56,405 nt of DNA. Source: Planctomycetales bacterium (GTDB lineage: Bacteria > Planctomycetota > Phycisphaerae > SM23-33). This document shows positions 1 to 56,405 of this stretch, piece by piece. The position numbers were made by a program, and so were the translations under genes. The notes below the pieces were generated by a model that saw nothing but the letters and a program-made list of their open reading frames with translations, made no database searches and was not told the origin of the DNA. Position 1 is the first letter of the stretch. Every line of letters begins with the position of its first letter. The DNA lies in the NCBI GenBank assembly GCA_030612725.1, contig JAUWNJ010000019.1, forward strand, positions 1-56,405, written 5' to 3'.

Positions 1-22
1 CCGAGATCGAAACTGTTTCGAT

Positions 23-1102
23 CTATTTGCGGCGGCGGATCAGCGCCAATGCGCCAAGACCCAGCAGCGTCATCGTCATCGGCTCGGGAACAGTCCCTTC
101 GCCGCTGCCACCGGTGCCGTAGTTGCCGGCAAGGATGCCCAGGTCGGCTACGTCAACGTTTCCGTCGCCGCTGAAGTCGCCGGTGCCCCAGCAGGCCAAG
201 CCGGTGTCGGTGCCGTAGTTACCGGCAAGAACGCCCAGGTCGCCTACATCAACAGCGCCGCCTTTGTCGGCGTCGCCGCCGAGGCTCGGTGTGAAGGAAA
301 TCACCAGCGTCTGGCGGACATCGTAGCCGTTCTGACCGCCGAAGATCTCTCCACCGCCAGAGTCTGATATCATAAGAAATCCCTGACGCGAAGCGAGGCA
401 GTCGGCCCAGTTTTGAGTCATGTTCTCCATCGTCCAGGTCTCGGCATACATGCCGCTGCCGCCGTACCAGTAATCGACCGTCGATTCGGCAGCGCCGACG
501 ATATCCCAGAGGCTGTCGCCGGCATTGTTCCACGGAATGTCGGTCTCGGGGTCCGCCGTGTCGATCAAGGAATTACGGGCCTCCCAGCCGCAGCCGTACA
601 TCCAACCGCTGTCGGGATCGTGATCGTCGGGTCCGTTGATGCCCCAGTGCCCGAGGTCGTCCGGGTCCAGAACCTGACGGACGCCTATGTTTATCATGTC
701 AGCGCCGTAATTGGTTCTCCACAAGGTAAGTTCGGCGCTGTTGATTACGGCGCCGTGGGGGACCTGACCGACATAGGATCCTTCGTACGTGCTCGTGTCC
801 GCCCCAAACATCTCACTGAACTCAAGCATAGGCGCATACGTCCTTCCATTTGCCGGCACCATGCCATAACTATTGTATTGGTCGGTGTGCTGTCTGGGTG
901 CCCGCCAGTAGGTGTAGTCGGGCCCGTACATGCTATACTGAATCAGATAGCTGTAATTGCTTATGGTCGGGTCCGGTGTTCCGGGGTCGTAGTCGGGCCC
1001 TACATGCTGATCCCTGAACGTAACGGTTGTTTGGGCCAGTGCCGGGCTGACGATCAGCCCCGCCAACACCAGGCCCATGATTAGAATTGTTGCTCTTGAC
1101 AT
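23..1102 (-). CDS. Secreted PEP-CTERM protein with dockerin-like repeat pair
   Basis: This 359-residue protein of unknown function opens with a signal peptide (about residues 1-23, ending in PALAQ). The start has a good Shine-Dalgarno site (AAGGAG). Near the C terminus lie two calcium-loop-like repeats, GDADKGGAVDVGDLGVLAGN and GDFSGDGNVDVADLGILAGN, each followed by YGT and resembling dockerin type I units. The protein ends with VPEP, a hydrophobic helix and RRRK, the PEP-CTERM tail recognised by exosortase. It is therefore probably exported and either sorted to the cell surface or released. The central 250 residues match no family I can name. No exosortase gene is in the window. The next PEP-CTERM gene lies upstream on the same strand, with an inverted repeat between them. 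Confidence 0.85.
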   Translation of the reverse strand: MSRATILIMGLVLAGLIVSPALAQTTVTFRDQHVGPDYDPGTPDPTISNYSYLIQYSMYGPDYTYWRAPRQHTDQYNSYGMVPANGRTYAPMLEFSEMFGADTSTYEGSYVGQVPHGAVINSAELTLWRTNYGADMINIGVRQVLDPDDLGHWGINGPDDHDPDSGWMYGCGWEARNSLIDTADPETDIPWNNAGDSLWDIVGAAESTVDYWYGGSGMYAETWTMENMTQNWADCLASRQGFLMISDSGGGEIFGGQNGYDVRQTLVISFTPSLGGDADKGGAVDVGDLGVLAGNYGTDTGLACWGTGDFSGDGNVDVADLGILAGNYGTGGSGEGTVPEPMTMTLLGLGALALIRRRK

Positions 1103-1178
1103 GATATTTTCTCCTTTTCTTCTTGCCTTACTCTTTTCAGCGACATTCTTTCCAATGGACCGCCCATTGGGCGCCGCT

Positions 1179-1222
1179 GCTGTTGTGAGCCTTTGCTGCG
1201 ATCAGCAAAGGCTCACAACAGC
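1179..1222. repeat. Perfect 20-bp inverted repeat between two PEP-CTERM genes
   Basis: Arms 1179-1198 and 1203-1222 are exact reverse complements (GCTGTTGTGAGCCTTTGCTG) around the loop CGAT. It sits after the 1280-2068 gene and before the 23-1102 gene in the direction of transcription. No T-run follows on the minus strand, so it is not a textbook intrinsic terminator. It may instead stabilise the upstream mRNA or act as a repeat element. Confidence 0.8.
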
Positions 1223-1279
1223 GAGAGTACGTAAATGTACAGAAAACATTTTACACTACCTTCGACTGACCGGTTTTAA

Positions 1280-2068
1280 TCAATGTTGCTTTCGTCGTCC
1301 GACCAGGCCGAACAGGCCCACGCTCAGCAGCGCCAGCGTCGCCGGTTCGGGAACGGTGGTCATCGTGTAGTCGTCAACGTAAAAGTGCCAACCGTCAATG
1401 TTGTGATACGCCGACGATATGCCAATCGTGCCGACTCTCACAGGAACGGACGTGTTCTCAATGTCGTACGTTCCCTGGAGAATCTCGTCCACATAGACCC
1501 TGGCCTTTCCGGTGGTCAGATTGTGATCAACCACCAGATGGTGCCAGGCGTCGGCGGCTACCGGCATGGCGTAATCATCAACCGATACGCCTCCCAGGCC
1601 GCTGAGGGTCATATTGACCTTACCGTTACCGTCATAAAGAGCGTCGCCCGCCTTTATTAACCATCGCCCGCCGACCGCAGCGGGGCCGCCGAAGGACTCG
1701 TTGCCATTGTTGAACTGGAAGTCAATGTTCCGGTTGGTCTTGTTCTCTCCCGATGGTCCCTGCAGGCCTGACGGGAAGTACAAGTATGAAGAAGTGGTGT
1801 ACTGATTGTTGGCGGCGATGAGGGTTTCATCGTCGCTGCTGATATATCCGCCGGGATAGCAAGTTTCCCCTATCGCACCATACAACTTCATGGAACGGGC
1901 GCCGACGGCAGCGGTGTCGGTACTGCTCTCCGGCAGGTTGCCGGCATAATATGTAAAATCCCCCCGCGTGCCGTCCTCGAAATTCGCTTCGAAAACGACA
2001 TCCGCCCGCGCCGGTCCCGCCAGCATCAGCACACCGACAGCCAAACTAATCAACAGTGTCTTGCTCAT
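1280..2068 (-). CDS. Secreted PEP-CTERM protein, LamG-like jelly-roll
   Basis: The protein has 262 residues. The signal peptide is about residues 1-22, ending GPARA before DVVFEANFE. The body reads like a concanavalin/LamG-type jelly roll: it has DVVFEANFEDGTRGDF near the start, a WHHLVVDHNLTTGKARVYVD segment near residue 190, and a late WHFYVDDYT strand. It ends with TTVPEPATLALLSVGLFGLV and GRRKQH, a clear PEP-CTERM tail. The start at 2068 follows an AGGAGAG Shine-Dalgarno site. The fold suggests carbohydrate or surface binding, but that is an inference; no catalytic site was recognised. Confidence 0.83.
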   Translation of the reverse strand: MSKTLLISLAVGVLMLAGPARADVVFEANFEDGTRGDFTYYAGNLPESSTDTAAVGARSMKLYGAIGETCYPGGYISSDDETLIAANNQYTTSSYLYFPSGLQGPSGENKTNRNIDFQFNNGNESFGGPAAVGGRWLIKAGDALYDGNGKVNMTLSGLGGVSVDDYAMPVAADAWHHLVVDHNLTTGKARVYVDEILQGTYDIENTSVPVRVGTIGISSAYHNIDGWHFYVDDYTMTTVPEPATLALLSVGLFGLVGRRKQH

Positions 2069-2290
2069 TCTGCCTCTCCTTTTGTTAAAAGACTCTTTCT
2101 CCGAAAAACCAACCTCCGATATGATGATTTCTACTCACATCCTCTACATTCCGTATTGTATTTTATATTCGTATTGTGTCAAGACCGTTTTGCGGTTAGA
2201 TTATTATGGATTTGCGGCGGCATCGGTTTCGGGTCTGTCGTGAAAAACGGGCCTGGTCGCCGCCGGTAAGTATGTCGAAGGAGACAGTGG

Positions 2291-3475
2291 ATGAAGGAGA
2301 TGAAAAACATCGCGTTGGACGTCCCGCAGGATCGTCATTATGGTCGGCAGGTCTGCCGGGGGGTCCACCGTTACGCCCGGCCTCACCGGCCTTGGCTGTT
2401 CATTAACCTGCAATCCCGCGATGAGGACAAAACTAAGTGGCTGCGGCACGCGGACACCATCGGGCTGATCTCGATGCAGCATCCGCAGACTTACACTGCC
2501 ACCGCTCGGCGTTATGGTCTGTCGGCGGTGGGCGTTGGGGTGTGGGCGCCGGGCGGCGAGTTTGCCGGCCTGCCGTACGTCGATGTTGACCCGAAGGCGA
2601 CAGGCGAAATGGCCGCCGAGTATTTCATCGGACGCGGCTTTCGTAATTTTGCGATGATCACATCGGACAAGTCCTTTCATCCCGCACATCGCGGTGAGGC
2701 GTTCGTCGAGGCGCTTCGGAGACGAAAACTCGCCTGCGACGTGTTCGACCATAAAAAGAAATACCCGAATTGCGACGAGCCGTTACCGGCCGTTGTCAAT
2801 ACCGGCGACCGCGCGCGGGCATGCCGCTGGCTGGCGAGTCTTCCCAAGCCGCTGGCGGTGTTCTGCACCGACGACGCCATGGGGCTGATGGTCTGCGGAG
2901 CGTGCCGGCGGATTGACATCCACGTCCCGGAGGAGGTGGCGGTCCTCGCCTGCGACAACGACGACCTGCTCTGCGGTATGGCCTATCCGCACCTCTCCAG
3001 TATCGCCGTTCCCGCCGAGCAGATCGGTTTCGAGGCCGCCAAACTGCTGGACAAACTGCTTCACAAGTCCAAGGCCCCCAAACACCCCATCCTCCTGCCT
3101 CCGGTGGGGGTAGTAACGCGGCAATCGACCGACGTAATGGCTTGCGACGACCTTTATGTCGTCGAAGCATTGCGCTTCATTCGAGAGAACGCCCACAGGG
3201 GTATTCGCGTCGAAAACGTAATGTCCGAGGTGCATCTGTCGCGCCGGCCGCTGGAACGCCGGTTCAAAAAAGCCATCGGAAGAAACCCGTTCGAGGAGAT
3301 CCGGCGGATACAGGTCGAAAAAGCCAGGATGCTCCTGGCCCAGACCGACATGACGCTCGAAACAATTGCGCCTGAATGTGGATTCGGCGGCGTTACGCTT
3401 ATGATCCCCGCCTTCAGGAAAGCCACCGGAATGACGCCCGGCGCTTACCGCAGACAGTTCCGCACCCGGAGGTGA
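2291..3475 (+). CDS. XylR-like LacI/AraC hybrid transcriptional regulator
   Basis: This 394-residue regulator has a periplasmic-binding-protein-like sensor domain (about residues 5-280) and a C-terminal AraC-type helix-turn-helix (about 290-392). The sensor starts KNIALDVPQDRHYGRQVCRG, as in XylR-type proteins that bind sugars. The DNA-binding part contains LSRRPLERRFKKAIGRNPFE and, further on, ARMLLAQTDMTLETIAPECGF. The start at 2291 is preceded by GAAGGAG nine bases upstream. In E. coli XylR this architecture activates xylose genes. Here the neighbours are an aldo/keto reductase and a putative glycosidase, so it probably controls local carbohydrate genes. The ligand is not known. Confidence 0.87.
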   Translation: MKEMKNIALDVPQDRHYGRQVCRGVHRYARPHRPWLFINLQSRDEDKTKWLRHADTIGLISMQHPQTYTATARRYGLSAVGVGVWAPGGEFAGLPYVDVDPKATGEMAAEYFIGRGFRNFAMITSDKSFHPAHRGEAFVEALRRRKLACDVFDHKKKYPNCDEPLPAVVNTGDRARACRWLASLPKPLAVFCTDDAMGLMVCGACRRIDIHVPEEVAVLACDNDDLLCGMAYPHLSSIAVPAEQIGFEAAKLLDKLLHKSKAPKHPILLPPVGVVTRQSTDVMACDDLYVVEALRFIRENAHRGIRVENVMSEVHLSRRPLERRFKKAIGRNPFEEIRRIQVEKARMLLAQTDMTLETIAPECGFGGVTLMIPAFRKATGMTPGAYRRQFRTRR

Positions 3476-3482
3476 ACCGTCC

Positions 3483-3500
3483 CATTGCGGATTGCGGAAT
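3483..3500. repeat. Short heptamer repeat ATTGCGG x2
   Basis: Two tandem copies of ATTGCGG, plus a partial third, lie a few bases after the regulator's stop codon. On the other strand this is ATCCGCA/CCGCAAT, the same heptamer that is repeated at the end of proS (17753-17782). The rest of the 3476-3681 gap shows no gene. Confidence 0.6.
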
Positions 3501-3681
3501 TCATGCACTCGCGACATCATGGAATCCGAAATGGGCGCTAAACGGGTACTAACTCTTCAAGAACCATGTTGCCATACAAGGCCGGAAAATCAGGTCGCTC
3601 ACGTTCGCACGCCCTTTATGGAATAGTCTTGGAGTTTCAGCCGGATGTGGGGATAATACCCGAAAGAAAGGAATAATAAAA

Positions 3682-4614
3682 ATGAACAATCGCATCAAAC
3701 TGGGACGCAGCGGGCTTGAGGTATCACCGATCTGTTATGGTTCGTGGCAACTGTCGCCGAAATACTGGGGCGACGTACCGACCGCCCAGGTCGTCGAAGC
3801 CGCACGGCGTGCATTCGAGGTGGGCGTCAATTTCTACGACACCGCCGACGCCTACGGCGACGGGCTGTCCGAACAGGTCATGGGCGAAGCCCTGGCGCCT
3901 CTTCCGAGAGACCAGATCGTCCTGGCGACAAAACTGTACTGGCATTTCTACGATGACGGACGCCGACACCCCGACCTGTCGGGCAAGTACGTCATCGAAG
4001 AATGTGAGAACTCGCTCCGCCGCTTAAAGATGGACTACATCGACCTGTACCAACTCCACTCCTTCGACCCGCTCACGCCGCTGACTGAAACGACCGAAGC
4101 CATGGAGAAACTTCGCAAGTCCGGCAAGATCCGCCGCTACGGCGTCAGCAACTTTACCGTCGAGCAGATGCGCCTTGCCGGGCGGTCCGGCGAATATACT
4201 ACAGCCCAACCACGCTACAGCCTGCTGGACCGCGGTATAGAGAACGACCTGCTACCGTACTGCGCGACCGAGGATATTGGCGTGCTGGTGTTCAGCCCGC
4301 TTTCCCACGGCCTGCTGACGGGAAAATACGACGGCACGGAGACATTCACCGACTTTCGTGCCGACAATCACCGCTTCAGCGGTCAGAAGTTTAAGGATCT
4401 CGCCGCGGCGGTGCGGTCCCTGGCTCCCATCGCCGAAAAATATGATATGTCAATCGTCCAACTGGTCTTGGCTGCAACTTTGGCGAATCCGTATATAGAC
4501 TGCGCAATCGTCGGAATCAAGACCGCCGCCCATATTGAAGAGGCCGCCGGCGCGATGGGAAAAACCATCGACCGCGAAGATTACTTCGCCATCAGAAACG
4601 CGATTAAAGAATAG
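3682..4614 (+). CDS. Aldo/keto reductase
   Basis: This is a 310-residue member of the aldo/keto reductase superfamily, NAD(P)H-dependent TIM barrels that reduce aldehydes, ketones or sugars. The catalytic tetrad is visible: D53 and Y58 in NFYDTADAYGDG, K84 in VLATKLYW, and H126 in YQLHSFDP. The phosphate-binding end is represented by AIVGIKTAAHIEEA near residue 275. Length and motifs are normal. The start has an AAGGAA site. It lies 206 bases after the XylR-like regulator on the same strand and may be one of its targets. The physiological substrate cannot be told from sequence; related proteins often act on sugar or aldose derivatives. Confidence 0.9.
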   Translation: MNNRIKLGRSGLEVSPICYGSWQLSPKYWGDVPTAQVVEAARRAFEVGVNFYDTADAYGDGLSEQVMGEALAPLPRDQIVLATKLYWHFYDDGRRHPDLSGKYVIEECENSLRRLKMDYIDLYQLHSFDPLTPLTETTEAMEKLRKSGKIRRYGVSNFTVEQMRLAGRSGEYTTAQPRYSLLDRGIENDLLPYCATEDIGVLVFSPLSHGLLTGKYDGTETFTDFRADNHRFSGQKFKDLAAAVRSLAPIAEKYDMSIVQLVLAATLANPYIDCAIVGIKTAAHIEEAAGAMGKTIDREDYFAIRNAIKE

Positions 4615-4619
4615 CAGGC

Positions 4620-4648
4620 TTGTTGAAACCGAAATAATCGGGTAAAAT
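4620..4648 (+). promoter_or_regulatory. Sigma70-type promoter, copy 1 of duplicated unit
   Basis: The -35 element is TTGTTG (4620-4625) and the -10 element is TAAAAT (4643-4648), with a 17-bp spacer. Only seven bases separate the -10 box from the ATG at 4656, so the predicted transcript starts at or next to the start codon and would be leaderless. No Shine-Dalgarno site is present. The same layout recurs at 7134-7162. Confidence 0.65.
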
Positions 4649-4655
4649 TAATAAC

Positions 4656-4880
4656 ATGCAATTGTCAGTTTCACATGATCGCCGCGATGAAAGTCCCGAG
4701 GCCAAGGCACGGTGGTTTCAATCCCTGCCCGTCTCCGAGCGCATGGAGATTTTTTGCTCTTTTACTGATTTGGTCTTGTCGCTGAATCCTGCCCTTGCGG
4801 AGAAGAAAAATGCTCAACCGCCTGCGGGACGTGTTCGCGTGCTGCGATTGAATGAAGGCGACAAAACCAAAGATGTCTGA
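4656..4880 (+). CDS. Small conserved protein, copy 1, probably leaderless
   Basis: This 74-residue protein of unknown function is predicted to be soluble and mostly helical. The core is SPEAKARWFQSLPVSERMEI followed by FCSFTDLVLSLNP. A near-copy of its first 60 residues is encoded at 7173-7352. The two DNA copies differ mainly at third codon positions while the protein core is almost unchanged, which argues that both are translated and selected. It has no signal peptide or membrane segment. The size and the helical character would fit an antitoxin-like or regulatory peptide, but nothing in the sequence proves that, and no partner toxin was recognised beside it. Confidence 0.72.
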   Translation: MQLSVSHDRRDESPEAKARWFQSLPVSERMEIFCSFTDLVLSLNPALAEKKNAQPPAGRVRVLRLNEGDKTKDV

Positions 4881-5029
4881 GTGTGGGGATAGTTCTTGAA
4901 TTGGCGGGACTGAATTCCCTGCCTGCGACTGCCGGAAGCACGGACCCGCCGCTATCGGCTGCGAGGGGAAACAATCACGAGATGGTTTCTTCGTAACAAA
5001 CCCAAAAAACCAGAAGGAGTTACCTGAAA

Positions 5030-7108
5030 ATGCCAAGCCGGACAATCACGCGAATCGCGTTTTTGCAGGAGTATTCCAATCGCCCGCTGACGCTGAAGAA
5101 AATCATCCCGGAAGTCGCCGCCAAGGGTTACACAGCCGCTGCCTTCGCCGCACGCATCGGACGGGAAGAACTCTTCGCGGAACTGTCCGAAGAGGCGGAA
5201 CGCTTCGGCCTCGAAGCAATGGCCTTTACCGGCTTTATGAAATACCAGGAAGCGTACCTCAAGGACCACCCTGACCAGCGAATGATCCTCAATACCGATG
5301 AGGGGGCAACAGATCAGGACAAGTTGGACATCAACTGGGGCTGTCCGTTTAACCCCGCCTTCCAGCAGCGGCACCTGGGCTTCCTGCGAACGCTCGGCGG
5401 GATGCCGAACCTGACCGAGGTCTGGATTAACGACGAGGCGCTTCTGGGAATCCACGCCGACCAGTTGGGCTGTTACTGTCCGGTTTGCCGCGAGGACTGG
5501 CGGGCCGAATTCGGCGGCGAGATTCCCAGGCCGCCTTTTGCGGACGCCGAGACAAAAAGGCAATTCATTCTCTGGCGAATCCGCCGCTGGAACGACGTGC
5601 ACGCCATGATGAAATCGGCGCTGAACGAGCACCACCACGTTCGGGCGGTCCACTTGACCACCCCGTCGTGCTGCACCACTATTAATCCGTGGGTTACTGC
5701 GGTTGATCTGGCGTCGATGGTCGAGGGGATAGACGGGATAATGACCGATCCGTACTACACCTTCCACGAAATAGACTTTCGCCCGCAGGAGGTCTATCTC
5801 AGCGAATGTTGCAGGATTCTTCGGGGTCTCTGCGGGTCTGGAAAAAAGGCGGAAATCTGCGCCCAGGGATTCTCCATGGCAACTTTTAATCGCCCGCTGG
5901 ACGAGCGCGACGGATGGTGGGCGGGGATCGTCCCGGCGGCGCTGGGGCTGGACGCCGTTACCGCTTTTACCTATCTGCTCCAGAAAATCTCGCCAATGCA
6001 GGAAACCTACGAGAAGTCGTTCAGCCTGGACGAATACTTCAGCCGGACCGCACCGACCGATTTCGTCGGTATCGTCAACAGCCTTGAGACACAGTGTTTC
6101 GACGCGGACAGCGACAGCGGGACGGACTCGTGGCTTTGGTCCCGGATGTTCACGCTCGGCGAGGTCGCCAGGCACAACGCACTCCCCTACGGCTACGTAC
6201 CCTCGTCGCGGCTGACGGAAGATGACATCCGCCGCTTTCCCGTCGTCATCCTTCCGAACGTTTCCTGCATGAGCGTCGCGGCGCGAGATTCGCTGCGCGA
6301 TTACGTCCGCTCCGGCGGCGTACTGGTCGCCTGCGGCGAGACAGCCACACGCGATGAAACAGGCAAACCGCTCGACGATACCTTTCTTCAGGACATTTTC
6401 GGCGTCAAATCACTGACGCCGCTGGAAAGTTCGGCGCAGTTCGCTCCGGTCGGAGACCATCCCGCCTTTGCCGACCTGCCCTGGCCTGACGAGACCACCG
6501 CGGCGTATTGGGGCGGTGTCTTTGAACCGGCGATGGGACTGGATCACGTCGTCAAAGTCGATCCCAGCGACGAGGCGGAAATCATCGCAGCCTTCGCCGA
6601 AGACAGTTCAGCCGCCAATCACCCCGCCGTTATGACCCATTCGCTCGGCGAGGGAACGGCGATATTCCTGGCCGGTATTCCGACGCGGAACTACTACCGC
6701 CCCGAGTTTCGAGTGGCGGTCCTGAACCTCGCCGGACGCGCCCTGGGCCGGCTTATCCTCGATACCGCCGAGGATAAATTGCCAATCCGGGTCAAGGGTT
6801 TCCCGCCCGTCGTCCCCATGAACCTGATAAGACCCATCGACCCGCGACTGATGCCGACCGCCGAATTCATGCCCTGCGTCGGCGAGGACCTCTACCTTGC
6901 CGTCGTTACTTCCTACTTCAAGGAACCCATGGAGTTCCAAATCGAGGCCAGACTGCCGGCAGGGAAGAAATGTGTGAAAATCCAAGAACTCATAGACGAC
7001 AGACCCGTTGAAGATTTCAGAAAATCCGGTAATCGTATTGAAATTGACGTAAATTTCTCTTTCGACGATTGCGTCAGGGTTTTCGCATTCTTCCTGGGAG
7101 ATTCCTGA
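5030..7108 (+). CDS. Putative GH42-like glycoside hydrolase
   Basis: The protein has 692 residues and no signal peptide, so it is probably cytoplasmic. The N-terminal half looks like a glycosidase TIM barrel; LTEVWINDEALLG near residue 130 carries an acidic pair suited to a catalytic acid, and is followed by the cysteine motif CYCPVC. Residues of about 370-560 resemble the beta-galactosidase trimerisation domain of GH42, with FPVVILPNVSCMSVAARDSL and YVRSGGVLVACGETATRDET. A small beta domain ends the protein. An AGAAGGAG site precedes the ATG. A distant relative is encoded at 20012-22012. It is best called a putative beta-galactosidase-like enzyme. The exact family and substrate are uncertain. 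Confidence 0.68.
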   Translation: MPSRTITRIAFLQEYSNRPLTLKKIIPEVAAKGYTAAAFAARIGREELFAELSEEAERFGLEAMAFTGFMKYQEAYLKDHPDQRMILNTDEGATDQDKLDINWGCPFNPAFQQRHLGFLRTLGGMPNLTEVWINDEALLGIHADQLGCYCPVCREDWRAEFGGEIPRPPFADAETKRQFILWRIRRWNDVHAMMKSALNEHHHVRAVHLTTPSCCTTINPWVTAVDLASMVEGIDGIMTDPYYTFHEIDFRPQEVYLSECCRILRGLCGSGKKAEICAQGFSMATFNRPLDERDGWWAGIVPAALGLDAVTAFTYLLQKISPMQETYEKSFSLDEYFSRTAPTDFVGIVNSLETQCFDADSDSGTDSWLWSRMFTLGEVARHNALPYGYVPSSRLTEDDIRRFPVVILPNVSCMSVAARDSLRDYVRSGGVLVACGETATRDETGKPLDDTFLQDIFGVKSLTPLESSAQFAPVGDHPAFADLPWPDETTAAYWGGVFEPAMGLDHVVKVDPSDEAEIIAAFAEDSSAANHPAVMTHSLGEGTAIFLAGIPTRNYYRPEFRVAVLNLAGRALGRLILDTAEDKLPIRVKGFPPVVPMNLIRPIDPRLMPTAEFMPCVGEDLYLAVVTSYFKEPMEFQIEARLPAGKKCVKIQELIDDRPVEDFRKSGNRIEIDVNFSFDDCVRVFAFFLGDS

Positions 7109-7133
7109 CAAAATACTATCTGGCGAAACGGGC

Positions 7134-7162
7134 TTGTTGAAACCGGGGTAATCGGATATAAT
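7134..7162 (+). promoter_or_regulatory. Sigma70-type promoter, copy 2 of duplicated unit
   Basis: TTGTTG (7134-7139), a 17-bp spacer and a consensus TATAAT (7157-7162) lie just after the glycosidase stop codon. Ten bases (three TGT/TTG-like triplets) separate the -10 box from the GTG at 7173, again leaving almost no 5' leader. The spacer is closely similar to the copy at 4620-4648. Confidence 0.68.
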
Positions 7163-7172
7163 TGTTGTTGTT

Positions 7173-7364
7173 GTGCAGTTGTCAATTTCACACGATCACC
7201 GCGATGAAAGCCCCGATGCCAAGGCGCGATGGTTTCAATCTCTGCCTGTCTCCGAACGTATGGAGATTTTTTGTTCTTTTACCGATCTGGCTTTGTCGCT
7301 GAATCCAGCAATGATGGAGAAGAAAGATACTAAGCCGGTTTCAGGAAGTGTTCGCAGCGAGAAC
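7173..7364 (+). CDS. Small conserved protein, copy 2, in frame with the pseudopilin
   Basis: A GTG codon opens a second copy of the 74-residue protein of 4656-4880. Residues 1-60 (for example AKARWFQSLPVSERMEIFCS) are nearly identical. The original stop codon is missing: after SGSVRSEN the frame runs straight into the pseudopilin that starts at 7365. The segment could thus be made as an N-terminal extension of the pseudopilin, or be a copy whose 3' end was lost by fusion. The end given here is the junction, not a stop codon. There is no Shine-Dalgarno site, matching the leaderless promoter just upstream. Confidence 0.55.
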
Positions 7365-8162
7365 ATGATGATGAAACGAACGAAAGGCTTTACGCTGGTG
7401 GAATTGCTTGTGGTGGTGGCGATTATCGCGCTGCTGGTTTCGATCCTCCTGCCTTCGCTGGGCAAGGCCAAGGAGCAGGCCAAGATGGTCATGTGCCTGT
7501 CGAACCTCAAGGGTCTCGGCCTGGGCTTCGGTATGTACACCCACGAGAACAACGATTGGTATCCCCAGAGTTGCGGCGCCGGGGGGTACTCCGGCCCCGA
7601 CTCGCCTTCGTGGGATTTCGTTACGTTGTCCTATTACGGAAATCGCAGGATGCTCCACTGTCCCTCCGACCCGCCCAACGGCGTTCCGGGCATCTTCTGT
7701 AGTCGCGAGACATTATGGAACGACTACCGCGGGGACGATCACTACACCGTAGGCGGCGGAACGCCGGAAAAAGACCGCCGCTACGCCCGTTCCTATGCGA
7801 TGAACCTCAATATATGCGGGCAGGGTCCGTCGTGGTGGGACCCGACCTGGCCAAGGATGGTCCACAAGACATCATACGTTACAAGCCCCGCCGACACTAT
7901 CCTGCTGAGCGAGTGCTGGTACTGGAGTTATAGTATCGGCGGTCTCATTACTCCGAACATCTACAACGATTACGCCGGCTCCCACACCGGCGCAGGCACC
8001 TCCAACTATTCGTCGGGGCGCTACCGGGGACCAACCGACGACGTACACCGAAACAACGATGCAGCCAACTATCTCTTCTGCGACATGCACGTGGCAACGC
8101 TCTCGGTGAACGACCCGAAGCTCATCGAACCGGACGACTACTACTTCAAGATAGGCAAGTAA
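7365..8162 (+). CDS. Type II secretion-like pseudopilin (H-X9-DG family)
   Basis: The protein has 265 residues from the internal ATG at 7365. A short basic leader, MMMKRTKG, is followed by FTLVELLVVVAIIALLVSIL, the classic prepilin cleavage and transmembrane signature (cut between G and F). The body carries pairs of cysteines and ends with a variant of the H-X9-DG motif: HRNNDAANYLFCDMHVATLS, with DM in place of DG. Such proteins are abundant in planctomycetes; their role is unclear, though the leader ties them to the prepilin peptidase pathway. The same frame extends upstream into the small-protein copy at 7173. The longer form would bury the leader about 65 residues in, so 7365 (or 7368/7371) is favoured. 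Confidence 0.82.
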   Translation: MMMKRTKGFTLVELLVVVAIIALLVSILLPSLGKAKEQAKMVMCLSNLKGLGLGFGMYTHENNDWYPQSCGAGGYSGPDSPSWDFVTLSYYGNRRMLHCPSDPPNGVPGIFCSRETLWNDYRGDDHYTVGGGTPEKDRRYARSYAMNLNICGQGPSWWDPTWPRMVHKTSYVTSPADTILLSECWYWSYSIGGLITPNIYNDYAGSHTGAGTSNYSSGRYRGPTDDVHRNNDAANYLFCDMHVATLSVNDPKLIEPDDYYFKIGK

Positions 8163-8332
8163 GCAAACCGGAATCCACGTCCTTGCAGGCAATCCATTCA
8201 GCCGGTATCACCGGTTCCCCATAAGTGGCGGTTATCTCCTCGGCGGGATAGAATAATGAGGACTGGTGATGAAAGTAGTTATCCGGGTGCTGATAGCGGT
8301 GATGCTGACAGGGATACGCACATTTGCAGGGA

Positions 8333-11185
8333 CTACCTGTCAAGTTTGCTTCGGAGGAATTTTCCTGTGTAGGATTTTCGGCAACGGATTATGTCTTCGG
8401 GCGTGCCTTGTGCGATGACGGTTCCGCCGGCGTCGCCGCCTTCCGGGCCTAAATCAATTATCCAGTCGGCGCACTTTATAACGTCCATGTTGTGCTCGAT
8501 GATGATAATGGAGTTGCCCTTCTCAGCCAGGCGGTTCAGGACGTTAAGCAGGCTACGAATATCGGCGAAGTGCAGGCCCGTGGTCGGTTCATCCAGCACA
8601 TACAGCGTATGGCCGGTAGCGGCCTTTCCTAGTTCGCTGGCGAGTTTTACCCGTTGGGCCTCGCCGCCGGACAGCGTCGTCGATGCCTGCCCAAGTTCGA
8701 CGTATGAGAGTCCGACGTCGTTGAGCGTTTTGATTATCCGCTTTATCTTCGGGAAGTTTTGAAAGAACGCCAATGCCTCTTCGCCCCGCATTTTCAGCAC
8801 GTCGGCGATGTTCTTTCCGCGATATTTTATCTCCAGCGTTTCGTGGTTGTATCGGCTCCCTTTGCACTCGGCGCAGGTTACATAAACGTCCGGCAGAAAG
8901 TGCATTCCGATCCTCTTGGTCCCCTGCCCCCCGCAGGCTTCGCACCGTCCGCCCTTGACGTTGAATGAGAATCGTCCGGGCTTGTATCCGCGAATCTTGG
9001 CCTCCCGTGTTTTGGCGAACAACTGGCGGATAAGGTCGAATACGCCGGTATAAGTGGCTGGGTTCGATCTCGGCGTCCTTCCGATGGGCGACTGGTCGAT
9101 CTCGATAACCTTGTCGATTTCTCCCGCCCCCAGCAGTTTGTCGAACGCGCCGGGCTTGTCGCGCGAGCCGTACAGACTTCGTCGCAGCGCGCGCAGAAGC
9201 GTCTGATTTACCAGCGTGCTCTTGCCCGAACCGCTCACGCCCGTAACGCATACAATCCCATCGAGCGGGAACTTCACGTCGAGGTTTTTGAGGTTGTTCT
9301 GGCGACAGCCACGGATTTCCAAGGCATGGCGAAACGAAAGCGTTCTCCGCTCGCTCGGCGTCTCGATTTCCATAGCCCGGCAAAGGTATTTTCCCGTAAC
9401 GGATTCGGGGGCCTTTTCGATGTCCTTCAACTTTCCCTGTGCGACTATGCGCCCGCCGCGCCTGCCCGCGCCCGGACCCATGTCGATAATGTGATCGGCG
9501 GATCGGATCATCTCCTCGTCGTGCTCGACGACGATTACCGTGTTGTCGATATCCCGCAGATGGCGAAGCGTGGCTATCATTCGCTTGTTGTCGCGCTGGT
9601 GTAGGCCTATGGTCGGCTCGTCCAAAACGTAGCACACACCCACCAGGCCGCTGCCGACCTGCGTAGCCAGGCGTATCCGCTGTGCTTCGCCGCCTGAGAG
9701 CGTGTTGCTGGTGCGGTCGAGCGTGATGTACCCAAGACCCACGTCTTCCATGAACTTCAGGCGATGGCTGATTTCGCGGAGTATCTGCTCGGCTATCTTC
9801 GACCGCTCCGCGTCGAACGTGAGCGAGTCGAAATACTTTCGGGCTGTGGATATGCTCATTGATACAACGTCGCGGATGTTCTTCTCGTCGATTTTGACGG
9901 CCAGAGATGCCGCCTTGAGTCTCGCGCCGCCGCACGCCCGGCATGGCTGCTCGGAAAGATAGGAGTGCAGACGCTGCTTGACGAACTCGCTGACGGTGCT
10001 CTGCCACCGGCGGGTCAGATTCGGAATCACGCCCTCGAACCGCTTCGGACCTTTGTCGTCGCCGTACATCAGCGACTTGCGGACAGCAGGGGATAATTCC
10101 TCATACGGCGTGTTCGCACTGACCTCGAAATGCCGACAAAATCGGCGAATCATGCGATTGTAGAAAATGTTCATCCGTTTGCCGCCGTGGCGCCAGGCGT
10201 TGATAGCGCCCTTGCTGAGGCTGAGGGTCTTATCCGGAACGATCAGGTCCTGGTCGAACTCGGGAATCGTTCCCAAGCCGTCGCAGACCCCGCAGGCTCC
10301 GTACGGCGAGTTGAAACTGAACATCCTGGGCGAAAGTTCCTCCAGGTTCGCCTCCGGATGCTCCGGGCAGGCGAAGGTGGCGCTGTATATCTGGTTCTTC
10401 CAAACCGAATCAGAATCGCTTGCGACTTCGCCGTTATCTTCATACGCAATCGTTACCAACCCCTCGGAAAGGTCCAATGCCGCACCGAGACTGTCAGCCA
10501 GGCGGATTCGCACCGATGGTTTCAGTACAAGGCGGTCAACCACGACTTCGATTGTGTGTTTTTTGTTCTTGTTGAGTTCCGGGACATCCTGCAGGTCGTA
10601 GAGTATCGAATCGACGCGGACGCGGACGAACCCCTCCCGCTGCACGTGACGGAGGACTTCGGCGTGTTGACCCTTCTGCCCGCGAACAACCGGGGCAAGG
10701 ACCATGAACCGCGTCCCCTCAGGCAGGCGGAAAATTGCTTCGGACATCTGCGTAACGGGCTGCGAGGTAATCTCGCGCCCGCAGACCCAGCAGTGCGGCG
10801 TGCCGACGCGAGCGAACAGCAGCCGCAGGTAATCGTAAAGTTCCGTGGTCGTGGCCACCGTCGAACGCGGATTCGCGCTGCCGCTGCGCTGCTCAATGGC
10901 GATCGTCGGGGGCAGACCTTCGATGTGGTCAACGTCCGGCTTGGATAACTGCTCAAGAAACTGCCGGGCGTAGGCAGACAGGCTTTCGACGTATTTCCGC
11001 TGGCCTTCGGCGTAGAGCGTGTCGAACGCCAGCGAACTCTTGCCGGACCCGCTCAGCCCCGTGATGACCACCAGTTTGTCGCGCGGAATGCGCACGTCGA
11101 TTCGCTGGAGGTTGTGCTCCTTAGCGCCCAGGACGACGATTTCCCTTTTGGCGCTGTTCCGGGATGTCTTGCGTGTCGTAGCCAT
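8333..11185 (-). CDS. uvrA: UvrABC excinuclease subunit A
   Basis: This 950-residue protein is of normal length for UvrA, the damage-recognition ATPase of nucleotide excision repair. The first ABC half has Walker [21 protein letters not shown] near residue 43 and signature [13 protein letters not shown]. The second half has [12 protein letters not shown], signature [13 protein letters not shown] and Walker [13 protein letters not shown]. The C-terminal zinc finger is intact (CEACGGQG to [10 protein letters not shown]). In the first zinc module the usual leading CxxC reads CPEH, so one ligand is changed to His; the later CGVC pair is normal. The gene is convergent with the pseudopilin gene. 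A 13-bp palindrome lies 18 bases upstream of the start. Confidence 0.97.
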
Positions 11186-11202
11186 ATATTAATAGACAGA
11201 CC

Positions 11203-11215
11203 TGTTATGATAACA
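11203..11215. promoter_or_regulatory. Palindrome upstream of uvrA, possible repressor site
   Basis: TGTTATGATAACA is a perfect palindrome with 6-bp arms around one base. It is centred about 24 bases before the uvrA start codon, where a repressor would block transcription or early elongation. A LexA gene lies at 27.5 kb, so an SOS site is conceivable. However, I did not find the same palindrome before lexA, so the assignment is weak. Confidence 0.3.
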
Positions 11216-11240
11216 TGCGAGTCTGCTTAAAAACAAGCCC

Positions 11241-11456
11241 GTAGGCTGGGACGGAGCGAAGCATAGTCCCACCTTTATTCCGACAAAGAGAATATTGAAT
11301 ATTGAACGGAGAATTTTGAATGACGAAGTAAAAAAAACATCCCTCGTGGGCGTGTTGTTTCTTTTACTTCGTCATTCAAAATTCCCTGTTCAATATTCAA
11401 TATTCATTTTTTCCCATGGATAAGGTGGGACTCCGCTTCGCTCCGTCCCAGCCTAC
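11241..11456. repeat. Nested inverted repeat, families GTAGGCTGGGACGG and GAATATT
   Basis: The uvrA-to-11533 gap (347 bases) is mostly this element. The outer arms are 11241-11275 and 11422-11456 (35 bp, two mismatches), opening with GTAGGCTGGGACGGAGCGAA. The inner arms are 11290-11333 and 11362-11405 (44 bp, two mismatches); they open with tandem heptamers GAATATT GAATATT. A central spacer of about 28 bases holds ACATCCCTCGTGGGCGTG. It has no ORF of its own. The same two arm types occur separately elsewhere: outer type at 14015, 32124 and 51893; inner type at 39947. This suggests a composite of two mobile or amplifying units. Confidence 0.85.
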
Positions 11457-11532
11457 ATGTTTGATATTTTAGATGCACCCGACGCACCGTTCAGGCATAA
11501 TGACCTGTCGAAATTAATCAGGAGAACAAAAG

Positions 11533-11871
11533 ATGACTGACGCAATCGAACTGGCCCAGCGGTTGGGCAAATCCATCAGCGAGTCAACCCAGGCAGCCAA
11601 CCTCCGAACCGCCCGCGAGGAGATGGACAAGCAGGGCGAAATCACCCAACTGCTCAAGGACTATCAGGCCCAGGCTGAAAAAGTCGCCAAACTGGAACAT
11701 GAAAACAAACCCGTCGAGGTGAACGACAAGCACAGGTTAAAGGAACTTCACGGGAAACTGGTGGCTTCGGAAGTTTTTAAAAAGTTCACTGCCGCCCAGG
11801 TCGAGTACATCGACCTGATGCGCCAAGTCAACGAAACGCTCCAAAAACAACTGGCTGAAACGGAGAAATAA
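11533..11871 (+). CDS. YlbF/YmcA-family protein
   Basis: This 112-residue protein is predicted to be all helical and resembles the YlbF/YmcA (DUF964) family. Recognisable pieces are ELAQRLGKSISESTQAANLR at the start, the central LLKDYQAQAEKVAKLE helix, and VASEVFKKFTAAQVEYIDLM near residue 80. In Bacillus, members join a complex that controls RNase Y and mRNA maturation; in other bacteria the role is unknown. The start has an AGGAGAACAAAAG ribosome site. It ends eight bases before the GH3 gene, so the two are likely co-transcribed, though no functional link is obvious. Confidence 0.75.
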   Translation: MTDAIELAQRLGKSISESTQAANLRTAREEMDKQGEITQLLKDYQAQAEKVAKLEHENKPVEVNDKHRLKELHGKLVASEVFKKFTAAQVEYIDLMRQVNETLQKQLAETEK

Positions 11872-11879
11872 AATCCGCA

Positions 11880-14018
11880 ATGAACGACACCCCTGTCTGG
11901 CTTGACATGGCGCTTTCTTTTGAAGAAAGGGCTGACGACCTTATCTCGCAAATGACGCTTGAAGAGAAGGTTTCGCAGATGGTTCACGAGTCTGCCGGAA
12001 TCGAGCGGCTCAGTATCGCGGACTACGACTGGTGGAACGAATGTCTGCACGGCGTGGCGCGAGCCGGCATTGCGACGGTTTTCCCGCAGGCGGTCGGTCT
12101 GGCGGCGACGTGGAATACCGACCTGGTGGCGCGCGTGGCGACGGTTATTTCCGACGAGGCGCGGGCCATACATCACGAAGCCGACCGCAACGGCGACCGA
12201 GGCCGATTCAAGGGTCTGACCTTCTGGTCGCCGAATATCAACATCTTCCGCGATCCGCGCTGGGGACGGGGACAGGAGACCTACGGCGAAGACCCGTACC
12301 TGACAGCCCGGATGGGCGTGGAGTTCGTCAAAGGACTCCAGGGCGACGACCTGCGATACCTCAAAGTCGCCGCCTGCGCGAAGCACTACGCCGTTCACAG
12401 CGGCCCGGAACCGCTGCGGCACAAGTTCGACGCTGTTGTGGACGAGCGCGACCTGCGCGAGACTTACCTGCCCGCCTTTGAGGTGCTGGTCAAAGAGGCT
12501 AAGGTCGAATCCGTCATGGGCGCTTACAATCGCACCAACGGCCAGCCATGCTGTGCACATGAGCGACTGCTCCAGGAAATCCTGCGCGACGAATGGGGCT
12601 TCGCCGGCCACGTCGTCAGCGATTGCGGAGCCATCTGCGACATCTTCAAGTATCATAAGTACGTCGAGACGCCCGAAGAAGCCGCTGCCGCCGCCGTCAA
12701 GGCTGGGTGCGACCTGAATTGCGGCGAAATCTATCAGCATCTTTGCAATGCCGTCGAGATGGGACTAATCAGCGAGGAAACCGTGAACCGCTCGCTGAAG
12801 CGGCTGCTCCTGACGAAATTCCGCCTTGGCATGTTCGACCCGCCGGAGGCAGTGCCATACGCGCAGATTCCCATCGAGGTCAACGACTGTCCCGAACACC
12901 GCGCCCTTGCGCTGGAGTCGGCCCGACAGTCCATCGTCCTTCTGAAAAACGAAGGCAGCCTGCTGCCTATGTCCAAAGACCTCAAGTGCATCGCCGTTAT
13001 CGGTCCGAACGCCAATGATGTGGATGTGCTTCTGGGCAACTACAACGGTACGCCGTCCGAAGCCGTAACTCCCGTCGAGGGTATCGGCCAGGCAGTCTCG
13101 GAAAAGACAGAAGTAATCTGCGTAAAAGGCTGCGAATTAATCGGCGAGGATGACAGCGGTTTCGCCGAAGCGGTTTCCGCAGCGGAACAGGCCGATGTGG
13201 TCGTCATGGTCATGGGCCTGTCGTCGCTGCTGGAGGGCGAGCAAGGCGACGCCTATAACTCCGACTCAAGCGGTGATCGCGTGGACATCTCCCTTCCCGG
13301 CAGGCAGGAAGACCTGCTCAAAGCCGTCTGCGCCACCGGCAAGCCCGTCGTGCTCGTGCTGCTCGGCGGAAGCGCAATCGCAATACCCTGGGCCGACGAG
13401 AACGTCCCTGCCATCCTGATGACCTGGTACGGCGGCGAAGAAGCCGGTACAGCCCTGGCCGATGTGCTATTTGGCGATTACAACCCGGCTGGGCGACTGC
13501 CGGTTACCTTCTACCGGTCGCTGGACCAACTTCCGCACTTCGAAGATTACAGCATGCGGGGGCGGACCTATCGCTACTTCGAGTCCGAGCCGCTATATCC
13601 TTTCGGCTTCGGTCTGTCCTATACGACGTTCGGCTATGGCAACCTGAAATTATCGTCTGAAACAATCCAGCCGGGCGAAAACCTCACCGTCAGCGCCGAC
13701 GTTACCAACACCGGCAGCCGCAGCGGCGACGAAGTCGTGCAGTTGTACGTCTCCGATGTGGAAGCATCTTTCACGCATCCGATTCGCAGTCTGGCGGGTT
13801 TCGCACGAATTCACCTCGCCGCGGGTGAAAGTCAAACAGCCTCGTTCACCATCGCCCCACGGCAGATGTGCATCTTCGACGACGACGGGCGGCGGCTTAT
13901 CGAGCCGGGCGAATTCAAAATTTCCCTCGGCGGCGGGCAACCCATCGCAACCACAGGCGAAAACACCTTCATCGTCGGAAAATTCCAAGTCGCAGGTGAG
14001 ATTACGGAAATCGAGTAG
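11880..14018 (+). CDS. Glycoside hydrolase family 3 (beta-glucosidase/xylosidase-like)
   Basis: This 712-residue GH3 enzyme has no signal peptide and is probably cytoplasmic. The N-terminal TIM barrel contains DPRWGRGQETYGEDPYLTAR, KHYAVHSGPEPLRHKFDA, and the nucleophile Asp in HVVSDCGAICDIF near residue 245. A GH3 C-terminal sandwich follows (LLKNEGSLLPM; YGGEEAGTALADVLFGDYNP). A fibronectin type III-like domain closes the protein (SGDEVVQLYVSDVEAS). The WWNECLHGVAR motif is typical of the xylosidase/glucosidase branch. No strong Shine-Dalgarno site precedes the ATG, and it lies eight bases after the YlbF-like gene. Its TAG stop codon is part of a GTAGGCTGGGACGG repeat fragment. Confidence 0.93.
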   Translation: MNDTPVWLDMALSFEERADDLISQMTLEEKVSQMVHESAGIERLSIADYDWWNECLHGVARAGIATVFPQAVGLAATWNTDLVARVATVISDEARAIHHEADRNGDRGRFKGLTFWSPNINIFRDPRWGRGQETYGEDPYLTARMGVEFVKGLQGDDLRYLKVAACAKHYAVHSGPEPLRHKFDAVVDERDLRETYLPAFEVLVKEAKVESVMGAYNRTNGQPCCAHERLLQEILRDEWGFAGHVVSDCGAICDIFKYHKYVETPEEAAAAAVKAGCDLNCGEIYQHLCNAVEMGLISEETVNRSLKRLLLTKFRLGMFDPPEAVPYAQIPIEVNDCPEHRALALESARQSIVLLKNEGSLLPMSKDLKCIAVIGPNANDVDVLLGNYNGTPSEAVTPVEGIGQAVSEKTEVICVKGCELIGEDDSGFAEAVSAAEQADVVVMVMGLSSLLEGEQGDAYNSDSSGDRVDISLPGRQEDLLKAVCATGKPVVLVLLGGSAIAIPWADENVPAILMTWYGGEEAGTALADVLFGDYNPAGRLPVTFYRSLDQLPHFEDYSMRGRTYRYFESEPLYPFGFGLSYTTFGYGNLKLSSETIQPGENLTVSADVTNTGSRSGDEVVQLYVSDVEASFTHPIRSLAGFARIHLAAGESQTASFTIAPRQMCIFDDDGRRLIEPGEFKISLGGGQPIATTGENTFIVGKFQVAGEITEIE

Positions 14019-14029
14019 GCTGGGACGGA
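14015..14029. repeat. Fragment of the GTAGGCTGGGACGG repeat at the GH3 stop codon
   Basis: The sequence GTAGGCTGGGACGGA begins at the last codon of the GH3 gene, and its second to fourth bases are the stop codon TAG. It matches the left arm of the elements at 11241 and 51893. A different repeat (14045-14119) follows directly. Confidence 0.7.
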
Positions 14030-14044
14030 AAAAGATTAAAGACG

Positions 14045-14119
14045 AACCACAAAGCACACAAAGAACACGAAGTTTTTTTGAAATTCCTTCCCTTTGTGTG
14101 CTTTGTGTACTTTGTGGTT
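14045..14119. repeat. Inverted repeat, CACAAAG type
   Basis: Arms AACCACAAAGCACACAAAG (14045-14063) and CTTTGTGTACTTTGTGGTT (14101-14119) pair with one mismatch. The arms are built of 9-bp near-repeats (ACCACAAAG, CACACAAAG, AACACGAAG). It lies between the convergent GH3 and HD-domain genes and could serve as a bidirectional transcription stop, although no clean T-run follows. Confidence 0.7.
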
Positions 14120-14136
14120 AATTTGTTTAGATGCTC

Positions 14137-15159
14137 TCACTCGAACAGCGATTTTTCTTCCTCGTCGTGTTTTTCGCCGGTGGGCAATTCGCCGCTGCGC
14201 TTATAGACTCTCGTTTCGAGTTGCTTGAGGTACGAGGTGAACGAGGATTTGTGGTCCGGGTCGTTCTCGATGGCGTCGATGGTCATGTACATCTTGGCGT
14301 CGAGGTTGTCGAAATAGTGAATGAAGAATGCTTCGGGAATGGCAGGGAGTTTCGGCGAGCCGTACTGGTACTCGCCGTGATGGGCCAGGATTATATGCTG
14401 GAGGAGGTTCAGCGTTCTTTGCGGGAACGGCTCGCCGAGTTCATCAGCCAGGGCGGCAGCTTTTTCGCCGATCCATATCGCGGCTATGGTGATGTGCCCG
14501 ATGAGTTGCCCGCGGTCGGTGTAGTGGATACCTGGGCCGCTGGACAATTCCGCGCTCTTTCCCGCATCGTGCAGGAACACGCCGGCCAGCACCAGGTCGG
14601 CATTGACCTGCGGATACAACGGCAGGACTGCGGCTGCGGCCCGGACGACGTTGAGCGTGTGTTCCAGAAGCCCGCCGATGTATGGATGGTGCATCGTCAT
14701 GGCGGCCGGCGCTCGCTTGAAGGCTGCGACGAATTCGCGGTCTTCCACGAATTTCTTGATAAGCAGGCGGACGAATTTGTCTTTGATGGTTCGCAGTATC
14801 TCCAGCAGTTCCGCCCACATTTCCTCGACGTCGCGGTCGGTCGCCCGGAGGAAGTCAGCCAGGTCGATCTTATCGGCTGGGACAGGTCGGCAGGCGTCGA
14901 TGACGAATTGCAGGTTTCCGCGATAATCCTCCGTTCGCCCCTTGGCCTGGAGGAACCCGTCGGTCGGAATCCCATTAAACACAGCCTCCGATGCCTGCCA
15001 CATCCGCGACGGCAGCGCCCCTGTCTTGTCGCACAGCGTGCAGACAATATACAGGTCGCCCGATTTCGTCGTCCGGAGGTCCTTTTCACGCACGAGAAAT
15101 ACCTGGTCAAGCGTCTCGCCCGGCATTAATTGGTTGATAAATCTGCGTTCTTTATTCAT
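14137..15159 (-). CDS. HD-domain 3'-5' exonuclease-like protein (YhaM type)
   Basis: The protein has 340 residues from ATG 15159, the start of MNKERRFINQLMPGETLDQV; a longer upstream frame has no coding character. Residues of about 10-95 look like an OB-fold nucleic acid-binding domain (FLVREKDLRTTKSGDLYIVC). An HD phosphohydrolase domain follows, with HHPYIGGLLEHTLNV, FLHDAGKSAEL (the HD pair), and a later HHGEYQYGSPK. The order OB-HD matches YhaM, a 3'-5' exoribonuclease/DNase of Gram-positive bacteria, and Lys/Asp-rich loops agree. It probably degrades RNA or single-stranded DNA. It is transcribed towards the GH3 gene and has no obvious operon partners. Confidence 0.82.
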   Translation of the reverse strand: MNKERRFINQLMPGETLDQVFLVREKDLRTTKSGDLYIVCTLCDKTGALPSRMWQASEAVFNGIPTDGFLQAKGRTEDYRGNLQFVIDACRPVPADKIDLADFLRATDRDVEEMWAELLEILRTIKDKFVRLLIKKFVEDREFVAAFKRAPAAMTMHHPYIGGLLEHTLNVVRAAAAVLPLYPQVNADLVLAGVFLHDAGKSAELSSGPGIHYTDRGQLIGHITIAAIWIGEKAAALADELGEPFPQRTLNLLQHIILAHHGEYQYGSPKLPAIPEAFFIHYFDNLDAKMYMTIDAIENDPDHKSSFTSYLKQLETRVYKRSGELPTGEKHDEEEKSLFE

Positions 15160-15268
15160 GGCTACGATTGTACCAGAACACCGGAGCATTGAAAATGCCG
15201 CGTTTTCACAAGGTTGCCCGGCACACATAATGTCTTGTAAGCCCGCCGGTGGAAGGTAATATGCATCT

Positions 15269-15898
15269 ATGCGCAAGTTCTTCGTGATTATCGCCGTCGC
15301 CTTTACGGTTGGTGGGGTGTATCTGTTCATGGTTGCACATGCCGAAGAGTCCAAATTAGACCAGGCCAAGCAAGCCACACCTATACAACTGACCGTCGAT
15401 TTATCCAAACCGGGCAAATTTCATGGTAGTTTCAAACAGACCTTCACGATTGCCCACAGCCAATACCTGAAACTGCAAATACAGCCTGATTTTTCTTCGG
15501 AAGAAGAACTGAAAGAAGCCCTTCAGGGACTTGAGGGCACTTTAACTCTTACGAACGCTCACGGTGAGGAGGTTTGGCGGGATGAGTTGCCCTCCGATAC
15601 CGTCGCCACCGACTCCTATCGAGAAACGGGCTTGTACCTCTTTATTTCAATACCCATTGTTCCGCTGGGCACGTATCAACTCACCGTAGAAGTTACAAAC
15701 GGAGCCGCAGGCCTGTCCGGGCGAAAACAGACACTCATAGCAAAATATTTCCTCTGTGGCCTACTCCATATCGCAGTCTTCATAGTAAGACTCCTGGCGG
15801 TCGGTTGCTGGGTGGTGGCTACAGCAATCGGTTTGGTACTCTTCTTTCTCCGACGCCGACGGTTGCGGAAAACCCCTGCTGCAGATAACCAGCGTTGA
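15269..15898 (+). CDS. Membrane-anchored protein of unknown function
   Basis: This 209-residue protein has an N-terminal hydrophobic helix (about residues 3-22, FFVIIAVAFTVGGVYLFMVA), then a 125-residue beta-rich extracytoplasmic part, a second long hydrophobic stretch (about 160-195) and a basic end (RRRRLRKT). The topology suggests an exported domain held by the C-terminal helix or a helical pair. The middle part, with FHGSFKQTFTIAHSQYLKLQ and PLGTYQLTVEV, reads like a small Ig-like or jelly-roll fold. No family was recognised. It ends about 115 bases before proS, with a heptamer repeat between them. Confidence 0.65.
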   Translation: MRKFFVIIAVAFTVGGVYLFMVAHAEESKLDQAKQATPIQLTVDLSKPGKFHGSFKQTFTIAHSQYLKLQIQPDFSSEEELKEALQGLEGTLTLTNAHGEEVWRDELPSDTVATDSYRETGLYLFISIPIVPLGTYQLTVEVTNGAAGLSGRKQTLIAKYFLCGLLHIAVFIVRLLAVGCWVVATAIGLVLFFLRRRRLRKTPAADNQR

Positions 15899-15935
15899 AA
15901 ATCCCGCAATTGCCCGGTATAAACACCCAGACGAA

Positions 15936-16002
15936 AGGTTAGAGTATGACCTTGGGCTTGTAGCAACGCGAAGCCTGACCTCTAACCTGTAACCTCTAAC
16001 CT
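15936..16002. repeat. Inverted repeat with ACCTNTA heptamers upstream of proS
   Basis: AGGTTAGAG (15936-15944) pairs with CTCTAACCT (15993-16001). The right side is a tandem heptamer array: ACCTCTA ACCTGTA ACCTCTA ACCT (15978-16002). The element ends 12 bases before the proS start codon, so it would form a stem in the proS leader mRNA. Confidence 0.65.
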
Positions 16003-16013
16003 AAAGGTAAAAC

Positions 16014-17786
16014 ATGCGTTATAGTCAGTTGCTTATCCCGACAGTCAAAGAAGTTCCCGCCGATGCCGAGATTCCCTCGCATCGACTGATGATTCGCGCG
16101 GGGTTTATCCGCAAGGTCGCTTCCGGGACTTATACCTATCTGCCGCTGGGGCTGAAGATGCTGCAAAAGGCGGCCCAGATCGTCCGCGAAGAGATGAACG
16201 CAGCCGGCGCGCAGGAAATCGCTATGCCGATCCTCCAGCCAATTGAACTGTGGCAAAAAACCGGACGCGATATCGATTACGGCGAGACAATGTGCAAGTT
16301 CACCGACCGTCACGGCAGGGAAAACGTCCTGGCCCCAACGGCTGAAGAAGTCGTTACCACACTGGTAGCCGGCAGCGTTCGCTCGTATAAGCAGTTGCCG
16401 CTGAACCTCTACCAGATTCAGACGAAATTCCGCGACGAGTTCCGCCCGCGATTCGGCGTACTCCGAAGCCGGGAGTTCCTGATGAAGGACGCATACTCCT
16501 TCGACACCGACATCACCGGACTCGAAGCGACCTATAAGAAGATGTACGAAGCCTACTGCCGGATTTTCGACCGCTGCGGGGTGAAATACGTCGTCGTCGA
16601 GGCAGAGAGCGGGCCCATCGGCGGCTCGGCAAGCCACGAATTCATGGCCCCCTGCCCGACCGGCGAAGACATCATCGTCCACACCGAAGACTACTCCTAC
16701 GCCGCAAATATCGAAAAAGCCGAAGTGGATAGTAGCACGGGCGTCTCGCCCGTGCAGCCCGACACGGGCGAGACGCCCGTGCTACCCATGAAAGAAGTCC
16801 ACACGCCCGGCGCGGGAACCATCGAGCAGGTCTGCGATTTCCTGAAAACCAAACCCGAAGAGATGATAAAGACGCTCATTTGCACCGACGGTTCGCAGGC
16901 AATCGTCGCGGTCATTCGCGGCGACCACGAACTGAACGAAGCCAAACTCAAATCAGCCGCCGACGTGAACCATATCGAACTGGCAGACGATGAGACGGTT
17001 CGTAAAATTTCCGGTGCGGCTACCGGTTTTGCAGGCCCGATGGGAATGGCAGGCAAGCCCGGCAAGGTAATCATCGACCACTCCGTCGCAGCCATGCCCG
17101 CAGGTGTAGCCGGGGCGAACAAGGCGGATTATCACGTTCGCAACGTCGTTCCGGGGCGGGATTTCCCGCTTGAGGGCGATAATGTAATCGTCGCTGACAT
17201 TCGCAATGCCGTCGAGGGCGATGCGCGAAACGGCAAGCCGTTGCAATTCTCGCGCGGTATCGAGATTGGGCACGTCTTCAAACTTGGCACAAAATACAGC
17301 GAAAAACTCGGCGCGACCTATCTCGACGAAAACGGCAGCGCAAAGCCTTGCGTCATGGGATGTTACGGTATCGGAATCAATCGCATAATCGCAGCCGCTA
17401 TCGAAATGGGCAACGACAAGAACGGATGTATTCTACCGCCGGCAATCGCACCGTTCGAAGTAGAGGTGATGATCCTCAACAACGACAGCGCCGAAGTAGT
17501 GGCAGAGGCTGAACGGATTTACAACGAACTGGCCCAGGCCGGAGCCGATGTCCTGCTTGACGACCGCGACACCCGCGCGGGCGCGAAATTCAAGGATGCC
17601 GACCTTATCGGAATCCCCCTGCGAGTAGTCGTAGGCGAGCGGGGACTCAAGGAAGGCAACGTCGAAATCAAACGACGAACGGATGATAAACCGACGATGG
17701 CGGCTGCGACCGAAGCAGTGGCTGAAACGTTAAAAATCCTGGGCGAATTGAAATCCGCAATCCGCAATCCGCAATCCGCAATTTAG
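16014..17786 (+). CDS. proS: Prolyl-tRNA synthetase with repeat-derived insert and tail
   Basis: The protein has 590 residues and is a bacterial-type ProRS, charging tRNA-Pro with proline. The class II core is clear: FIRKVASGTYTYLPLGLKML, motif 2 region RDEFRPRFGVLRSREFLMKD, and motif 3 region CVMGCYGIGINRIIAAAIE. The editing (INS) domain occupies about residues 260-410 and the anticodon-binding domain about 490-580. Two oddities stand out. A perfect inverted repeat of exactly 54 bases (16732-16785) adds about 18 residues (SSTGVSPVQPDTGETPVLP) in the linker before the editing domain. The last residues, KSAIRNPQSAI, are encoded by a heptamer tandem repeat. Both are probably tolerated surface additions. 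Confidence 0.97.
   Translation: MRYSQLLIPTVKEVPADAEIPSHRLMIRAGFIRKVASGTYTYLPLGLKMLQKAAQIVREEMNAAGAQEIAMPILQPIELWQKTGRDIDYGETMCKFTDRHGRENVLAPTAEEVVTTLVAGSVRSYKQLPLNLYQIQTKFRDEFRPRFGVLRSREFLMKDAYSFDTDITGLEATYKKMYEAYCRIFDRCGVKYVVVEAESGPIGGSASHEFMAPCPTGEDIIVHTEDYSYAANIEKAEVDSSTGVSPVQPDTGETPVLPMKEVHTPGAGTIEQVCDFLKTKPEEMIKTLICTDGSQAIVAVIRGDHELNEAKLKSAADVNHIELADDETVRKISGAATGFAGPMGMAGKPGKVIIDHSVAAMPAGVAGANKADYHVRNVVPGRDFPLEGDNVIVADIRNAVEGDARNGKPLQFSRGIEIGHVFKLGTKYSEKLGATYLDENGSAKPCVMGCYGIGINRIIAAAIEMGNDKNGCILPPAIAPFEVEVMILNNDSAEVVAEAERIYNELAQAGADVLLDDRDTRAGAKFKDADLIGIPLRVVVGERGLKEGNVEIKRRTDDKPTMAAATEAVAETLKILGELKSAIRNPQSAI
16732..16785. repeat. Perfect 23-bp inverted repeat inside proS
   Basis: Arms 16732-16754 and 16763-16785 are exact reverse complements with an 8-base loop, CAGCCCGA. 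Each arm is itself partly palindromic (CACGGGCGTCTCGCCCGTG). The total of 54 bases equals 18 codons, so the proS frame is kept. No second copy was seen in the window. Confidence 0.92.
17753..17782. repeat. ATCCGCA heptamer tandem repeat at the proS 3' end
   Basis: Four tandem copies of the 7-bp unit ATCCGCA, plus AT, encode the final residues SAIRNPQSAI and run to the TAG stop. Because 7 is not a multiple of 3, the unit is read in three frames. The complementary heptamer occurs at 3483-3500. Confidence 0.85.
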
Positions 17787-17795
17787 GTTCCCGGT

Positions 17796-18731
17796 ATGGC
17801 CAAACCGCGAAACAAATATATCGACTATCTCCAGTACCTCGGCCTCCGCCTGTTCAACATGTTCGCGCACATGTTCGACGTGCAGACGAATTATCGCACT
17901 GCCCGGTGGATAGGCGAACTTCTCTGGCGAATCGACCGCAAGCACCGGCGTATCGCGTGCGGGCATCTTCGGCTGAGTTTTCCCGACTGGTCCGAAGCGC
18001 GTATCGAGCGCGTCGCCCGCAAAAGCATATACAACATGGTGTACCTCGCCATTGAAGTGCTTTTTACGCCGAGGCTGATTACGCCCAACCGTTGGCGACG
18101 GCACATTCGTCTTAAAAACACAGCAGAGAGCATCCGCCTGCTCGTCCGGCAGGAGACGGGAATGATCCTGCTGACGGGACACTTCGGTAACTGGGAGGTA
18201 CTCGGATACATGATGGCGACGCTTGGCTTCCCGACGGTCTCCGTCGCCCGCCCGCTGGACAACCCGTACATCAACGAGTTTATCATGGGCGTCCGCGAAC
18301 GCACCGGCCAGAGCATTCTCCACAAAAAGGGCGCGATAACCAGCGTCTCGGACATTCTCGCTCAGCGGGGTTCGCTGGCGTTTATCGCCGATCAGGACGC
18401 CGGGCGGAGGGGGCTGTTCGTCGATTTCTTCGGCAGGCCCGCAAGCACATACCGCTCAATCGCGCTTCTGGCGAAACGGTACAAAGTTCCGATAGCCATC
18501 GGTTACGCAAAGCGGCTAAGCGATAAGTTCGAATTCGAGGGCGGTATCAAGCGGGTAATTCATCCGTCTGAATGGGCCGGACACGACGACGAAATAACCT
18601 GGATTACGCAGGAATTCACACGCGAACTGGAGGAAATTGTCCGCAGCGCGCCCGAACAGTACCTCTGGGTCCACCGCCGATGGAAACATCGACCCGACGG
18701 CAGCAAAGCCGGCGGCGACGGAGTGGCGTGA
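17796..18731 (+). CDS. Lipid A biosynthesis-type acyltransferase (LpxL/HtrB family)
   Basis: This 311-residue protein belongs to the lysophospholipid/lipid A acyltransferase family, which moves a fatty acyl chain from acyl-ACP to a lipid A precursor at the inner membrane. The HX4(D/E) catalytic motif is H129-FGNW-E134 in ILLTGHFGNWEVLGYMM. Later family blocks are present: LAFIADQDAGRRGLFVDFFG and, near the end, APEQYLWVHRRWKHRP. A weakly hydrophobic N-terminal segment (about 10-30) may anchor it. It follows proS by nine bases and may share its transcript. Its presence suggests an LPS-type outer membrane lipid. Confidence 0.88.
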   Translation: MAKPRNKYIDYLQYLGLRLFNMFAHMFDVQTNYRTARWIGELLWRIDRKHRRIACGHLRLSFPDWSEARIERVARKSIYNMVYLAIEVLFTPRLITPNRWRRHIRLKNTAESIRLLVRQETGMILLTGHFGNWEVLGYMMATLGFPTVSVARPLDNPYINEFIMGVRERTGQSILHKKGAITSVSDILAQRGSLAFIADQDAGRRGLFVDFFGRPASTYRSIALLAKRYKVPIAIGYAKRLSDKFEFEGGIKRVIHPSEWAGHDDEITWITQEFTRELEEIVRSAPEQYLWVHRRWKHRPDGSKAGGDGVA

Positions 18732-18737
18732 ACACAG

Positions 18738-18848
18738 ATAAAATCCGAAATTCGAATGTTCCAAACAGTTCCGGCGAAACGCGTCAAAAGAGAGGTTTGG
18801 GAAATTTGAATTTGGGTTATTCGATATTGTTTCGGATTTCGGATTTTC
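18738..18848. repeat. Imperfect inverted repeat, TTCGGAT heptamer type
   Basis: The left side has AAAATCCGAAATTCGAATGT (from 18740) and the right side TTCGATATTGTTTCGGATTT and beyond (18819-18848), with tandem TTCGGAT units. It fills the gap between the convergent acyltransferase and PAP2 genes. Its sequence resembles the elements at 54604-54756 and 55280-55435. Confidence 0.65.
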
Positions 18849-18852
18849 TCTC

Positions 18853-19848
18853 TTAAAACTCTTTCATCAGCGCAATTCCCACAGCCCCCCTGGCAGGGTC
18901 GCTCCACGGGATGACATCGAAGCCGAGTATCCTTGGCTGGTGGTTCTGCATGACGATGTGTCCGATGGCGATACCGATAATCGCGCCGGAGATAACGTCG
19001 TTGAAATCGTGATTTCGCGCGTCGATCCGTTCGTATCCGACGAAACTCGCGAAGATGAACAGCGGTATGCCGACCTTCGGGCCATAGGCTTCGTGCATCA
19101 CGGTTGCCAGGCAGAACGTGCTGGAGGTGTGTCCGCTGGGCCAGCCGAACGAGTCGCCGTTGGGGCTTTCGTTATTCGCTATGCCCTTCAGCGCCAGCGT
19201 CGTCAAGCCGTTGACGGCCAGGGCGTTTATCAGGGCCTTGGAGGTCTCGTAGGTTTTCACGTCCCCTGTCGCCAGCGAGGTAAAGTACATTGCGCCGGCT
19301 ATGCCGAAGTGTGTACCCGGATTTCCGCCGACGTCGCCGATCATGTCGCCGCACTTGCTGAGTTGCGAACCATTTTTTGTATAGTGGTCCGCGACTGTGC
19401 CGTTCATGTTGGTAGCGTCAAGTGCAATACCCGCCGCTGCTGCCCCACCCATCGCCACCAGCGTCCAGGGATCGGTGAATGTGGCTTTGGTGTCGTCCCA
19501 TACGGTGGCGGGAAGTTCCTTCGCATCTCGTCCGAAACTTCGCCAGAAGTCGCCCGGATACGCAGGCCCGCGACGCTTTGACCAGTGCACCGGTTTGCCG
19601 GCCTCGCCGGGGACGATCCCCGCCGGCTGGGTCGTGGGGGGTTCCTCGTCGGAGCCGATGGGCAGGTTTGTATCAATCAACGTCGTCGCCACCGGCGCAT
19701 CCGCCGGCTCTTGAGCGGAAGCAACCTCGACGGCCTTGTATGCGGTTACATACCGCTCAATATAAGCATCGCTGACATTACTGCATCCGGTAACGAATAC
19801 GGCGATAATCGCCGACATTGCGAAGTACCATTGAAAATAACGTCGCAT
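18853..19848 (-). CDS. PAP2-superfamily phosphatase lipoprotein
   Basis: The protein has 331 residues from ATG 19848, which has an AGGAGAG site; the longer upstream frame lacks support. The N terminus is a lipoprotein signal with lipobox VTGC (Cys22), so the protein is probably tethered in the periplasm. The C-terminal 200 residues carry the PAP2 phosphatase signatures: LALKGIANNESPNGDSFGWP with SGHTSSTFCLA, and YERIDARNHDFNDVISGAI holding the catalytic His and Asp. Such enzymes remove phosphate from lipid phosphates or undecaprenyl pyrophosphate. Unlike the integral membrane members, this one shows only a few weakly hydrophobic helices. Confidence 0.86.
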   Translation of the reverse strand: MRRYFQWYFAMSAIIAVFVTGCSNVSDAYIERYVTAYKAVEVASAQEPADAPVATTLIDTNLPIGSDEEPPTTQPAGIVPGEAGKPVHWSKRRGPAYPGDFWRSFGRDAKELPATVWDDTKATFTDPWTLVAMGGAAAAGIALDATNMNGTVADHYTKNGSQLSKCGDMIGDVGGNPGTHFGIAGAMYFTSLATGDVKTYETSKALINALAVNGLTTLALKGIANNESPNGDSFGWPSGHTSSTFCLATVMHEAYGPKVGIPLFIFASFVGYERIDARNHDFNDVISGAIIGIAIGHIVMQNHQPRILGFDVIPWSDPARGAVGIALMKEF

Positions 19849-20011
19849 CTGGACTCTCCTTGTTCCGCTACGATAAATTTGCACATAAGGATACCTCGAC
19901 CTTTTGCCGCACTCAAGGTCAGTTTTTTTGAAAAACCACAATTTCGCTGGACAATCCTCGGACAATCCTTAAGTTTGCTGAAAACCTGATATTGTGAATG
20001 GAGAAAACGCC

Positions 20012-22012
20012 ATGAACGAATCCAGAGTGTCTTTTCGCATAGCGGTGCAGCAGTGGGAGGCCGACGGAGCACTCGAAGGTCTTTACCGGCTCTTCAAGGA
20101 ATACGCCGGAGCGACGGACGAAATCGCCTTTTTCACCGACGAGACCCACCCGCCTGTTCCATTGGATCTGTTCCGGTCGAGGATGGACAGGCTCAAGGAA
20201 ATCATGTCGCGGTTTCGCAACCTGGGAATGACTGCGGGGATTAACGTCCTCGCCACGATAGGACACGCCGAAGAGAATCTTGAGAATTCGCTGTCGGAAC
20301 CATGGCAAAGACTCATGGCCCCCGACGGCGCCGTCTGCCGAGGCTGCTACTGCCCGTCAGATGAAAACATGCAGGCGTACATCACGGCGATTTACGAATC
20401 GGCGGCGTCGGCAAACCCGGATTTCATATGGATAGACGACGATGTAAGGCTTTATGGCCACGGGCCGATTGTGTACGGCTGTTTCTGCGACAAATGTCTT
20501 TCTATTTTTTCATCCGAGACAGGCCAAAAGTGGACAAGGGACAAACTCCTGGCCGTCCTGAACAGTGATTCGCTCGACGAAAAACTTGATTTCAGAAGGA
20601 AGTGGCTCCAGCACAACAGGCAGTTGATAAATGGAATAATGTCCCTCGCGGAAAAGGCTACACATGGGATAGACAAGAATCTGCCTCTTGGTTTTATGAC
20701 AGGCGACAGGTACTACGAAGGTTACGACTTCGCGCGGTGGGCCGACACTCTCAAAGGCCCCCAGAATGCGCCTGTGATGTGGAGGCCCGGCGGCGGCTTT
20801 TACGAAGACAAGATTCCCTCCGACATGATAGACAAAGCCGACGCCATAGGTCGCCAGGCGTCAATGCTGCCCGACTATATTACGGACGTTCAATCGGAGA
20901 TTGAAAATTTCCCGTACCAGAGGCTCAAGAAGAGTTTTCACATAACCGTTCTGGAGGCGGCGACGGACCTGGCTGCCGGTTCCACGGGGACGGCATTCAA
21001 TATACTTTCAATGTTCGATGAGCCGCTCGACGAATATGCGCCGTTTCTGGAGAAGATCCGGGCGGCAAGGCCCTTTTATGACCTTGTCGTATCGACTTTC
21101 CAAAGAAGACCCTGCGAAGGATTGTGGCCTGCCTGGAACAAAGATGCGTACGTCCTGCAACAACTTGGAGGCGGCTGGTTCGAGAGTTCAAAAGAAATAA
21201 CCTACAGTTGTGGCGGCGGCCTGCGCGAAGTTTTTGAGATCGGTATTCCGTGCGCTTATTCCAGAAAGGGCGCGAAAGTCGCAGCCCTTGCAGGAGACAC
21301 ACCGCTGGCGTTCGAGAAGGAAGAACTGAAGGAAATAATGGCGGGCGGAGTGATAATGGACGTGCCCGCTCTGGAACGTCTCCGGGAAATGGGCCTGGCC
21401 GAATATGCGGGCTTCGAACCGGCTGGACAGAGAGAAGACGACTCGATAGAGGTTCTGACGGATCATCCCATAAACGGCGATTTCGCCGGGGGAAAGCGCG
21501 ATTGCAGGCAGGCTTTCAAATGGTGGTCCGAGACGGCCTATTTGATTAAGCCCGTTTCTGAAAATGCCCAGGTCCTTACAAACCTGGTGGATTACGCCGG
21601 AAAGAACTACGGCGCGACAATGGGAACATTTGAAAACACGCTCGGCGGGCGGGTGGCCGTCTGCGGCTACTTCCCCTGGAGATACGTCCATAACCTCTCA
21701 AAATCCTCACAGGTCAAGTCGGTTATCAAGTGGCTTTCCGCGGATACCCTCCCTGCCTATGTCGAATCCTTCGAAAAGGTCAATATCTGGTGCAGAAAAA
21801 CCCCCGCCGGCGGAAACGGCATTTTCGTACTGAACTCATCTTTTGACGTTATAGACGATCTCAGGATTCACGTCCTGACCGACAAAGACGAACTGTCAGT
21901 ATTCGGCATGGACTGTAACGAAGAAAAGTCAGCCCGGTGTGGTAGTCGCGGCGGCTATGGCGAATTCAGAATAAGGAATCTGAAGCCATGGACGGCGGCG
22001 CTCGTTAGATAA
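20012..22012 (+). CDS. Putative glycoside hydrolase-like protein, relative of 5030-7108
   Basis: The protein has 666 residues from ATG 20012, which follows GGAGAA; a GTG at 19994 is a possible alternative start. It has no signal peptide. The layout matches the protein at 5030-7108: a probable TIM barrel with PDFIWIDDDVRLYG followed by CFCDKC, then a region with GVIMDVPALERLREMGLAEY and a C-terminal beta domain. A GH-like TIM barrel with substrate sugars is a fair guess, but the GH family and catalytic residues are not certain. It uses AGG and AGA arginine codons more than its neighbours, hinting at a separate origin. The nearest flanking genes run on the opposite strand, so it is its own unit. 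Confidence 0.6.
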   Translation: MNESRVSFRIAVQQWEADGALEGLYRLFKEYAGATDEIAFFTDETHPPVPLDLFRSRMDRLKEIMSRFRNLGMTAGINVLATIGHAEENLENSLSEPWQRLMAPDGAVCRGCYCPSDENMQAYITAIYESAASANPDFIWIDDDVRLYGHGPIVYGCFCDKCLSIFSSETGQKWTRDKLLAVLNSDSLDEKLDFRRKWLQHNRQLINGIMSLAEKATHGIDKNLPLGFMTGDRYYEGYDFARWADTLKGPQNAPVMWRPGGGFYEDKIPSDMIDKADAIGRQASMLPDYITDVQSEIENFPYQRLKKSFHITVLEAATDLAAGSTGTAFNILSMFDEPLDEYAPFLEKIRAARPFYDLVVSTFQRRPCEGLWPAWNKDAYVLQQLGGGWFESSKEITYSCGGGLREVFEIGIPCAYSRKGAKVAALAGDTPLAFEKEELKEIMAGGVIMDVPALERLREMGLAEYAGFEPAGQREDDSIEVLTDHPINGDFAGGKRDCRQAFKWWSETAYLIKPVSENAQVLTNLVDYAGKNYGATMGTFENTLGGRVAVCGYFPWRYVHNLSKSSQVKSVIKWLSADTLPAYVESFEKVNIWCRKTPAGGNGIFVLNSSFDVIDDLRIHVLTDKDELSVFGMDCNEEKSARCGSRGGYGEFRIRNLKPWTAALVR

Positions 22013-22072
22013 AGCATCTGAAGAAAGCAAACGTGGCCGCAAACACCGCAGCCACGGCACCCCTTGGGGGTT

Positions 22073-23218
22073 TCAGACCTTATCCAGCGCCTGTTTCAGG
22101 TCTTTCAGCAGGAGGTCGGTTTTTTCGATACCGGCTGAGAGGCGAACGGTGTTGACCTTGACGCCGAAACTCGTTCGCCGCTCCTTCGGCAGATAGAGCA
22201 TCGTCGTCAGGTATGGGATGCAAATCAACGATTCAGTAGAGCCAAGGCTGACGGCGTGATAGATCGTTTCCAGTTCATTGATGAACGTCTTGGCGTCGTC
22301 TTCAGCCTCTCCGACGTCAAAGGCAAGTACGCCGCCGAAACCGTCGTGCATCTGTTTGCAGGCGACCTCGTGGCCTGAATCGTCGGGCAGGCCCGGATAG
22401 ATAATCTGCGAGATTTTCGGATGCCCGTGGAGAAATTCCGCCATTGCCTGGGCGTTGGCAGACATTGTTTCTGCCCGGAGGTCGAAGGTTTTCAGCCCTC
22501 GTTCCAGCAGGCTGGCGGAATACGCGTCCAGCGTCGTCCCAATCGCCTGGCGTGTGAACCAGAGTTTGTTGTAGTGCTCCTTCGTGCCCGCGATAGCGCC
22601 GGCCATCAGGTCGTTGTGCCCGCCCAGTCCCTTGGTGGCGCTGTGTACGACCAGGTCGGCTCCGAGCGACAGCGGATTCTGGTGATATGGCGTGGCGAAG
22701 GTGTTATCGACGATGAGCATCGCCCCGACCTTGTCGGCCTGGATTCGCAGTGCGGCAATGTCAATGACCTTGCACATCGGGTTGCTGGGGGTCTCGCAGA
22801 AGATCATCCGCGTGTTCGCCTTGACGTATTTACCGATGTCATCGGCTTCGTCGGCGCTTACCCAGGTAATCTCGACTCCAAGCCTCTCAAGTATCAGCGA
22901 GACCTTGTAGTTAGCGCCGTAGATGTCGTGGAAGAAGATCAGGTGGTCGCCGGCATTAAGGTACGTCAGGTACACCAGCGTGCAGGCAGCCATACCCGTC
23001 GTGCAGATGACGCAATCTTCCGCGCCCTCCATTGCAGCAACGGTCTTCTCGACGTTGCGAACCGTCGGATTATCGTCGCGATGATACGTATAGCCGTCGA
23101 TTTCGCCGTCTGTAATCTGGCGCAGAACCTCGAACGAACCGTACTCGTAGTTGACGGCATTGACGATGGGTGTAACCATCGGCTTGTTGCCGTAAGGGGT
23201 CAATGGGTCGCCTGTCAT
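22073..23218 (-). CDS. PLP-dependent trans-sulfuration enzyme (cystathionine gamma-synthase/lyase family)
   Basis: This 381-residue member of the Cys/Met metabolism PLP family has the PLP lysine at K196 in VVHSATKGLGGHNDLMAG and the pyridine-binding Asp171 in LIVDNTFATPYHQ. The substrate region includes ETPSNPMCKVIDIA and SLGSTESLICIPYL. An AAGGAG site precedes the ATG. It is the last gene of a minus-strand group metY, metX-metW, this gene. It could act as cystathionine gamma-synthase, gamma-lyase, O-acylhomoserine sulfhydrylase or methionine gamma-lyase; sequence alone does not decide. The gene context favours methionine or cysteine interconversion. Confidence 0.85.
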   Translation of the reverse strand: MTGDPLTPYGNKPMVTPIVNAVNYEYGSFEVLRQITDGEIDGYTYHRDDNPTVRNVEKTVAAMEGAEDCVICTTGMAACTLVYLTYLNAGDHLIFFHDIYGANYKVSLILERLGVEITWVSADEADDIGKYVKANTRMIFCETPSNPMCKVIDIAALRIQADKVGAMLIVDNTFATPYHQNPLSLGADLVVHSATKGLGGHNDLMAGAIAGTKEHYNKLWFTRQAIGTTLDAYSASLLERGLKTFDLRAETMSANAQAMAEFLHGHPKISQIIYPGLPDDSGHEVACKQMHDGFGGVLAFDVGEAEDDAKTFINELETIYHAVSLGSTESLICIPYLTTMLYLPKERRTSFGVKVNTVRLSAGIEKTDLLLKDLKQALDKV

Positions 23219-23329
23219 TATTTTTGCTCCTTGAAAAACATAATTACTCGCCGCTTGTCATTCATATTTTCTATATTCGATGTTTTTTGCCCATCCGTCA
23301 ACAATCAGTATTTTCGCACCGATTACGCC

Positions 23330-25159
23330 CTATGCCTTGCTTATAACAAATATAGCCAGATCGGCGTTAAGGTTGGGCTCGTCGAAAACCTCCTTGCGGG
23401 TTTCGGTGTTCAGGGCTACGAGGCGATGAATAGTGGATTTCTTCTCCCGGCAGTAGTCCTCGAAATCAGTAATGCTGAAGAAGCGGATATTAGGCGTATC
23501 GTACCACTTGTACCGCAGCAGACCGGCCGATTCGGGGGCCTTTCCCTGCTCGGCGAGCATACGACGAAGGGGTCGATAAGCGAAATTGGGAAACGAAACG
23601 ATGCACCGTTTTCCGACGCGGAGCATGTCTCCCACGACGCGATCCACGTTATAAACAGCCTGGAGAGTACGCGAGAGCAATACGCAATCGAATTGTTTGT
23701 CGGCAAACTGGTCCAGCCCTTCGTTCAGGTCGGCATGGATGCAATCGATGCCCTGCCGAACACACGACAGCACCTGCTCCTGGTCTATTTCCACGCCCTG
23801 TAGCCGTTGCCAACCGCGGCGCTTCAACCGCAGGAGCATATGCCCGTCGCCGCAACCAAGGTCCAGCACGCTGGGCGACGACCCCGATAACTCGGAGATG
23901 ATAAGGCCTTCCAGCGAATCGTAATCCACCCGCCGACCATGGAAGATGCTCGTGTCGGGATGGTCGATCCTGCCTTGACCGTCGGTTTCCACCTCGGTGA
24001 TAGTCGAACCACTGTCGTAGGTTCGGGCGATAAACTCACTGGCAAGGGCGCCGTACATATCCAACTCGTTTGGCAGCAGAAACGCATCGTGGCCGCAAGG
24101 ACTTTGGACGTTGCAGTAGGAGACTGACTTTTCGGTCGCCAGTAGAGCACGGACAATCTCCTCGGACTGGTCCGGCGGGAAAAGCCAGTCGCTGGTGAAA
24201 CTAATCAGCAGCCAGCGGCACTGTGCGGGCCTGAGACGCTCGGTAAGAGCGGAACCCTCACCGAAGTCGAACCGGTCCACAGCCCGGCTGATGGTAATGT
24301 AACTGTTGGCGTCAAACCTCTCAACGAACTTGTCGCCCTGGTGTGCAAGGTAACTGGCGACGGAGGTGTCCTTCTCGAATTTGCTGTCGATGTCGCGGGG
24401 TCGGTTGCGGTTGTCGCCGAATTTCGCCCGCATTGCCTCGCGCGACAGATAGGTTATATGTCCTATCATCCGCGCGACGGCCAGTCCGCGAACGCCGGAC
24501 TTCTGGTCGTAATAGCGCCCGCCGTGGAAGTCCGGACTGTGAATGATGGCGTTTCGACCGATTATGTCAAATGCCATCGTCTGGCTGGTCAGTCGCGGCG
24601 ACGTGGCGACAGGAATCGCCGCCCGAACGCGACCCGGATAGCGAACCGCCCAGTCCATCACCTGCATACCACCCGCCGAACCACCGATAACACCAAGCAA
24701 CACCTCGATTCCGAGGTAAGCAATCAGGCGGCACTGAACCTTGACCGTATCGGCGATGGTTATATCGGGAAAATCGGGGCCGAAGGGTTTGCCAGTATCG
24801 GGATTCAGGCAGTTCGGTCCGGTAGTCCCCCGACAGCCGCCCAGAGTGTTCGAGCAGATGACGAAATACTTGTCCGTATCAATGGGTTTTCCCGGTCCGA
24901 CGACGATTTCCCACCAGCCGGGATCATCGTCTGCGTCATGGCTGGCAACGTGAGAATCACCGCTTATGGCGTGGCAGATTAGGACGGCGTTGTCGGCGGC
25001 GGCGCTCAACCGGCCGTAGGTTTCGTAAGCCACGCGCACATTCTCCAGCCGACCGCCGAGTTCCAACTCCAGCGGCTCGTCGAACGCTACATACTGAATG
25101 TGCTTCAGCGGTGTACCGCTACGGATATTGTCACTGCTTTGGAATACGTCTTCACTCAT
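23330..25159 (-). CDS. metX: Homoserine O-acetyltransferase fused to MetW methyltransferase-like domain
   Basis: This 609-residue two-domain fusion starts with MetX (residues 1 to about 385), an alpha/beta-hydrolase that acetylates homoserine from acetyl-CoA. The triad is visible: S161 in VIGGSAGGMQVMDW, D330 in WLFPPDQSEE and H357 in SPCGHDAFLLP. The usual GGSMGGMQ is GGSAGGMQ here. MetW follows (about 405-609): VLDLGCGDGHMLLRLKRRGW, then DCVLLSRTLQAVYNVDRV and VSFPNFAYRPLRRML. In many bacteria metX and metW are separate neighbours, and MetW supports MetX activity; here they are one chain. The gene lies 39 bases after metY. Confidence 0.93.
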   Translation of the reverse strand: MSEDVFQSSDNIRSGTPLKHIQYVAFDEPLELELGGRLENVRVAYETYGRLSAAADNAVLICHAISGDSHVASHDADDDPGWWEIVVGPGKPIDTDKYFVICSNTLGGCRGTTGPNCLNPDTGKPFGPDFPDITIADTVKVQCRLIAYLGIEVLLGVIGGSAGGMQVMDWAVRYPGRVRAAIPVATSPRLTSQTMAFDIIGRNAIIHSPDFHGGRYYDQKSGVRGLAVARMIGHITYLSREAMRAKFGDNRNRPRDIDSKFEKDTSVASYLAHQGDKFVERFDANSYITISRAVDRFDFGEGSALTERLRPAQCRWLLISFTSDWLFPPDQSEEIVRALLATEKSVSYCNVQSPCGHDAFLLPNELDMYGALASEFIARTYDSGSTITEVETDGQGRIDHPDTSIFHGRRVDYDSLEGLIISELSGSSPSVLDLGCGDGHMLLRLKRRGWQRLQGVEIDQEQVLSCVRQGIDCIHADLNEGLDQFADKQFDCVLLSRTLQAVYNVDRVVGDMLRVGKRCIVSFPNFAYRPLRRMLAEQGKAPESAGLLRYKWYDTPNIRFFSITDFEDYCREKKSTIHRLVALNTETRKEVFDEPNLNADLAIFVISKA

Positions 25160-25198
25160 GTCTAATTTCCACCGCCGTTTCGGCGACCGCTAAACAAA

Positions 25199-26503
25199 CT
25201 ACTGACAACCGGTTACTAACGCCTGGTCCAGGTCGGCCTTTATGTCTTCGACGTCCTCGATACCGACGCAAAGGCGAATGTATTCGGGGGAAACGCCCGC
25301 TGCTGCCTGCTCGGATTCGGTGAGTTGTTGGTGCGTCGTCGAGGCAGGATGTATCACCAGCGTCTTGGCGTCGCCGATGTTGGCAAGGTGACTGGCAAGT
25401 TTTACGGCGTTAATGAACTTTTCGCCGGCGTCCCTGCCGCCCTTGATTCCGAAACCGATAATCGCCCCCGCTCCGGCAGGAAGATATTTCTTCGCGTTCC
25501 CGTGGTGTGGGTGATCGGGCAGGCCGGGGTAGTTGACCCATTCAACGGCCGGGTGCTTCACGAGCCACTCGGCGACCGCCTGGGCGTTTTCACAATGCCT
25601 GGGCATACGGAGGTGCAGCGTCTCAATGCCTAGCAGGAACAGGAAAGCCGCAAACGGACTCATGCACCCGCCCATATCCCGCAGCAAATGCGTGCGTATG
25701 TGCACGATGTAGGCAATGTTGCCGATGGGTTTCAGCGACTCGGTGAAGACCATGCCGTGATAGGCGTCATCCGGCGAGCAGAACTCCGGCCACTTGTCGG
25801 GATTATCGGCCCAGGGAAAATTACCACTGTCCACGATCGCTCCGCCGACGTGCACGCCGTGTCCTCCGATGAACTTCGTCGTCGAATAGACCACAATGTC
25901 GATACCGTGCTCGATGGGTCTGAACAGCATCGGCGTAGCAACCGTATTGTCGCAAATGACGGGCAGGCCTAGTTCATGGGCAATGTCGCTTATTTTTCGG
26001 AAGTCAGGCACGTCGTTCTTCGGGTTGCCGATTGTCTCAAGATAAACGCATCGCGTGTTTTCGTCGGCGAGTTCCTTGATTTTTCCGGGATTGTCCGGCC
26101 CGAAAAATCTCACCTCGATTCCGAGGTTTTTGAATGTCTGCGTGAAGAGTGTCCACGTTCCGCCATAGAGGCTGGTTGAGGAAATGATGTTCTGCCCGGT
26201 ATGAGTGATGGTCAGAATGGCCGCCGAAATAGCAGCCATTCCGCTGGCGAATGTCAGCCCCGCAGCCCCGCCGTCCATCGCGGCCAGACGCTTCTCCAGC
26301 ACGTCGCAGGTTGGATTCATCAGCCGGGAGTAAATGTTGCCGAACTCTTTCAGGGCAAACAGGTCGGCGGCATGTTTGGTGTCGCGGAAGTTATACGCGG
26401 CAGTGGCGTAGATAGGCGTCGCCCGCGCACCGGTGGTCGGGTCGGGCTCCTGACCTGCGTGCAGCGCTTTCGTTGCCAAACGATATTGCTTCTCGTCGTT
26501 CAT
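25199..26503 (-). CDS. metY: O-acetylhomoserine sulfhydrylase
   Basis: The protein has 434 residues from ATG 26503, which follows GGAAGGACGGACC. It resembles O-acetylhomoserine (thiol)-lyases: [20 protein letters not shown] near the N terminus, [20 protein letters not shown], and the PLP lysine K210 in [20 protein letters not shown]. The length of about 430 residues is typical of MetY and longer than the gamma-synthase group. It makes homocysteine from O-acetylhomoserine and sulfide, the product of the MetX domain encoded next. It is the first gene of the minus-strand operon; a 12-bp palindrome lies about 100 bases upstream. Confidence 0.92.
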
Positions 26504-26603
26504 GGTCCGTCCTTCCATAATGCCTTACCAAGATTATGAACGATAACAGGCCCTGCGTGATTTTACCAGTGAGAGAGCGCGAAAGGGCGCATAAGTTTCG
26601 GCG

Positions 26604-26631
26604 AACGACGTTGATTATTATCAACGTCGTT
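26604..26631. promoter_or_regulatory. 12-bp inverted repeat upstream of metY, candidate operator
   Basis: Arms AACGACGTTGAT and ATCAACGTCGTT are exact reverse complements around TATT. A third half-like copy, AATCAACGTC, follows at 26638-26647. It lies about 100 bases upstream of metY on the transcribed side. It could be an operator for a methionine-pathway regulator or a leader hairpin. No SAM riboswitch core was recognised. The rest of the 26519-26921 gap shows only a GGGGA-CATA-TCCCC hairpin near 26687-26702 and no gene. Confidence 0.45.
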
Positions 26632-26921
26632 GACGGGAATCAACGTCTGTCTGCAAAGCGTATTCAGGCTTTGAAACGGGGATTGCCGGGGACATATCCC
26701 CCGACGAACAGAAGTGCGTGTTGATTAATCTAAACGCCAACGTCAAAGACGGTAGAAATTACCCGGACTAACATAAATTTTCGTTACATAATGCCTTGTG
26801 TTTGCAGACGTTAGGAAAGACACCCATCGCCGCCGGCAGGCGGAAGCGGCACGATAATTGCATTTCTTTACAGTGAGGAACAGCCTATTAATGGCTGGAA
26901 TCGCCTCAGGAGGCGAAAATA

Positions 26922-27200
26922 ATGAAAGAACAGATCGTTCGTGAACGAATTGCCGAATTGGCCGACGCCCTTTCGGCTTTGCCCAAAACGGGCGGGAAAT
27001 CCACATCGATGGGAACATACACACCCAACACTTCGGCTACACCGACGCGGAAGATCGAGGAGATGCTTGACCAGATCAGATTGCAGATGAAGTATTTGAT
27101 GTTCGATATGGAGGCCACCAGGCGCGAAAACAGTTACCTGCGTGAGATGCTTGAACACCGCTGGAACAGCGGAGGCCCAACGGATAAAGACAATACGTAG
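26922..27200 (+). CDS. Small coiled-coil protein of unknown function
   Basis: This 92-residue protein has a strong AGGAGG ribosome site seven bases before the ATG. It has a helical N terminus (MKEQIVRERIAELADALSAL), a Ser/Thr/Pro-rich linker, and a second helix (IEEMLDQIRLQMKYLMFDME) that continues as a likely coiled coil to residue 80. There is no signal peptide. No family was recognised. A perfect hairpin follows its stop, and lexA comes next on the same strand. Confidence 0.7.
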   Translation: MKEQIVRERIAELADALSALPKTGGKSTSMGTYTPNTSATPTRKIEEMLDQIRLQMKYLMFDMEATRRENSYLREMLEHRWNSGGPTDKDNT

Positions 27201-27220
27201 TAAGAGTCCCCTCTCAAAAC

Positions 27221-27268
27221 CATGCCTCGCTATGCGTAGTGATGCTACGCATAGCGAGGCATGTGTTT
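27221..27268 (+). terminator. Perfect hairpin with T-run after the coiled-coil gene
   Basis: Arms CATGCCTCGCTATGCGTAG (27221-27239) and its exact complement (27245-27263) surround TGATG, and TGTTTTT follows. The stem plus T-run suits a Rho-independent terminator separating the small gene from lexA. The long perfect stem also suits a repeat element. Confidence 0.6.
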
Positions 27269-27495
27269 TTAATCCCCGAAAAAAAAACTGGAGTCAATCT
27301 TGCAGTTCGTACGATGTTAGGATAGAGTCTGACACTGAAATAAGGATTTGGAAATGGGAATGGAATTACCAATCTGCCAATTCGGGCCTGGTGGCCAGTA
27401 CGTTTATCCTTATCCCCCGAGCGCCGACCCCCTGCCGACAACGCTGGAATTAGAGCCTGCCGTTGTCGCCAAAACCGAGAGTCAGGAGACCGAGC

Positions 27496-28104
27496 ATGCA
27501 GACAGTTACGCCTCGTCAGATGGAAGTCCTCTTGTATGTGCGAGATTATCGCGTCAAACAGGGCTATTCCCCCACGATGCAGGAGATTGGAAACCATCTG
27601 CACGTAAGCAGAGTAACCGTCTTCGAGCACATCGGGGCGCTCGAAAAAAAGGGCCTGCTCCTGCGGGGTCTCAAACACAGCGCCCGCTCTTTGCAACTGT
27701 CTGATGACGTGGCTTTTCCCGACGAACCCCGCGGCACCCGTTTTCCGTTGGCGGGGCAAATCGCCGCCGGTGAACCCATCGAGGCAGTGGAGCAAAACGA
27801 ATCCATCGACCTGGAAGAAATGTTCGCCAACACCGGTGAAACCTTCTGCCTGCGCGTAACAGGACTAAGCATGATCGACGAACAGATACGCGACGGCGAC
27901 TACGTCATCTGCCGGAGAACCCGCGAAGCATCCGACGGCGAAACCGTCGTCGCCCTGCTGGACAACGGTGAAGCCACACTGAAAAAATTCTACCGCGAGG
28001 CCGACAGAATACGCCTCCAACCGGCCAATCCGGATTTCTCTCCCATCTACGCCGACAACGTCAGCATCCAGGGCGTGGTGATAGGCGTGATTAGAAAGTT
28101 CTGA
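27496..28104 (+). CDS. lexA: LexA-family SOS repressor
   Basis: The protein has 202 residues from ATG 27496 (AGGAGACCGAGC upstream). The N-terminal winged helix (TPRQMEVLLYVRDYRVKQGY, then ISE-like MQEIGNHLHVSRVTVFEHIG) binds DNA. The C-terminal S24 protease domain has the self-cleavage site A91-G92 in GQIAAGEPIEAVE, the nucleophile S125 in VTGLSMIDEQIRDGDYVI and the base K163 in NGEATLKKFY. The common GDSM motif is GLSM here. Autocleavage on RecA filaments would derepress SOS genes. uvrA in this window is a natural target but its site is unproven. The HTH recognition helix differs from that of E. coli, so the operator is probably different too. Confidence 0.95.
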   Translation: MQTVTPRQMEVLLYVRDYRVKQGYSPTMQEIGNHLHVSRVTVFEHIGALEKKGLLLRGLKHSARSLQLSDDVAFPDEPRGTRFPLAGQIAAGEPIEAVEQNESIDLEEMFANTGETFCLRVTGLSMIDEQIRDGDYVICRRTREASDGETVVALLDNGEATLKKFYREADRIRLQPANPDFSPIYADNVSIQGVVIGVIRKF

Positions 28105-28182
28105 AAGAGAATCAGCAGGGATGCAGGTCGTAGCGAAGTGAATACTCGCATCCCTGCTGATTCTTTCCTGCTAATTTTTTCT
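28103..28182 (+). terminator. Inverted repeat with T-run after lexA
   Basis: GAATCAGCAGGGATGC (28109-28124) pairs perfectly with GCATCCCTGCTGATTC (28148-28163), with flanking GAAAGA/TCTTTC. The left arm begins in the lexA stop codon region, and a T-rich stretch (TAATTTTTTC) follows about ten bases after the stem. It is a plausible terminator for lexA. Confidence 0.5.
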
Positions 28183-28253
28183 CGCTGGACAATAACTCCC
28201 GGGCAGGTGCATAATAAGGGGCTTGAGTATCTTCAGGGTTGAGGGAGTTGAAA

Positions 28254-28709
28254 ATGAAAGTTTCGGATTACCTGACGTTAGAGCATGTCGTGCTTTTGAC
28301 AGGAACGACGAAGGCCGATGTTCTTGACGAATTGGTATCTACTGCTGATGATTTCAGCAAGAACATTACTATAGAAGAACTCCGCCAGGCGATCTGGGAG
28401 CGAGAGAAGATGATGAGCACCGGCATAGGCCAGGGGCTTGGTATTCCTCACGTTCGTCTTCCGGGACTACCCGACGCCGCAATGGCCGTCGGCGTCAGCC
28501 AGGCGGGAATAGCCGACTACGAAAGCCTCGACAATCTACCCGTACACATCATCGTACTCATCGCCGCTCCGCAGGGTAAGCATGAAATTTATATACGGCT
28601 CCTCGCCAAAGTTGCCAACGTCCTCAAGCAGGACGACATCCGCAAGGCAATCGCCGAGGCGGGCGACCCCGCCGAGGTCTATCGCATACTCACCGAAGGT
28701 AAGGTATGA
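28254..28709 (+). CDS. PTS EIIA type-2 (nitrogen-regulatory-like) domain protein
   Basis: The protein has 151 residues from ATG 28254 (GAGGGAG upstream) and is a single PTS EIIA domain of the mannitol/fructose/Ntr type. The phospho-acceptor histidine is in GLGIPHVRLPGLPDAAMAVG. Other family blocks are EREKMMSTGIGQGL and VHIIVLIAAPQGKHEIYIRL. There is no EIIB or EIIC partner nearby, so a regulatory, not transport, role is likely. Its stop codon overlaps the start of the first antiporter gene (ATGA), implying translational coupling. In E. coli EIIA-Ntr controls potassium transport; here the partner may be the antiporters. Confidence 0.88.
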   Translation: MKVSDYLTLEHVVLLTGTTKADVLDELVSTADDFSKNITIEELRQAIWEREKMMSTGIGQGLGIPHVRLPGLPDAAMAVGVSQAGIADYESLDNLPVHIIVLIAAPQGKHEIYIRLLAKVANVLKQDDIRKAIAEAGDPAEVYRILTEGKV

Positions 28710-30415
28710 CTCCTGCCATTGCAGTCTTGCTCGCCCAAGCGCCTCTCCCGACGCTTCTGGTCATCGGTCTTGCAATCCTTTTCGGTACAATCGGCGCGAA
28801 GATATTCCAGAAACTGCGCATTCCCCAGGTCGTCGGTTACATCGCAATCGGCGTAGCCATCGGCCAGTCGGGGTTGGGCTTCATCACGGAAGAGACGATC
28901 CAGAACCTGATGCCGTTTAATTTTTTCGCCCTTGGAATAATCGGGTTCATGATCGGAGGCGAACTTCATCGCGACATTTTCCGGAAGTACGGTCGGCAAT
29001 TTTTCGCTATCCTTTTTGCTGAGGGAATCGGCGCATTTCTTACCGTCAGCATTCTGATTACCGTCGTTTCATTGCTTCTCGGGCTGGGCGTAGCGACATC
29101 TGTCGCACTGGGTATCGTTCTCGGTTCGATAGCCTCGGCGACAGCTCCCGCTGCAACGACCAGCGTGCTTTGGGAGTACAAAACCCGCGGAGTGCTCACC
29201 ACGGCAATCTTTGCCATCGTGGCAATGGATGACGCACTGGCGCTGATTCTTTTCAGTATCGCATCGACTGTGGCGATGAGGCTTATCGGCGACGCTTCGG
29301 GCGGTTTTTTTGTCATGTTGGGCGAGGCTGGACGCGAACTGATCGGAGCGACTCTGCTGGGGGTGGTTGTCGGATTCGGACTGAATTACATTCTCCGCCG
29401 CATCAGGGAACGAGACAAATCGCTGGCGTTCATCATAGGCGCGATGACGGTGGTAATCGGAATATCCCTGGCGCTCGACCTCGACCGCATACTTGCAGCA
29501 ATGGCGCTTGGCGTAACGCTGGCGAACCTCGCCCCACGACGAAGCCGGGAAAGTTTCGACATCGTCGAACGATTCGCCCCGCCGATATACGTCCTGTTCT
29601 TCGTTATCGCCGGCGCACGACTTCACATACAAGGGATGCCCGGATGGATATGGGTACTCGTTTTACCATACCTCGTCGGGATGGGAATGGGCAAGGTGAT
29701 TGGTACATATATCGCCGCGCGATGGACAAATGCAGCCCCGGCGCTGCGCAAGTACCTGGGTATATGCTTGTTCAGCCAGGCAGGCGTGGCAGTAGGACTT
29801 TCGATCCTCGCCAGTCATCGTTTCAAGGATTTTTCGGCCGGTGGCGTAGATTTCGGCATGCTGATTATCATGATCATCGCCGCGACGACCTTCGTTGCAG
29901 AAATCATAGGACCGCCGTGCGTGAAACTCGCCGTCAAAAAGGCCGGCGAGGTCGGGCTTAACGTTACCGAAGAAGACCTCATGCTCTCCTACAGCGCCGG
30001 GGACATGATCGACAGCGCCCTTCCGTCTTTCACGGAAAACACGACACTGACGAATATCCTCCGCACTATCGCCGAGACCGACGCGATGTCATATCCGGTT
30101 ACCGACGCCTACGGAAAACTCACCGGCATCATTACCATCGACGAACTCAAGAGGACATTCGTAGCCGAGGGTCTGACGGACTGGCTTTTGGCGTTTGACC
30201 TGATGAGGCCTGTTCCCGATACCGTAACGATTCAAACCCCGCTGGATGAAGCAGTTACACGAATGCGCGAACAGGAACTGGAATACCTTCCCGTAGTAGC
30301 AGCCGAAGGCGATACGCATCTGGCGGGCATGTTGGAACTGGCAGCCGTCAATCGTTCGCTCTCGCGGGAAGTGCTTCGCAGGCAACAACTGGCCGACGGA
30401 CCAATCGAAGAATAA
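28706..30415 (+). CDS. Cation/proton antiporter (CPA2, KefB-like) with CBS pair, copy 1
   Basis: This 569-residue membrane protein has about 12 helices (residues 1-400) of the monovalent cation:proton antiporter-2 family, with signatures VGYIAIGVAIGQSGLGFITE and ATAPAATTSVLWEY, and the acidic pair in FAIVAMDDALALILF. Residues of about 440-555 form two CBS domains (TDAMSYPVTDAYGKLTGIIT; MREQELEYLPVV). CBS domains often bind adenosine nucleotides and gate activity. The gene overlaps the end of the EIIA gene and is followed by a close paralogue three bases later. K+ or Na+ as substrate cannot be told apart by eye. Confidence 0.9.
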   Translation: MTPAIAVLLAQAPLPTLLVIGLAILFGTIGAKIFQKLRIPQVVGYIAIGVAIGQSGLGFITEETIQNLMPFNFFALGIIGFMIGGELHRDIFRKYGRQFFAILFAEGIGAFLTVSILITVVSLLLGLGVATSVALGIVLGSIASATAPAATTSVLWEYKTRGVLTTAIFAIVAMDDALALILFSIASTVAMRLIGDASGGFFVMLGEAGRELIGATLLGVVVGFGLNYILRRIRERDKSLAFIIGAMTVVIGISLALDLDRILAAMALGVTLANLAPRRSRESFDIVERFAPPIYVLFFVIAGARLHIQGMPGWIWVLVLPYLVGMGMGKVIGTYIAARWTNAAPALRKYLGICLFSQAGVAVGLSILASHRFKDFSAGGVDFGMLIIMIIAATTFVAEIIGPPCVKLAVKKAGEVGLNVTEEDLMLSYSAGDMIDSALPSFTENTTLTNILRTIAETDAMSYPVTDAYGKLTGIITIDELKRTFVAEGLTDWLLAFDLMRPVPDTVTIQTPLDEAVTRMREQELEYLPVVAAEGDTHLAGMLELAAVNRSLSREVLRRQQLADGPIEE

Positions 30416-30418
30416 GAC

Positions 30419-32098
30419 ATGAGTCCCGAAATAATATCCTCGGTAGTCCAAACGCATCTACCGGTACTCATGGTCATCGGCTTGGCGATTTTCTTCGGGA
30501 CGATCGGCGCGAAGATTTTCCAGTGGCTGAAAATTCCGCAGGTTGTGGGTTACATCGCTATCGGTGTTATTGTCGGGCGGACGGGGCTGGGGGCCATTGA
30601 CGACGCAACGATCAAAAGCCTGCTACCGTTCAACTTTTTCGCTCTTGGAATAATCGGTTTTATGATCGGCGGGGAACTGCACCGCGACGTTTTCCGTAAA
30701 TATGGTCGGCAATTCTTTACCATCCTCTTCGCTGAGGGAATTGGCGCGTTCGTCGCCGTGTCCATTCTGGTCGGCGTAATAGCGATGCTGTTGGGGCAGT
30801 CACCGGGGGTTTCGGTCGCGCTGGGGCTGGTGTTCGGCGCGATTTCGTCGGCGACCGCGCCGGCAGCAACGGTAAGCGTACTGTGGGAGTACAAGACCCG
30901 CGGCGTGCTGACCACGGCGGTCTTTGCCATCGTCGCTCTGGACGACGCGCTGGCGCTGATACTGTTCAGCGTCGCCGCCAGTATAGCCGGTAAATTCGTA
31001 AATCCCGATTCGACCGGTATCATCGAAACACTGGGGCACGCCGGATGGGAACTTGTCGGAGCGGTGGTACTGGGCGTAATGGCAGGTTTCATACTTAACT
31101 TCGTCCTGCGAATCGTCCGCGACCCGGAAAAATCGCTGGCATTTATTATCGGCGTGATGCTGCTTGTTATCGGTTCTGCAAGGGTATTCGGTTTTGATCT
31201 CATCCTCGCAGCCATGACGTTGGGCGTGGTGCTGTCGAACCTTGCGCCCCGTCGAAGCCGGGAAACTTTTCACGTCGTCGAGCGATTTGCCCAGCCGATA
31301 TACGTTCTGTTCTTCGTTATCGCCGGTGCACGCCTGCACATCCAGGGGATGCACGCGTGGATGTGGGTGCTTGTCATACCGTATATCATCGGGCGGTCTG
31401 CCGGTAAGATAATCGGCGCGAACATCGGTGCACGCCTGGCCGGGGCGGCTCCGGTCCTTCGCAAATACCTCGGACTGTGCCTGTTCAGTCAGGCCGGTGT
31501 GGCTGTGGGACTGTCCATCATCGCGGGCGAAAAATTCGGCGGCGATATCGGTATAGCCATTATCACAATCATCGCCGCGACGACCTTCGTTGCGGAGATC
31601 ATAGGACCGCCGTGCGTGAAACTCGCCGTCAAGGCCGCAGGCGAAATCGGGCTGAACGTTACCGAAGAAGACCTTGTGCAAACATATACCGCCGGGGAGA
31701 TGATGAATCGCACCTGCCCGACATTCACCGAAAACGCCCGGCTTACAGACATCTTCCGCACAATCGCCGAGACCGACGCGATGTCTTATCCCGTTACTGA
31801 CGCTGACGGCAAACTCATCGGCATTATCACGCTCGAAGAACTAAAAAGGTCTTTCAGTGCCGAAGGTTTGACGGACTGGCTGGTCGCCTACGACGTAATG
31901 ACGCCCGTTCCGGACACCGTTACCGAGCAGACCGGTCTGGCCGAAGCCATTACTCGAATGCGCGAACAGGAACTCGAATACCTTCCCGTCGTCGCCGGCG
32001 AAGAAGACGCAAAACTGGCGGGTATGCTCGAACTCCGCGCCGTCAACCGCTCGATTTCACAGGAAATACTTCGCAGGCAACGACTGGCAGACGGCTGA
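30419..32098 (+). CDS. Cation/proton antiporter (CPA2, KefB-like) with CBS pair, copy 2
   Basis: This 559-residue close paralogue of the preceding gene has the same architecture: about 12 helices, a shared VALDDALALILFSVAASIAG segment and a C-terminal CBS pair. Differences cluster in the first helix region, the loop following LLGQSPGVSVALG and the last helix loop. It starts three bases after the stop of copy 1 with no strong Shine-Dalgarno site, so translation is likely coupled. Such a tandem pair points to gene duplication, and the two products may form a heterodimer or serve different cations. Confidence 0.9.
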   Translation: MSPEIISSVVQTHLPVLMVIGLAIFFGTIGAKIFQWLKIPQVVGYIAIGVIVGRTGLGAIDDATIKSLLPFNFFALGIIGFMIGGELHRDVFRKYGRQFFTILFAEGIGAFVAVSILVGVIAMLLGQSPGVSVALGLVFGAISSATAPAATVSVLWEYKTRGVLTTAVFAIVALDDALALILFSVAASIAGKFVNPDSTGIIETLGHAGWELVGAVVLGVMAGFILNFVLRIVRDPEKSLAFIIGVMLLVIGSARVFGFDLILAAMTLGVVLSNLAPRRSRETFHVVERFAQPIYVLFFVIAGARLHIQGMHAWMWVLVIPYIIGRSAGKIIGANIGARLAGAAPVLRKYLGLCLFSQAGVAVGLSIIAGEKFGGDIGIAIITIIAATTFVAEIIGPPCVKLAVKAAGEIGLNVTEEDLVQTYTAGEMMNRTCPTFTENARLTDIFRTIAETDAMSYPVTDADGKLIGIITLEELKRSFSAEGLTDWLVAYDVMTPVPDTVTEQTGLAEAITRMREQELEYLPVVAGEEDAKLAGMLELRAVNRSISQEILRRQRLADG

Positions 32099-32123
32099 TC
32101 CCGAAGGCAAGGAAAGTAGGGAA

Positions 32124-32155
32124 AAGGTGGGACTCTGTTTCACTCCGTGCCAGCA
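32124..32155. repeat. Degenerate half of the GTAGGCTGGGACGG repeat
   Basis: GAAAAGGTGGGACTCTGTTT followed by CACTCCGTGCCAGC resembles the right arm of the element at 11422-11456, with several changes. It is a solo half between the convergent second antiporter and glmS. Confidence 0.5.
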
Positions 32156-32167
32156 CCCGCTCGTTAA

Positions 32168-34012
32168 TCATTCGACCGTAACAGATTTTGCGAGGTTTCG
32201 TGGTTTATCGACGTTGCAGCCACGGGCAACGGCTGCGTGATATGCGAGCAGTTGCAGCGGTACGACGGTAAGCAGAGGCTGGAGCGCGGGCGGGCAATCG
32301 GGGATGTAGAATACGTGCTCGGCGTATTGAGCGATGCGGTCGTCGCCTTCGGTGGCCACGGCAATGACTGTCCCGCCACGAGCGCGAACCTCCTCAATGT
32401 TGCCTATAATCTTGTCGTAAGTTTCGCAACGAGGGGCCACGAACACCACGGGCATTCCCTCGGCTATCAGGGCTATGGGTCCGTGCTTCATCTCCGCAGC
32501 CGGTAGTCCCTCGGCGTGAATGTAACTGATTTCCTTGAGTTTCAGCGCGCCTTCCAGCGCGACGGGATAGTTGTATCCTCGTCCGAGGAACAGCCAGTTA
32601 TCGTGATCGACACAAGCGCCCACTGCCTGTTTTATCGCGTCCGACTGGGCGAGGACCGTCTCGATCTTGTCGGGAATGGCTTGGAGTTCTTCCATATATT
32701 GTTTCAGCGTCGTTTCGGACATGAACCGCCGCCGGCCCAGGTAAAGACTAATCAGCGTCAGGACGGTCAGTTGCGATGTGAAGGCCTTGGTGGAGGCGAC
32801 GCCGATTTCAGGTCCGGCGTGGAGGTACACTCCGGCGTCTGTTTCGCGTGCGATGGTCGAGCCTACGACATTGACCACGCCGAGCGTCATCGCGCCTTTG
32901 TGTTCGGCCTCTCGCAAAGCCGCCAGCGTGTCGGCTGTTTCACCGGATTGACTGATAGCGATTACTACTGTCTGGTCTTCGATTATCGGGTTGCGGTAGC
33001 GGAACTCGCTGGCGTACTCAACTTCCGCCGGTATCCGCGCCAGGTCTTCGAAGAGGTATTCCCCGATAAGTCCGGCATGCCACGCCGTCCCGCAGGCAGT
33101 CAGAATGATGCGCCGGGTCTTGACCAATTCGCGCGAAAGGTGCTCGATCCCGCCCAGTTGGATGCGTCCTTCGCGCATGTTCAATCGGCCTCGACAACTG
33201 TTACGCAAGGCTTCGGGCTGCTCGAATATCTCCTTGAGCATGAAGTGCTCGAACTCGCCGAGTGCTATCTGTTCCAGCGACCATTCTATCTGCTGGACCT
33301 GCTTGGAGACCGGAACGTTGTCGATGGTCAGCGTTCGCAGGCCGGCTTCATCTATCACGACCATTTCGTTGTCGTTCAGATAGATGACATTGACTGTGTG
33401 CTCGACGATGGCCGAGGCGTCTGATGCGACGATGTACTCGTCGGCTCCGACTCCGACGATCAGCGGCGAGCCTTTCCGGGCCGCTACTATCATCCCCGGC
33501 TCGTCGGCACAGACCACCGCCAGTCCATAAGTTCCCGCCACCTCGCTCAATGCCTGCTGAACCGCACGGGGCAGGTCGCCGCCGTCGTCGTCGCGGTAGA
33601 ACTCGCTTACCAGGTGGGCAAGGACCTCCGAATCCGTATCGGACCTGAAGGTGTGGCCTTTGTCTTCGAGCACCTGCTTGAGAGCCGCATAGTTTTCGAT
33701 GATACCGTTGTGGACGACGGCGATTCTTCCGGTGCAATCGGTGTGCGGGTGGGCGTTTTCTTCAGTCGGCGCGCCGTGCGTAGCCCAGCGGGTATGAGCG
33801 ATCCCGACCATGCCGGCAGCGAGTTCTGGATGGTCTTCGAGACGATCTTCCAGCCCCGCGATTCGACCTGCCGACTTGCAGAGGTGCAATTGACCGTCGC
33901 GGATGATAGCAACACCGGCTGAATCGTATCCGCGATACTCAAGCCTCTTGAGGCCTTCAATCAGAACCGGTGTGGCACTCTTGCGCCCGACGTATCCTAC
34001 TATTCCACACAT
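32168..34012 (-). CDS. glmS: Glutamine-fructose-6-phosphate aminotransferase
   Basis: The protein has 614 residues from ATG 34012, so that the mature N terminus begins with the catalytic cysteine (MCGIVGYVGRKSATPVLIEG). The glutaminase half has RWATHGAPTEENAHPHTDCT and GKGHTF-like blocks. Two SIS domains follow (SQSGETADTLAALREAEHKG; LFLGRGYNYPVALEGALKL). It makes glucosamine-6-phosphate for peptidoglycan and lipid A precursors. The longer upstream frame is unlikely because it would mask Cys1. No glmS ribozyme was recognised upstream; a repeat pair lies at 34113-34174. It is convergent with the antiporter operon. Confidence 0.97.
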   Translation of the reverse strand: MCGIVGYVGRKSATPVLIEGLKRLEYRGYDSAGVAIIRDGQLHLCKSAGRIAGLEDRLEDHPELAAGMVGIAHTRWATHGAPTEENAHPHTDCTGRIAVVHNGIIENYAALKQVLEDKGHTFRSDTDSEVLAHLVSEFYRDDDGGDLPRAVQQALSEVAGTYGLAVVCADEPGMIVAARKGSPLIVGVGADEYIVASDASAIVEHTVNVIYLNDNEMVVIDEAGLRTLTIDNVPVSKQVQQIEWSLEQIALGEFEHFMLKEIFEQPEALRNSCRGRLNMREGRIQLGGIEHLSRELVKTRRIILTACGTAWHAGLIGEYLFEDLARIPAEVEYASEFRYRNPIIEDQTVVIAISQSGETADTLAALREAEHKGAMTLGVVNVVGSTIARETDAGVYLHAGPEIGVASTKAFTSQLTVLTLISLYLGRRRFMSETTLKQYMEELQAIPDKIETVLAQSDAIKQAVGACVDHDNWLFLGRGYNYPVALEGALKLKEISYIHAEGLPAAEMKHGPIALIAEGMPVVFVAPRCETYDKIIGNIEEVRARGGTVIAVATEGDDRIAQYAEHVFYIPDCPPALQPLLTVVPLQLLAYHAAVARGCNVDKPRNLAKSVTVE

Positions 34013-34112
34013 GATATGTATTTTATCGGTCAACGAGGGATGAGGGTTAGGGAAATGTACCCGCTTCGCAGGTAAAGGTGGGGGAAAACCGGGATGGTTT
34101 TTTTAATTAATT

Positions 34113-34174
34113 CCAGCCCCTACGGGGGCGACAGAAGAAAAGACTTTGTCCTGTGTCGCCCCCGGAGGGGCCGG
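34113..34174. repeat. Inverted repeat, CCAGCCCCTACGGGGGCGACA type
   Basis: Arms 34113-34133 and 34154-34174 (21 bp) pair with two mismatches. They contain GTCGCCCC-type blocks that read CCTACGGGGGCGACA on the left and TGTCGCCCCCGGAGGGG on the right. It lies between glmS and a small minus-strand gene and forms part of no ORF. Confidence 0.7.
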
Positions 34175-34203
34175 AACGTTTTGACTCGCCATTCGCACCC
34201 ACA

Positions 34204-34491
34204 TTATAGAACCCAATCGAGCTGATGACGGGGTGTTGCCGTCAGGGCATCTTCTAACGTTACGAAATTGTCCAACGCCTTCTGGGCAGAGGTGGTCACG
34301 ACGCCGTTGAAGGTCGTAAAGACGTCACTGGCAAGTATCTGCCTGGTATTGGCAAGTCTGGTGCTGCTCACGTTTTGTGCTGTCTTGTTTTCTGTGCTTA
34401 TGCTGCTTTCCTTTCTGCTTACGAGATTGTTGCTGTTCTGATAGAAATCCGCCATCCTTACGTTGGTACTCCCAATTGCTCCCAAGTTCAT
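34204..34491 (-). CDS. Small protein of unknown function behind a folded leader
   Basis: The protein has 95 residues from ATG 34491, which follows a strong GGAGGAGA site; a GTG/ATG a few codons earlier is less likely. It is Asn/Ser/Thr-rich in the first half (for example NLGAIGSTNVRMADFYQNSN) and helical in the second (TSAQKALDNFVTLEDALTA). It has no signal peptide and no transmembrane segment. No family was recognised. A strongly folding 78-nt segment lies about 20 bases upstream. The combination suggests a regulated small gene, but what it does is unknown. Confidence 0.6.
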   Translation of the reverse strand: MNLGAIGSTNVRMADFYQNSNNLVSRKESSISTENKTAQNVSSTRLANTRQILASDVFTTFNGVVTTSAQKALDNFVTLEDALTATPRHQLDWVL

Positions 34492-34509
34492 GTTCGTCTC
34501 CTCCATTCT

Positions 34510-34587
34510 GCCTGCGAAACCCGGACAATCGACCCCTTGATGCCGCCAGAGCGACGGACCTCAAGCCCGATTCTATCCCTTTCGCAA
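34510..34587 (-). ncRNA. Candidate structured leader RNA upstream of the small gene
   Basis: Read on the minus strand, the RNA folds into one long hairpin. The outer stem pairs 34579-34587 with 34510-34518 over nine pairs (CUUGCGAAA with UUUCGCAGG, one G-U). Then GGA/UCC (34522-34524 with 34575-34577), AAUCG/CGAUU (34567-34571 with 34526-34530) and CUUGA/UCAAG (34560-34564 with 34535-34539) stack inwards, closing on a CCG/CGG loop. The Shine-Dalgarno site of the small gene begins just downstream. I recognise no known riboswitch class. A homopolymer of nine G's and a few small hairpins fill the rest of 34588-34896. Confidence 0.4.
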
Positions 34588-34896
34588 GTGGGAAATGAAA
34601 CCCAGACTATAACGACCCCTTGGGGGGGGGTATGGATGCCTCCGTTGGCACCTCATTGGAATCTTACGATACATTCCAGCGAAATGCCTTTTCTTTCATG
34701 AATATCAGGCACTCTGACAAAACTCGGTTTGTCATAAGGTCAAGTGAAAAGCGCGAGGCCAAGGCGCCATGCCTCGCTGTCCCGTAGTACGTAGTACCGC
34801 TTACGCGGGGATGCCCTTGGCAAAGCAAGCACGCCAACGGACTTGTCAATTGGTTGACCGGTTCCGTTTTTCCTGGCTTTAGCTCCGTGGTTACTA

Positions 34897-36108
34897 TCAA
34901 TTGCCGCCGATGCGACGTCTGCGGGCCAACAGCCCCACGCCCCCCACCAACAGCAACAACGCCGCCGCCGGCTCGGGTACGTACATGACGAAGTAGGTCA
35001 TGTGGTTGGTCCAGACGACGAGATCGTCGCCGATATTCAGATAACCGGCATCGACGCCCAACGATCCGAGCAGGCTGCCGTCGTCGGCTTCGAGCATCGT
35101 GTCGATCAGGTGAAACTCGTCCATGTACGGGTTGGACCACCCGACGAGTTTGCCGGCCTGACCGTTGAACTGAAGTCGCACAGGGTTGTCGAACGTGATT
35201 TTCTCGTAATCATCGCCCACGCCGTAGGCCACTAAATCCACAACGTCGTCCGGGTTGGGGATACCGAAATCCTCAGGGTATTCATAATCATCGTCCTCGT
35301 ACCACGGCCCGTAGAAGCCGTCCGTCAACTCCGCGCCGCCCATGTAGGCGGTCGTGTTGGCCGGAATGGACAACGTCACGAGGTTGTCGTCGTAAGTCCT
35401 GGCGGTCAGGTCAACGGGGCCGTCCATGGGCCCGGGGTAATCGATCCACTCATCGTCGTCGAGGTACGCGTCGAGAACGCTGTAACCCCCACTGGCGGTA
35501 ACCAGGCTCACGCTGACATTATCAAAATAGAAGCCTTGCCACGCAGTGTAGGCCTGCGCGTAGCTATCGATGCGGAATCGAACGCGGAAGCCCGAGGTGC
35601 AGAACATCGGGGCGAGAGTCCTGGAAATGGTTCGCCATGAACCGGAAACCGTCTGATCTCCGCTGGCTTTGTAAAGTTCTTTCCAGGTCAGACCGTAGTT
35701 ATTGCTGACCTCAATGCTGCCGCTGCCGCTGTGGATGTTCATATAGTCCATCCACCCCAACGTAACTGCGTATCCGACGCCGTGAGCGGACAGGTTGATA
35801 TTCGGGGACTTCACGTAGCTATACTCCCTGGCGAAATATCCACCGGTCAACGCATTGGTGGCGGGGTTCACAGGGTCCCGTGCAGTGCCCCAACAATACC
35901 ATGGATAGGGCTGGAGATACCCAATGCTGGCTACGCCGAGTCTCCATGAATTCGGGCTGGAGCTGATCAGTTTACCCGAGGCCCAGCCCGCTGTTCCCGA
36001 CGCGAAGTTCTCCGAATAAACTGTCCCCGGCGCATCGGCGCTAAATGCCTGTGAGCTAACTCCCAAGAGCAACAGCGCGCACAATAATCCCAAAGTGTTC
36101 TTTTTCAT
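34897..36108 (-). CDS. Secreted PEP-CTERM protein with Asp/Tyr-rich stretch
   Basis: This 403-residue protein has a signal peptide at about residues 1-24 (MKKNTLGLLCALLLLGVSSQ then AFSAD). Residues of about 30-210 resemble a jelly-roll or discoidin-like fold (GWASGKLISSSPNSWRLGVA; RVRFRIDSYAQAYTAWQGFY). An acidic stretch follows (WYEDDDYEYPEDFGIPNPDD), and a C-terminal tail VPEPAAALLLLVGGVGLLA and RRRR marks it for PEP-CTERM sorting. Its start has a GGAGCGAAAAG site. It is probably exported; the function is unknown and the carbohydrate-binding idea is only by fold-like appearance. Confidence 0.8.
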   Translation of the reverse strand: MKKNTLGLLCALLLLGVSSQAFSADAPGTVYSENFASGTAGWASGKLISSSPNSWRLGVASIGYLQPYPWYCWGTARDPVNPATNALTGGYFAREYSYVKSPNINLSAHGVGYAVTLGWMDYMNIHSGSGSIEVSNNYGLTWKELYKASGDQTVSGSWRTISRTLAPMFCTSGFRVRFRIDSYAQAYTAWQGFYFDNVSVSLVTASGGYSVLDAYLDDDEWIDYPGPMDGPVDLTARTYDDNLVTLSIPANTTAYMGGAELTDGFYGPWYEDDDYEYPEDFGIPNPDDVVDLVAYGVGDDYEKITFDNPVRLQFNGQAGKLVGWSNPYMDEFHLIDTMLEADDGSLLGSLGVDAGYLNIGDDLVVWTNHMTYFVMYVPEPAAALLLLVGGVGLLARRRRIGGN

Positions 36109-36338
36109 CTTTTCGCTCCTTTATATACACGAGTGTTCCTTGCCCCTCGGCCTCCAAAAAAACCGAGACTCATCACACATGCATAACTCCACCCTTTGCC
36201 TGATAAGAGAAAGAAAAGCCAACTTCGTGGTTAATTGAGCAAAGCCGATCGCCGCACCAAACATTATACCGCAATTTCCCGATTAAGCAAGCCTGAAATT
36301 ACGTCGGATAGCGTAAAGTATTGTGTGCCTGCCTTCAT

Positions 36339-36728
36339 CTATTTCATCATTGTTGTAATCAGATGTCCGGTTCGCATACCGAGAAAGGTCAGGGCGATAC
36401 CGACGACTACACTGATTCCGATATAGATTGCGGCAGTAAGATATTCGCCATCGCGGACGAAGTTGAGGTTTTCGAGGCTGAAGGTCGAGAAAGTCGTGAA
36501 AGCGCCGATGAATCCCACAACCGCGACGAACCGCACCTCGTGCGGAATGGTCCCGGTTAATGCGATCCAGTGAAAAGCCAGACCTATCAGGAAGCAGCCA
36601 AGCAGATTAACCGACAGCGTCCCCCATGCCATCCCGGGACCAAGCCACCGTTGAACGGCCTCGGTCAACCCGTATCGACACACCGCACCAGCCGCCCCGC
36701 CCAACGCAATCCAAAGCAAATTTGTCAA
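36339..36728 (-). CDS. crcB: Fluoride efflux channel
   Basis: This 129-residue Fluc/CrcB protein exports fluoride as an antiparallel dimer. It has four predicted helices. The key family segment is GAFTTFSTFSLENLNFVRDG, with the pore Phe and Thr/Ser residues, and the N-terminal block GGAAGAVCRYGLTEAVQRWL is typical. It starts at a TTG codon at 36728, with AAAGGA eight bases upstream. No fluoride riboswitch was recognised upstream; instead a perfect 21-bp inverted repeat (36748-36794) lies in the gap to the preceding gene. Confidence 0.93.
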   Translation of the reverse strand: MTNLLWIALGGAAGAVCRYGLTEAVQRWLGPGMAWGTLSVNLLGCFLIGLAFHWIALTGTIPHEVRFVAVVGFIGAFTTFSTFSLENLNFVRDGEYLTAAIYIGISVVVGIALTFLGMRTGHLITTMMK

Positions 36729-36747
36729 TTTTCAATCCTTTATATTC

Positions 36748-36794
36748 GGGGACACCATACTATTTTTTCAGACAAAAAATAGTATGGTGTCCCC
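36748..36794. repeat. Perfect 21-bp inverted repeat, GGGGACACCATACT type
   Basis: Arms 36748-36768 (GGGGACACCATACTATTTTTT) and 36774-36794 are exact reverse complements around CAGAC. It lies 20 bases before crcB and 20 bases after the stop of the fusion gene. Sequences starting GGGGACACCATACT are found as palindromes in many bacterial genomes and, as far as I recall, near REP-associated (RAYT) transposases; no such gene is present here. Confidence 0.85.
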
Positions 36795-36814
36795 AAATAA
36801 AACCGCCTCTTTTG

Positions 36815-39301
36815 TTATATGCTCAAAATCCCGCTACCCGCTACCGGGTGGCAGAGGTGGACGTCGAACTTCAGGCCTCGGGGTTGGTAGTAACCCTTTC
36901 GCAGGGCGGACGTTACCCGATTTACGGCATCTGACCGGCAGAGGATCATGGCACATCCGCCAAGCCCCGCCCCGGCCAATTGCGCACCCAAAACGCCCTT
37001 CGTCGAGCAGGCGATATCGACCAGCAGGTCAATCTCCGGCGTGGAGCAGGCGTATCGCCCCGGCTGGGCCCAGAGGGCGGCGTCGGCGCAGCGTTCCGGG
37101 TCGCCGGAGGCAATTTCAGATGCCAGCCTGTCCAAACGGGCGTCGCTGTAAGAGAGCACATGCGCCTTTGTTTTTCGTCCGGTGAATCGCACTAATCTGT
37201 CGCCGTCATGGCTGATGCGCATCAGGGTTCCGATTTCATCCCCCCTGCCTTTTTGCAGCAGGTCGGCGTACCTATCACCCCGCAGGCACTCGGATATACC
37301 GAACATGGCCACGTCGCGCAGACGATAAGGCCCCACGTCATCATGAGTGGCGAATATTTCCTTAAGCCTGTCCGATTCGCCGTCCAACAATCGTGCCGCG
37401 CCTCGTCTAGTTATCTGCACCGGAAGGCGTTTCAGTGCCCGGTACACCTCCGCCGGCGAGACACCCAGAGCGACGGGGTCAACATCACGAAGGTGCTCCA
37501 TGTTTCGCAGTATTGCAACTCGCCGCTTCAGAACCATCTCGGCAAGGTTGTAACAGGCGACGCGATGATTGTATGTATCTCGCGCCCCGGCGCTCTTGGC
37601 GGCGCGGATACCGCTGTTGGCGATAACCAGGGACAATGCGTCGGGCCAGGCGATGGTCTCGGCGATGTGGAACGGAAAGAACCCCACCCTTGCAATCCGT
37701 CCGCGTTCGCCGCTTCTAATGGCTGCATGGTCGGCGCTTCCACCGCGAGAACCGACGAACCACTCACCCTCGCCGCACAAATCGACAAACTGCCGCGTGG
37801 TTATGTCCAGACCGTTCAACGCCACAGCCACCTCGGCTACGCCTACGACCATCGCCGACGAACTGCTCAATCCCGCGCCCATCGGGATATTACCGGAAAC
37901 CGCGAAATCGACGCCGGTCAGACGGTGGTCCGTGCATGCATGTTGAAGTCGCAGAATTGCTGCGCGTGCATAGTTGCTCCAGTCGCCGCGCGAAGCCTCA
38001 AGAACCTGTCGAACGGTCGTGGAATTGATGAAATCCATCCATCCGTACCAGTCGGCTGAACGAAGCAGATCGCCGATGCGAAACTTCCTGCGGGGGAACT
38101 CCCGCCACTGCCGATTCACCAGCGTAACCGTGTCGTCGTTCCTGGGACCGGCCATCAGTAAAACCTCGCGATTAATGGCCATGACGTTGACGAATCCGCC
38201 GCGATGGTCGATGTGCCGTCCCAGAAGATTAATTCGCCCCGGCGCTCGCGTAAGCACGCTTTTCCGGCTTGGTCCGTAGGCTTTTATAAATGTTTTTACC
38301 ACGCCGGCGAACGCTTTGCGCCGCTCGGCAAGGAGGTTCTCGTCGGGTCCGTAAATTCCCGTCATTGCCCGTCTGAGTCGCGGCGGGTTCTGCTTGATAA
38401 TCTTCAACCACTCTGCCGCCGGTTTGAAGCACCGTCGCGAAAGTTTCGCCCCTGCTGCGGTAATCTTTCGTCGTCGAGCATCCCGGTTTCGCAGAACCTC
38501 CTCGGCCCCGAGCAGTTCTTCCGGCGTGTTGTAGGCCATCAGGTCTTCGCCATTTTTTACGTGCAGCAGGGTGATTTTTCCGCCTGCGCCGACGACGTAC
38601 TCGACCGTATCGGTCAGGTAAAGTTCTCCCTGGGCGTTATCGTCATTCAGCGATGCGATTGCCCGGTAGAGAGTTTCTGCTTTGAACAGGTACAGCGAGG
38701 GGTTGACGGTTAGGCTTCGCCGTTCGATTTGCCTGGCCGAAAAACGCCTTCCTGAAAGTCGGATTGATTTTCCGGTTTTTGCCGCCCGTCGGACGTCGGC
38801 AAGTTCCACGATTCCCAACGGGTTACCGCTGGAGTCGATGACGATCCGCCCCGCCGTTGTCTTGGACGTCTTCACAAGAGTCGCAAGGGTAAGGTTCGGA
38901 TCGGCCCGGGTGTGCCGGTCGATAAGTTCCGCCACAACGTGCGGCTGGATGACCTTGTCGCCCATCGATATCATCACGTTCCCGTCGTACCCAGCCGACT
39001 TAAGGTGTTCGACAGCACACGCGACGGCGTGACCGGTACCTCGCGGGTTGACCTGATAGACGAACGCAACGTCGGGATGCACGGTCGCTATCGTGGAGAT
39101 GACCTGCTCGGCCATTTGTCCGACGACGACCAGGAACCGCGAAAGACCTACGGATTTCATCATCCCGACCATTCGCACAATCGCCGGCGTTCCGGCAATG
39201 TCGAAGCAGACCTTGTGCTTGTCGGTCGAGCGCATCCGCTTACCGTAACCACCACATAAAATCACACTTACTATATCGCTGTACTCTATCGATGCCTCCA
39301 T
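36815..39301 (-). CDS. Bifunctional nucleotidyltransferase / galactokinase-like GHMP kinase fusion
   Basis: This 828-residue fusion begins with a sugar-nucleotide transferase (about residues 8-280): VSVILCGGYGKRMRSTDKHK, then VYQVNPRGTGHAVACA and the acidic MISMGDKVIQPH. It ends with a galactokinase-type GHMP kinase (about 345-828), with TRAPGRINLLGRHIDHRGG, the ATP loop NIPMGAGLSSSSAMVV, and GGSADHAAIRSGERG for the catalytic Asp. In true galactokinases the first motif reads GEHTDY; here Glu is Arg and Tyr is His, so the sugar may differ. The product could phosphorylate a sugar and then activate it to an NDP-sugar, as the fucose enzyme FKP does by a similar fusion. No clear Shine-Dalgarno site precedes the ATG. 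Confidence 0.85.
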   Translation of the reverse strand: MEASIEYSDIVSVILCGGYGKRMRSTDKHKVCFDIAGTPAIVRMVGMMKSVGLSRFLVVVGQMAEQVISTIATVHPDVAFVYQVNPRGTGHAVACAVEHLKSAGYDGNVMISMGDKVIQPHVVAELIDRHTRADPNLTLATLVKTSKTTAGRIVIDSSGNPLGIVELADVRRAAKTGKSIRLSGRRFSARQIERRSLTVNPSLYLFKAETLYRAIASLNDDNAQGELYLTDTVEYVVGAGGKITLLHVKNGEDLMAYNTPEELLGAEEVLRNRDARRRKITAAGAKLSRRCFKPAAEWLKIIKQNPPRLRRAMTGIYGPDENLLAERRKAFAGVVKTFIKAYGPSRKSVLTRAPGRINLLGRHIDHRGGFVNVMAINREVLLMAGPRNDDTVTLVNRQWREFPRRKFRIGDLLRSADWYGWMDFINSTTVRQVLEASRGDWSNYARAAILRLQHACTDHRLTGVDFAVSGNIPMGAGLSSSSAMVVGVAEVAVALNGLDITTRQFVDLCGEGEWFVGSRGGSADHAAIRSGERGRIARVGFFPFHIAETIAWPDALSLVIANSGIRAAKSAGARDTYNHRVACYNLAEMVLKRRVAILRNMEHLRDVDPVALGVSPAEVYRALKRLPVQITRRGAARLLDGESDRLKEIFATHDDVGPYRLRDVAMFGISECLRGDRYADLLQKGRGDEIGTLMRISHDGDRLVRFTGRKTKAHVLSYSDARLDRLASEIASGDPERCADAALWAQPGRYACSTPEIDLLVDIACSTKGVLGAQLAGAGLGGCAMILCRSDAVNRVTSALRKGYYQPRGLKFDVHLCHPVAGSGILSI

Positions 39302-39383
39302 AACGACAATTCTTTATTTAATCGGCCTCCACGTCAACCCGGAATTATACATTCCATTCCGCTCCTGATACCGATAAACTTAC

Positions 39384-39415
39384 AGGGCATAGGGCATAGG
39401 GCACAGGACATAGGG
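39384..39415. repeat. AGGGCAT heptamer tandem repeat
   Basis: Four tandem 7-bp units (AGGGCAT AGGGCAT AGGGCAC AGGACAT), then AGGG, lie just before the 39425 start codon. The last AGGGAG may also serve as that gene's Shine-Dalgarno site. Confidence 0.75.
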
Positions 39416-39424
39416 AGATTTCTC

Positions 39425-39943
39425 ATGACCAGGTTGTTGAACAACCCGGAATACGGCGTGCGAGGCCGGATGGTGGCGATTGATAATTCGGGGCTGCTGG
39501 GTCCTTTCTTCACACTGCGAATCCCGCCGAACACATTCGACCTCCAGAGACCCGGAAGTTACATCGACCTTCGTCTCCTGGATTCGGCCCGCAAGATCAT
39601 GCAAAAACGCATCCACATCGACGACGAACTGAACGTAATCATCCACACCGCCACCGCAGCGGTCGAAAAAGGCACCAGGGGCGAACTCACTTTCCAGATC
39701 GTGCCCAAAGGCAAAAGCCAGCGAATCAGCCATACCACCCGCCGGTTCGAATCGCTCATGCCCGTTAACGGTAAAGTAATCGACAACGACGCCCATCACG
39801 TCATCGTCGTCGATGCCGGCGTGCCCGTCGTCGTCAGCCTGCTCGAACACAAACCGACGCAGACAAAAAAAATCAAAATCAACTCATGGATAACCTTCTG
39901 GCCAGTACCACCGACGCACGGAATAATCCTGGGAAAGATTTAA
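39425..39943 (+). CDS. Protein of unknown function
   Basis: This 172-residue protein has an AGGGAG site overlapping a heptamer repeat upstream. It has no signal peptide or membrane helix. The sequence looks beta-rich with many charged residues (RGRMVAIDNSGLLGPFFTLR; GKVIDNDAHHVIVVDAGVP) and could be a small barrel. No family was recognised. It stands alone, facing away from the fusion gene, with repeats on both sides. Confidence 0.65.
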   Translation: MTRLLNNPEYGVRGRMVAIDNSGLLGPFFTLRIPPNTFDLQRPGSYIDLRLLDSARKIMQKRIHIDDELNVIIHTATAAVEKGTRGELTFQIVPKGKSQRISHTTRRFESLMPVNGKVIDNDAHHVIVVDAGVPVVVSLLEHKPTQTKKIKINSWITFWPVPPTHGIILGKI

Positions 39944-39946
39944 AGA

Positions 39947-40067
39947 GAATATTGAATATCGAACAGAGAATTGTGAATTTCGAAGTAAAAACAGATTTGC
40001 CAATGCGGCTGTGGACCGTTCTTTTTTACTCCGAAATTCAAAATTCCTTGCTCAATATTCAATATTC
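39947..40067. repeat. Inverted repeat, GAATATT heptamer type
   Basis: Arms 39947-39991 and 40023-40067 pair over about 45 bp with roughly seven mismatches. The left arm opens with GAATATTGAATATCGAAC and the right ends with CAATATTCAATATTC, the same type as the inner arms at 11290-11405. No outer GTAGGCTGGGACGG arms occur here. Confidence 0.8.
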
Positions 40068-40114
40068 CCTTATAGACGCTCCTGTTATCGACTGCTAACT
40101 TCCAGGGAGAACAC

Positions 40115-40945
40115 ATGGTTACATTCAGCGCATTCGCCGACGAGATTGCACCTGACCTTAAGACACAGATGGAAGTCTGTGCAGCCAACGGTGTCCGGTG
40201 TATCGACGTCCGCGCCATCGACAAAATCAACGTATCGGAATTCACCGTCAAACAGGCGCGCGAATACGCCGGGCAATTGGCGGACGGCGGGTTCGCCACA
40301 GCCTGCATCGGTTCGCCGATAGGCAAAATCCGCATCGACGAACCGTTCAAACCTCACCTGGACCTGCTGAAACACTGCTGCGAGTTGGCCCACATATTCG
40401 GGTCCGACTACATTCGCATCTTCAGTTTCTACGGGCCTGAAGGTGGGAATATCGCAGAGCACCGCGACAAGGTGATGGACCAAATCTCCGAGATGGTTTC
40501 AACCGCAGAACAAGCGGATGTCGTACTTCTGCACGAGAACGAAAAGGCTATCTACGGAGCCGCACCCGACGGCGTCAAAGACATCTTCGCGACGATCAAG
40601 AGCGACTACCTCAAGGGCATATTCGACCCCGCCAATTTCGTCGAGGAGGGTTTCGCCCCCTGCGACGAAGGCTGGGCGAAAGGTCTGGCTGAACTGACAC
40701 ACTACTTTCATATCAAGGACAAGGACAGGGACGCGGAAACCTGCGTACCGGCCGGCGAGGGCGAAGGGCAGATTCCTGAAATCCTCGCCGACGCGAAGGC
40801 TCGCGGGTTCGACGGATACATGACGCTCGAACCGCACATGGCCCACGTCGGACAGTTCAGCGGATTCACGGGACCTGAATTGTTCGTAAAAGCAGCATCG
40901 GCGTTGAAAGCAGTTTGTGATAAAGTCGGATTGAGTTACGAATAA
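40115..40945 (+). CDS. Sugar phosphate isomerase/epimerase-like TIM barrel protein
   Basis: This 276-residue protein belongs to the xylose isomerase-like TIM barrel (AP endonuclease family 2) superfamily. Metal-ligand candidates are Glu in VVLLHENEKAIYGAAPDGVK, Asp in LKGIFDPANFVEEG, His in LTHYFHIKDKDRD, and Glu in GYMTLEPHMAHVG. Such proteins isomerise or epimerise sugars or cyclitols with a divalent metal. The start has an AGGGAGA site. It is followed 21 bases later by bioY, possibly by chance. The substrate is unknown. Confidence 0.85.
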   Translation: MVTFSAFADEIAPDLKTQMEVCAANGVRCIDVRAIDKINVSEFTVKQAREYAGQLADGGFATACIGSPIGKIRIDEPFKPHLDLLKHCCELAHIFGSDYIRIFSFYGPEGGNIAEHRDKVMDQISEMVSTAEQADVVLLHENEKAIYGAAPDGVKDIFATIKSDYLKGIFDPANFVEEGFAPCDEGWAKGLAELTHYFHIKDKDRDAETCVPAGEGEGQIPEILADAKARGFDGYMTLEPHMAHVGQFSGFTGPELFVKAASALKAVCDKVGLSYE

Positions 40946-40966
40946 CAAATATCGAAAGGTCTCTGA

Positions 40967-41500
40967 ATGAACGCGATAACCTTATCCGCAATAATACCTC
41001 GCCGGCGAACGCTGGCAGACGAAATCATTCTCGTTCTGCTCGGAGCCGCTGCTGTGGCTGTATCGGCGCAGGTGAAATTCCCCCTCTGGCCGGTGCCGAT
41101 AACGCTCCAGACATTCGCCGTGCTGCTTGTGGCCGCCTTGCTCGGACCGGCGCGTGGGCCGGCGAGTATCCTGACCTACCTCACCGCCGGAACCGCCGCT
41201 CCGGTGCTCTTCGCCAACCCCGCGGGACTTCCAGGCCCCACCGGCGGATACCTCATCGGTTTTGCCGTCGCCGCCTTCGTTGTGGGCACGCTCTTCGAGC
41301 GTGGCTGGGGCCGAAGCCGGGCGTCAATGCTGTGGGCCCTGATTATCGGCACCGCCGTCATCTTCGCCGTCGGCGTGCCCTGGCTTATGATGTTCGTACC
41401 GGCATCGGCGGTCCTGAAAGCAGGACTGTGGCCATTCCTGCCGGGGGCAGTCCTGAAAATCGCTCTGGCTGGCGTCGTGCTGACGCGGATAAATAGATAA
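40967..41500 (+). CDS. bioY: Biotin transporter substrate-binding (S) component
   Basis: This 177-residue BioY-family protein is the S component of an ECF vitamin transporter, with about six helices. The family core is PVPITLQTFAVLLVAALLGP, followed by a GPTGGYLIGFAVAAFVVGTL block; the basic RRRTLADE N terminus is common. BioY can work alone or with the shared ECF module; no EcfA/EcfT genes are nearby. An AAAGG site precedes the ATG. It probably belongs to the same transcript as the isomerase-like gene. Confidence 0.92.
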   Translation: MNAITLSAIIPRRRTLADEIILVLLGAAAVAVSAQVKFPLWPVPITLQTFAVLLVAALLGPARGPASILTYLTAGTAAPVLFANPAGLPGPTGGYLIGFAVAAFVVGTLFERGWGRSRASMLWALIIGTAVIFAVGVPWLMMFVPASAVLKAGLWPFLPGAVLKIALAGVVLTRINR

Positions 41501-41506
41501 CGCTGA

Positions 41507-41626
41507 GTGGCACCTTCAACCGGAACGAAGTGGAGGTTGTGGGTGCTGGATGAACAATGACGCAGAGCACCCACAAGCTCCGCTTCCCATAGGGACACTA
41601 CGTGTCGCTACGCTTGAAGGTGCCAC
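41507..41626. repeat. Nested inverted repeat, GTGGCACCTTCAA type
   Basis: The outer arms GTGGCACCTTCAA (41507-41519) and TTGAAGGTGCCAC (41614-41626) pair perfectly. The inner arms, 41527-41547 and 41566-41586, pair over 21 bp with two mismatches (right arm AGCACCCACAAGCTCCGCTT). Nested construction mirrors the element at 11241-11456 but with unrelated sequence. It separates bioY from the following lipoprotein gene. Confidence 0.8.
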
Positions 41627-41660
41627 CCAATGTAGAAAAATATATCGAAAGGAGCAAATC

Positions 41661-42584
41661 ATGCCGAACACGCGCCGTATTCTGATTGTCGTCGGGATTT
41701 CCCTTTGTGCCTTCGTATCCACCGGCTGTGAACCGGTCGGGCCAGCCAGCGGCAGTAAGCCTGTCGGACCAGGCGGCTTCTGTGAACCGGTCAGACCGGT
41801 CAGCGTTAAAATCGGGCAAGTCTGGCTTGTGGATGAAACCTATACCCCGGCAGATAAAGCCGTTGAGGCGCGAATGAATGAGATTGTGCCAAAGATGCAA
41901 TTCGACGGTATGGCGTTCGAGGATGTCGTTCAGTTCCTCCGCAAAACCGGCAAGGTTAATATCTACGTCAAGTGGGACGCACTTGAGCAAGCCGGCGTAA
42001 CGAAGAATACGAAGGTCAGTGTCGATTTGACTAATGTAACGTTTGCAAAGGCTCTGCGTGTCATACTGGAAAAGGTTGGCGGCGTAACCCCGATGGGGTA
42101 TCTCATTGACGAAGGCGTTGTAACAATATCAACCGGGGACGACCTGTCCCGTTACACATTTACCCGTGTCTATGATGTTAGCGACCTGATCAAACCCAAG
42201 CCGCTGGACGCGATGCCTCCCCCATTCTCCCGCGAAGCGGTTCATCAGCCCGTCAGAACTTCACAAGGATCGACCAATTCAGGTTCGGGCAGCGGTCCTG
42301 CGGGGTGGGACGATGATGATTACGATGATAATGACGATGACTATGACTATGACGACCTGGAGGAGCGGACCGATGACCTGATGAACATTATACGAACCGC
42401 AGTAGAACCGGCCTCCTGGCGTGGTGGTGAGTGCGGTGGAGATATCGGCAGCGTCAGGGCGTTTGACGGAAAACTGGTTATAACCCAAACCAAACCGGTC
42501 CATCGCCGAATCGTCCGTCTTCTGTCGGCTATGCGCGGGCAGACACCGACGCTGCAGGCCCGGAAGAAATCCGCATCTAAATAG
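41661..42584 (+). CDS. Lipoprotein with secretin-like N-domain
   Basis: The protein has 307 residues from ATG 41661 (AAAGGAGCAAATC upstream); the longer frame crosses the repeat and is not used. A lipoprotein signal has lipobox STGC. Residues of about 60-165 resemble the small N-domain/STN fold of secretins (FEDVVQFLRKTGKVNIYVKW; LTNVTFAKALRVILEKVGG). A stretch of Asp and Tyr (DDYDDNDDDYDYDDL) follows and then a C-terminal domain ending in ITQTKPVHRRIVRLLSAMRG. Similar proteins are common in planctomycetes; the role is unknown. Confidence 0.78.
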   Translation: MPNTRRILIVVGISLCAFVSTGCEPVGPASGSKPVGPGGFCEPVRPVSVKIGQVWLVDETYTPADKAVEARMNEIVPKMQFDGMAFEDVVQFLRKTGKVNIYVKWDALEQAGVTKNTKVSVDLTNVTFAKALRVILEKVGGVTPMGYLIDEGVVTISTGDDLSRYTFTRVYDVSDLIKPKPLDAMPPPFSREAVHQPVRTSQGSTNSGSGSGPAGWDDDDYDDNDDDYDYDDLEERTDDLMNIIRTAVEPASWRGGECGGDIGSVRAFDGKLVITQTKPVHRRIVRLLSAMRGQTPTLQARKKSASK

Positions 42585-42595
42585 ATATTACCTGC

Positions 42596-44893
42596 TCATG
42601 CGGCCTGGTTTGCGCGAAGTCGCGTTTTCTCGCGATTTTTCGTTGCCAGTTGCAACAAACTCGTGGCATCGAGGATAAGTCCGACTTTCCCGTCGCCGAG
42701 GATGCTCCCGCCGGAAACGCCCGTAATCTGCCCGATCGACTCGCCAAGCGTCTTGATGACGACCTGCTGCTGGCCCAGGAGTTCATCCACCATCAGGGCG
42801 AAATGTTGCCCCTCGCTTTCGACGCTGATAAGCAGGGCCTTGTATGGCTCGGTAACGGCATCGGCGACGCCGAAGAGTTCGTGCAGGCGGAATATCGGCA
42901 ACAGGTTGCCGCGGAGCATGACCATCTCGCCTTGACCGGCAACTGTGGAGATACTTCCGGCGGCGGGCCTGAAACTTTGCTCGATCGAGACGGTCGGAAG
43001 GAGGTAATGCTCGCTTCCTACGCTCAGGAGCATCGCGTCGGTAATTGCCATGGTCAGGGGCAGTTTCATGGTGAATGTCGAACCTTCACCGGATTTCGAA
43101 GCCACATCTATCCGCCCGTGAAGCGATTCGATGCCTTTTCTGACCACGTCCATTCCGACGCCCCTGCCTGATACGTCGGTTATCTTCTCGGCTGTGGAGA
43201 AACCCGCCTGGAAAATCAGGCCGAAGGTTTCGCTTTCGGTCAGTTCTTTTCCCGGTTCGATGAGGTTTCGCTCATGTGCTTTTGCGAGGATTCTGTCCTT
43301 ATCCAGTCCTTTTCCGTCGTCGGTCAGTTCGATGACAACGCTCCCAGCCGAGTGATACGCCCGCAATTTTACCGTACCGGTGGGGTTTTTCCCGGATTCC
43401 CGGCGTTTGTCGGTCAATTCGATCCCATGATCGACGGAATTTCGGATCATATGCACCAGCGGGTCGTTTAGCATTTCGACCATGTTACGGTCGATTTCGG
43501 TATCTTCTCCCTCGGTAACGAACTGGACGTCTTTACCGGCTTTGCGTGCAAGGTCTCGCACGAGTCGTGTCATTTTCTGGAACAGGCTCTTCAGCGGGAC
43601 CATTCTCAGTGACATTGTCAGGTCCTGCAACTCGCGGATGATCTTGTCGGCATGGGCTATGTTTCTGGTCAGGCGAGGCATGTCGCTTCCGTCCACGTCG
43701 GGGTCCTGCGCAACCATCGACTGGGCGATAACGAGTTCGCCGACCATGTTGATGAGGTTGTCGAGTTTCTCCGTGCCTACTCGAATTGACGTGCTGGTGG
43801 CCGGTTTTCCCTGGAGTTGTTTTTGGGTACGAAGCGCCTTGGCTACGTCGCTTGCGTTGACGATCTTCTTTTCGACCAGCACTTCGCCGATTTTCCGCTC
43901 GCCCTGATCCTTCGTTGCTTCTTCTATTTCCTCGCGTTCAGCCAGACCTTTCCCGACGAGTATCTCGCCGAGGCGCATATTCTCTGTTGCACCCTCGCTT
44001 CCGATTCCATGACCTTCCGGGTCGGAAAGTTGCTCCATAAGGTCGGCGTAATTTTCGGGGATTGTCAGTTTGTCGCCGGGTTCTACGCCATTGAGAGTCT
44101 CGATCATGGTCCGCAGCGTGTCGCCGGATTTCAGCGCCAGGTCGGCATACCCACCGGTAATTTGTATCTCGCCTTCGCGGGCGCGGTCCAGGAGGTTTTC
44201 GCCAAAGTGGGCGAGTTTCTGGATATGGTCCAGACCGAGGAAGCCTGAAGTCCCTTTTATCGTGTGGAAGGCGCGGAAAATCGTATTAATCAGTTCATTG
44301 TCGTCAGGATTGCTTTCCAGATCGAGCATTGAAGCCTCGGCTGCGGATATGTGGTCGAGACATTCGACGATGAATTCACTCATTATTTCCTGGTCTGTAT
44401 CTTCCGGGAGAGTGGGCGCTGTTTCGTCGGCCTGGTTATCCGAAGAGTCTGATGCGCCGACATTATCCTCGTCTTCGACGTCTTCGGCGTCGTCGGACCG
44501 GGCCTCGTCGGATTCTTCTTCGGCGTCGGGGACATCGTCGGCATCGGCGTTTTCGCCGGAAGAGGCAAGAACCGCATCCATGGCGTCGGAGGCCTGTTGG
44601 AGTAATTCGGCTTCCCCGGCGTTTTCTTCATCCGCCAGATATTGTGCTGTGGATGCGAAGGCCTCGGCAAGAGCGCCGGTTGCTACGGAGGCGTCTGAAA
44701 CTTCTTCCTCGTAGATTGCCTGGAGGACACTCACCGCAAGCATCAGAATCTTTTGGGATTCTTCCGAATCCGACGGGAGTTCTTCAAGAACCTGCTCCAG
44801 AGACGTCCCGATTTTGACAATTGTCTCCTTGTCGCCGGGGTCTAAAGCCAGGATTTCAGCACTTAAGTTTTCAAGCGTATCGACCGTTGTCAT
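42596..44893 (-). CDS. cheA: Chemotaxis histidine kinase with inserted GspE/MshEN-like segment
   Basis: The protein has 765 residues. An unusual helical N-terminal part (about 1-115) and an acidic linker (about 116-170) precede the Hpt domain, whose phospho-histidine is H210 in FRAFHTIKGTSGFLGLD. Dimerisation, ATPase (N box MIRNSVDHGIE, G boxes LTDDGKGLDKDRI and GRGVGMDVV) and a C-terminal CheW-like domain follow. Between P1 and P3, residues of about 305-362 read MRLGEILVGKGLAEREEIEE and KIGEVLVEKKIVNASDVAKA, similar to the MshEN fold of GspE-type ATPases, some of which bind cyclic di-GMP. The start has an AGGGAG site. It is the last of the cheY-cheX-cheA genes. Confidence 0.95.
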   Translation of the reverse strand: MTTVDTLENLSAEILALDPGDKETIVKIGTSLEQVLEELPSDSEESQKILMLAVSVLQAIYEEEVSDASVATGALAEAFASTAQYLADEENAGEAELLQQASDAMDAVLASSGENADADDVPDAEEESDEARSDDAEDVEDEDNVGASDSSDNQADETAPTLPEDTDQEIMSEFIVECLDHISAAEASMLDLESNPDDNELINTIFRAFHTIKGTSGFLGLDHIQKLAHFGENLLDRAREGEIQITGGYADLALKSGDTLRTMIETLNGVEPGDKLTIPENYADLMEQLSDPEGHGIGSEGATENMRLGEILVGKGLAEREEIEEATKDQGERKIGEVLVEKKIVNASDVAKALRTQKQLQGKPATSTSIRVGTEKLDNLINMVGELVIAQSMVAQDPDVDGSDMPRLTRNIAHADKIIRELQDLTMSLRMVPLKSLFQKMTRLVRDLARKAGKDVQFVTEGEDTEIDRNMVEMLNDPLVHMIRNSVDHGIELTDKRRESGKNPTGTVKLRAYHSAGSVVIELTDDGKGLDKDRILAKAHERNLIEPGKELTESETFGLIFQAGFSTAEKITDVSGRGVGMDVVRKGIESLHGRIDVASKSGEGSTFTMKLPLTMAITDAMLLSVGSEHYLLPTVSIEQSFRPAAGSISTVAGQGEMVMLRGNLLPIFRLHELFGVADAVTEPYKALLISVESEGQHFALMVDELLGQQQVVIKTLGESIGQITGVSGGSILGDGKVGLILDATSLLQLATKNREKTRLRANQAA

Positions 44894-44960
44894 TTCGGCT
44901 CCCTGAAGTTTATCACGCCCCCGACCCGGTCGTTGTTAGCCTTGATTCATTTGTATTCGC

Positions 44961-45461
44961 TTACACTACAACACCGGCGCCGTTTCCGACGGCGGCGCCT
45001 GTCCACAGTTTTCCCAGTTCCGAATCGAAGCAGGTCTTTATTCCCGCAATACTTCTTTGGATCAGTACGTGCATGTTTTCCGCCCGCATCACACTCGGAA
45101 GTGATATGTTGGCTTTGACGCTTCGCCGATCCAGCAGGGCTTTGACCTGTCCGCCGAGTATGTTGGCGAGTTCACCGATGGCGTCGCCCATGTCATCGCT
45201 GTCGAATGGGATTTCGAACCCGGCGAACTTCGCGGCCACAGCGGTCGCGGTCTGGCGGGGCAGACCCAGAAAAACAGACCACTCCACGTCGCCCACAAGC
45301 GAGATAATGGCAATAATAACGCCGTCGTCTGATAGGTTTTCATCTTTATCGAGCGGGTTAAGCGCCAATCCGCAGGTGATGTTGAATATCTCAACTGATG
45401 CTTCGGCGACACATTCGATGTGCTCCGCCTTCTGTGTTGTTGCGATTTCTGCCGTACCCAT
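44961..45461 (-). CDS. cheX: CheX-type CheY-phosphate phosphatase, copy 1
   Basis: This 166-residue protein is of the CheC/CheX/FliY phosphatase family. The signature helix DAIGELANILGGQVKALL has the Glu-x-x-Asn pair used to remove phosphate from CheY. An N-terminal block FNITCGLALNPLDKDENLSD and strand VGDVEWSVFLGLPRQTATAV fit. It lies between cheY and cheA on the minus strand, with 43 and 67 bases between the genes. An AAAGGA site precedes the ATG. It probably terminates the signal from the cheY product. Confidence 0.85.
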   Translation of the reverse strand: MGTAEIATTQKAEHIECVAEASVEIFNITCGLALNPLDKDENLSDDGVIIAIISLVGDVEWSVFLGLPRQTATAVAAKFAGFEIPFDSDDMGDAIGELANILGGQVKALLDRRSVKANISLPSVMRAENMHVLIQRSIAGIKTCFDSELGKLWTGAAVGNGAGVVV

Positions 45462-45504
45462 AGATAGATTCCTTTAAATTACGGCGCTGACCCTGTAATT
45501 CACG

Positions 45505-45939
45505 TCAGGCGACCTTGCCCGCGAGCTTTCCGAAGAAACCTTTGGCCTGTTTCTTGTCCGCGAACTTGGCGAACAGAGGCTCGAGTTTTTTCCTGATCAC
45601 CTCGGCGGTGAAGGGCTTGACGATGTAACTATCGACATTAGCTTCGTCGAGCGCCTCTTCGACCTTGCCCATCGTCCCCTCGGTGGTGATCATGACGACC
45701 GGAACGTGGCGTTTTTCCGTAGCACGAATCTTCTTGACGAAGTCAATACCGCTCATATTCGGCATGTTCCAGTCAACGAACATCATGGCTGTGTTCTTGT
45801 GATCGAATTTTTCGAGTGCATCCAGGCCATCCACCGCCTCGGTAAAGGTGAACTGCGCCAGCCTGCTCTCAGTGAGAGTACGCATCACCATCTTTCGCAT
45901 TATTCCTGAGTCGTCCACGACGAGTGCATTAATCTGCAT
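45505..45939 (-). CDS. cheY: CheY-like response regulator, copy 1
   Basis: The protein has 144 residues from ATG 45939, which has GGGAG eight bases upstream; a GTG two codons earlier lies too near that site. The receiver domain has the acidic pair VVDDSG, phospho-Asp56 in MMFVDWNMPNMSGIDFVKKI, the switch Thr in MITTEGTMGKVEEA and Lys in YIVKPFTAEV. A basic C-terminal tail (KQAKGFFGKLAGKVA) is longer than usual and may bind a partner. It probably receives phosphate from CheA. It is the first gene of this block. Confidence 0.93.
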   Translation of the reverse strand: MQINALVVDDSGIMRKMVMRTLTESRLAQFTFTEAVDGLDALEKFDHKNTAMMFVDWNMPNMSGIDFVKKIRATEKRHVPVVMITTEGTMGKVEEALDEANVDSYIVKPFTAEVIRKKLEPLFAKFADKKQAKGFFGKLAGKVA

Positions 45940-46083
45940 ATTCACTGCTCCCTAAAGCGTGGTCCCGACGCGAGTCCTATACCTTATATTTAGCATCGGC
46001 GGTTTCAGGGGCGGAATTGATTTACGCCGTCGAAAAACTGTCTCCTTTTTGCATATTTCAGGCGAAGACAAAATGACGTAACG

Positions 46084-47286
46084 TCAATTCGCGATGATTT
46101 TTACACCGCTGGTCGATGGGTCCGCGTCGGGATTCTGATTGACGTAGATGCGGAGATTGGTCAGGTAAGGCCGCCATGTCCATTTTCGACCTGGCGTCAT
46201 ACCAATAACCGGCGAAACGAACACCTCGGCGTTCATTCCCCGCCAATTGGACTCTGTCGCGGGCGTTTGCACGCAATAAACGCCGGCAGACTCTTCAGAC
46301 CAGGAGTTACCGACGAATACCACCGGCTCGGACGTTGTAAAGGTCCATTGCGTCCATTGGCCCGGCGTTTGGGCAGTCGCCAGCGGCGAGCGGGCGATGA
46401 GTTTGTCGGGCCTGCCGTCTTTGTCGGTGTCGGCATAGGCGACGTAATGGAACGCTCCGAATCGCCCCGCCTCCGGGTGCGCCATGGAGGCAGTGTAGGT
46501 GCGTTTGCCCTTGAGCGAATCGAGTTTCCACACCTGTACTTGATGCGGAAGTACCGCCCGTTGCGAAATGGGGTGAACGATACCGTGTTTGTATTTTTTC
46601 GGTGGTTGGCGAAGGTGGCTGATATGTCCTGAATCTCGGCTCCGAGGACGCAAACCGTGCTTGTCGGCGTCGGTGAGTGCGCCGAGTTGACGGGTGTACT
46701 GCTTGATTGTGTCGAGGGTTTCCTGACGGGATTGGCGAGCCTTTTTCAGGCCGGCTTTGGCGGACGATTTTGCATCGTCGCCTTTGGCGTCGGCGAGTTT
46801 CTTCTCGGCTTGGGCGACTGCGTGATCGTGCTGCTTGAGGCGTTCACGCAGAATCGCGAGAATCGCTTTTGTCTTGCGAATCGCCCTGCCTATCGCTTTA
46901 TCGCGGGCCGGTTTTGTGGGCGGATGCCTCGGACGATTACGCTCCGGGCCTACCCATGCCTTACCGTTCCAGATGAGTTCGTGTTTGACCGTTCGTCCCG
47001 GACGGACGGATTTACCGGCAGGGTGTCTGGTCGAGAGCACGTTGTAGCCCTTGATTTCGGGCTCGAATCGACTGATGCGGACGACTCGCCTGACGGCCTT
47101 TTTGACCTTGGGCGGTTCGTTGAGGTCGCGGACCTTTCCGTTGGCGAAGGTTACCTGGTAATAGACGATTCCCGCCTGTTCAGCCGGCATTGGCCGTTTC
47201 GGCCCGGCAGAGGTAACGGGACTGGACAGGGTTATGGTCAGTAATACTGCATAGACGAATCGTGATTTTCCGTGTGTTCGTTTCAT
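46084..47286 (-). CDS. Secreted Lys/Arg-rich protein of unknown function
   Basis: The protein has 400 residues from ATG 47286, although no strong Shine-Dalgarno site is visible. The signal peptide is about residues 1-25 (FVYAVLLTITLSSPVTSAG). The next part includes YYQVTFANGKVRDLNEPPKV, then a long, highly charged coiled coil (about 130-205; KAILAILRERLKQHDHAVAQ and AEKKLADAKGDDAKSSAKAG). The C terminus looks beta-rich (GAFHYVAYADTDKDGRPDKL). The family is unknown. It lies between two chemotaxis blocks but shows no sign of a role there. Confidence 0.7.
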   Translation of the reverse strand: MKRTHGKSRFVYAVLLTITLSSPVTSAGPKRPMPAEQAGIVYYQVTFANGKVRDLNEPPKVKKAVRRVVRISRFEPEIKGYNVLSTRHPAGKSVRPGRTVKHELIWNGKAWVGPERNRPRHPPTKPARDKAIGRAIRKTKAILAILRERLKQHDHAVAQAEKKLADAKGDDAKSSAKAGLKKARQSRQETLDTIKQYTRQLGALTDADKHGLRPRSRDSGHISHLRQPPKKYKHGIVHPISQRAVLPHQVQVWKLDSLKGKRTYTASMAHPEAGRFGAFHYVAYADTDKDGRPDKLIARSPLATAQTPGQWTQWTFTTSEPVVFVGNSWSEESAGVYCVQTPATESNWRGMNAEVFVSPVIGMTPGRKWTWRPYLTNLRIYVNQNPDADPSTSGVKIIAN

Positions 47287-47396
47287 TGGTAGCACTCGCA
47301 CAATAGTTTTGCCGATAGTGGTTCCCGTCGGGTTCCCGGTAGTTGTATCGACCAGTTAAACCGGGGCGGTCATCTATATTTTACCGCCAAACGGAG

Positions 47397-48035
47397 TTAG
47401 GCCGGGGCTGCGAGAGCGGGGCCGACCTCTTTCTTCCGCCGAGATCTTCGGAACAGCCATGCGGTGAAAAGCAATACAGGAATCGAAACAAGGTCAAAGA
47501 ACAACATAAGCAAGCAGACCTTGAAGCCGAAAGCAGCCCAGGGAAGCCATCCGAGTGTAACAAGGATAAGTATATGCGGGATAAGAATGAAACCAGCGCC
47601 GCATACCAGGGCATTTCGGAACCAGTACCTTTTGCTCAGGACTCCTATAAGCACTCCGAGCAGAAAGGCCATGCACCATTCCGGGAGGTTCACCCAAACC
47701 ATAGACCAGTACGCGGCAAGTCGGTCAAACCCAAGACTGACTAGCCAGTCTGATACGGGTTTGCGCCACATAAGATCAACCCAAGGAGAAAATAGTACAC
47801 TACTGAGGAGTTCAAACGCACCACCTGCTGCAAACATAATAAGGACAACTGCCGCCTTTTTCACGGCATTACTTCGCCTTGTAGAGTATGCTTCAGATTC
47901 GGCCATACCAAACATGTTATCACAGAAACCTAAAGGCCCAAAGCGGTTTCCGCACATGAGAAAGAGCGAGAGAAACGAAAACATGGCCATCAAGGTCAAC
48001 GACATAGGCATTCTGAAACGGGTCTTTGTGGACAA
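47397..48035 (-). CDS. Integral membrane protein of unknown function
   Basis: This frame of up to 212 residues has at least four hydrophobic segments: about 11-28, 60-80, 108-128 and 140-175. The end is basic, then Ala-rich (RRSRRKKEVGPALAAPA). The true start is uncertain: the first codon is a TTG/GTG-type start, and in-frame ATGs at 48005, 47915 and 47906 are alternatives. Later starts would drop the first helix. No family was recognised. Confidence 0.6.
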   Translation of the reverse strand: MSTKTRFRMPMSLTLMAMFSFLSLFLMCGNRFGPLGFCDNMFGMAESEAYSTRRSNAVKKAAVVLIMFAAGGAFELLSSVLFSPWVDLMWRKPVSDWLVSLGFDRLAAYWSMVWVNLPEWCMAFLLGVLIGVLSKRYWFRNALVCGAGFILIPHILILVTLGWLPWAAFGFKVCLLMLFFDLVSIPVLLFTAWLFRRSRRKKEVGPALAAPA

Positions 48036-48225
48036 ATCACGTATCTCGCGTCAAGGAAAAGACTTGACAAATCCGGGTTTTGCCGTACAATCCATAATTA
48101 GTCCAGCCCGCTTTTGGGGAACGGCGGAGTAGCTGCGTTTCGGCATGAGCCTGCCGAGATGAGGGGGTGTGGGCAACATGTCCTGCGTAGCCTCGGCTAA
48201 GCAGGATTCGCTCGCTCGAACACAC

Positions 48226-48406
48226 ATTTAGGTCGAAGACTCGCCATAGCCTCGGCGAAGGCGAGCCATCACCGGCCAAGTTCCCATCGTTTGGAGTTTT
48301 TTACGTCTGGTGGCACAGGCTTTCAGCCTGTGGCCCCAAATAACTCGAGCACTCATGGGTTGTCGGGCGCTGATTAAACGGACCGCCCTGCCTGCCAGCA
48401 GGCAGG
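48226..48406. repeat. Cluster of small inverted repeats
   Basis: The 48036-48497 gap holds no convincing gene but several palindromes: ACTCGCC(N)GGCGAG near 48238-48265, CACAGGCT-TTC-AGCCTGTG (48314-48332), and CCTGCCTGC-CA-GCAGGCAGG (48387-48406). They are separate short hairpins of different sequence. Any one could serve as a terminator for the gene at 47397 only on the other strand, so they are better seen as repeat elements. Confidence 0.6.
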
Positions 48407-48497
48407 TCAGGCTGTTTTATCGGCCTTGGATTGTAAGAAATCGGCAGCGGAGTTTTCCCCAGTCGGTAAGGAATGAAACTTGAAAAGGAGCAGAACG

Positions 48498-50396
48498 ATG
48501 AAAGCGAAATGGGTTGCAAACTTATCGAGAAATTGTCTGTTGGCTTTTATCGTTCTGTTGACAGCGGCGACCTCCGCCCCAGCCGGGGATACTTGGTGGC
48601 AGCACGACCCTGCCACACCCGGCGACTGGTTCGCCCCGGCCAACTGGAACAATGGCTTACCCGGCTCATTCGATTACGCCTATATTGACAATGGCGGCAC
48701 GGCGATGATAACCTCTGGAACCGCACGTGCAGGCTACGTTTTATTAGGGGAAAATGGCTCGGGGAGGGTTGTCCAGACGGGTGGCGTACTTGATCCGACC
48801 TACGATATTTGCCTCGGAGTACGCCCCGGATCTTCTGGAACATATGAACTTGCCGGCGGCGCCATATATTCCAGCCTTTTCATCAATGTCGGATTAAACG
48901 GTTCGGGCTTATTTCTGCAGTCCGGTGGCGACATCAGCGGCCTTTACAACGTGGTCTTGGCGTATGAAGAGGGATCGGTCGGAACATATCGTCTCAGCGA
49001 CACTGGTAACTTGTCCAGTCGATACCAGAACGTCGGATGCCGAGGCAAGGGTAGGTTCGTACAGACGGGCGGGACAAACTCCTGCGTCACGATGACGATT
49101 GGACGGTACGCAGGCGCCGAGGGGACCTACGAATTGTTCTCTGGCACGCTTAAGGTCAGTAGCGTGTACCTCGGCGGAAAAAGTAATACAAGCAGTTATC
49201 CGGGCGCGGGTGTTGGGCGGTTCATACAATACGGGGGAATACATGAAGCGGACGTTTATCTCGGATGCCTCAGTGGTGGCGATGGCACGTACGAATTGAA
49301 AGGCGGTTCACTCTCAGGAAGGGTATCAGTTGGCTGTCGTCATACCGGCCGGTTCATCCAGACGGGCGGAATGTCCACAGGGCACCTCACCATTATTGGG
49401 GACGATGCAATCGATGGCCCGACGGAGGGGACGTACGAATTGCATCAGGGCCAAGTGTCAAAGAATTACCTGTTGATTGGCGGGTCGTGCTATGGCAACT
49501 CAAGAGGTGAGTTCATTCAGAGTGGGGGGACTGTGACCATAACTTCGAATCTCACGGTGGGTTACCGTCGTTCCAGCAACTACGGCACCTACAGTATTTC
49601 TGGCGGGCAACTCAAGACGGGAACGTTACATGTAGCGAAAGAAGGCGGCAACGGGGTTTTCAGGGTTGTAGGAGCCTCGGCACGGATACAAGCCGCGAAT
49701 TATGGACAGGGTAGTTGCGGAACCTTGATATCCGAGATTACCGGCGACGGCATCAGTCTGATTGAAGTCGGGGGTCCTGCCACACTTGGTGGTGCTTGGA
49801 ACGTCGAGAAAAACGGGGCGGTATATGGAAGGTTCGATATCCTCACGGCCGGCGAGGGTATATCCGGCGGCTTCGACTCGGTCGCCCTGCCGAGTTTGAA
49901 TTGGACGTGGGGCATTGAGAATAACCACACACTGTGGGCCGAGTACGCTCCGCTTGAAATCGCAATCGACATCAAACCGGGCAGCGATCCGAACAGCATC
50001 AACCTCGGAGCAAAAGGCGTGGTTCCCGTGGCGATCTTCGGGGCAGAGGAATTCGACGTCCACGACGTGGACTGGTATTCCCTGCTGCTGGAAGGCGCCG
50101 GCCCCAAAGAAAAGGGCAAGGACGATATTCACGTCGCCTTCGAGTACATCAACGACGATTTGTTCCTGGACTTAATCGTGCAATTCTCCATTCTCGAATT
50201 GGAATTGGGAGACGGGGCCATGGAGGCCTTGTTGACCGGAAGTCTGCTGGACGGGACGGAGTTTGTGGGCACAGACGCTATCAGGCTCGTGGGCGGCCAG
50301 AAGTTCCGCAGCAAGGAGTATTCCGTTCCAGAACCGGCCTCGGCGAGTTTGCTGCTGCTGGGCGGTTTGGCGATGCTGCGACGCCGGCGGAAGTAG
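48498..50396 (+). CDS. Secreted PEP-CTERM protein with autotransporter-like repeats
   Basis: The protein has 632 residues from ATG 48498 (AAGGAG upstream). The signal peptide ends about residue 30 (TAATSAPAGDTW). Residues of about 50-420 are tandem 20-25-residue units of the pattern GTYELxGGxLxxxxxxVGxx-GxGxFxQ(S/T)GG, the passenger-type beta-helix repeats seen in surface proteins (for example GRFVQTGGTNSCVTMTIGRY). Then comes an IDIKPGSDPNSINLGAKGVV domain known from many secreted proteins. It ends with VPEPASASLLLLGGLAML and RRRRK. It is probably a large cell-surface beta-helix. Confidence 0.85.
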   Translation: MKAKWVANLSRNCLLAFIVLLTAATSAPAGDTWWQHDPATPGDWFAPANWNNGLPGSFDYAYIDNGGTAMITSGTARAGYVLLGENGSGRVVQTGGVLDPTYDICLGVRPGSSGTYELAGGAIYSSLFINVGLNGSGLFLQSGGDISGLYNVVLAYEEGSVGTYRLSDTGNLSSRYQNVGCRGKGRFVQTGGTNSCVTMTIGRYAGAEGTYELFSGTLKVSSVYLGGKSNTSSYPGAGVGRFIQYGGIHEADVYLGCLSGGDGTYELKGGSLSGRVSVGCRHTGRFIQTGGMSTGHLTIIGDDAIDGPTEGTYELHQGQVSKNYLLIGGSCYGNSRGEFIQSGGTVTITSNLTVGYRRSSNYGTYSISGGQLKTGTLHVAKEGGNGVFRVVGASARIQAANYGQGSCGTLISEITGDGISLIEVGGPATLGGAWNVEKNGAVYGRFDILTAGEGISGGFDSVALPSLNWTWGIENNHTLWAEYAPLEIAIDIKPGSDPNSINLGAKGVVPVAIFGAEEFDVHDVDWYSLLLEGAGPKEKGKDDIHVAFEYINDDLFLDLIVQFSILELELGDGAMEALLTGSLLDGTEFVGTDAIRLVGGQKFRSKEYSVPEPASASLLLLGGLAMLRRRRK

Positions 50397-50399
50397 TCC

Positions 50400-50462
50400 A
50401 CGCCTGCCCTTCGGGTCTGAGCCTCTCTCCGAGCCTGAGCCTCAGAGCCGAAGGCAGGGTCG
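50400..50462. repeat. Imperfect inverted repeat after the PEP-CTERM gene
   Basis: GCCTGCCCTTCGG (50403-50415) pairs with CCGAAGGCAGG (50449-50459) with a one-base bulge, and inside it GTCTGAG pairs with CTCAGAG. The inner arms contain GAGCCT-type near-repeats. Beyond it, 50463-50812 shows only a small hairpin (TTACAGTGG/CCGCTGTAA, about 50665-50688) and no gene. Confidence 0.55.
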
Positions 50463-50812
50463 AAGACCGGCAGACAGGCGCTCATTATACGGATTTGCGG
50501 GCGGCTCCGAGCGGGTCGCCCGTTTTCTTGCGCGCAGATCGAGACAAAAGTCCAGATACGTAACGATTTCTCTCCTCTCCCCGGAAAGCCGTTGTTCTAT
50601 TCCAGTCGCCGTGTAATTTGGCATTTAGACGACACAGAAGGAACGAAAGATAAAAACACAATGGATTACAGTGGCGGCGCCCGCTGTAACGGCACGGGGT
50701 TAAACCCCCATAATCATAATCGAAAAAAAAACGACCCCAAAGAGGATTTATTGATTGTTTTACGTAAAACGCACGCTACGATGCCCGCCGGACAGGAACG
50801 AAAGGAGTTGAT

Positions 50813-51898
50813 ATGAACATTACAGTTGTCGGAGCCGGAAATGCAGGATGCGCCGCGACGGCTATGCTGTCTTTGCGCGGGCATGACGTTACGTTGTATG
50901 AATTTTGGGATATCCCGAATAATAAGAACTTTGCCTATATACGCGAGCATGGAACAATTACGGCAAGCCGTAACGGTAAAAAGAGCCGGGCGTCTGTTCA
51001 CGCAGCCACCGACGACGAAGCGACTGCTTTTCGGGAGGCGGAGGTCGTCCTGATTTTTACTCAAACGATCGCCCATCCAATGCTTGCCGAAAAGATTTCC
51101 CCGTTTCTGCGCGACGGGCAGGTAGTCGTCCTCGCGCCGGGATATTGCGGGTCTCTTTATTTCCTGAAACAAACCGGTTCGAAGGACATCATTTACGGCG
51201 AAGGCGAGTCAATTCCTTTCGACGCAAGACTGTCCGGCCCGGGACAGGTAACAATCAATTTCACAAACATACGGAACCCGATCGGGTTTCTTCCCGCCCG
51301 CCGGAAGGATGAGGGTCTGGCCAAAATCCGCGGGGCGCTCGAAACCTATTGCTGCCGGGACACCGTCCTTGAGTCGGCCCTGCACAATCCCAATCTCATT
51401 GTGCATACGGTGGGCGCAATTATGTCCGTCGCCAGGATTGAATACTCAAAGGGCGATTTCTCGATGTACGAAGAGGCCTTTACTCCCTGCATATGGAGCC
51501 TACTTCTCAGGCTGGACGAGGAAAAACACGCTGTCGTGGACAAACTGGGTCTGCGATTCCAGTCTTTTGTGGACGGTTTCAGTTTTCGCACGAGCGAAGA
51601 GAATTCGCAGGATTCTCTTTCGGCCTTCAAGAATTACACGACGGAGGGCAGACCTCCGGGACCGTCGGACCCCAGGACCCGATACATCACCGAGGACGTG
51701 CCAATGGGGCTTTGTCTGCTGGAATCCTGTGGCAGGAAAGTCTCTGTTCCGACGCCGGTTTGCAGCGCCTTGATTGACATCGCCTCGGCGCTTCACGATA
51801 CGGACTATCGCCGGACAGGGCGGACCCTGGAGGATCTCGGAATCGCCTCTCTCAGCCTGGCCGAATTGCATGAGTTCCTCGAAAACGGCAGTGTGTAG
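50813..51898 (+). CDS. Opine dehydrogenase-like NAD(P)-dependent oxidoreductase
   Basis: This 361-residue protein resembles the NAD/NADP octopine/nopaline dehydrogenase family. The Rossmann start is ITVVGAGNAGCAATAMLSLR; EVVLIFTQTIAHPMLAEKIS and VVLAPGYCGSLYFLKQTG follow. The C-terminal helical domain has HNPNLIVHTVGAIMSVARIE and EDVPMGLCLLESCGRKVSVP. Such enzymes reduce imines formed from an amino acid and a keto acid, or reduce related metabolites; the substrate is unknown. An AAGGAG site precedes the ATG. Its TAG stop codon lies inside a repeat element (51893-51966). It is a single gene facing the minus-strand chemotaxis block. Confidence 0.83.
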   Translation: MNITVVGAGNAGCAATAMLSLRGHDVTLYEFWDIPNNKNFAYIREHGTITASRNGKKSRASVHAATDDEATAFREAEVVLIFTQTIAHPMLAEKISPFLRDGQVVVLAPGYCGSLYFLKQTGSKDIIYGEGESIPFDARLSGPGQVTINFTNIRNPIGFLPARRKDEGLAKIRGALETYCCRDTVLESALHNPNLIVHTVGAIMSVARIEYSKGDFSMYEEAFTPCIWSLLLRLDEEKHAVVDKLGLRFQSFVDGFSFRTSEENSQDSLSAFKNYTTEGRPPGPSDPRTRYITEDVPMGLCLLESCGRKVSVPTPVCSALIDIASALHDTDYRRTGRTLEDLGIASLSLAELHEFLENGSV

Positions 51899-51966
51899 GC
51901 TGGGACGAAGTCCCACCTTCTTTCTGAAAAAGGTGGGGCTCCGCTTCGCTCCGTCCCAGCCTACAC
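51893..51966. repeat. Inverted repeat GTAGGCTGGGACG type overlapping a stop codon
   Basis: The left arm GTGTAGGCTGGGACGAAGTC begins in the final codon of the opine dehydrogenase-like gene and supplies its TAG stop. The right arm runs 51929-51966 and ends CCGTCCCAGCCTACAC. The right arm carries the CTCCGCTTCGCT block of the 11422-11456 arm; the left arm has lost it. It lies between convergent genes, so it could act as a bidirectional terminator. Confidence 0.8.
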
Positions 51967-51979
51967 GCTATCAATGTGC

Positions 51980-52399
51980 TTAGGAGGTTTCCAGTTCGTG
52001 GATTTTCTCGTCCTTGCTGCGAAGTTCAGCCACGAGAACATCTCTCAACCCTATCAGCCCTATCAGCGCGCCGTCTTCGATAACGGCAAGATGCCGTATG
52101 TGCGATTCTGTGAGTTCTTTGGCGCACTTTTTCACGTCATCGCCAAGCCGGCAACTTTTAATCGGCGACGACATCACCTCTTCGATCGGCGTGGATACGG
52201 GGTCTTTACCGGCTGCGATAACCCGCACAAGCAGGTCTCTTTCGGTGAAGATTCCTTTGACTTCGTTTCCGACCCTTATAATCACTGAACCGACGTTTGC
52301 CTTGGCCATCATTTTGGCGGCTTCGGAAGCCGTATTGGTCGGGTCGGCGATGATGACGTCAGGGCCTTTGATCATCAGAATATCTTCTACAGTTGCCAT
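51980..52399 (-). CDS. Two-CBS-domain protein
   Basis: This 139-residue protein is made almost entirely of two CBS domains (ANVGSVIIRVGNEVKGIFTE with RDLLVRVIAAG, and ESHIRHLAVIEDGALIGLIG with LRDVLVAELR). CBS pairs bind adenosine derivatives or act as regulatory modules. An AAGGAG site precedes the ATG. It is the last gene of the minus-strand chemotaxis block, 194 bases after cheB, with a repeat between. It may sense energy state, but there is no evidence it works with chemotaxis. Confidence 0.88.
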   Translation of the reverse strand: MATVEDILMIKGPDVIIADPTNTASEAAKMMAKANVGSVIIRVGNEVKGIFTERDLLVRVIAAGKDPVSTPIEEVMSSPIKSCRLGDDVKKCAKELTESHIRHLAVIEDGALIGLIGLRDVLVAELRSKDEKIHELETS

Positions 52400-52424
52400 G
52401 ATTGTAACTCCTTAATAAGGATAT

Positions 52425-52576
52425 TCACCGCAGAGAACGCAGAGCACGCGGAGAAAAGAAACAGAAAAGTTTTTTTATTTGTTCTCTGCGTTCTCTGCGA
52501 TCTCTGCGGTGAATTCCGTTTCTTCTGTTTCTTCTAACATCTCCGCCTTCTTTGCGTCCTCTGCGGTAAATTCCGT
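52425..52576. repeat. CGCAGAGAAC-type inverted repeat with an extra half copy
   Basis: ATTCACCGCAGAGAACGCAG (from 52425) pairs with CTGCGATCTCTGCGGTGAAT (to 52516) over about 34 bp with a few mismatches. A third partial copy, CCTCTGCGGTAAATTCCG (about 52559-52576), follows. The arms are made of 9-bp near-repeats (CGCAGAGAA, CGCAGAGCA). It occupies the gap between cheB and the CBS gene. Confidence 0.7.
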
Positions 52577-52592
52577 TTCTGGAGCGTTGTTT

Positions 52593-53672
<1,080 letters not shown>

Positions 53673-53716
53673 TTACCGGTGTTCCATCAATCTTCAATTA
53701 ATCAAACCTGTGCGAC

Positions 53717-54205
53717 CTATGCCGCCGATTCAGCGGCGTCTGGTTTATTATCGACAAAAATGACCAGTTCCGCCTTACCGGTATCAAAGATCAACGTGGC
53801 TGAACCGGCTGATTCGTACCGCTCAAATTCATCGGGTATTCGTCCGTCAGCCAGGATTTCCGGAGCGTGAACGTCAAATATGACCTCCGTCCCGGCAATA
53901 ATCGGGAGCAGGTTTCCGCAGATGACGTTTAGCGCCTCGGCGAAGGCGTCACGCTGCTGGTCGATTGGTGGTTCTACGCCGTCTTCGGCGCCCAGCATAT
54001 TGGCCGACAGTTCGGGAAGCAGACCGGCTGGGACTGACAGGAAGAGTATTCCCCTGAACTCTCCGGTGAACGCAACGCTTGCGACGATTCCGGCGTCTGT
54101 TTCATCCGGTGCTTCGTCCTCGGGGTCGAGCGGCATTATAAAGGCCAAGGCTGCGAATGTTTCCTCGGCTACACGATATAGTTCTTCGTCATACTTGTTG
54201 TTCAT
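53717..54205 (-). CDS. CheX-like phosphatase, copy 2
   Basis: This 162-residue protein is acidic and resembles the CheX-like family: EALNVICGNLLPIIAGTEVI supplies the Glu-x-x-Asn signature helix, preceded by the QQRDAFA segment. The N-terminal strand pattern (GIVASVAFTGEFRGILFLSV) and the EVIFDVHAPEILADG strand fit. Its start lies within the last 17 bases of cheY copy 2, giving translational coupling. The pair is like a CheY with its own phosphatase. Divergence from copy 1 is large, so the match rests on motif and context. Confidence 0.72.
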   Translation of the reverse strand: MNNKYDEELYRVAEETFAALAFIMPLDPEDEAPDETDAGIVASVAFTGEFRGILFLSVPAGLLPELSANMLGAEDGVEPPIDQQRDAFAEALNVICGNLLPIIAGTEVIFDVHAPEILADGRIPDEFERYESAGSATLIFDTGKAELVIFVDNKPDAAESAA

Positions 54206-54581
54206 GTTTGATTCCTGTCATTTCGCAGATAACTTCGCGTATGGTTTCCGGCGGGAAGGGTTTATGGATAAACTTTGCACCTTTTTGTTCGAGTCGTTCT
54301 ATTCGCGTTTTGCTTCCTTCGGTGGAAATCACCAGGATAGGCATATCTTTCCACATCGGGTTGGCGCGTATTTTCTCTATCATTTCCTCGCCGTTCATAA
54401 CCGGCATATTGATGTCGGCGAGAACCATGTCGATCCAGTTGTCCTCAAGGACGTCCAGACCTTCCTGACCATTGGCGGCCTGGAAGACATTATCGAGCGG
54501 GATTTCGGCAATTTTCAGCACTCGTATAATCGACATCCTGACCACTGTGCTGTCGTCCACTATCAGTATGTTCAAAGACAT
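54189..54581 (-). CDS. cheY: CheY-like response regulator, copy 2
   Basis: This 130-residue single receiver domain has LIVDDSTVVR, phospho-Asp56 in MVLADINMPVMNGEEMIEKI, the switch Ser/Thr in ISTEGSKTRIERL and Lys in FIHKPFPPETI. Unlike copy 1 it has no long basic tail, so it may be a different output or a phosphate sink. It overlaps the CheX-like gene by 17 bases. A heptamer-type inverted repeat lies between it and cheD. Confidence 0.93.
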   Translation of the reverse strand: MSLNILIVDDSTVVRMSIIRVLKIAEIPLDNVFQAANGQEGLDVLEDNWIDMVLADINMPVMNGEEMIEKIRANPMWKDMPILVISTEGSKTRIERLEQKGAKFIHKPFPPETIREVICEMTGIKHEQQV

Positions 54582-54603
54582 TTTATCCGCCTCTCAATTT
54601 TTC

Positions 54604-54756
54604 AAATACGAAATACGAATCTCGAAATACGAAACAATATCGAATGACCAAAATTCAAATTCCCCAAACGCCGTCCGGTGTGTCTCGCCGCAATTGTTTG
54701 AGACATTTGGATTTCGGATTTCAAATTTGTTTCGTATTTCGATATTCGGATTTTAC
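54604..54756. repeat. Heptamer inverted repeat, AAATACG type, between cheD and cheY
   Basis: The left side is tandem heptamers: AAATACG AAATACG AATCTCG AAATACG (54604-54631). The right side TTTCGTATTTCGATATTCGG (54730-54749) is its approximate reverse complement, and TTTGGATTTCGG lies inside. It would form a hairpin in the cheD-cheY intergenic mRNA. Confidence 0.75.
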
Positions 54757-54761
54757 TTTTT

Positions 54762-55241
54762 TCACAATTCCTTATCTTTCCCGGCCGAGTTCAGCCAGAC
54801 CCTTCCATTGCTCATGTCCAGATACATTGTTCTGGCGCATGTTCCGCCGACGTCCGAGGACTCTATAAGGACGCCGTTTTTCCAGAAGATTTTGCGCAAC
54901 ATGATGTAATTTTTTTTGCCGATAGCGAATCGGTCGCCATTGACGCTGTGAACATTTGCTCCTCCGGCGACCTTGACGACGAGTTGGCGTTTGACTCCGC
55001 CGGCTTCGTACAGTTCGCGGAAGAAGGCGGGTATTCCGGTGTCAATAAACATGTAAGGATTGGCTTTGGCTTTTCCCGGGTTCAGTGTCGATGTCGGCAT
55101 CATAACGTGCACAATTCCGCCGATGTGCTTAATCGGGTCGTAGGCCGAGATTCCCAGACAACTTCCCAGCGCGTGCGTAACAACGATATCGTCAGGCACC
55201 GAAGAAATCTTCATGTCTGCTATTCCGACAACGTGCTTCAT
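54762..55241 (-). CDS. cheD: Chemoreceptor glutamine deamidase CheD
   Basis: The protein has 159 residues from ATG 55241, preceded by GGAGAGGGGCAGGC; the longer upstream frame runs into a repeat. The catalytic Cys28 is in VVTHALGSCLGISAYDP and His45 in GGIVHVMMPTS. Later parts (RQLVVKVAGGANVHSVNGDR; SSDVGGTCARTMYLD) are typical. CheD deamidates glutamines in chemoreceptors, and it often associates with CheC/CheX. It follows cheR and precedes cheY on the minus strand. Confidence 0.95.
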   Translation of the reverse strand: MKHVVGIADMKISSVPDDIVVTHALGSCLGISAYDPIKHIGGIVHVMMPTSTLNPGKAKANPYMFIDTGIPAFFRELYEAGGVKRQLVVKVAGGANVHSVNGDRFAIGKKNYIMLRKIFWKNGVLIESSDVGGTCARTMYLDMSNGRVWLNSAGKDKEL

Positions 55242-55279
55242 GCCTGCCCCTCTCCACCGAAAGCGCCTGAGTAGAGACA

Positions 55280-55435
55280 AATCTCGAAATCCGAATCTCG
55301 AAATCCGAAACAAATTCGAAATTCAAATGACCAAATGTTCCAAACTCCCGCCCCTGAGAGAGTGGTTCGCGTTTCGAGTTTTAAATTTTGATTTTTCGAC
55401 ATTGTTTCGGATTTCGGATTTCGATATTCGAATTT
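55280..55435. repeat. Heptamer inverted repeat, AATCTCGAAATCCG type, between cheR and cheD
   Basis: The left side has two tandem 14-bp (2 x 7) copies of AATCTCGAAATCCG at 55280-55307. The right side TTTCGGATTTCGGATTTCGA (55405-55424) is complementary in the same units. The gap between the arms has no ORF. It resembles the element at 54604-54756. Confidence 0.75.
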
Positions 55436-55437
55436 AA

Positions 55438-56286
55438 TTACGCCTTTTCATAAACTGTCGGTTGAACGTATCGGAACTGGTGCTTCAGGCTTGTCAGCGA
55501 TTCGGAGTGGCCGATGAACAGCGTTCCGCCCGGCGCGAGTAATTCCCGAAATCGCTCGACGAGCCGACCTTGTGTCGCCTTGTCGAAATAAATCATCACG
55601 TTCCGGCAGAAAATCACGTCGAATGGTCCTCGCATCGGCCAATCGCCCATCAGGTTCAAACGGGAAAAATGCACGAAAGACCGAAGCGTGTCGTTGACCC
55701 GGTAAAGACGATCGGGTCGAGTCTGGATACATTCAAAGTATCGGCTTCGAAGTTGCGGATTGACTGTCTTGACGCGTTCGTCCGAATATACGCCTTCGGT
55801 CGCCTTTTCCAGCACCCGCGTTGATAGATCCGTAGCGAGAACCGCTGCGTCCCATGACTTCAGGTCCGGGACGCTATTGCAGGCGACAATGGCGATTGAG
55901 TAGGGTTCTTCGCCGCTGGAGCATCCTGCCGACCATATCCTCAACCGCTTCGGCGACTTTCCATTGGCGGCTTCGGCAATTTTCCGCTTGAGCATCTGTT
56001 CGAGATAATCGAAATGGTCTGCCTCACGGAAGAAACTCGTAAGGTTCGTCGAAATGGCGTCGAGCATTGCCGTCAACTCGTTACCGGTGCGGTCGCACCG
56101 AAGAAAATTGATATATTCGTCGTAATCGGCGAGTCCCAGTGTGCGGAGCCGCTTGTTAAGCCTGGCCTTGACCAGTTGCAACTTTTCGTCACCCAGACTG
56201 ATGCCGCAGGTGGTCTTGACCAGTGCCCTGATCTCGCTGAATTGCGATTCCGTCAGTTCCATTGATTGCAGTACTGCACTTGCCAT
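55438..56286 (-). CDS. cheR: Chemotaxis protein methyltransferase
   Basis: This 282-residue CheR uses S-adenosylmethionine to methylate receptor glutamates. A helical N-terminal domain (VKTTCGISLGDEKLQLVKAR) precedes the SAM-binding motif RIWSAGCSSGEEPYSIAIVA. Later motifs are ATDLSTRVLEKATEGVY, FDVIFCRNVMIYFDKATQGR and GTLFIGHSESL. The start at 56286 has a GGAGAGG site. It is the first gene of the block cheR-cheD-cheY-cheX-cheB-CBS and balances CheB. No receptor or cheW gene lies in the window. Confidence 0.96.
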   Translation of the reverse strand: MASAVLQSMELTESQFSEIRALVKTTCGISLGDEKLQLVKARLNKRLRTLGLADYDEYINFLRCDRTGNELTAMLDAISTNLTSFFREADHFDYLEQMLKRKIAEAANGKSPKRLRIWSAGCSSGEEPYSIAIVACNSVPDLKSWDAAVLATDLSTRVLEKATEGVYSDERVKTVNPQLRSRYFECIQTRPDRLYRVNDTLRSFVHFSRLNLMGDWPMRGPFDVIFCRNVMIYFDKATQGRLVERFRELLAPGGTLFIGHSESLTSLKHQFRYVQPTVYEKA

Positions 56287-56289
56287 TAC

Positions 56290-56405
56290 GCCGAATCCTC
56301 TCCGAAGCTTCCGGGTGCCGTGGGCCCCGGTTGTTGGGGCCCCAGTAACCGTGTTGGAAAGCCGGGGGCGCGAACAACCCGCGCGCCCCCCCCCCCCAAA
56401 GACAA
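56290..56405. other. Low-complexity, possibly unreliable contig edge
   Basis: The last 115 bases hold long C and G runs, including about 14 C's in a row near 56385-56398, and nested GGGGCCCC palindromes. No gene is supported. The runs may be genuine or may be an assembly edge artefact. Confidence 0.5.

Follow-up and report, generated by a model that had tools for sequence, protein, structure and literature searches.

A probable REPIN in frame within a planctomycete proS gene, and RAYT transposases embedded in host genes of its relatives

Introduction

RAYTs are usually single-copy, seemingly domesticated transposases, and how they persist is an open question. Inteins and the yeast WHO elements are cases in which a selfish enzyme gene is maintained in or at an essential gene.

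GTAG-tagged REP units and their doublets, the REPINs, have the same anatomy as the element described here (Bertels and Rainey 2011, PMC3116915; Di Nocera 2013, PMC3733652), and in-frame GTAG REP doublets inside genes, including those of tRNA synthetases, are already known, the PVC group included (Di Nocera 2013, PMC3733652). The RAYT/TnpAREP genes of REPtrons have been described as free-standing, with median lengths of 148–325 aa depending on the subclass (Quentin 2018, PMC6006769; PMC8266576), and the few unexpectedly long proteins in each subclass were discarded as gene fusions or annotation errors (Quentin 2018, PMC6006769). Rickettsia palindromic elements (RPE) are likewise palindromic repeats lying in frame within protein genes (PMC3733652); they are CGTC-tagged (RPE-4, RPE-6) or longer (RPE-1) and have no known transposase, whereas the repeats described here are GTAG/GTGG-tagged and are accompanied by RAYT elements in relatives.

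We focus here on an inverted repeat within proS, the prolyl-tRNA synthetase (ProRS) gene, of a Planctomycetales bacterium. The window, that is, the whole stretch of DNA analysed, comprises 56,405 nucleotides (assembly GCA_030612725.1, contig JAUWNJ010000019.1, positions 1 to 56,405 of the forward strand). The repeat resembles REPINs and GTAG REP dimers in its GTAG head, imperfect palindrome, inverted doublet, high copy number and in-frame members. It differs from them in that one identical doublet is found only in tRNA-synthetase genes (proS and two valS sites), and in that one of those valS sites is the site of a whole RAYT element in other genera. The RAYTs of these relatives share with REPtrons the HuH and catalytic Tyr domain and the flanking REPs in inverted orientation, headed by GTAG/GTGG; in the window's class, on the other hand, one clade consists mostly of members in long open frames, which lie within host genes in the cases examined.

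Results

Anatomy of the repeat in proS

A sequence-only reading of this DNA had described a perfect 54-base inverted repeat with 23-bp arms, in frame in proS, and had taken it for an amplified palindromic element upstream of the editing domain. Both descriptions hold: the arms are verified at the positions given in Table 1, with 100% complementarity over 23 nt each and 8 nt between them, and the copies in the genome and the positions of the domains agree with the rest. Each arm consists of GTAG followed by a small imperfect palindrome, CACGGGCG-TCT-CGCCCGTG, and the arms face each other, so that two units in inverted orientation make up one hairpin. As RNA, the segment has a predicted folding energy of −51.9 kcal/mol, compared with −20.2 ± 2.9 kcal/mol in shuffles (z = −11). 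The catalytic, editing and anticodon domains of ProRS flank the repeat on both sides.

Table 1. Coordinates of proS and of the repeat within the window
Feature	Position	Strand	Details
proS, prolyl-tRNA synthetase (ProRS), host gene of the element	16014..17786	+	590 aa ORF, complete gene
Left REP unit	16732..16754	+	GTAG head 16732-16735; hairpin stem CACGGGCG/CGCCCGTG, TCT loop
Spacer CAGCCCGA, 8 nt	16755..16762	+	identical in valS copies
Right REP unit	16763..16785	-	inverted, identical to left unit; GTAG head outward
Codons 240-258 (SSTGVSPVQPDTGETPVLP), predicted to be a disordered linker joining catalytic core and editing domain	16731..16787	+	from pLDDT and secondary structure
ProRS editing (INS) domain, just downstream of the element	16803..17153	+	PF04073, residues 264-380

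The linker of ProRS and of its relatives

In an AlphaFold2 model of the window's ProRS (mean pLDDT 87), pLDDT falls below 50 at residues 242-253, and residues 233-259, which lie between the catalytic core and the editing domain, have no secondary structure; on this model, the element encodes the predicted disordered linker that joins the two. Relatives have a native linker of 15-20 residues at the same place, most of which the element has replaced. The earlier statement that the repeat adds about 18 residues thus has to be corrected, since the segment does code for about 18 residues but the net gain over relatives is only about 2-7.

Alignment of ProRS proteins, a check that had been proposed together with the original description, found the insert missing from distant proteins and from G003 of the same genus (L074); the relatives have other linkers there, which rules out a conserved ProRS feature. 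The sister species G001 (L073/L118), on the other hand, has the same element in proS with perfect arms, its 8-base spacer being reverse-complemented relative to the gene, and L081 carries, between matching flanks at the same linker, a REP doublet of another sequence family. In a ProRS tree the window groups with L118, while L081 and L074 are not resolved. The suggestion of a recent amplification holds in part: the repeat family has been amplified, but the proS copy is common to the sister species, in opposite spacer orientation. Within proS, we infer that the element most likely does no more than serve as a near-neutral linker peptide. Separately, the ProRS editing domain of L118/L073 is strongly diverged and has an extra ~85-95 residues while the N-terminal part is ~95% alike to that of the window, which looks like a domain swap.

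The REP family in the genome and the reading frame

The sequence-only reading had also called for further copies to be sought in the genome. In the window's genome of 3.16 Mb, GTAGCACGGGCGTCTCGCCCGTG is found 51 times when up to 3 mismatches are allowed, distributed over about 34 sites; read backwards, as a control, the sequence is found 0 times. The 19-mer named in that reading is found at 0.06 sites per shuffle of the window at up to 3 mismatches. Unit heads in the genome are GTAG, as in the window's element, GTAA and a few other variants. Across the 35 family genomes the REP reaches up to 315 copies, and the reversed control is 0 in all 35.

Of the 34 or so REP sites, about 14 fall in frame within long ORFs, and for 9 of these the host gene is recognisable: proS, valS, purL fused to purS, a glutamate-synthase-like oxidoreductase, a tetraether-lipid-synthase-like radical SAM protein, a family 4 glycosyltransferase, an NAD(P)H-hydrate dehydratase, an epimerase and the N-terminal part of a POR gamma-like subunit. 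An exact multiple of three had been read as a sign of selection for the frame. The length of 54 nt is indeed such a multiple, but as a sign of selection it is weak: other REP doublets or groups in coding genes of this genome measure 79, 55 and 52 bp, so that flanking changes must restore the frame, and, since several in-frame doublets have lengths not divisible by three, it is the net frame on which selection acts. We therefore reject the length itself as the main reason why the frame is kept. In the six frames, stop codons number 0 in GTGG-headed and 1 in GTAG-headed REP units, and an argument from unusually stop-free units is too weak to use.

An identical doublet in tRNA-synthetase genes

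The exact 46-nt core, comprising both hairpins and the spacer, was sought in the 35 family genomes at up to 3 mismatches. Five matches were found, all perfect, all in the window's genus and all in tRNA-synthetase genes, namely proS in G000 and G001, valS site 2 in G000 and G002, and valS site 1 in G001. Site 1 permits a direct comparison within the genus, being filled in G001 (WYMKYPLAESVEV-RSTGVSPVQPDTGETPVLR-YITIATTRPET) and empty in G000, G002 and G003 (WYMKYPLAESVEIEGKTIEHITIATTRPET in G002). At its three tRNA-synthetase sites the doublet has flanks unrelated to each other and has replaced part of the host sequence, and is thus not a clean insertion. Were two further sites placed at random, the chance of both falling in tRNA-synthetase genes would be ~2.5e-4, a value that assumes, generously, that such genes make up 1.6% of the genome and that survival bias for tolerant loops would raise. 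As a side observation, simple repeats and REPs occupy the same loop at valS site 2: in G001 and G003 (L258, L260), AATTTCC tandem repeats, read as ISNFQFPISNL, stand where the window's genome has the REPIN.

RAYT transposases inside host genes

A search of the family for Y1 transposases turned up matches whose frames are very long; that of G017 encodes a complete valyl-tRNA synthetase (ValRS) into which a RAYT is inserted, with inverted REPs of the window's family at either end of the RAYT. The same architecture recurs in many genomes: valS site 1, which carries the doublet in the window's genus, holds a whole REP-RAYT-REP in other genera of the class. Here, between the YPL and TVATTRPETM motifs of ValRS, 234-331 aa holding the RAYT take the place of the 8-13 aa present when the site is empty, in frame and with no stop codon, so that the whole gene is open. 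In each genome that was checked, including the single-contig genome G263, no valS other than the interrupted one was found.

Further RAYT hosts include a C-terminal site and a third region of ValRS, LeuRS, IleRS (two regions), EtfB, DinG helicase, RdgB/Ham1, glycine dehydrogenase (GcvP), Eco57I-type and other DNA methylases and a DUF1156-like protein, this last name and those of some methylases having been assigned by reading the sequence. In the examples scanned, the insert has Pfam/NCBIfam domains of the host before and after it. Inverted repeats, mostly of REP type, stand at the two sides of 44 of the 51 RAYT loci examined, and at both ends of the embedded RAYTs L190, L191, L194 and L198 they are REPs of the window's family. 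Of 52 RAYTs, 50 have the HuH motif and 49 the catalytic Tyr motif. With the NCBIfam model for REP-associated tyrosine transposases, NF047646 (cut-off 80 bits), L193 (94.4) and L284 (95.4), which are the LeuRS and RdgB cases, exceed the cut-off, and the other five scanned, L190, L191, L198, L269 and L297, score 61.6-76.4, below it. A HINT splicing domain was not found in the embedded-RAYT proteins by Pfam and NCBIfam scans (E <= 1e-5 and 1e-10), and the RAYT appears to be retained as an extra domain within the host protein.

For the RAYT part, most measurable pairs give a dN/dS of 0.08-0.23 and one pair gives 0.41, with synonymous changes saturated in several pairs; by this measure, the embedded RAYTs are under purifying selection. 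A tree of 52 RAYTs, picked mainly for long frames and thus no measure of how often RAYTs are embedded, needs 18 host or site changes and has strongly clustered labels, which fits inheritance in place combined with repeated moves into new host genes. In L289/L291 (valS of G294/G143) the embedded RAYT parts resemble each other far more closely at silent sites (pS 0.23) than the host part does (pS 0.74), as if the RAYT had moved between species at the same site.

Frequency of embedding and the link to the REP family

The RAYT profile was matched in 91 of the 397 genomes of the window's class, which is probably Phycisphaerae. Among the matches listed, full-length ones in frames of >= 700 aa make up 35/54 in the class and 12/80 in the rest of the phylum (Fisher p = 4e-9). 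All but one of the best 32 class matches (31) are in open frames of 471-1583 aa, and those examined lie inside host genes. The REP is more numerous in those family genomes that have this RAYT type (Mann-Whitney p = 4e-4, genome relatedness not corrected for).

A profile search of the window's own genome (96% complete) found no RAYT of matching type; it may have been lost or overlooked, or a different RAYT may act in trans in its stead. A RAYT flanked by the window's REP was sought in the window's genus as well, and none was found among the Y1 loci examined, some of which have contig ends close by.

Discussion

Sequence itself shows the anatomy, copy number, frame and shared sites of the element, as well as the embedded RAYTs, their single-copy hosts and the purifying selection. 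With GTAG-headed REP arms and 51 near copies, the 54-bp repeat is very probably a REPIN, formed by two inverted GTAG-headed REP hairpins, one of the non-autonomous mobile elements that RAYT (single-tyrosine HuH) transposases mobilise.

Other origins have to be weighed against this one. A hairpin selected as a regulatory element of the proS mRNA, a translational pause or attenuator kept for its function, would agree with the very stable predicted RNA structure and with the conservation of perfect arms in the sister species, and the same doublet in valS does suggest a bias towards tRNA-synthetase genes. Perfect arms, however, arise simply because two consensus REP units are joined, members of this REP family are found in many unrelated genes as well as outside genes, and at this linker G003 of the same genus lacks the element and L081 has a different REP family; we thus regard a regulatory function as quite unlikely. 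It is also unlikely, in our view, that the REPs spread through recombination or gene conversion between existing copies with no RAYT involved. The lack of a matching RAYT in the window's genome, the inverted spacer between sister species and the other REP family between the same flanks in L081 would all be in line with such a process, but it does not account well for one doublet at three tRNA-synthetase sites with unrelated flanks, for REPs of the same family flanking RAYT genes in relatives, or for REP numbers that follow the presence of the matching RAYT type.

Perfect inverted repeats can also come from amplification or assembly, and with a draft assembly of 65 contigs a fold-back chimera or misread sequence had to be considered. 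This is refuted by independent assemblies and has a negligible probability: the same in-frame element is present in one of them (L118, apparently the same contig as L073 in G001), doublets occur in valS of three assemblies, and the frame is open on both sides.

Taking the repeat as a REPIN, we propose that a RAYT copied it into the proS and valS genes. Most insertions into coding DNA would be purged, and the survivors would be those that preserve the net reading frame and lie in surface linkers. Once inside an essential gene, an insertion would be retained, because a frameshift, a stop or a loss would kill the host, and essential genes would in this way provide a safe harbour for the element. 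A wider proposal, to which we give about even chances, is that the RAYT lineage of this class lives inside essential genes: stop-free REP-RAYT-REP elements in surface loops of tRNA synthetases and other core enzymes would always be translated with the host protein, could not be lost or silenced unless the host died, and would seed REPINs at the same and at other tRNA-synthetase positions, such as that in the window's proS, a retention resembling that of inteins but with no splicing. As in inteins and WHO elements, the embedded RAYT is a selfish enzyme gene in an essential gene; the differences are that Pfam/NCBIfam scans reveal no splicing domain and that the enzyme is a HuH transposase and not a homing endonuclease.

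In the open-licence literature we found no RAYT genes described in frame inside essential genes, or fused to or inserted in tRNA synthetases, although an earlier description is possible. What would be significant is that a RAYT gene is physically locked inside essential enzymes, with host purifying selection also guarding the frame of the transposase. Embedding thus offers a testable answer to how RAYT genes and their REP populations persist, as well as a way for core enzymes to gain new linkers and domains. It also carries a warning for annotation, as a long tRNA synthetase that contains a Y1 domain is probably a genuine protein and not an error.

Other repeats and Y1-like loci

Several repeats of other kinds were observed in the same genes and genomes. 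In the window, a perfect 7-base tandem repeat, AATCCGC, at 17752-17782 (4.4 copies) encodes the C-terminal tail of ProRS, SAIRNPQSAI, which is also present in L118 and L081, and a short tandem repeat, ACCTCTA, lies at 15978-16002, a little 5' of the proS start codon. The 227-aa Y1-like ORF at 1976-2656 of L048, in the window's genome, apparently starts with a LexA-type DNA-binding domain, as judged by eye. Two near-identical RAYTs at ~4490-7830 of L016 have palindromes AATTAAGTGCTCCGTCCCCTTAATT close by, which belong to a different repeat family. In L303, an Eco57I-like methylase of G085, a tandem array of the peptide TQTGMSVLP follows just after the RAYT and apparently consists of repeated REP units, that is, an in-frame REP expansion.
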